22,542 bases of DNA. Origin: a virus. Below are positions 1 through 22,542 of the stretch, one piece after another. The stretch covers positions 1 through 22,542 of the IMG/VR virus record IMGVR_UViG_3300047284_000560; one strand, written 5' to 3'. The notes under the pieces were generated by a model that did no database searches, was not told the DNA's origin, and worked only from the letters and a program-made list of their open reading frames with translations. Position 1 is the first letter of the stretch. Each line of letters begins with the position of its first letter. Position numbers and translations under genes: made by a program.

Positions 1-358
1 GTCTAAAAATGCCTCTGATTGGCGTGCCGAGAAATTGCCAATAATGCTCAGCAATTTGCTCGTTTGGCAATAGCTCAAACCGTCCTTCTCTCCCATTGAT
101 TGTTGCAGCAGCAGAGGTTCCAGGAGTGATGCCAGAAAGGGCCAATGGCCCAGTCAATCGTCCCTCCATGTACACGGCCGTATTATCTGCACCAAGCAAA
201 TAATCAAACCGTGGGTTCTGCTTTTGCTTCAAGCTCGCATAATATGTGACGCCAGTAGAGACAGCCACATAATTATTGGTGCCGCTTTCGACCACATAGC
301 CCGATGCAACTTGCCAAACCAGAGTGGCATTAGCAAGAGGAGCGAGCACGTTGGTCAT
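1..358 (-). CDS. Head-completion (stopper-like) protein, partial
   Basis: An open frame starts at an ATG at 358 and runs off the left edge after about 119 codons. It begins MTNVLAPLANATLVWQ and continues without a stop through '...EHYWQFLGTPIRGIFR'. The start overlaps the stop of the upstream connector gene by four bases (ATGA), so the two are translationally coupled. I do not recognise a named family. Directly after the capsid-connector genes, phages usually encode a head-closure (stopper) or tail-terminator protein that completes the neck. That role is inferred from position only. The sequence is rich in short beta-prone segments and has no membrane helix or signal peptide. Confidence 0.6.
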   Translation of the reverse strand, partial: MTNVLAPLANATLVWQVASGYVVESGTNNYVAVSTGVTYYASLKQKQNPRFDYLLGADNTAVYMEGRLTGPLALSGITPGTSAAATINGREGRFELLPNEQIAEHYWQFLGTPIRGIFR

Positions 359-669
359 ACGACGAAACCAATGGAAGAAGCACCAGCGACGGTTTCAAGC
401 ATTCGTTTGAACTCTTGGCCATATTGCGTGGCGTCGAGTCCATTGCCATAAACCTTGCCCTCTGTGGCTCCAATTTGGATGCCCATTTGAGCAAGTTGAA
501 TGGCAATAATGTGAGCAGCAAGATGCTTAACAGCCCTGTCGGTTTGACTACCAAACACATCAGCACTTGCATCTGCCGTTGCCTCGTCAATGGCCCCGTT
601 CACAATTCCCGATGGATGGGGGGTGAATTCAGGGAAGCGGTCAAGAAACGTTGCGTAGGTAACTGCCAT
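355..669 (-). CDS. Head-tail connector protein (DUF4054/gp6-like)
   Basis: 104 residues starting MAVTYATFLDRFPEF. The 'F..RFPEF' opening, a 'I..AIDEATADAS' stretch, and a helix containing 'AVKHLAAHIIAIQLAQ' followed by a glycine-rich C-terminal third match the pattern of small phage adaptor proteins (DUF4054/HK97 gp6-like). These form a ring under the portal and bridge head and tail. Length is typical for the family. It lies two genes downstream of the capsid gene and overlaps the next gene by four bases. The start is two bases after the TGA of the upstream gene, with no obvious Shine-Dalgarno, which suggests coupling. The family call is by pattern only. Confidence 0.65.
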   Translation of the reverse strand: MAVTYATFLDRFPEFTPHPSGIVNGAIDEATADASADVFGSQTDRAVKHLAAHIIAIQLAQMGIQIGATEGKVYGNGLDATQYGQEFKRMLETVAGASSIGFVV

Positions 670-671
670 GA

Positions 672-1082
672 TCAGGCGTTCCCCGTGCGAATGGCTTCAA
701 GGCGCTTGTTGATGGCATTACGAACGCGAATACGTCCTTCAACCTTTTTCCAGCCCTGCAATTGATCTTCGTCGTGCATGATTTCAATCATGCGCAATGA
801 ATCAGTCAGGGGCATGGCAGCCAGTGTAGAAATCTTTTGAGGAATCTCTTGCACTGTTGGGGCTTCTTTTAGTTCTTCAATGGCGCCAATTGCCATAAGG
901 CGCTTGACTGTGCCATTGTTTCGTGCTTGAGCCCACTTGGTTTCAGGAATCTCTGCGTTGACGCCAGGACTGAGCTGAATCATTCCAGCGTCTGTAATAA
1001 CACCAAACCCACCTTCGCGAGGCGGATTTTCAAGCTCAGGGCGATAAGCAATCAACATAATGTTCGGAAGAACTGTTTTCAA
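672..1082 (-). CDS. Virion-associated protein of unknown function
   Basis: 136 residues from a TTG at 1082, or 128 from the ATG at 1058. A GAGGGG element about ten bases upstream favours the TTG. The N-terminal part ('MLIAYRPELENPPREGG', then 'IQLSPGVNAEIPETKWAQA') resembles short phage head-region proteins that place a 'pGvN...W..a' motif before 'VKRLMAIGAIEEL'. The C-terminal half is helical and charged ('MIEIMHDEDQLQGWKK'). It sits between the capsid gene (26-base gap) and the connector gene (2-base gap), so it belongs to the head transcript. No enzymatic motif is visible. The function is unknown; a structural or assembly role is inferred from location. Confidence 0.7.
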   Translation of the reverse strand: MKTVLPNIMLIAYRPELENPPREGGFGVITDAGMIQLSPGVNAEIPETKWAQARNNGTVKRLMAIGAIEELKEAPTVQEIPQKISTLAAMPLTDSLRMIEIMHDEDQLQGWKKVEGRIRVRNAINKRLEAIRTGNA

Positions 1083-1108
1083 GCTTAACGCCCCTCGCTT
1101 GCCTAGGC

Positions 1109-2026
1109 TCAGGCAGAAGCCTGAAGATAAATGACGCTCTTGGGGTAGTAGAGAGCGACACCACCCACGCGGGCATGAGCGGGAACAATGAATTCCAGGC
1201 CACGCTGCTGCGGGGGGAACAGCTCGAGAGGCTGCGGAATGTGCAGTTGCACCTTCTGAGGATCGCGCTTGTACACAACCATGCGGTTGGTGTTGAGCGC
1301 GCTATTGTCCGCGTCAAGCTGGTTGATTGGCTCAACGTTGCGGATGTAGGGATTGGTGCGCAGGAAATACTCGAGAACAGTCACGTCCGAAGAGTCACTA
1401 TTACGAGTGGTGCTCACCTTGTTGTAGTCCTCATAGGCCATGAGGATGGTGTCGGGCTGCTCCTTCATCTTGGAAGCGCTGATGATGGCACTCACGCCAT
1501 AGTTCAGCAGTTCCAGCATGTCCTGAGCAGTGCCGCTGGCAGTGGTGCCAGTGAACCAACGGTCAGTGGCAATAACGTCAACAGTGCTGTTGTTGAAGAA
1601 GCCAGCCAGTCCAACTGAGCTTTCGCCAAACATGGCGACGTTTTCAACTTTCTCTTCATAGGCACGACGCACAGCAGCAGCACGACGCTGCTCCAGGGCG
1701 ACATTGGCCATTTGAGCAGCACGCAGTTCTTGAACGGTGTAGCCGAAGCTGCCGCCGAAAGAACGAATGTTGATGCTCTTCTCCACTTGGCTAACGTCAG
1801 CGCGAGGCAGATCGTCAGCAGCATCCGCGATCAGACGGAACTCACCAGTGGAGTCCATGATGCGGTAGGTGAAGGTTTGCGCAGCGTTACCAGCCTCGCT
1901 GGTCACAGGCAGAATGGTGGGGTATTTGATGTCGGCATACTCAACTTCAAACACCTGAGGGCGGATGTACTCAAGCTGACGCTCAAGAAACAGCCCCGCC
2001 TCATCCATACGAAAATCAGTCGTCAT
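1109..2026 (-). CDS. Major capsid protein (DUF2184-like)
   Basis: 305 residues, MTTDFRMDEAGLFLERQLEYI. The layout fits HK97-fold capsid proteins of the DUF2184 type: an N-terminal helix, 'Y.DIKYPTILPV', a central 'SFGYTVQELRAAQ...ALEQRRAAAVRRAYEEKVENVAMFG' spine-helix segment, then 'GLAGFFNN', and a C-terminal beta-rich 'P...GLEFIVPAHARVGGVALYYPKSVIYL'. The gene has the clearest Shine-Dalgarno in the window (AGGAGG nine bases before the ATG), as expected for the most abundant virion protein. It follows the cement and scaffold genes in the normal head-module order. It starts 14 bases after the cement-gene stop. It has no long N-terminal delta domain, which agrees with scaffold being supplied by the upstream gene. 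Confidence 0.88.
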   Translation of the reverse strand: MTTDFRMDEAGLFLERQLEYIRPQVFEVEYADIKYPTILPVTSEAGNAAQTFTYRIMDSTGEFRLIADAADDLPRADVSQVEKSINIRSFGGSFGYTVQELRAAQMANVALEQRRAAAVRRAYEEKVENVAMFGESSVGLAGFFNNSTVDVIATDRWFTGTTASGTAQDMLELLNYGVSAIISASKMKEQPDTILMAYEDYNKVSTTRNSDSSDVTVLEYFLRTNPYIRNVEPINQLDADNSALNTNRMVVYKRDPQKVQLHIPQPLELFPPQQRGLEFIVPAHARVGGVALYYPKSVIYLQASA

Positions 2027-2040
2027 TGTGATGCCTCCTA

Positions 2041-2601
2041 TCAGGAATCAGCGGAAAGGGTGAAGCTGGGACCATTCAGCTCGAGAATGGCCAGGCCGCT
2101 ACCAGTGGTAGAGGTGAGGAAACGAGCATTGGACAGGCGGAGAGTCTTGCCAGAAGCAAAAGCATGGCTGAACTGACCAGCCTTGCCAGTGCCGCTTGCC
2201 GAATACAGCACGCGAACGGGCGAAGCAGGAGTAACGGCGCCAGTAACGTAAACAGCAACAGCGCCTTCGTTGGCAATGTTTGCCACTTGCTGAGCCTTTA
2301 CGCCGGGGCGGCTGTTGGTGTCAAGAGCAGTTTCGTCAACGTAGGTGAGAACGTTGATGCCCAGTGCAACGTCGCCAGTGCCTGAAATGGTAGCTGCAGA
2401 GTTGGCGACAGTGCCGCCAGAGTTGTAGACAACCACATTACCGAAAGCCAGCACAGCGCCAGTTTCGTTGATGTAGGTGCCAATGGTGTTGTCGCGAATG
2501 TCGGAGAGCTGACCTTCCAGCAGAGCCGTGTGAGTCAGAGCATAGCTCTGTTGCACACCACCAGCAGAAGCGGTCCCCGAAGTGGTAAAGGTGACGGCCA
2601 T
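2041..2601 (-). CDS. Capsid decoration / structural cement protein
   Basis: 186 residues, MAVTFTTSGTASAGGVQQSY. It is rich in Ala, Thr, Ser, Gly and Val with almost no charged patches, typical of beta-sandwich decoration proteins. The segments 'DIRDNTIGTYINETGAVLAFGNVVVYNSGG' and 'GAVAVYVTGAVTPASPVRVLY' recall Gp24-like structural cement proteins encoded just before a DUF2184 capsid gene. Such proteins bind the outer capsid lattice and stabilise it. The Shine-Dalgarno (AAGGAG) lies in the last codons of the upstream protease-scaffold gene, whose TGA is two bases before this ATG, so the pair is tightly coupled. The family assignment rests on composition and context. Confidence 0.72.
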   Translation of the reverse strand: MAVTFTTSGTASAGGVQQSYALTHTALLEGQLSDIRDNTIGTYINETGAVLAFGNVVVYNSGGTVANSAATISGTGDVALGINVLTYVDETALDTNSRPGVKAQQVANIANEGAVAVYVTGAVTPASPVRVLYSASGTGKAGQFSHAFASGKTLRLSNARFLTSTTGSGLAILELNGPSFTLSADS

Positions 2602-2603
2602 AA

Positions 2604-3221
2604 TCAGCGCTCCTTAGTAACAGAAAGGGGAGATTTCCAAGCGTTCTGAATCTTCTCCATATAAGAAGAAGGAGCAGAAGCCGGAGTGGCAATGGAAGCC
2701 ACTGCCTTGCGGAGTTCGTCAGTGGTGGCAGAATCAGCGCGGGGCAGTTCAGCCAGCGTGTCGAACATGGCTTGCACATAATCGTCGGAACGCTCCGACA
2801 GATCCAAGGCATCGCCACGAACTGCCTTGATGGCAGCCTCCATGACTTCGCGGGCGCTCTTGCCAGCAAAATCAAACTCGCTATCCAGGGCGGTGCGAGC
2901 TTTGTCGATCAAGGCAACGCGCTCTTCAACAAGCGAATCGAGATTCACTTCCTTAGCAGCGTCAAGCTCAAGCTTCATTGATTCAAGCTCTTGCTCGAGG
3001 GCGTCAGCGCGACCTTCAGCAGCATCGCACTTGCCCTTCATTTCCTTTTGCATGGCATCCATTTCTTCCTTCATTTTGGAAGCTTCTGCCATCATCTCAT
3101 CGTATTTCTTTTTCATCATGTCAAGATTTGCCTTGGCATCTTCGCGCTCCTTGGCGATAGATGTTGCAATGCCCTCCGACACTTCAAAAGAAACACCATC
3201 AAAATTGACTTGAGCAGTCAT
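2604..3221 (-). CDS. Nested scaffold protein from an internal start (putative)
   Basis: Inside the protease-scaffold gene, codon 193 is an ATG (3221) preceded by GAGGA with eight bases between GAGG and the start, a better ribosome binding site than that of the full-length gene. Initiation here would give a 205-residue protein, MTAQVNFDGVSFEVSEG..., made only of the coiled-coil and C-terminal scaffold regions. Nested scaffolds sharing the 3' end of a protease gene are established for lambda C/Nu3 and others. Whether this one is made is an inference from the start context and the domain boundary. Confidence 0.45.
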   Translation of the reverse strand: MTAQVNFDGVSFEVSEGIATSIAKEREDAKANLDMMKKKYDEMMAEASKMKEEMDAMQKEMKGKCDAAEGRADALEQELESMKLELDAAKEVNLDSLVEERVALIDKARTALDSEFDFAGKSAREVMEAAIKAVRGDALDLSERSDDYVQAMFDTLAELPRADSATTDELRKAVASIATPASAPSSYMEKIQNAWKSPLSVTKER

Positions 3222-3797
3222 GGGTGTGTCCTCGTTATGGAGAATTAAAGACGGATCGGCGGCATCTAGACGATCTAGATGAAGCTTCACCTGCGGGCCT
3301 GCCCTGCCTCTACGAACAACGGCAATGTGATTTCCGTCGATCATCCGTTGGACGCCGTCGTAATGTTCACCGTTTTCCGCAATGCCGGGCGTCGGGTCAA
3401 ACTGAACCCTGTAACCAGCACTCACTTCTTTTGCATCGCCCCGCATAATGCGCTCAATGGCATCCTTGTCGGTGATGGTCATGACCGCACGAACAAAGCC
3501 GTTGTCATAAACCACTTCAGTGCCCGAAAAACCAATTTGATAGTCTTTCGTGTTGGCGCTATCGAGAAGAGCGGGGGGATGCTCGAAAGTTACAGCCTTG
3601 CCCGCAAACGAAGCGAGGCTCTCTGGTGAGCCCACTTCTTCCTCGGGACGATATTCACGCCGAACCCCACCGCCCGCATCGGTGTACATTTGTACGCCAG
3701 TGCGAGCAATAGTAGCCCAAGTGCGAAGATAACCCTCAGGGGTTAGCTCGTACTTTTCTATGGGCGCGACATCGTAACGAAAAGAAGTTTCGCTCAT
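2604..3797 (-). CDS. Prohead protease-scaffold fusion (DUF2213-like)
   Basis: 397 residues. Residues 1-175 form a compact domain with 'AVTFEHPP' (His73), 'EVSAGYRV' (Ser126) and 'GNHIAVVRRGRAG'. This is the layout of DUF2213 proteins, which are related to prohead serine proteases; His73 and Ser126 are candidate catalytic residues. Residues about 200-300 are a charged, Met/Lys/Glu-rich coiled coil ('MMKKKYDEMMAEASKMKEEM...'), and the C-terminal 100 residues are helical, as in scaffold proteins. Protease-scaffold fusions normally cut themselves and the capsid protein during head maturation. The gene is first in the leftward head transcript, just downstream of the divergent XRE gene. Protease activity is inferred. 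Confidence 0.8.
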   Translation of the reverse strand: MSETSFRYDVAPIEKYELTPEGYLRTWATIARTGVQMYTDAGGGVRREYRPEEEVGSPESLASFAGKAVTFEHPPALLDSANTKDYQIGFSGTEVVYDNGFVRAVMTITDKDAIERIMRGDAKEVSAGYRVQFDPTPGIAENGEHYDGVQRMIDGNHIAVVRRGRAGPQVKLHLDRLDAADPSLILHNEDTPMTAQVNFDGVSFEVSEGIATSIAKEREDAKANLDMMKKKYDEMMAEASKMKEEMDAMQKEMKGKCDAAEGRADALEQELESMKLELDAAKEVNLDSLVEERVALIDKARTALDSEFDFAGKSAREVMEAAIKAVRGDALDLSERSDDYVQAMFDTLAELPRADSATTDELRKAVASIATPASAPSSYMEKIQNAWKSPLSVTKER

Positions 3798-3850
3798 GTA
3801 TTAACATTAGCGAATGAGTTATACTGAGCTGACAGCGTATTCAATCCTGA
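3798..3850. promoter_or_regulatory. Divergent promoter/operator region between protease-scaffold and XRE genes
   Basis: Only 53 bases separate the two divergent starts. On the plus strand a good -10 (TATACT, about 3821) precedes the XRE gene, with no clear -35. On the minus strand TATAAC overlaps the same spot and reads toward the head genes, with TTGAAT 15 bases upstream. The -10 lies in a small inverted repeat (AGT-TAT-ACT). Overlapping divergent promoters beside an HTH gene suggest the regulator acts here, but no operator is proven. Confidence 0.4.
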
Positions 3851-4135
3851 ATGAAGCCAATCTTCGAGGTGCCTAGCGCAAGTTACAAGGCAACCAAAAC
3901 CCTGATCGCCAATCGCATTAAAGAAGCGCGGTTGAATTCAGGCTTGAGACAAGAGGAAGTGGCCAGAGAGCTAAATATCAGTCAAAGCTCCTACTCAAGA
4001 ATGGAAAAAGGCGTGCTCACTCCCGACTGTGCGCAGATAAGAGTGTTGAGCGGACTTTACAACATTTCCATTTTGTGGCTGCTTGGCATGCCCAACTTCC
4101 TTGTCTACGCTCAGTCCTCGTCGTCTTCGCCTTGA
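3851..4135 (+). CDS. XRE-family helix-turn-helix regulator
   Basis: 94 residues. Residues about 20-75 are a classic Cro/CI-type HTH: 'IANRIKEARLNSGLRQEEVARELNISQSSYSRMEKG' followed by 'LTPDCAQIRVLSGLYNISILWLLGMP'. The recognition helix is 'SQSSYSRMEKG'. There is no peptidase or dimerisation domain beyond the HTH, so it is a small Cro-like or antitoxin-like regulator. It is the only plus-strand gene within the minus-strand structural block. Its 5' side is divergent from the protease-scaffold gene and its 3' end overlaps the convergent gene ending at 4111 by 25 bases. It probably binds its own 53-base upstream region and tunes head-gene expression, which is an inference. No cognate toxin gene is seen. 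Confidence 0.85.
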   Translation: MKPIFEVPSASYKATKTLIANRIKEARLNSGLRQEEVARELNISQSSYSRMEKGVLTPDCAQIRVLSGLYNISILWLLGMPNFLVYAQSSSSSP

Positions 4136-4422
4136 ATGGCGCGAATCTGGTCTTCTACGCCTTCCATGATGTAAGCCTTGGCGATTGCCTCGGCCTCGAA
4201 AGTGAGCATTTTTACTGGCTCAAAATACTCATCAGGCTTTTCATAGAAGCTCTCGACGAAAATGTGAGTTTCATCAAGTCGCCCATTCTTGAAATGCTGT
4301 CGCTCAGTCAAGCGCCAGTGCGAAGTATTTCGATGTTCGTGAGCTGAAAGAATGGCCAAAGCCTTCATCACGCCAATGCCATCTTCTTCGTCCTCTTCAA
4401 TGACGCGCACGTATTCGCTCAT
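4111..4422 (-). CDS. Acidic protein of unknown function
   Basis: 103 residues, MSEYVRVIEEDEEDGIGVMKAL, ending 'QIRAIQGEDDED'. Both ends are strongly acidic. The middle ('HRNTSHWRLTERQHFKNGRLDETHIFVESFYEKPDEYFEPVKMLTFEAEAIAKAY') looks like a compact folded domain. It has no motif I recognise. Its ATG overlaps the TGA of the upstream DUF6321-like ORF (ATGA). Its 3' end runs 25 bases into the opposite-strand XRE gene, so the two transcripts are convergent and overlapping. The phage-like overlap pattern and sensible composition support a real gene. Confidence 0.65.
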   Translation of the reverse strand: MSEYVRVIEEDEEDGIGVMKALAILSAHEHRNTSHWRLTERQHFKNGRLDETHIFVESFYEKPDEYFEPVKMLTFEAEAIAKAYIMEGVEDQIRAIQGEDDED

Positions 4423-4796
4423 TGATCCTTCTTGCGGCTTTCCACCATGTTAATAATGCGATTGGCCCACGCCCTGCCAGCGGCTCCGCCCCACAATTGA
4501 CCCGCTATAAACCCCGCGTCGTCTTCTCCGCCAGACAAATTCTTGGCATGGCGCGAGAAGAAAGCCGCCATGCGCTTGATGGTTTTATAGCTCACGGCCT
4601 CCCCATTGGCCAGGCTTGTAGCGCGAGCCACTCCACTGCCAATGCCCTGTTTGCCGGCCTCCTGCGTGGTCAGACCGCCTTTGCCATACTTCTTGCGCAG
4701 TTCAAGGCCGCGACGCGCTGCAGACCGAACAGACGATGGAGGGGAGAACGATTCAGCGTCCCCCCTCAGGACTTTCCCACTGAGTCTTCCATGCAA
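4419..4796 (-). CDS. DUF6321-like domain, probably made as a -1 frameshift fusion
   Basis: The open frame encodes 'SAARRGLELRKKYGKGGLTTQEAGKQGIGSGVARATSLANGEAVSYKTIKRMAAFFSRHAKN...', ending in 'AAGRAWANRIINMVE'. This is the pattern of the small basic DUF6321 domain found in phage and large-virus proteins. The frame has no ATG near its 5' end; the only usable starts are weak (TTG at 4796). Instead it is entered in the -1 frame from the upstream DUF6496-like gene at a G GGA AAG heptamer (4778-4772). Joined product: about 202 residues, of which 85 come from the upstream frame. Function is unknown; nucleic-acid binding would fit the basic composition but is inference. Confidence 0.75.
   Translation of the reverse strand: MHGRLSGKVLRGDAESFSPPSSVRSAARRGLELRKKYGKGGLTTQEAGKQGIGSGVARATSLANGEAVSYKTIKRMAAFFSRHAKNLSGGEDDAGFIAGQLWGGAAGRAWANRIINMVESRKKDQ
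4741..4778 (-). promoter_or_regulatory. Programmed -1 ribosomal frameshift signal (G GGA AAG + stem-loop)
   Basis: In the frame of the DUF6496-like gene the codons read GTG GGA AAG TCC TGA. G GGA AAG (4778-4772) is the X XXY YYZ heptamer used by the lambda G/GT genes. Six bases after it, GGGGGGACG (4765-4757) pairs with CGTTCTCCCC (4750-4741) around a six-base loop, with one bulged T and one G-T pair. A slip of -1 just before the TGA gives GGG AAA GTC CTG AGG, exactly the frame of the downstream DUF6321-like ORF. Heptamer, frame, spacer and stem all fit. Confidence 0.8.
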
Positions 4797-5026
4797 CCAT
4801 CTTCCTCTTCCATTGCTTCTTCTTCTTGAAGCACTTGCCGAATGAATGCACGCATGTACTCCTCGCTGGCATCTTTCTTTTTCATGGTCATACCAGCCTC
4901 AGACAATGCAATTGCAACTGCCTGTTTGTAATTGGTGATTGGCTGTCCGCTGCTGCTTTTCAAGGTGCCAGCCTTGAATTCTTTCATGACTTTGGAGATT
5001 TTTGCTTGCTTTTGCTTCTTAGTCAT
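4766..5026 (-). CDS. DUF6496-like small basic protein (zero-frame product of the frameshift pair)
   Basis: 86 residues from the ATG at 5026: 'MTKKQKQAKISKVMKEFKAGTL', then 'KSSSGQPITNYKQAVAIALSEAG', then an acidic tail ending 'MEDSVGKS'. The 'KVM.EFK.G.L.S.SG..ITN.KQA.AIALSEA' pattern is that of DUF6496, a short lysine-rich domain of unknown function common in phages and large viruses. An in-frame ATG at 5059 lies inside the end of glf and would add 11 residues; the 5026 start is preferred because it clears the glf stop. The last codons carry the frameshift heptamer, so the ribosome makes either this short protein or the DUF6496-DUF6321 fusion. Confidence 0.75.
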   Translation of the reverse strand: MTKKQKQAKISKVMKEFKAGTLKSSSGQPITNYKQAVAIALSEAGMTMKKKDASEEYMRAFIRQVLQEEEAMEEEDGCMEDSVGKS

Positions 5027-5039
5027 GGTCAGAACAGTC

Positions 5040-6167
5040 TTATTCCACCATCGTAGCATTTGCTTTTTGCCATGTTCGCCATTTGTTCATGGCGCTTTCA
5101 ATGACAACATGCATATCCATGTATTTGTATTCGGCAAGTCTTCCACCAAAAATAACGCCCCTCTCCTCTTTTGCTAATTCTTGATACTGACGATGAATCG
5201 AAAGATTGTCTTCAGTGGCGATGGGGTAGTAGGGAGTGTCTCCCGGTTCGCATTCTCTAGGGGTCTCTTTGGTGACGATCGTTACAGCACTCTTCGTCTC
5301 ATTGAAGTGCCTGTGCTCTATTCGACGAGTAAATGGCACCTTCACGGATGGAAAGTTGATAACGGCATTTCCCTGATAATTTGCACAATCTATTGTGCGA
5401 TGCGCAAAGTCAAGCGTGCGATAATTTAGCCGTCCAAGCTTGTAGCCAAAAAATTCGTCGATGCACCCTGTGTACACAATGTATTTACTTTGATCCCTCC
5501 AAAAACTACGAGCAGCCAAAAAATCAGTATTAAGCACTGTTTCGATGCCGTTAAGCATGTGTTCAAACATGCAAGTGTATCCTTCTGTGGGTATGCCTTG
5601 GTATTTATCGTTGAAATAATTACTATCAAAAGTGAAGCGCAACGGCAAACGCTTGATGATTGATGGCGGCAAATCAACAGCCTCTCTTCCCCATTGTTTT
5701 TCAGTGTAGCCTTTGATCAGCTTTTCATAAATGCTTCGACCAACCATTGACAGCGCTTGCTCTTCGAGATTGGTTGGCACTCCCTTCCATCGTTCTTTTT
5801 CGATCATTTGCATTGCATCATCGGGACTGATTACCGCTGGCCCCCATAACTCATGAAACGTATTCATTGAGAACGGAAGTGAATACAATTTTCCGTCTAC
5901 AAAGGCCTTGGGAGAGTTGACAAAGCTATTAAAGCGTGCAAATTGATTGACAAATTGCCAAACCGTTTCGTTGCTTGTGTGGAAAATATGAGGACCGTAC
6001 AAATGCACGTCAATGCCTTCCCTGTTCTCGGTGTAGCAATTGCCTCCTATGTGCTTTCTTCGATCAATAACCAAGCAGCGATGGCCAGCATTGGTGGCAA
6101 GGCGGGCAAAGACTGCCCCAAACATGCCACTTCCGACAATCAAGAAATCATACTTTGGGCTTGACAC
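5040..6167 (-). CDS. glf: UDP-galactopyranose mutase
   Basis: 375 residues, the usual length. This flavoenzyme interconverts UDP-galactopyranose and UDP-galactofuranose, the donor for Galf residues. Visible: the N-terminal dinucleotide-binding loop 'FLIVGSGMFGAVFARLA' (8-24), 'VIDRRKHIGGNCYTE', 'YGPHIFHTSNE' (active-site histidine loop), 'LPFSMNTF', 'LIKGYTEKQWG', 'DEFFGYKLGRLNYRTLDF', 'IEHRHF' and the C-terminal 'DTPYYPI...' with 'IFGGRLAEYKYMDM'. All the motifs that contact FAD and substrate in bacterial Glf are present, so it should be active. Its start lies 20 bases inside the methyltransferase gene. It is the last gene of the sugar cassette and is followed by small head-region genes. Confidence 0.95.
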   Translation of the reverse strand: MSSPKYDFLIVGSGMFGAVFARLATNAGHRCLVIDRRKHIGGNCYTENREGIDVHLYGPHIFHTSNETVWQFVNQFARFNSFVNSPKAFVDGKLYSLPFSMNTFHELWGPAVISPDDAMQMIEKERWKGVPTNLEEQALSMVGRSIYEKLIKGYTEKQWGREAVDLPPSIIKRLPLRFTFDSNYFNDKYQGIPTEGYTCMFEHMLNGIETVLNTDFLAARSFWRDQSKYIVYTGCIDEFFGYKLGRLNYRTLDFAHRTIDCANYQGNAVINFPSVKVPFTRRIEHRHFNETKSAVTIVTKETPRECEPGDTPYYPIATEDNLSIHRQYQELAKEERGVIFGGRLAEYKYMDMHVVIESAMNKWRTWQKANATMVE

Positions 6168-6780
6168 TGTGAATCCTCACGGCTGTTTTTTCATTGCAAG
6201 TTTTATGGTCTCCGAGCTCTCCGTGACCTCCAATCCAGGAATATTGCACATCGTACTTTTGAATAAATTCATCCCAGGCCTTCAGCTCTCCGTTCTCCCC
6301 ATCAAATCCTTCGTAGTTGATCAGCTCGTCAAACACGAAAATTGCATCTGGCGCTAGCCGAAGGGCAATGGACGAAAGAACAAACGCCGTGGATGAGTAA
6401 AGGTCGGCATCAAAATGAACAAATGAAATGCTTCGATTTTGCTGATCAGCCAGAAAAACTGGTAACGATTGGTCGAACCACCCCTTAATCAATGTCACGT
6501 TGTCCCTGACATCTGGAAATTTTCCGTCCATGGAAAAATGTCCCTCTCCAAAGCCAGTGCGCCACTTTTCTGGTAGCCCTTCAAAACTATCAAACCCGTA
6601 AACGGTTTGTCGAGTGAATTGGCCCAAATAATTGATGCTTGCCCCTTTCCACACGCCAAATTCGAGCCATAGCAAATCGTCGCCATCTGCGGGTTTGCAG
6701 TTCTCCATCACCCAAAACAAAGGCTCCTTCGAGAGTTGTTTAAGGCTCTTTATCTCGTCCAGAGTCTGTTGCGAAATCAT
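6148..6780 (-). CDS. SAM-dependent methyltransferase, TylF/MycF-like
   Basis: 210 residues. The SAM-binding motif 'LLWLEFGVWKGASINYL' (about 36-52) is followed by 'TVYGFDSFEGLPEKWR', 'VTLIKGWFDQSLP', 'ISFVHFDADLYSSTAFVL' and 'IFVFDELINYEGF'. This order is that of the macrocin O-methyltransferase (TylF) family, metal-dependent enzymes that methylate sugar hydroxyls; the DADLY and DEL acidic residues are the likely metal ligands. In this cassette the substrate is probably a sugar of the glycan being built, methylated as a cap or modification. The start overlaps the DUF4422 gene by four bases and the 3' end overlaps glf by 20. The substrate cannot be told from sequence. Confidence 0.82.
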   Translation of the reverse strand: MISQQTLDEIKSLKQLSKEPLFWVMENCKPADGDDLLWLEFGVWKGASINYLGQFTRQTVYGFDSFEGLPEKWRTGFGEGHFSMDGKFPDVRDNVTLIKGWFDQSLPVFLADQQNRSISFVHFDADLYSSTAFVLSSIALRLAPDAIFVFDELINYEGFDGENGELKAWDEFIQKYDVQYSWIGGHGELGDHKTCNEKTAVRIHSVKPKV

Positions 6781-7490
6781 GGCTTGTATTCAACGACTGA
6801 AGTCATAATATTGAAATCAAAGAACTTTTCCCTCATCAAAATAAGCCCCGTCATCATTCGCTCGCCAATAAAGCCCATCATCCTTCTGTTATATCCATCC
6901 ATCGCCTCTATTTCATCACGGTGCTCGTACCAGAAAGGCCACAAACAATCAAAAAGCAGATTCATGAAAACTTTGTAATGAGAAGCGGGACCGCGAGCCA
7001 TTTCACAGCCATGGAAGACCTTCTGGTTCCATACAGCACGCATTTCACTGGGAGAAAATGGCAACATACCACGCTCAGCCAGTCCGACTGTCATCGCAGG
7101 AGCATCAAAGCCGCTATGGCCACCGAGAAATTGCTCCGCCAATGTGCAAGAAAAATAGGCCGGATCGCTCACATATAAAACATTGTCCTCAGAGTTTTCA
7201 ATGTCAGCATCTTTCCATTTGCGTCGATAATGGGCATTGCCAATGTAATTTTCAGTTGAATTATTGATTGCCCAATATACAGAAGTAAGTTCACAAAAGA
7301 AAGGGTTTAGTTGCGAAATATGATAACCCTCGTCGTCGAAAGCATGTCCTTTATTGGCCAGGACAAGACGTTCTTCATCGCTCAGGGAATGAGCGTTGAC
7401 AACCATGGGGACGATGGTCGCCGGCGATGAATACGTGATGGCTTGATGCTTGAGTTTTGCCGTGTAAATGGTCCAGTCTTCAGGCTTCAT
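6777..7490 (-). CDS. DUF4422-family glycosyltransferase
   Basis: 237 residues from the ATG at 7490 (AAGG upstream), which overlaps the end of the previous gene by 11 bases. 'GYHISQLNPFFCELTSVYWAINNS..NYIGNAHYRRKW' is the hallmark of DUF4422 proteins, a GT-A-like group found in capsule and lipopolysaccharide loci ('ELT.iYWawkN...yiG..HYRR'). It probably transfers a sugar, plausibly Galf given the neighbouring glf, to an acceptor glycan or virion protein. No transmembrane helix is present, so it should act in the cytoplasm, as fits virion glycosylation in infected cells. Donor and acceptor are inferred from context only. Confidence 0.78.
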   Translation of the reverse strand: MKPEDWTIYTAKLKHQAITYSSPATIVPMVVNAHSLSDEERLVLANKGHAFDDEGYHISQLNPFFCELTSVYWAINNSTENYIGNAHYRRKWKDADIENSEDNVLYVSDPAYFSCTLAEQFLGGHSGFDAPAMTVGLAERGMLPFSPSEMRAVWNQKVFHGCEMARGPASHYKVFMNLLFDCLWPFWYEHRDEIEAMDGYNRRMMGFIGERMMTGLILMREKFFDFNIMTSVVEYKP

Positions 7491-8190
7491 AAACCTTGCG
7501 TTGCGCCCACAGCTCATTGTAATTGTTAACGCCTTTTGCGCCTACGCCGGTCAGGTCGCCGCCGCCAGAAGGCTTGCTCCATGCCATGATCGTGCCATCC
7601 GGCAAGACAAAGGCTCGATTCTTCTGCTCATGAGTGGGAGTGAGTTCGAGATAGTCTCCATAGACAAAGTCCGCCTGCCCTGCATTTATTGCAAGCGCTT
7701 GCCCCAAAAGAGTTGGACCAGTTGGGCACAATGGAGTGATGCCGTAGTATTGCTCATGGCAATTCTTGACAATCAGTTGAATTGCCGTGGACAGCGCGGC
7801 ATTACCCGGTTGTGAATAGAGGACAGTAGTGGCACAGGCCCAAGAAGTGAAGCTAAAGCGCTGAATATCGCGAAAGGCAAGCATCTTAATGCGAGGACCG
7901 ATCTCCACTGGATTTACCACTCTGATGGCAATATCCATGTACCATCCGCCAAGCTTGTTCAGCAAGCAAAAACGCCCAAGATCTGCCTTGTACGAATAAG
8001 GACGAAGCGCATCGTAAGCCCAGAGCACTTCAGTGTCATAGTTATCAGCTATGAACTGTCTCAAGCTTTCTTTTGAGTAGATGGTGTGGTTAGCGCTAGG
8101 AAACGCAGCCTTAACAGTGCCAGAGGCATATTGGAGAAACGGCGAAAGCTCATCGCCGGCGTCGCTCAAAAAGATTTGAGAGATTTCCAT
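7480..8190 (-). CDS. Glycosyltransferase with DXD-type sugar-binding region
   Basis: 236 residues starting at the ATG at 8190, two bases after the TGA of the GT4 gene. 'WAYDALRPYSYKADLGRFCLLNKLGGWYMDIAIRVV' (about 58-93) is the core of the sugar-binding DXD family (Gly_transf_sug, OCH1/TcdA-like): a 'ADL.R...L...GG.Y.D' motif that positions nucleotide sugar and metal. Here the usual second Asp of the DXD is replaced (D-I-A), although a conserved Asp remains in 'KADLGR'. Further on, 'TTVLYSQPGN' and 'CPTGPTLLGQAL' match the acceptor-side motifs. It sits between two other glycosyltransferases. It is probably active, but metal use may differ. Confidence 0.75.
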   Translation of the reverse strand: MEISQIFLSDAGDELSPFLQYASGTVKAAFPSANHTIYSKESLRQFIADNYDTEVLWAYDALRPYSYKADLGRFCLLNKLGGWYMDIAIRVVNPVEIGPRIKMLAFRDIQRFSFTSWACATTVLYSQPGNAALSTAIQLIVKNCHEQYYGITPLCPTGPTLLGQALAINAGQADFVYGDYLELTPTHEQKNRAFVLPDGTIMAWSKPSGGGDLTGVGAKGVNNYNELWAQRKVYEA

Positions 8191-8192
8191 GG

Positions 8193-9416
8193 TCAAGCGA
8201 TGCGAGCGGGAGTGCCAAAACCTTTGAACTCTACAGGATCGTTTCGCTTGTTCAAGGTATCGTCAATGATCTTTAGCATTTGTTTCTGTACAAAAGGCCA
8301 GGTGAACGGCTTTTCATGAATGCGCTTGTAACACCACTCACCAGCCATTTGCAGCTCTTCTCGGTTCTGGTAATAGTGGTCAAGAATATTGGCCAGGCCT
8401 TCGGGCGATGGCTGGCCCCTCTCTAAGCCATAGTTTCGGTCTGTTTCCCAGCTCTCAATTGGAATGCGACGAACGCCATTAAAAATCTCCTTGAGGCTTG
8501 TATGGTCAGGCACCACCTGAGCCACGCCGGTAGCAGCATGTTCCGAATTGACAAGCCCCCACCCTTCGCCAATGCAAGTGTTAACGCCCACATCGCAAGC
8601 GTTGTACACCTTGTTGAGCTGCTCAATGGGAAGGCAGTTATGGGTGGAGAACTGTGGGCTCGTCAAGATGAGTTTCCCGGTGGGATCATAGCCCTCGTCT
8701 CTTGCCACTCTCTTGAACAAAGGAACCAGCTCCCATCCCATATCCTTGCTGCCCATGTTGAGCCATAGCCTTGCATCGGGCTTGTCCTTGGCAAAGCGAA
8801 TAAAGCCCTTGATGGTCAGGTCGATGCGTTTACGAGGTTGATTTCTGTTGCCATTGAAGACAATGAACACATCTTCTGGCACGCCAAGCGCCTTGCGGCA
8901 TTCCAGCTTGTCCATGGGGAAGAAATGGTCAAAGTTTGTGCCATGCCCAACAGTGTGAATTGGCTTGTCATAACCAATCTTCTCTACTTCCTCTTTGGCA
9001 AACTGCGTGTAAGTAATAAGAGTGTCCCACTTCTGAATAGCGGGAAGAAGTTCCGGAAACAGCCCGTAAGAATCAATGGGAGTATAAATGCAAGTTTTGA
9101 AGCCAATGCTTTCCTTGAACGGCTCAATCTTGTCCATCAAACTTATCGCCACCCAAATATCATTGACGACAAACACAAGATCTGGCTTAATAACCTGCAC
9201 CAATTCTCCGATGCGATGAGCCCCGAATGGATCGGAGCCGTATGCCATGGCAGGATACATCTTGCAATGGTCCTGCATGTCATTAGGGTCGCCGTGCCAA
9301 TTCACTGCCAACGCATGGACTTCGTGATCCTTGGCGAGTGCTGGAATCAAATATTCAGCAACACGCCCGAAACCAGTTTGGACCCCCGCGTCCCCACAAT
9401 ACAGAATTTTTGCCAC
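8193..9416 (-). CDS. GT4-family (GT-B fold) glycosyltransferase
   Basis: About 407 residues from the GTG at 9416, giving MAKILYCGDAGVQTGFGRVA, the normal opening of GT-B enzymes. A TTG at 9437 would add seven residues. The N-terminal domain has 'GVQTGFGRVAEYLIPAL'. The C-terminal domain has 'VFNGNRNQPRKRIDLTIKGFIRF' (the donor-site 'n....kR.d' motif), 'LNMGSKDMGW', 'ACDVGVNTCIGEGWGLVNSEHAATGVAQVVPDHTS' (the E-x7-E retaining GT4 signature) and 'YYQNREEL'. It is the first gene of the sugar cassette, 37 bases after the minor head gene. It probably adds the first or a branching sugar; the specificity is unknown. Confidence 0.86.
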   Translation of the reverse strand: MAKILYCGDAGVQTGFGRVAEYLIPALAKDHEVHALAVNWHGDPNDMQDHCKMYPAMAYGSDPFGAHRIGELVQVIKPDLVFVVNDIWVAISLMDKIEPFKESIGFKTCIYTPIDSYGLFPELLPAIQKWDTLITYTQFAKEEVEKIGYDKPIHTVGHGTNFDHFFPMDKLECRKALGVPEDVFIVFNGNRNQPRKRIDLTIKGFIRFAKDKPDARLWLNMGSKDMGWELVPLFKRVARDEGYDPTGKLILTSPQFSTHNCLPIEQLNKVYNACDVGVNTCIGEGWGLVNSEHAATGVAQVVPDHTSLKEIFNGVRRIPIESWETDRNYGLERGQPSPEGLANILDHYYQNREELQMAGEWCYKRIHEKPFTWPFVQKQMLKIIDDTLNKRNDPVEFKGFGTPARIA

Positions 9417-9453
9417 AAGAATAACGAATCTCGCCAAATCCTAATAGCAAAAA

Positions 9454-10131
9454 TCAAACGGGCACCGTTGCTGGCTGCTGCTTGAAATAACGCACTGAAC
9501 AGCGACACCTGGCTCCGCATTCACAGCGCTGCCCAGGCAAGGGAAGGGTGCCAATGGAGACCATTCCTTGGGCTGCATATCGAAGACAATCTGCGCAATG
9601 CTGGGCCTGGCTGTCCAGAATGCGTCTCATGAGACCGTATCCTTGTTGCTGCTGCCGAAGTTCGGCTCCTTGCCAGTAAGATCCGCGAACGCTTTGAGCA
9701 TATAGGCCAATGCGAGCCAAAGCCATGGGAGCAGAAATGCGATTGCCAAGCAAATCGGCGGCAAAACCTTGGAGATAAGCATATTCTTCACGAAGCCGCT
9801 GGCCGATGCGACCATATTCTGCACTGCCCATGCCGGCTCGACCGCCATAGCCAATAATTGCTGTCTGAATATGAGCACCCTTAAGCGATTCGCGGACACT
9901 CCCTTGCCATTGGTCAAGCGTAATGGCTCCATCGATCAACATGCGCGTATAGCGCCGCAGGCTTGCTTCCAGCTTATCAATACGCTTATCAACAAGCTTT
10001 TCAATGGCTTCTTTGCTTAAAAATCGTCCTTTTTCGTCTCGATACCGGCCGCTTTTCTGGTCATAAGACCATTCGGCGTCCATGCGAGCAGAGAGGACTG
10101 CCTCCGCAAAAGTGGCAAGATCATTCAGCAT
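9454..10131 (-). CDS. Minor head protein with C-terminal cysteine cluster (MuF-like)
   Basis: 225 residues from the ATG at 10131, overlapping the portal stop by 11 bases. An N-terminal helical part ('ATFAEAVLSARMDAEWSYDQKSGRYRDEKGRFLSKEAIEKLVDKRIDKLEASLRRYTRMLIDG') leads to 'GRIGQRLREEYAYLQGFAADLLG'. The C-terminal 'HCADCLRYAAQGMVSIGTLPLPGQRCECGARCRCSVRY' has the CxxC ... CxCxxxCxC arrangement that ends many phage head-morphogenesis proteins next to the portal. These are internal or portal-associated proteins; the cysteines may bind zinc. Portal followed by minor head protein is the expected order. Homology to Mu gpF proper is weak. Confidence 0.7.
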   Translation of the reverse strand: MLNDLATFAEAVLSARMDAEWSYDQKSGRYRDEKGRFLSKEAIEKLVDKRIDKLEASLRRYTRMLIDGAITLDQWQGSVRESLKGAHIQTAIIGYGGRAGMGSAEYGRIGQRLREEYAYLQGFAADLLGNRISAPMALARIGLYAQSVRGSYWQGAELRQQQQGYGLMRRILDSQAQHCADCLRYAAQGMVSIGTLPLPGQRCECGARCRCSVRYFKQQPATVPV

Positions 10132-12169
10132 TGTCAGCTTCCAGCAGATCCTTAAAGCGCTCTGGGGCTTCTTCTTTCCATTGCTGCAGCGCTGCATCAA
10201 CGTCTGCCTCGCTAATAAAAGCAGCCTCGTCAACGTTGCCCAACAGAAGACCTTCCACCTTCACTGGCTCAATGGCATCTACCTTGCTGCTTACCATCTT
10301 GGCGGCTCCCTTTCGTTCTGGATCGGGGTCGGCTTTTCGCTTGCGGGCGACAATGGTCTGCCGTTCTTCTTTGCTCATGGCCTCCGCCTTTGCCCTGGGC
10401 AGGCACTTGGGCTTCCCTTCTTTTTCTTTCCGACCTCCGCATTCACCAAGGATTTCTCCGTTGGCGCCAATCCTCACCCATTCTTCTTTGAACCATTTGT
10501 CAAGATCGTCATAATTGACATCACCATCGTCCCCCTTGAAACCGCTACCACTGCCATGCTTTTTTGCATAGAGATCTTTATACCTTTGAACCATGTAGGC
10601 ACTGGCGTAAGCACTAGGCCATACTTTGAATTTTGATTTTGCGGCTGCAATGGCTTGCTGGTGAAGATCTTTATCCTTGAACTGAACATCGCCCCTAGCT
10701 TTTTCGAGATCGCGAGGCAAGAATAGTCCCGCAGAATCCTCGACTTCCCTGCTTCCGTCCATAGGAAGAGTGCCGTTTTCTTCATTGAGAGGATCGCGAC
10801 CACCAGGGGGCACCTTCATCTCTCCTTTTTGTTGCGGCAATTCGCGCACTACTGTCGGGTCGAGAGTCAGCTCCATTGACCACTCAGAGCCGCCGTAGCG
10901 GGCGTCGGCCACCTCTTTAGGACTTAGTACGCCAAGTTGGATGTAACGCCCGTCAACGGCCGCCACGCGAGCCCGAACGTCGGCTTTCTCTCTTTCATTC
11001 AGCTCGAACAAGTCGTTGAATTTAATGCGCCACGATTCCGGCACTCGTCCATTCGTTGGTCCAGTCTTGCTAAGCATGATGTAGGTCATCAGCTTTTTGA
11101 GAGGACGATGGAAGGTGGACTGTTGGTAGTCGGCTAGCGTCTTGGCGAAATCCCTCTCCTCGCTTCGTCCAGTGGAACCAAGGCCGCTGGGGCTTTCGCC
11201 AAACAGCACGGTGTGCGGAATCTTCGAGGCGCCAATAATATCTACCCTCATCTTCTCGAGGATTTCTCCCACTCCGCCAAAGTTTCTACTGATAAACGCG
11301 AGCTCTTCTTTTTCTGCATCAATTGCATAGCCACGATAAACACTTTTGCTCATGTCATTGAGCACCAAGCGATCACGTACGTCTTTTTCTTTTCCCGCTG
11401 CAAGCATTTGCGCTAGTCCGCGAATCTTGTGGACAAAAATATCAAACTCGCTCAACAAAGTAGCTGCGCTGTTCAGACCAGTCCAATAATGCTTAAAGCT
11501 TTCGTAAACAGTTTGCAAACTGCTCATTCCCCACCCATAGTTCCTCTGCCGAATGCGATAGGGAAGCCAATCGCCGTCGAAGCGTAAAATTCTATCTTTA
11601 TGGATGTAAGTTAATTGCGGCTGGCGAATAAGATCGCCTGAAATGATTTGATAGTAAGTCGCCCTAGAGTAGTCGTATAGATTTTCTTCGTTAATCACTG
11701 GCGCAATTTGCCAGCGATCAAGAACTTCCATGCCTTCCACCGCATAAATGCGGCTCTTGTCAACTGGCTGATCTGCCGGCCTGCCATCATCAATGTAAAG
11801 AAGAATAACCGCGCCTCCGTAAAGTCTGGAATTCTTGGAAGCAAGCATAAAGTTTTCAAGGATGTACAAATCCTCGATCACTTGCTCAATACCTACCACT
11901 TCTTCTGCTGCTGCCCCTTCTCCGCCAAAAAGTACTTTGAAGCCTTTGCGAGTGGCTTGTTCTGCATAAATATCTACAATGCGACGCGGAAGCCATTCGC
12001 CATACAGGGCCTCCAGCTCCTCTTGTGCCAGAAAAACAATTGGCTGCGCTTGAGTGTGAAGGCTTTTGTCCCTGCCGGGATACCCCATGCCGGTGAGGGC
12101 ATTGGCAAGGCCATCGGAGCGAATTCCTTCTGCGGTGGCGTGCCCGAGGTTGACAGTTTCTTCCGACAT
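10121..12169 (-). CDS. Portal protein (DUF1073-like) with C-terminal DUF5872-like domain
   Basis: 682 residues. Residues about 30-470 match the DUF1073 portal group: 'LAQEELEALYGEWLPRRIVDIYAEQATRKGFKV', 'SRLYGGAVILLYIDDG', 'DRWQIAP', 'RILRFDGDWLP', 'ISRNFGGVGEILEKMRVDIIGASKIPHTVLFGESPSGLGSTG...R.F'. Portals form the dodecameric DNA gate of the head. Residues about 525-640 are an added domain: 'AAAKSKFKVWPSAYASAYMVQRYKDLY', 'LDKWFKEEWVRIG', 'CGGRKEKEGKPKCLPRAKAEAMSKEERQ'. This is the DUF5872 pattern, a lysine-rich domain of unknown role seen in phage and large-virus proteins. The last 50 residues are an acidic helix. The gene diverges from the packaging genes. Confidence 0.85.
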   Translation of the reverse strand: MSEETVNLGHATAEGIRSDGLANALTGMGYPGRDKSLHTQAQPIVFLAQEELEALYGEWLPRRIVDIYAEQATRKGFKVLFGGEGAAAEEVVGIEQVIEDLYILENFMLASKNSRLYGGAVILLYIDDGRPADQPVDKSRIYAVEGMEVLDRWQIAPVINEENLYDYSRATYYQIISGDLIRQPQLTYIHKDRILRFDGDWLPYRIRQRNYGWGMSSLQTVYESFKHYWTGLNSAATLLSEFDIFVHKIRGLAQMLAAGKEKDVRDRLVLNDMSKSVYRGYAIDAEKEELAFISRNFGGVGEILEKMRVDIIGASKIPHTVLFGESPSGLGSTGRSEERDFAKTLADYQQSTFHRPLKKLMTYIMLSKTGPTNGRVPESWRIKFNDLFELNEREKADVRARVAAVDGRYIQLGVLSPKEVADARYGGSEWSMELTLDPTVVRELPQQKGEMKVPPGGRDPLNEENGTLPMDGSREVEDSAGLFLPRDLEKARGDVQFKDKDLHQQAIAAAKSKFKVWPSAYASAYMVQRYKDLYAKKHGSGSGFKGDDGDVNYDDLDKWFKEEWVRIGANGEILGECGGRKEKEGKPKCLPRAKAEAMSKEERQTIVARKRKADPDPERKGAAKMVSSKVDAIEPVKVEGLLLGNVDEAAFISEADVDAALQQWKEEAPERFKDLLEADNAE

Positions 12170-12234
12170 TGTTCACACTATTGGCGTTTCTCTATTCTAA
12201 ACGTGGCTATGATGGCGACGACGTTCTTTTAGTT
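12170..12234. promoter_or_regulatory. Divergent intergenic region between portal and nuclease-like genes
   Basis: 65 bases separate two divergent operons, so both promoters should lie here or inside the genes. Plus strand: TTGTTC near 12169 with TATTCT 18 bases on, or a good TATGAT -10 near 12209 without a -35. Minus strand: TAGAAT without a clear -35. The matches are weak and the elements are proposed on position more than on sequence. Confidence 0.3.
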
Positions 12235-12720
12235 ATGCCCACTCCCATTGAATTTGTCTTCTCCGAAGAGGAAAGGAAGCAGGCGATGGAGGAAGGACAA
12301 CGACGCCAGTCTGTGAACGAAGCGAAAGGGCTTCGGGGGCGCAACAAAGGCGCGGCCCGTGGTGATCAAGCCTTGTCCATTCATCTGCTCGGTGCTGCGG
12401 GAGAAATGGCAGTGGCGTCGTTCATGGGCCTAAAGCACGAGCTTTACAAAGAAAGCGAGGCAAAGCGCGGATCTGATGATCTTCCAGGGATAGACGTGAA
12501 AACTCGGTCAAAGCATTCCTACGATCTAATTGTGCAAAAGAACGAAGATCCTGAGAAAAAGTTTGTTTTAGTGACCATTGAAAATCAAAAAACCTTCATC
12601 CATGGCTGGTGCTATGGAAAAGAAGCGATGGAGGAAAAGTTCTGGGCTGATCCTGCGCGAGGCAGGCCGGCCTACTTCGTCCCCAAAGAACAGCTTCGCC
12701 CCATGTCAACTTTGCGATGA
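12235..12720 (+). CDS. PD-(D/E)XK nuclease-like protein next to terminase
   Basis: 161 residues from the ATG at 12235. An upstream in-frame start at 12169 is rejected because it overlaps the divergent portal gene. 'LLGAAGEMAVASFMGL' supplies a helix with Glu57. 'GSDDLPGIDVKTRSKHSYDLIVQ' gives Asp82/Asp87-x-Lys89. 'KKFVLVTIENQKTFIHGWCYGKEAM' supplies the next strand and helix. This E...D-DxK order is that of the restriction-endonuclease-like fold, as in phage Holliday-junction resolvases. It overlaps terL by four bases (ATGA), the slot often taken by a small terminase subunit. A DNA-processing role linked to packaging is inferred; catalytic activity is not certain. Confidence 0.6.
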   Translation: MPTPIEFVFSEEERKQAMEEGQRRQSVNEAKGLRGRNKGAARGDQALSIHLLGAAGEMAVASFMGLKHELYKESEAKRGSDDLPGIDVKTRSKHSYDLIVQKNEDPEKKFVLVTIENQKTFIHGWCYGKEAMEEKFWADPARGRPAYFVPKEQLRPMSTLR

Positions 12721-14099
12721 GCAGCTCTCTCAAATGCAGCGACTTTGCCAAGCATGTATTAAAGCTTGAGCTTTGGCCTGAGCAAAAGCGCATTCTTGAT
12801 GGCTACTTTGGCGGCAACAAAACTCATGCCGTGTGGGCTCTTGGACGACGCTGCGGTAAGACGCTTATGGCTGCCATTGCGGCTCTATATGCCTGCTTCG
12901 TCTTGGAGGATCAATACAGAAGGCGCGTGCGAAAAACGGAGAAATGGTACATTCTTACCATTGCAAACGATCAAAGCCAGGCAAAACTAGCGCTGAATAA
13001 TATTCGCCAGCTTCTAATGGACAGCCCTCTCGTCGATGAAATCACGAGAGAAACTGCCACTGAAATTGAAACCAGTAACAATTGCGTATTTCAGGCTATT
13101 CCTGCATCGGCCCGCGCCTCTCGCGGCAAGGCAGTTGTGATGCTGATCATGGACGAGCTTTCCTTCGCGATTGAAGGTGACGCCAACCGTGGCGCGAAAG
13201 CTATCTATGACGCGCTTTCTCCCTCCATTGCACAGTTCGGACAGCACGGGCGCATCCTCGAGCTTTCGTCTCCATGGCTCACCGATGGTCTGTTTTATCA
13301 GCACTATTGCGAAGCAAAATCTGGAGAGTTTCCCTTCATGCAGGCAGTGAATCTCCCAACTTGGGAGGTGAATGTTAATTTGCCATGGGGATGTGCATTC
13401 CTTGATGCTGAACTAAAGCGCGATCCTGATAAGTTTTGGGTGGAATATGGGGCTCAGTTTGCTAAAAACAATTCAGCATTGTTGGCCACTGAAATCGTTG
13501 AAGCCGCTGTAAACAAAGAGCGAGGAGTATTATTTCCCGAAAAAGAATTTACCGGCACTTATGTACTCTCCTTGGACCCCGCCCGAGGTGGCGTGGGGCG
13601 AGACGATTACACCGCTTGCATTGTTCACTATGAGGGCGAAAGGCTAGTGGTGGACAAGTTTCACGCCTTCGAGCCAGACTTTGAAATTGGTGGTAAAAAA
13701 GAAGTGAACATGGCAAAAGTGGAAGAGTGGATCAAAGAGCACCATCGCATTTATGAGTTTCAGAGCATTGTGCTTGACCAGTTCAATAGCAGCTTTATCA
13801 TTCAAAACCTTTCCAAGGATTTTCCCATTGCAGAACTAGCTTGGTCGGTCAGTACAAAAATGAAAGCTTTCAGCAAGATGAAAGAGCTTTTCAATGCTGG
13901 CTTAATTGAACTTTATCCTCATCAAAAAGCAATCTCTCAGCTTAAGAATTTGAGCGTTGTTTACAGGGCAAGTGGTCAGTGGGCAGTCACTGGAGGAAAA
14001 GAAGTGGGAGTTGATGACTATGCGTTTGCACTTGCGGCAGCTATTCTTGAGGCTTCCAAGGACAATGATGTTGACTGGTTGAATAGTCTTGTTCGATGA
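12717..14099 (+). CDS. terL: Terminase large subunit
   Basis: 460 residues, a full-length packaging motor. Walker A is 'ALGRRCGKT' (41-49). Walker B is 'VMLIMDE' (141-147) with catalytic Glu147. 'ILELSSP' (about 180) is the coupling motif. The C-terminal RNase H-like nuclease has 'VLSLDPARGG' (Asp287), 'IVLDQF' (Asp354) and 'GVDDYAFALA' (Asp433/434). The N-terminal 'LWPEQKRILDGYFGG' is the adenine-binding Q-motif region. All ATPase and nuclease residues are present, so it should translocate and cut DNA. It is coupled to the upstream nuclease-like gene and is followed by three small ORFs. No classical terS is visible. Confidence 0.95.
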   Translation: MSSSLKCSDFAKHVLKLELWPEQKRILDGYFGGNKTHAVWALGRRCGKTLMAAIAALYACFVLEDQYRRRVRKTEKWYILTIANDQSQAKLALNNIRQLLMDSPLVDEITRETATEIETSNNCVFQAIPASARASRGKAVVMLIMDELSFAIEGDANRGAKAIYDALSPSIAQFGQHGRILELSSPWLTDGLFYQHYCEAKSGEFPFMQAVNLPTWEVNVNLPWGCAFLDAELKRDPDKFWVEYGAQFAKNNSALLATEIVEAAVNKERGVLFPEKEFTGTYVLSLDPARGGVGRDDYTACIVHYEGERLVVDKFHAFEPDFEIGGKKEVNMAKVEEWIKEHHRIYEFQSIVLDQFNSSFIIQNLSKDFPIAELAWSVSTKMKAFSKMKELFNAGLIELYPHQKAISQLKNLSVVYRASGQWAVTGGKEVGVDDYAFALAAAILEASKDNDVDWLNSLVR

Positions 14100-14148
14100 T
14101 TATGCCTAGAATTTTCAGCAATTGTTGAATTGTCACTTTTTCTGAAAA

Positions 14149-14325
14149 ATGATTGGCATTGAAATTTCCAGTAAGGAGCTAGCTTTTCTGTTGGCACTCC
14201 TAGAGGCAGACAGGCAAACGGCGCTTCAGCTTCTTGCCGCCGAGCATGCCTATAAGCCCACATTGCTGCCAAAACTGCGAGATGCAGAGAAAGTTGTCAA
14301 AGCAATGAAAAATTTGGAAGGATAG
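14149..14325 (+). CDS. Small helical protein, unknown function
   Basis: 58 residues, MIGIEISSKELAFLLALLEA, ending 'KVVKAMKNLEG'. Translated directly from 14149 to the TAG at 14323. It is predicted to be two amphipathic helices ('ELAFLLALLEADRQTALQLLAAEHAY', 'LPKLRDAEKVVKAMKNL'). It lies 49 bases downstream of terL on the same strand. No strong Shine-Dalgarno is seen. The composition is protein-like, and the next small gene follows 25 bases later. Function unknown. Confidence 0.55.
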   Translation: MIGIEISSKELAFLLALLEADRQTALQLLAAEHAYKPTLLPKLRDAEKVVKAMKNLEG

Positions 14326-14350
14326 ACTAAACACATTCCTCCTCTTTGCC

Positions 14351-14566
14351 ATGGCATCGTCCTTCACTGCAGAAGAAGCCCTTGCTTGGGCCATGAAAGC
14401 CGCAGAGGCCGTAGAAGAAGCTGGCAAGAGCTTTGGCCCCATGAGCGAAGAATCGCGGCTTGCAAAGGCTGCTTTTGAGCATCTCATGGACGATTATCGC
14501 GAGCATTGGAACGATGCCTGCGAAAATCGCTTTGGCCATCAAGGATGCAAAGAATACGACGTGTGA
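14351..14566 (+). CDS. Small acidic/helical protein, unknown function
   Basis: 71 residues, MASSFTAEEALAWAMKAAEA, then 'VEEAGKSFGPMSEESRLAKAAFEHLMDDYREHWNDACENRFGHQGCKEYDV'. Alanine- and glutamate-rich helices with a polar C-terminus. It follows the previous small ORF by 25 bases in the plus-strand packaging operon. I recognise no family. Its codon pattern resembles terL, which supports it as a real gene. Function unknown. Confidence 0.6.
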   Translation: MASSFTAEEALAWAMKAAEAVEEAGKSFGPMSEESRLAKAAFEHLMDDYREHWNDACENRFGHQGCKEYDV

Positions 14567-14569
14567 GCA

Positions 14570-14698
14570 ATGGTTTGCTTGTGCTACAGCCTCCATGGCC
14601 AGCGGCATGAAATCAGAGTGCCATTTCACGAAGCGCGTTTTGTTAATAAGCGTTTGTTCCTAGAAGGAGCCGCCGTCTACTGGACGTTTCTCTGTTAA
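14570..14698 (+). CDS. Very small protein, unknown function
   Basis: 42 residues read from the ATG at 14570 to the TAA at 14696, three bases after the preceding stop. The sequence MVCLCYSLHGQRHEIRVPFH leads into 'EARFVNKRLFLEGAAVYWTFLC'. The alternating beta pattern looks like a small folded domain and not noise. The tight spacing supports it. It is the last ORF before the structured RNA region. Unrecognised. Confidence 0.42.
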   Translation: MVCLCYSLHGQRHEIRVPFHEARFVNKRLFLEGAAVYWTFLC

Positions 14699-14699
14699 G

Positions 14700-15153
14700 C
14701 TTGCAAAGCTTCCTGCAGGAGCCCGTTGGCCAACGGCTTGCCAGTATCCTCGTCAATGCTGGCACCATCGTGGATTCCGTTCACTGTCTTAAGTGAGTTG
14801 AAGCACTTAAGGCGCTTGGCAGAATGTCAGGGCCGCACCCTGTTTGTTTCCTAATGCGGAAACATTCTGCCGCTTGTCTCTTCTGGTGATGAAAGCTGGT
14901 TCGATTCCAGCGTGAGGCGTGATAAGCTAAAGATACGTTTACCCTGCGAAGGGTGCATGCAAGCCATCCAGGAAACGGGGGATGGGGACCATGGAGGAAC
15001 GGTCATGAACAAGCTCATGCTTGTGAAGCTGCAGCTCCTGAAGGCCGCAAGGCTTCATCAGGCGCAGTTGGCTTCAGTTTACGGCTACCGCCCTTGTGTA
15101 GCCTGAAGGCTACATCCAGCCGCCTTTGTCAATTTGACAGGGGCGGTATTTTT
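14700..15153 (+). ncRNA. Candidate large structured noncoding RNA, ending in an intrinsic terminator
   Basis: The plus strand is covered with helices: CCGTTGG/CCAACGG (14723-14736); TGCCAG/CTGGCA (14739-14764); a 10-bp stem 14786-14795/14804-14813; a three-way junction closed by GGCAGAAT/ATTCTGCC (14818-14871) holding CAGGG/CCCTG and GTTTCC/GGAAAC; a tRNA-type T-arm (14895-14911); ACCCT-GCGA-AGGGT with a GNRA loop (14941-14954); ACAAGC/GCTTGT (15009-15024); a GCAA-capped hairpin (15037-15062); TGTAGCC/GGCTACA (15097-15114). It ends in the terminator at 15120-15153. GNRA loops and the T-loop exist only on this strand. This recalls the ornate phage RNAs (GOLLD, ROOL) found near tRNA genes, but no homology is claimed. 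Confidence 0.55.
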
Positions 15154-15277
15154 GTCCGCGATAGACAAGCCAGCGAGAAGGCAGGTGAAGAAGTTGCCAC
15201 CAAACAGAAAAGGCTTCGTGCTCTTCTTCCATGAAATAAGGAAGGCCACGATAGACAAGGCGAGTCATGGGGACCAT
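15110..15277 (-). CDS. Small protein with two LVYRG motifs
   Basis: 55 residues from the ATG at 15277, with GAAGGA about eight bases upstream. A second in-frame ATG at 15268 gives 52. The sequence MVPMTRLVYRGLPYFMEEEH is followed by 'AFSVWWQLLHLPSRWLVYRGQKYRPCQIDKGGWM'. The repeated 'LVYRG..Y' resembles the YRG motif of short cyanobacterial and cyanophage proteins (DUF4278-like), here present twice. It is the last of a leftward set of small genes. Its final codons lie across the plus-strand terminator stem, so coding and terminator share DNA. Function unknown. Confidence 0.55.
   Translation of the reverse strand: MVPMTRLVYRGLPYFMEEEHEAFSVWWQLLHLPSRWLVYRGQKYRPCQIDKGGWM
15120..15153 (+). terminator. 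Strong intrinsic terminator, plus strand
   Basis: CCGCC TTTGTCA, loop ATT, TGACAGG GGCGG makes a 12-bp stem with two G-T pairs, followed by TATTTTTG. The T-run is only on the plus strand, so it ends the packaging operon and structured RNA transcript. Its first bases (15120-15122) can also pair with 15082-15084 in a CGGCT/AGCCG helix, so an alternative fold could weaken it. Confidence 0.8.
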
Positions 15278-15350
15278 GCGCTTTCCTTCAAGCTATCTCG
15301 CGAGCTTTGTAGCAATTGTTACACCACTTACTTTATAGATTAAGAAATTA

Positions 15351-15551
15351 TTAACCATTTTCTTCTTGCTTGTGAATGTAGGTTTTTAGTTCGTGCAAGT
15401 ATGCTCTGAGTGCTGCCGCCTTTTCAAGGTGCCAGGGATCACGATGGAGAAAGTAAAGCTCCATGTGATTATCAATAGCTTTCAGGCAATTATGAATGGG
15501 CGCGTTCCAGCGTGAGCGCACTGGAGTGTTGAACGTCCGACGCTCGTCCAT
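15351..15551 (-). CDS. Small protein of cyanophage type, unknown function
   Basis: 66 residues, MDERRTFNTPVRSRWNAPIH, then 'LKAIDNHMELYFLHRDPWHLEKAAALRAYLHELKTYIHKQEENG'. The C-terminal part is a well-formed amphipathic helix pair ('DPWHLEKAAALRAYLHELKTYIHKQE'), a pattern common in small cyanophage proteins. Its first 62 bases overlap the end of the metallophosphoesterase gene in another frame. A later start at the internal Met (MELYF) would avoid the overlap. It is followed by 74 bases before the YRG gene. No function can be assigned. Confidence 0.55.
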   Translation of the reverse strand: MDERRTFNTPVRSRWNAPIHNCLKAIDNHMELYFLHRDPWHLEKAAALRAYLHELKTYIHKQEENG

Positions 15552-16089
15552 TGGCCTTGAAATAAGCCTTGATGTCTTCTAATGCTACCGGCTCAAAATC
15601 GTTTCTTTCCAAGCAAGCATTAAAATAGCGCCTATCCACTTGCCCGTCATCTGTATAGACAAGATGGCTATGGAGGTGGCCGTGGACATTGCCGCGATAA
15701 TGCCCGACAAGCCCTCCTGGATGCACGGGAATGTGCGTGAAGATGAGGCCGCCGAGCATGGTGCTGTCGCCATGGTGAAAATAGGCGCCGCGAATGTCGT
15801 CGAAGTATTGAAGATAGAGCTTGGCTGGCAGGCGGTCGTGGTTGCCAGCAATCAAAACCTTCCTTCCATTGAATCGCTCCATTAGGCGCAAACCAGTTTT
15901 AGAAAAAGCAATGTCGCCCAAACAGTACACTGTGTCTTTCTTGTTCACTTTCTTGTTCCATCGATCTTCTAAATCCTGCTGCATCTCCTCTAAACAAGAA
16001 TAAGGACGCAATGGAGAGCCGTCAGGGGCGGCGAAAGAAAGAATCTTTGCGTGGTCAATGTGAATGTCTGAAGTAATAAAAGCGCTCAT
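15490..16089 (-). CDS. Calcineurin-like metallophosphoesterase
   Basis: 199 residues. Every metal-site motif of the family is present in order: 'TSDIHIDH' (Asp8, His10), 'YCLGDIAF' (Asp59), 'IAGNHDRL' (Asn83, His84, Asp85), 'IFTHIPVHP' (His119) and 'VHGHLHSH' (His136-Gly-His138). The enzyme hydrolyses phosphomono- or diesters using two metal ions. Phage versions of this size are common, but their substrates are mostly unknown; nucleotides or nucleic-acid ends are plausible. It begins 5 bases after the stop of the upstream small gene. The C-terminal 20 residues are low-complexity and may extend beyond the domain. Confidence 0.88.
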   Translation of the reverse strand: MSAFITSDIHIDHAKILSFAAPDGSPLRPYSCLEEMQQDLEDRWNKKVNKKDTVYCLGDIAFSKTGLRLMERFNGRKVLIAGNHDRLPAKLYLQYFDDIRGAYFHHGDSTMLGGLIFTHIPVHPGGLVGHYRGNVHGHLHSHLVYTDDGQVDRRYFNACLERNDFEPVALEDIKAYFKANGRASDVQHSSALTLERAHS

Positions 16090-16094
16090 GGTGA

Positions 16095-16319
16095 TCAGTG
16101 CTTTTCGTAAACCACTTTTCTTCGCACGGAAGAGGGGTGATCTTCTAACTCATGCAAACGATCAAGAGCTTGGTCAAATGTGCTAAACCAGCCCCTGGCG
16201 TCCCAGACAAAAGGAAAAACGCGCTCCTGCACTTCATAGATGGGATCCCATGGCCGCACGGCGCTTGGACGTTGAATAATGCGAAATTTTGGACCACGCA
16301 GCAAATTAAGAATTTTCAT
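16095..16319 (-). CDS. Small protein, unknown function
   Basis: 74 residues, MKILNLLRGPKFRIIQRPSA, then 'VRPWDPIYEVQERVFPFVWDARGWFSTFDQALDRLHELEDHPSSVRRKVVYEKH'. The beta-rich middle followed by a 'FSTFDQALDRLHEL' helix looks like a small two-part domain in which a modified residue string is displayed with 'F.t.eeAl..l..l', frequent in phage hypothetical proteins. Its ATG shares one base with the previous stop (TAATG) and its TGA is five bases before the metallophosphoesterase ATG, so it is in a tight operon. Function unknown. Confidence 0.68.
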   Translation of the reverse strand: MKILNLLRGPKFRIIQRPSAVRPWDPIYEVQERVFPFVWDARGWFSTFDQALDRLHELEDHPSSVRRKVVYEKH

Positions 16320-16522
16320 TAGTAGTAAAGAGGAGGAACAGCGCTATCGCCAGGTTCAACACACTTGAAGCCTGGAGAAAGAAGCTCTTGCTTTGCCTGT
16401 AAGTAGCCCCAGGCCGCTGCCCGGTCTGCAATGCTGCTGAACACGCCGTATGGACCCACTCCAGCACTGCATTCCAGCCACTTCCTCACCAAATCGTCTG
16501 AAGGTCTCGGAGGGATGTTCAC
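16319..16522 (-). CDS. Small protein with 'PPRPSDDLVRKWLE' start, cyanophage type
   Basis: 67 residues from a GTG at 16522: 'MNIPPRPSDDLVRKWLECSAG', then 'FSSIADRAAAWGYLQAKQELL'. Short proteins that open with 'PP.P...LV..W' and continue with an 'A...A..WGA..EL' helix are very common, in many copies, in cyanophage genomes; that similarity is a main reason for the proposed host. No Shine-Dalgarno is apparent. It heads the leftward small-gene operon, just downstream of the tRNA-like elements. Function unknown. Confidence 0.68.
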   Translation of the reverse strand: MNIPPRPSDDLVRKWLECSAGVGPYGVFSSIADRAAAWGYLQAKQELLSPGFKCVEPGDSAVPPLYY

Positions 16523-16567
16523 AAGAGAGCTGAGGCAAGCCCCAGTTTACTACGGTTCAATGGAAAG

Positions 16568-16635
16568 GGCTCTTCCAGGAATCGAACCCGGCATTCTGGG
16601 CTATCGGCCCAACGTGTATCCAACACCAAAGAGCA
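16568..16635 (-). tRNA. tRNA-like element (Ile-GAU-like), degenerate
   Basis: Reads as a 68-base cloverleaf: acceptor TGCTCTT/AAGAGCC (6 of 7 paired, first pair mismatched), D-stem GTGT/ACAC with only a five-base loop, anticodon stem TTGGG/CCCAG with loop CCGATAG (GAT in the anticodon position), T-arm CCGGG-TTCGATT-CCTGG fully paired. Position 33 is C instead of the near-universal T. A 5-bp TGGGC/GCCCA alternative would shrink the loop to five bases. It may be a decayed tRNA or a tRNA-mimic in a larger RNA. Confidence 0.4.
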
Positions 16636-16677
16636 AGAACGGTCCTCAGCATGACAAGTGCCAAGTTCAGACCGTAG

Positions 16678-16757
16678 GGGAAAGGATGGAATCGAACCAT
16701 CTACACCAAAGAGATTTAGCCCCCTCAGCAGCCAGAGCCCAGTCTGGCATCTTTCCC
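16678..16757 (-). tRNA. tRNA-like element with perfect acceptor and T arms
   Basis: 80 bases. Acceptor GGGAAAG/CTTTCCC is perfect (7 of 7). D-arm is GCCAG/CTGGC around ACTGGGCT, which carries the GG. T-arm GATGG-TTCGATT-CCATC is perfect. The middle does not fold cleanly: the best anticodon stem AGGGG/CTCTT (two G-T pairs) gives loop GCTAAAT, so TAA (Leu), again with C at position 33 and four extra bases after the D-arm. It shares the 11-mer CTCTTTGGTGT with the neighbouring tRNA-like element. Decoding ability is doubtful. Confidence 0.42.
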
Positions 16758-17129
16758 AGTGACCCCCAGGTTTGTGCGTCATCCGGCGTCCCGGAGCTAG
16801 GCATAGGGGGTGTTGCATGATGCAAGGCTTCAGGGCCTTGCTTGCTTCAGAGCGTTTCATGCAGGTCCGTCGAGCTTGCCAAGTGGGTCGAGGGCTCAAC
16901 CGTGGACCAAACGGGCAGGGGTGATCAATCCCCTGGCCTGGAAACCCAGGACTTAGTTGCAAACCAGCAACGTTCGAAGAAGGTCCGAACCAGAATCGAC
17001 GCAGTGCCCATTCCTGCTGGCTGCACACTACCGACAGAGCAGTAGTGGTGGTAGACGATGGAGCAAGCGTGAGGGTCATCCGGGATTTGTTCCCAGTGAC
17101 GCACAGAGGCTTGCCCTCCGTCGCTTGAC
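16758..17129 (-). ncRNA. Candidate structured RNA upstream of the tRNA-like elements
   Basis: No convincing gene lies here, but the minus strand folds densely: TGCATGA/TCATGCA (16814-16863) enclosing GCAAGGC/GCCTTGC; GGTCC/GGACC (16864-16908) enclosing a 6-bp hairpin; CAGGGG/CCCCTG (16916-16935); CCTGG/CCAGG (16937-16950); GTTGC/GCAAC (16956-16971); CACTAC/GTAGTG near 17031-17052. The 11-mer TTCCCAGTGAC occurs at both 16753 and 17090, and GTCATCCGG is also repeated. With the two tRNA-like elements it may be one RNA of about 560 bases from the extended -10 at 17130. Confidence 0.45.
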
Positions 17130-17138
17130 ACTATAGCA
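17130..17138 (-). promoter_or_regulatory. Extended -10 promoter candidate for the structured RNA
   Basis: The minus strand reads TGC TATAGT, an extended -10 (TGn TATAAT with one mismatch). The -35 position has no good match, as is normal for extended -10 promoters. It lies downstream of the nrdB terminator and would start a transcript near 17123 that runs through the hairpin-rich region and tRNA-like elements. Confidence 0.4.
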
Positions 17139-17229
17139 CTAAGCGCGGCCGTAGGAAGGCAGGCTTGTATTGGGCTTGGGGATTTCTCGTCCAAGCAGCT
17201 CGCCGTTAAGCCTTTCTGCCATGTCCCAT

Positions 17230-17255
17230 AAGAAAGGCGGAGCATTAACCCCGCC
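17230..17255 (-). terminator. Intrinsic terminator after nrdB
   Basis: On the minus strand GGCGGGG pairs with CTCCGCC (one G-T pair) around a six-base loop, followed by TTTCTT. It lies 40 bases after the nrdB stop and separates the nrd transcript from the downstream structured RNA region. Confidence 0.7.
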
Positions 17256-17294
17256 AGTCCAGCATAGGTAAATAGGTAAATGCTTTGGCCGACT

Positions 17295-18029
17295 CTAAGA
17301 ATACATAGGAAGGGAAGTCGCGGGTGCCTCGAAGAACGCCACGGCCCTGCTATTTCTGCTGACAGCCATCTCAGGAGCCTTACCAGTCCAAAACAAAGAG
17401 CGAGATTGACGCAGCCAGAAATCTTTGTTCAGCCATTGATTAGACGATGCACCAAGATCATCAAAAAGCCAAGCAACAGTAGCAGCGCGAAGCTTGTCAA
17501 GGCTTTGACTTTCCTTTTCTCCCAGCTCCTTGCTCACCATTGCATTGACCACGGTATGAATTCTTTCATCTCTTGAGATGTCTTGCGACACGGTGCGCAT
17601 GCCCACGTCACCCGTCTGCCTGAAAAACGGAAGCGCCACGAAAAAAACAGAGCGTTCCATAATGCCTGCCTTGAGAATGGGATGAGCAGGGTGCTCGTTC
17701 CAAGCTTTCAAAATGCTCATCACTTCACGCTCTGACTTTGCGTCAGTACCGTGGGCATCGGCCACGTAGTTCAAAGCCTCCAAGTGGCGGTCCTCATCGT
17801 CCTGGTTAGAACGAAGAGTCTCAATAAGGCCAGGGGTGGAGGGCAGTTCACGCTTCATGCCCTCCTCAAGAAGCTCCTTTACGGGAATTTCAAGATGGCG
17901 CAATGCCAAAGCCTTAAGCAAAGTGTTTTCAGCGCCCTCTGTCACCTGTCCTTTTGCCACTTGCACAGGCGTCCATGCACGCTTTTTGGCAAGGACATTC
18001 AAATAGGGACTCTGCTGGGAGGTGATCAT
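17295..18029 (-). CDS. nrdB: Ribonucleotide reductase class I small subunit, short cyanophage type
   Basis: 244 residues from the ATG at 18029 (MITSQQSPYLNVLAKKRAW). The frame stays open to 18224, but that extension covers the nrdA end and a terminator and reads as noise. It is a ferritin-like subunit holding the dimetal cofactor that starts catalysis in NrdA. Helices carry 'DDEDRHLEALNYV' (Glu79, His82), 'AGIMERSVFF' (Glu125) and 'SRDERIHTVV' (Glu155, His158); the first-helix ligand is among Glu31-Glu47. The residue four after His82, the radical Tyr in E. coli NrdB, is Leu86. It is about 130 residues shorter than the E. coli protein. The C-terminal '...LPMYS' would dock on NrdA. It follows nrdA. 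Confidence 0.85.
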   Translation of the reverse strand: MITSQQSPYLNVLAKKRAWTPVQVAKGQVTEGAENTLLKALALRHLEIPVKELLEEGMKRELPSTPGLIETLRSNQDDEDRHLEALNYVADAHGTDAKSEREVMSILKAWNEHPAHPILKAGIMERSVFFVALPFFRQTGDVGMRTVSQDISRDERIHTVVNAMVSKELGEKESQSLDKLRAATVAWLFDDLGASSNQWLNKDFWLRQSRSLFWTGKAPEMAVSRNSRAVAFFEAPATSLPMYS

Positions 18030-18055
18030 ATTCAGGAAAGCGATGGAAAAGAATG

Positions 18056-18080
18056 AAAAAGGGGAAGAAACTCCCCCTTT
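18056..18080 (-). terminator. Terminator-like hairpin between nrdA and nrdB
   Basis: On the minus strand AAAGGGG pairs with CCCCTTT around a nine-base loop, followed by TT. It lies between the nrdA stop (18103) and the nrdB start (18029). It could partly end the nrdA transcript, lowering nrdB, or protect the nrdA 3' end. The T-run is inside the stem, so strength is uncertain. Confidence 0.5.
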
Positions 18081-18102
18081 GTAAAGAACTATGGAGAGAA
18101 AA

Positions 18103-19551
18103 TTATTCAGCGCAGCTAGAGCAGAAGCCTGCATCCAAACTGCAAGTAACAACCTCTCCAGAAGGCTCGCTATCTTCGAGTCCAAATATGCTCTTGAAGT
18201 CGTCATCAAGAGCGGCGTAAGCATCGTCCTTTCTTTGCATGTCAGACATGACTTGCAAGGAATAGTACATGCTTGTCTGAGGAGAGTCTAGCCAATCTTG
18301 AAGGAACTCTCGATCGTAAGTAACCAAATCTCCCCATGTGTTCATGGAGTAACCGTGAAAAAGGCCAGTGGCTTGATACAAACGCACGAGTTCATTCACG
18401 ACAAGAACGTAAGTGTTCCAGCCAACTTGTTCCGCAATTTCTACTTCCCCATAGTCAAAACTTTCCACGCCAAAGGTGCCAGAGTCCCTATCAACAAGCC
18501 GTCCAATGGGAGGGGCAATTTCAGGGGCAGTCGTAAAGCCTGCCTTGTCTAAATAGCGATAAGAGCAAGAGGCGGTGGGGGCAATGCAGAAGGCGCGATG
18601 CATGCCATGTTCACGAGCAATCTTTGCCGCCGCTTCAATGCCATCGCGAATGGCTGCTGCAGCCTTGCCAGCAGGCTTCTCGCTCCAGTAGTGGCACCAT
18701 GGATGGGGATCATCATCATTCAGGGCCTCCAGAGCCTTCCCGAAGTCTTCGTAAGAAATGCCATGGAGGGAAAGGAAGTTGGCAAGACCAAGCATGCCAA
18801 GGCCCACTTGCTTATCAATAGAAGGGGGAAGGTATTCGCCAGTGTCACCAACGCCTGTGCTGGGATGGAGATTGCACAATTGCTTCATGCCCTTAACAAA
18901 AGCTTCTTCTACTTCATCGATGTCGCAAGCACCCATGTTGACGTGCTGAAGAAGGCAAGTGCCACGGTGAGGAAGATAAACTTCAAGGCAGACATTGGCA
19001 CGGATGCGCTTTCCTTCTTGATCGTATCGAATTTTGTTCAGCCAAATATCGCCAGAAGCGATGCCTTTTAGCAGCTCATCAATGAGTTCTTGAGAAGAGT
19101 TCTCAATAAACTGCTCATCCACATTCACACACCTTTTCACCCATGGAAGCTCTTGGCGGGAGGCTTTGATGAAATCAAGAATGTCAGGGTGCGTATAGTC
19201 AAGATGAAGCACTACGGCCCCATTTTTATATCGTCCGCCCCTGCGCAGAATCTCATTGAGCGTGGAATAGATTTTGCCAAAGCTGATAGGACCACTTGCA
19301 ACAAGGCCCTTGCCATTTTCCTCGCCTTTTCCGCGCAGCTCTGACAAATGCACTGCTACTCCTGCGCCATTACGCAAACCATGGGAAACAAAACGCCACG
19401 ATGCTTCGATGCCATTTTCCCCTTCCATTGAATCATCCACGACGAAGACCGTGCAGCTCACGGGCAGTCTTCCATCGGCTTCATCAATCCAGCTTTGCAC
19501 CCGGCCAGTGCGGGCAATTTTGTCGCATTTTGCTTGTTCCTTGAGCTTCAT
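18103..19551 (-). CDS. nrdA: Ribonucleotide reductase class I large subunit, short cyanophage type
   Basis: 482 residues. It reduces ribonucleotides to deoxyribonucleotides. Present: Cys33 in 'LPVSCTVF' (redox cysteine), 'RANVCLEVYLP' with Asn186-Cys188-Glu190 (thiyl radical site), Cys199 in 'GTCLLQHVNMGA' (partner cysteine), 'APTASCSYRY' and 'APEIAPPIG' (substrate loops), 'TSMYYSLQ' with the Tyr429-Tyr430 pair of the radical path, and a C-terminal 'CSLDAGFCSSCAE' tail. The Tyr pair shows a class I enzyme working with NrdB, not class II. The N-terminal ATP-cone and helical domain (about 200 residues of the E. coli protein) are absent, so activity control by dATP at that site is lost. Flanked by terminators. 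Confidence 0.92.
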   Translation of the reverse strand: MKLKEQAKCDKIARTGRVQSWIDEADGRLPVSCTVFVVDDSMEGENGIEASWRFVSHGLRNGAGVAVHLSELRGKGEENGKGLVASGPISFGKIYSTLNEILRRGGRYKNGAVVLHLDYTHPDILDFIKASRQELPWVKRCVNVDEQFIENSSQELIDELLKGIASGDIWLNKIRYDQEGKRIRANVCLEVYLPHRGTCLLQHVNMGACDIDEVEEAFVKGMKQLCNLHPSTGVGDTGEYLPPSIDKQVGLGMLGLANFLSLHGISYEDFGKALEALNDDDPHPWCHYWSEKPAGKAAAAIRDGIEAAAKIAREHGMHRAFCIAPTASCSYRYLDKAGFTTAPEIAPPIGRLVDRDSGTFGVESFDYGEVEIAEQVGWNTYVLVVNELVRLYQATGLFHGYSMNTWGDLVTYDREFLQDWLDSPQTSMYYSLQVMSDMQRKDDAYAALDDDFKSIFGLEDSEPSGEVVTCSLDAGFCSSCAE

Positions 19552-19555
19552 AAGA

Positions 19556-19579
19556 CAACAAAAGGGGCCTCGGCCCCTA
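19556..19579 (-). terminator. Intrinsic terminator upstream of nrdA
   Basis: On the minus strand AGGGGCC and GGCCCCT pair tightly (two-base nominal loop, so the inner pair must open), followed by TTTTGTTGT. It ends the transcript of the small gene stopping at 19624, 45 bases upstream, so nrdA should have its own promoter or depend on read-through. Confidence 0.72.
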
Positions 19580-19623
19580 GGAGATCAACCACAGCAGACT
19601 AGCGTAAAAATGCACCTTCCTCG

Positions 19624-19812
19624 CTAGTCACATAAGCCTTCAGGATCGCTTCCGCTTTGGGCATCTTTTGCAAATAATATTGCTTCATTGCGAGAACGAA
19701 AGTAATAAGGCTGGCCAGCATGAGCAATAAACCAACAATAGCCTGGCCTTGAATGGGCGGGCCATACTTTCACTGCTCCTACCATAAAGGGCGCTGGTAA
19801 ATCGTCGAACAT
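19624..19812 (-). CDS. Small protein, unknown function
   Basis: 62 residues from the ATG at 19812: MFDDLPAPFMVGAVKVWPAH, then 'SRPGYCWFIAHAGQPYYFRSRNEAILFAKDAQSGSDPEGLCD'. An ATG at 19833 would add seven residues, but it sits in the loop of the preceding terminator, so 19812 is preferred. The 'Y.F.S..EAI.FA' segment recalls small phage proteins that pair a beta sheet with one helix. It is a single gene between two terminators. Function unknown. Confidence 0.62.
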   Translation of the reverse strand: MFDDLPAPFMVGAVKVWPAHSRPGYCWFIAHAGQPYYFRSRNEAILFAKDAQSGSDPEGLCD

Positions 19813-19845
19813 AACAAAGCCCCAGTCTTCCATTAAGACTAGGGC
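19812..19845 (-). terminator. Intrinsic terminator after the 127-residue protein gene
   Basis: On the minus strand GCCCT-AGTCTT pairs with AAGACT-GGGGC (10 pairs, one mismatch) around a five-base loop, followed by TTTGTT. It lies 29 bases past the stop at 19875. The next gene's start (19812) lies directly at its T-run, and a false upstream ATG lies in its loop. Confidence 0.72.
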
Positions 19846-19874
19846 ATGGCAATGGGAAGAAAAAGAAGCGATTG

Positions 19875-20258
19875 TTACGAAATAACGCCTGGCTTAACAA
19901 AAGCTTTGAACTTGTTGCCCAAGAGCGTAATAAAATCGCCTGACAGTCCTTCTTCAATGAGCTCCTCTTTGAGCCAGAGATAGACAAGAGCAAAAACTGT
20001 CTCCGTGGCATCTTCGCTTGTCATCCATTCGTCAGGGTCATCAAGCTTGTCCATTACTGCACAAACTTTGTCATAAATGAAAGGACCTTCTTCGTCTTCT
20101 TTTTCTTGGTCGCGCAGAGCAGCAAGATAGCCAAAAGCAGCAGCAGTGGCCTTGTCTTTGCAAATGTCAAAGCCTTCAAAACGCTTCTTCAGGGCAGGCA
20201 GTTCAGCATCGCTTGCATGGTCCATAGCAAGAGCGAACAGTTCTTCGTCGAAGGGCAT
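19875..20258 (-). CDS. Acidic helical protein, unknown function
   Basis: 127 residues from the ATG at 20258: MPFDEELFALAMDHASDAEL, then a charged helical segment 'PALKKRFEGFDICKDKATAAAFGYLAALRDQEKEDEEGPFIYDKVCAVMDKL', then 'DATETVFALVYLWLKEELIEEGLSGDFITLLGNKFKAF'. Mostly helical, with an acidic face. I see no catalytic motif. The start is five bases after the upstream stop with 'TGATCACC' between, the same junction as at the metallophosphoesterase gene. A longer reading from 20285 overlaps the upstream gene. Function unknown. Confidence 0.65.
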   Translation of the reverse strand: MPFDEELFALAMDHASDAELPALKKRFEGFDICKDKATAAAFGYLAALRDQEKEDEEGPFIYDKVCAVMDKLDDPDEWMTSEDATETVFALVYLWLKEELIEEGLSGDFITLLGNKFKAFVKPGVIS

Positions 20259-20263
20259 GGTGA

Positions 20264-20524
20264 TCACCAGTCGGGATACGAGCAAGGTAGCTGGTCTTCT
20301 CCTTTTGTCAACTGCCAGCTCATTAAGTCCATTTGATGCCCGTGGTTACGGGCTAGTAGCCCTGAGCGATAGAAGCTGGTCTTTTCTGGCTTGATGGCTT
20401 TCTCCAGCTCTCGCACGGCTTTGTTCCAAGAGCGCTCAGAAGGCACATACACCCTCCATAGCTCCGTCACTTCCACATAGTCGCAACGACTGTCCGTGTA
20501 GGCCATGGAGGCAAAGGAAATCAT
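20264..20524 (-). CDS. Small protein, unknown function
   Basis: 86 residues from the ATG at 20524 (MISFASMAYTDSRCDYVEVT); a second in-frame ATG at 20506 gives 80. The sequence goes on 'ELWRVYVPSERSWNKAVRELEKAIKPEKTSFYRSGLLARNHGHQMDLMSWQLTK'. It has no named motif. The helix 'SWNKAVRELEKAI' and aromatic residues look like a folded protein. It is the first gene after the repeat-rich control region and lies downstream of a terminator-like hairpin (20558-20582), which may control it. Function unknown. Confidence 0.6.
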   Translation of the reverse strand: MISFASMAYTDSRCDYVEVTELWRVYVPSERSWNKAVRELEKAIKPEKTSFYRSGLLARNHGHQMDLMSWQLTKGEDQLPCSYPDW

Positions 20525-20557
20525 GCTAGCTCAGGCGACTATTGTTTGGAACTGCCA

Positions 20558-20582
20558 ACAAAAGCCAGTTTGTTAACTGGCA
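20558..20582 (-). terminator. Intrinsic terminator or attenuator upstream of the 86-residue gene
   Basis: On the minus strand GCCAGTT-AACA-AACTGGC (7 perfect pairs, four-base loop) is followed by TTTTGTTGG. It lies 34 bases before the start at 20524 and downstream of the repeat region, so it would end a leftward transcript made in the control region or act as an attenuator. Confidence 0.62.
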
Positions 20583-20610
20583 CAATTTTCAAAAATCAAG
20601 CTATAGCTAC

Positions 20611-20648
20611 AGTCTCATTGTGAGACAGCTTGAGACTCATGAGATTAG
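20611..20648. repeat. Cluster 1 of TGAGACT operator/iteron-like repeats
   Basis: Four copies of a 7-base half-site (consensus TGAGACT) in 38 bases: AGTCTCA (20611), TGAGACA (20621), TTGAGACT (20630), ATGAGAT (20639). The first two form a perfect inverted repeat GTCTCA-TTG-TGAGAC. The spacing is like repressor operators or initiator-binding iterons. The third copy overlaps the -35 of a plus-strand promoter. Confidence 0.6.
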
Positions 20649-20658
20649 CCTGTACACT
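20630..20658 (+). promoter_or_regulatory. Sigma70-type promoter overlapping the TGAGACT repeats
   Basis: TTGAGA (5 of 6 to TTGACA) lies 17 bases before TACACT (4 of 6 to TATAAT). The -35 is inside a TGAGACT repeat, so a protein bound there would block it. A transcript would run rightward into the hairpin repeats, where no gene on the plus strand is evident. Confidence 0.4.
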
Positions 20659-20759
20659 GTATATAGGCGCAGCGTATCTACGAACGTTCGTCACGCGCAG
20701 TTAAGCTCCCTTCGCCTGAGCCGCTTCGAGCGGGAGCAGCCGCCTTGGCGGCGTGTCAC

Positions 20760-20810
20760 GAAGGCCGCAACGCGCATTAGCCCCCAAGGCGAACGAACCT
20801 AGCGGCCTTC
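20760..20810. repeat. Hairpin repeat copy 1
   Basis: Outer stem GAAGGCCGC/GCGGCCTTC (9 perfect pairs). Inside: ACGCGCATTA, then GCCCCCAAGGC (a small GCC/GGC hairpin), then GAACGAACCTA. It shares its interior with copy 2 although the outer stems differ, so the pairing is kept while the bases change, a sign that structure matters. Confidence 0.65.
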
Positions 20811-20887
20811 TGCCCAAAGCGACCTTGTCATAGCGGCTCTTCTCAACAACCCTCCTCTCGACTGCTTCTTTTAAGAAACCTTCGCTA

Positions 20888-20936
20888 GGAGCCCGTTACG
20901 AGCAATAGCCCCCAAGGCGTACGATCCTAGGGCTCC
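20888..20936. repeat. Hairpin repeat copy 2
   Basis: Outer stem GGAGCCC/GGGCTCC (7 perfect pairs), with a competing CTAGGA/TCCTAG option. The interior GCCCCCAAGGC is identical to copy 1 and is flanked by ACGAGCAATA and GTACGATCCTA, close to copy 1. The tail is pyrimidine-rich. Confidence 0.65.
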
Positions 20937-21011
20937 CTCCTTACCACCTTCCTTTCAATTATTTCTTTTCCGACAGTAGTTTGATCGCCCATGGTGTGCG
21001 CAGCTACCGCC

Positions 21012-21050
21012 AGTCTCATTTAAGACTAGTTTGAGACAATATTGAGACTA
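21012..21050. repeat. Cluster 2 of TGAGACT operator/iteron-like repeats
   Basis: AGTCTCA (21012), AAGACTA (21022), TTGAGAC (21031) and TTGAGACT (21042). The order and starting block AGTCTCATT match cluster 1, about 400 bases away. The two clusters flank hairpin copies 1 and 2, with copy 3 abutting cluster 2. Two equal clusters could be bridged by one protein, forming a loop. Confidence 0.6.
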
Positions 21051-21105
21051 AAGAAGGGGCACGAACAACGCCGCTTGGGGCGGCTCCTGAACATAGCCCC
21101 TTCTT
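21051..21105. repeat. Hairpin repeat copy 3, diverged and inverted core
   Basis: Outer stem AAGAAGGGGC/GCCCCTTCTT (10 perfect pairs). Inside: ACGAACAAC, then GCCGCTTGGGGCGGC (inner hairpin GCCGC/GCGGC), then TCCTGAACATA. The core TTGGGG is the reverse complement of CCCCAA in copies 1 and 2, while the flanking ACGAAC and TA-stem junction have the same orientation. Confidence 0.6.
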
Positions 21106-21412
21106 CTCACAATCTCATGCTTGGGAACAATCTTAGTGCGCTCACTCCCTCTCGTAAGTTTTAGATCGTTCGCGCAGTGCGCACTGGCTTTCGTCCATGG
21201 AAAATAAACAAAAAGAATGTAGCGCGGTGAACAAAAGCAAAAAAGTGGTTTGAAAATGCCGCACCTCCAAAAAGGGGATACCCCGCCCCAGCTCACGCCC
21301 ATACCCCCTGCTACTGCTCCCTGTCTGTATCCGTTGCTACTGTTTGCCGGATTGGTGAGATTAGGAATGCTAATCCCGAGCTCAAATGTAGGGATTGTCT
21401 CCCCCCACAGCC

Positions 21413-21442
21413 AATAGAAAGGCCCCACCTATTGGCAGGGCC
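21413..21442 (-). terminator. Intrinsic terminator after the Gp88-like gene
   Basis: On the minus strand GGCCCTGCC pairs with GGTGGGGCC (two G-T pairs) around AATA, followed by TTTCTATT. It lies 27 bases after the stop at 21469. A second, weaker GGGG-TAT-CCCC TTTTT element follows at about 21269-21284. Confidence 0.65.
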
Positions 21443-21468
21443 ATTGGCCAGGGGCAGCCTGAGGCCCT

Positions 21469-22542
21469 TTATCGGCCCCATGGCTGGCTGCGCAGCATGG
21501 CCCGACCCCCGCCGGCCAGGGGCTGCCATGCATCCAGAACAGGGGCGAGGCTGAATGCGTCAGCAGCGGGGCCCCTGCCCCTGCTGCGTTTTGTGCGCAG
21601 GATGACAGCCACGCCATCACACCCGCCGGCCAGGCCAGGGCCTGCAGGATCGGCCCATCGATGATCGGTGGTATCCCCATCGATGCAGGCCAGATCAATG
21701 GCCAGGGGGCCCCTTTCTAGGATCAGCACGGCGGGCAGGGGCTGGCCTTTGGGCAGGGCCACGGGCACGGCCAGCCTGAAGCCGGCCTCAGCGGCCCGAA
21801 TAGCTTCTAGAACGCCATGAGGCCGATCAGCAGCCAGAGAGGCTGTCACGTCCCATCCTGCCGATCGCTGGGCCTGCAGGCCCAGGGGGCCGGTTACAGG
21901 GGCCTTTGAATACTCATACAGTCTGACGCTGCCTGCAGGGGCCAGGGCCAGGGCCTCTGCCATGGTGATTCCCTGGCCAGGGGCCACGGGCAGCCCGTAA
22001 CGTCGGGCCAGGGCCTGAGCCTCAGCAGCGCTAACGCTGAAGCGTTCTAGGTGCCAGGCATGATCATCGGTGCCCCTGAGCCTGACAGCCAGGGGCAGCC
22101 CCTTGGCCTGAGCCTGTCGGTAGGCCCGTGCAATGGCCCATAGGACAGCACGAGCATAGACAGGGCCCCCGGCCAGCATGGCCAGGGTGCGGCGGGCACG
22201 GGCAGCCGCAACGGTCACACTGAGGCCCCCGTGGCCTGCCCAGGCCAGGCAGCCAGCAGCGCAGCCAGCAGAGGCCCAGGGGCAGCCATTGTGAGCCATG
22301 GCCAGGGCCAGTGTGTCAGTGCTGCGGGCCAGATCAGCCAGGCCAGGGATGCGAGACCGGGGGGCAGTGCTGCCTGCCTCAGGCCCTGCAATGGCAGCAG
22401 CCAGGGCCTTTGCGGGCAGGTGATGCAGAATCACAGGCCAGGCCAGGGCTGCCCCCTTGGCAAGTTTGGCATTTGAGGCCCCTACTGTCAGCAGCCCGTC
22501 GAGGCTGAGGCTGAACCGTTGCAGCAGGGCTGCCACGTCAGC
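21469..22542 (-). CDS. Gp88-like protein, probably partial at the right edge
   Basis: At least 355 residues from a GTG at 22536; the frame is open to the window edge, so the true start may lie beyond. 'LLTVGASNAKLAKGAALAWPVILHHLPA' and 'NGCPWASAGCAAGCLAWAGHGG' are the marks of Gp88-domain proteins, a phage/plasmid family of unknown function with an 'NAK..KG' start and a CPxAS..C...C cysteine cluster that may bind a metal. 'VRLYEYSKAP' and 'ADRPHGVLEAIRAAEAGFRLAVPV' also follow the family. The gene is strikingly GC- and Ala-rich, using GCC, CTG and GGG codons almost alone, unlike the rest of the window. It ends at a TAA followed by a terminator. Confidence 0.75.
   Translation of the reverse strand, partial: ADVAALLQRFSLSLDGLLTVGASNAKLAKGAALAWPVILHHLPAKALAAAIAGPEAGSTAPRSRIPGLADLARSTDTLALAMAHNGCPWASAGCAAGCLAWAGHGGLSVTVAAARARRTLAMLAGGPVYARAVLWAIARAYRQAQAKGLPLAVRLRGTDDHAWHLERFSVSAAEAQALARRYGLPVAPGQGITMAEALALAPAGSVRLYEYSKAPVTGPLGLQAQRSAGWDVTASLAADRPHGVLEAIRAAEAGFRLAVPVALPKGQPLPAVLILERGPLAIDLACIDGDTTDHRWADPAGPGLAGGCDGVAVILRTKRSRGRGPAADAFSLAPVLDAWQPLAGGGRAMLRSQPWGR

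Follow-up and report, generated by a model that had tools for sequence, protein, structure and literature searches.

Results

A DUF6496 gene ends in a slippery sequence that opens onto a second frame

The window analysed here is a linear fragment of 22,542 bases, an IMG/VR viral record that includes genes for portal, terminase, head protease, cement and major head proteins. On its minus strand, a gene matching the DUF6496 profile (PF20106; 32.8 bits against a curated cut-off of 24) closes with ...GAC TCA GTG GGA AAG TCC TGA. We placed the start of this gene at the ATG at 5026, where the aligned homologues begin (MTKKxKQ); a second in-frame ATG lies upstream at 5059, and the frame is open from there as well. 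The features of the junction, all on the minus strand, are as follows.

4766-5026, minus: DUF6496 gene in the zero frame, 86 amino acids, ending ...DSVGKS-TGA; PF20106 match above cut-off, start from aligned homologues
4794-4796, minus: TTG in the -1 frame upstream of the second domain, a rival start codon that is not conserved; from the sequence and homologues
4772-4778 (read 4778 to 4772), minus: slippery heptamer G GGA AAG in zero-frame phase; from the sequence and from X XXA AAG in 88 of 88 split homologues
4767-4771, minus: spacer of 5 nt from heptamer to stem, constant in length in a gap-free alignment of 82 distinct junctions
4766-4768, minus: zero-frame stop TGA, one sense codon (TCC) past the heptamer; from the sequence and homologue junctions
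4740-4766, minus: predicted stimulatory stem-loop, 5' arm 4766-4759 and 3' arm 4747-4740; from folding, covariation and excess stability over synonymous shuffles
4419-4772, minus: continuation in the -1 frame with a phrog_2859-type domain, 117 residues after the slip, stop at 4421-4419; ORF and profile match
4111-4422, minus: next gene, 103 amino acids, phrog_37929, whose ATG overlaps the -1 frame stop as ATGA; ORF and profile match

A preliminary description of this sequence had proposed that the G GGA AAG in GTG GGA AAG TCC TGA, followed six bases later by a stem, shifts ribosomes into a downstream ORF that lacks an ATG, yielding a fusion of roughly 202 residues. The heptamer is indeed found at 4778-4772, and the -1 frame is the downstream ORF, open to 4419. 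The distance to the stem also holds: the first pair of the stem is an A-U pair whose A comes from the stop codon, giving a spacer of 5 nt if this pair is counted and 6 nt if one starts from the first G-C pair. The hairpin, 27-28 nt long, folds at -13.7 kcal/mol (z = -2.35 against shuffles). Starting from the ATG at 5026, the predicted products are a zero-frame protein of 86 residues and a transframe protein of 85 + 117 = 202 residues, matching the proposed length. No ATG precedes the second domain, as had been stated, though the TTG at 4796 had gone unmentioned.

Several other elements of the window lie away from this junction. The portal protein (10121-12169, minus strand) has a C-terminal DUF5872 domain. 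A match to the glutamine-II riboswitch (RF01704; 34.7 bits, gathering threshold 33) lies at 14933-14986 on the plus strand; this riboswitch class occurs in cyanobacteria and cyanophages. ARAGORN predicts a tRNA-Ile (GAT) of 68 bases at 16567-16634 on the minus strand. From 21001 to 22542 the GC content is about 0.60, compared with about 0.50 before, and this end of the record is possibly recombined or chimeric.

The heptamer is present in every split homologue

We collected homologues through four protein scans of IMG/VR and added the cultured Synechococcus phage S-CBS4, obtaining 126 non-redundant loci that carry the second domain; nearly all are metagenome assemblies, and counts of loci are phylogenetically non-independent. 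DUF6496 sits upstream in the -1 register in 88 of them and in one frame with the second domain in 28; in 3 the register deviates by one base, and 7 have no upstream DUF6496 match, several of these ending at a contig edge. Thus, where both domains are present in split form, the ORF coding for the downstream domain is in the -1 register in 88 of 91 loci. In the three others (L090, L194 and L223), the one-base difference may come from errors of assembly, or from real indels, which would contradict the scheme.

An in-frame X XXA AAG heptamer is found at all 88 split loci, as A AAA AAG (51), G GGA AAG (29) or C CCA AAG (8); we found no split homologue without one. It stands one codon before TGA or TAA in 83 loci (46, 29 and 8, respectively); in four others A AAA AAG directly precedes TAG, and in one (L242) A AAA AAG has a later stop. 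Among 82 distinct junctions, the X columns co-vary as a triplet (AAA 48, GGG 28, CCC 6) while AAAG is invariant, and parsimony on the domain tree counts 17 changes in the identity of X. We also scanned IMG/VR DNA with a pattern running from the stop codon over the downstream coding side only, leaving the heptamer unspecified. This unbiased scan returned at least 65 distinct junctions, at least 34 of them new, and X XXA AAG is present in all 65 among the matches listed. Across both sets, about 120 distinct junctions conserve this anatomy. The preliminary description had suggested asking whether heptamer, spacer and stem persist where silent positions change; they do, with the surrounding sequence varying as well, at 88 of 88 split loci and in the scan.

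Codon usage at the junction follows the same pattern. In the background, GGA makes up 21% of Gly codons, CCA 22% of Pro codons and AGG 12% of Arg codons; given these low shares elsewhere, the choice of GGA, CCA and AGG at the junction is fixed against background use. The Arg codon at the junction is AGG in 87 of 87 split loci, compared with 11 of 28 fused loci.

The cassette is present in a contig from a bacterial MAG (L321) and in S-CBS4 itself, where gp018/gp019 (NC_016766) form the same pair in the same neighbourhood, with A AAA AAG GGC TAA and a perfect outer hairpin. It does not extend to DUF6496 genes in general: in 37 DUF6496 loci lacking the second domain, no such heptamer is followed by a long -1 frame, so that we rejected frameshifting as a general DUF6496 trait. 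In one genome (L097, 3001-4200), a DUF6496 gene like that of the window has a different end (...EDSQIDL), with neither heptamer nor second domain, and the next gene follows directly. The cassette is conserved across many tailed phages that have the cultured marine cyanophage S-CBS4 among their relatives, and ribosomes almost certainly slip back by one base at this site in them. It is the comparison of homologues, and not the window sequence alone, that rules out chance.

A stem-loop is maintained where the frames are split and relaxed where they are fused

The outer eight pairs of the stem form in 90-100% of sequences and the inner two in only about half. One pair covaries across the 82 junctions (A-U 34, C-G 30, U-G 8, G-U 2, unpaired 8), linking the silent third base of a Gly codon with the first base of a Ser/Ala codon. 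The association is strong (Fisher 2e-16, with rows treated as independent though they are related) and specific to the position: doubly changed cells number 40 at the true partner, compared with 1-3 when the partner is slid by 1-3 columns. When restricted to strongly supported branches, five independent comparisons of this pair are left, of which about four agree and none opposes, a result that taken alone is not significant.

The 28 non-redundant loci that encode DUF6496, an acidic linker and the second domain in one frame, an arrangement that the preliminary description had proposed to look for, serve as a natural control because they encode a nearly identical peptide with no frameshift required. 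The mean free energy of the hairpin is -13.3 kcal/mol in split loci and -5.7 kcal/mol in fused loci, a gap of 7.6 kcal/mol (p = 3e-9). Measured against synonymous shuffles, the mean z-score of the stem is -3.2 in split loci; in fused loci it is -0.2, so that the RNA signal drops to chance level where the frames are fused, and the codon constraints are relaxed there too. These results argue that a stimulatory RNA structure downstream of the heptamer is under selection.

Split and fused forms interchange on the tree: irrespective of direction, parsimony counts 11 changes, at least 5 of them forced by strongly supported branches. One fusion (L203) corresponds to a similar split locus (L188) with one additional A and reads through the predicted transframe peptide, ...KKVDRGD; the extra A may be genuine or may stem from misassembly. 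Judging from the natural one-frame fusions, the joining of DUF6496 to the second domain is a real protein form.

An upstream Shine-Dalgarno-like element accompanies some heptamers

SD-like tetramers lie 6-16 nt upstream of the heptamer in 28 of 36 loci with the G or C type, compared with 14 of 50 with the A type; it looks as if this element helps the weaker heptamers, with linker composition and relatedness confounding the comparison. As so few of the A-type loci have one, we rejected the idea that all loci share an upstream Shine-Dalgarno stimulator.

A second domain that appears mobile among head-related proteins

The label DUF6496 given in the preliminary description stood; DUF6321, proposed for the second domain, did not. 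The second ORF of the window has no Pfam match at E <= 1 and matches phrog_2859 instead (1e-14), and DUF6321 is absent from the matches of its homologues; with no Pfam or NCBIfam match to support it, we rejected this identity. The domain is strongly conserved at the protein level. The structure predicted for one natural fusion (mean pLDDT 78) has two helical domains with a low-confidence linker between them. Over about 100-120 residues, the model matches predicted viral proteins that bear the names prohead protease, XkdF, portal protein, ParB/sulfiredoxin and Mu gp29-like. Among solved structures, it has no PDB match better than E = 3, and a PDB sequence search returned no relative. Since the second domain is carried by prohead proteases, portals and ParB-like proteins in other phages, it appears from these models to be a mobile domain attached to head-related proteins.

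Discussion

The junction is very probably a -1 programmed ribosomal frameshift cassette of the X XXY YYZ type, as the preliminary description had proposed from the window sequence. Most ribosomes would end translation of DUF6496 at the TGA, releasing the 86-residue protein. In a fraction of cases, the hairpin 5 nt ahead would hold the ribosome while its tRNAs occupy GGA and AAG, and these tRNAs would re-pair one base back in a tandem slip, GGA AAG to GGG AAA (in general, XXA AAG to XXX AAA). The slipped ribosomes would then enter the overlapping frame and make the 202-residue fusion of DUF6496, acidic linker and phrog_2859-type domain. Tandem slippage with a hairpin at this distance would explain every feature of the junction. 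C_CCA_AAG, G_GGA_AAG and A_AAA_AAG have been described as highly shift-prone in E. coli (PMC5009743); we infer that slippage also takes place in the host.

Other explanations account for less of what is seen. The second ORF could be a separate gene whose translation, by termination-reinitiation, is coupled to where DUF6496 ends and uses a non-ATG start in or close to the domain. GenBank starts S-CBS4 gp019 at an internal GTG. In the window, the TTG at 4796 follows a purine-rich stretch, making reinitiation conceivable for this genome taken by itself. Across the 88 split loci, however, ATG, GTG and TTG are absent before the conserved segment in 57, and even an extended set of near-cognate starts is absent in 17; the codon at which gp019 is started is GTG in only 21, and the earliest start-like codons that are well conserved, a GTG at codon 45 and an ATG at codon 65, are located far inside the domain. 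Reinitiation would also predict neither a fixed in-phase heptamer nor a covarying stem at fixed spacing, and we consider it very unlikely.

Still less probable is transcriptional slippage, in which RNA polymerase would stutter on a run of A to produce in-frame fusion mRNAs. The A AAA AAG loci do contain runs of at least six A, and L203 is the +1 A version at the level of DNA, but the heptamer at this place is G GGA AAG or C CCA AAG in 37 of 88 loci, with runs of only three, and the phase, like the 5-nt distance to an RNA hairpin, suits tandem slippage by the ribosome. Sequencing error or gene decay is the least credible reading: the three loci that are off by one base might be taken this way, whereas the identical register recurs across many samples, in 88 non-redundant loci that include the cultured phage S-CBS4 with its deposited genome, and decay is contradicted by the strong protein-level conservation of the second domain.

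Programmed frameshifting at this junction has parallels in known systems. As in lambda G/GT, a short ORF has G GGA AAG close to its end, where a -1 slip would extend the product at its C terminus. The lambda genes lie beside the tail tube and tape measure genes; the window pair instead lies between portal/glycosyltransferase genes and the head protease, with head protease, cement and major head proteins as neighbours. There is no homology to lambda G or T, only matches to DUF6496 and phrogs of unknown function, and the window family differs further in its conserved covarying hairpin and three interchangeable heptamers. E. coli dnaX and IS elements, whose genes are unrelated, share A AAA AAG with a hairpin a few nt downstream and sometimes an upstream SD-like element; here that element occurs mainly with the G and C heptamers, which may be a composition effect. 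The Ig-like extensions of T3 gp10, Lactobacillus phage A2 and Listeria phages (PMC5009743) likewise involve a promiscuous domain joined by frameshift or by in-frame fusion, depending on the phage. In contrast to these, the second domain here is predicted to be mostly helical, and its carrier, DUF6496, is no known coat or tail protein.

Although the slip mechanism is textbook, no DUF6496/phrog_2859-type pair was known to be linked to it. S-CBS4 gp018 and gp019 are annotated as two separate hypothetical proteins, with no frameshift. In the open-licence literature we found no text with DUF6496 and nothing on frameshifting at a gp018/gp019-type locus, an earlier mention being possible; the titles and abstracts of literature on S-CBS4 and frameshifting do not concern this locus, and the PRFect paper makes no mention of Synechococcus or cyanophage.

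The fusion may serve head assembly or packaging by giving some of the DUF6496 molecules a mobile, head-associated domain, a role suggested by domain company and gene position only. The frameshift might also reach the next gene. The stop of the -1 ORF overlaps the start of this gene in most split and fused homologues, mostly as ATGA, and an SD-like sequence precedes that start in 15 of 70 recognised split loci compared with 0 of 22 fused loci; in the window, AAGGA lies a few bases before the ATG. Given this overlap and the scarcity of SD-like sequences, translation of the second domain may be required to start the next gene. We therefore raise the possibility, tentatively and as the less probable case, that the frameshift sets two outputs, the DUF6496 fusion and a translationally coupled next gene reached mainly by slipped ribosomes. 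If true, the junction would be a translational gate in the phage head operon, one that the frame-fused lineages have dispensed with.

Few phage genes are expected to rely on -1 frameshifting, and this gene pair joins them with an unusually full set of natural controls: interchangeable heptamers of three kinds, a stem that covaries and fused relatives in which the stem signal is absent. Because S-CBS4 is cultured and its pair is annotated as two genes, the prediction is directly testable. For a helical head-associated domain, the cassette would parallel the frameshift-borne spread of Ig-like domains among phages.
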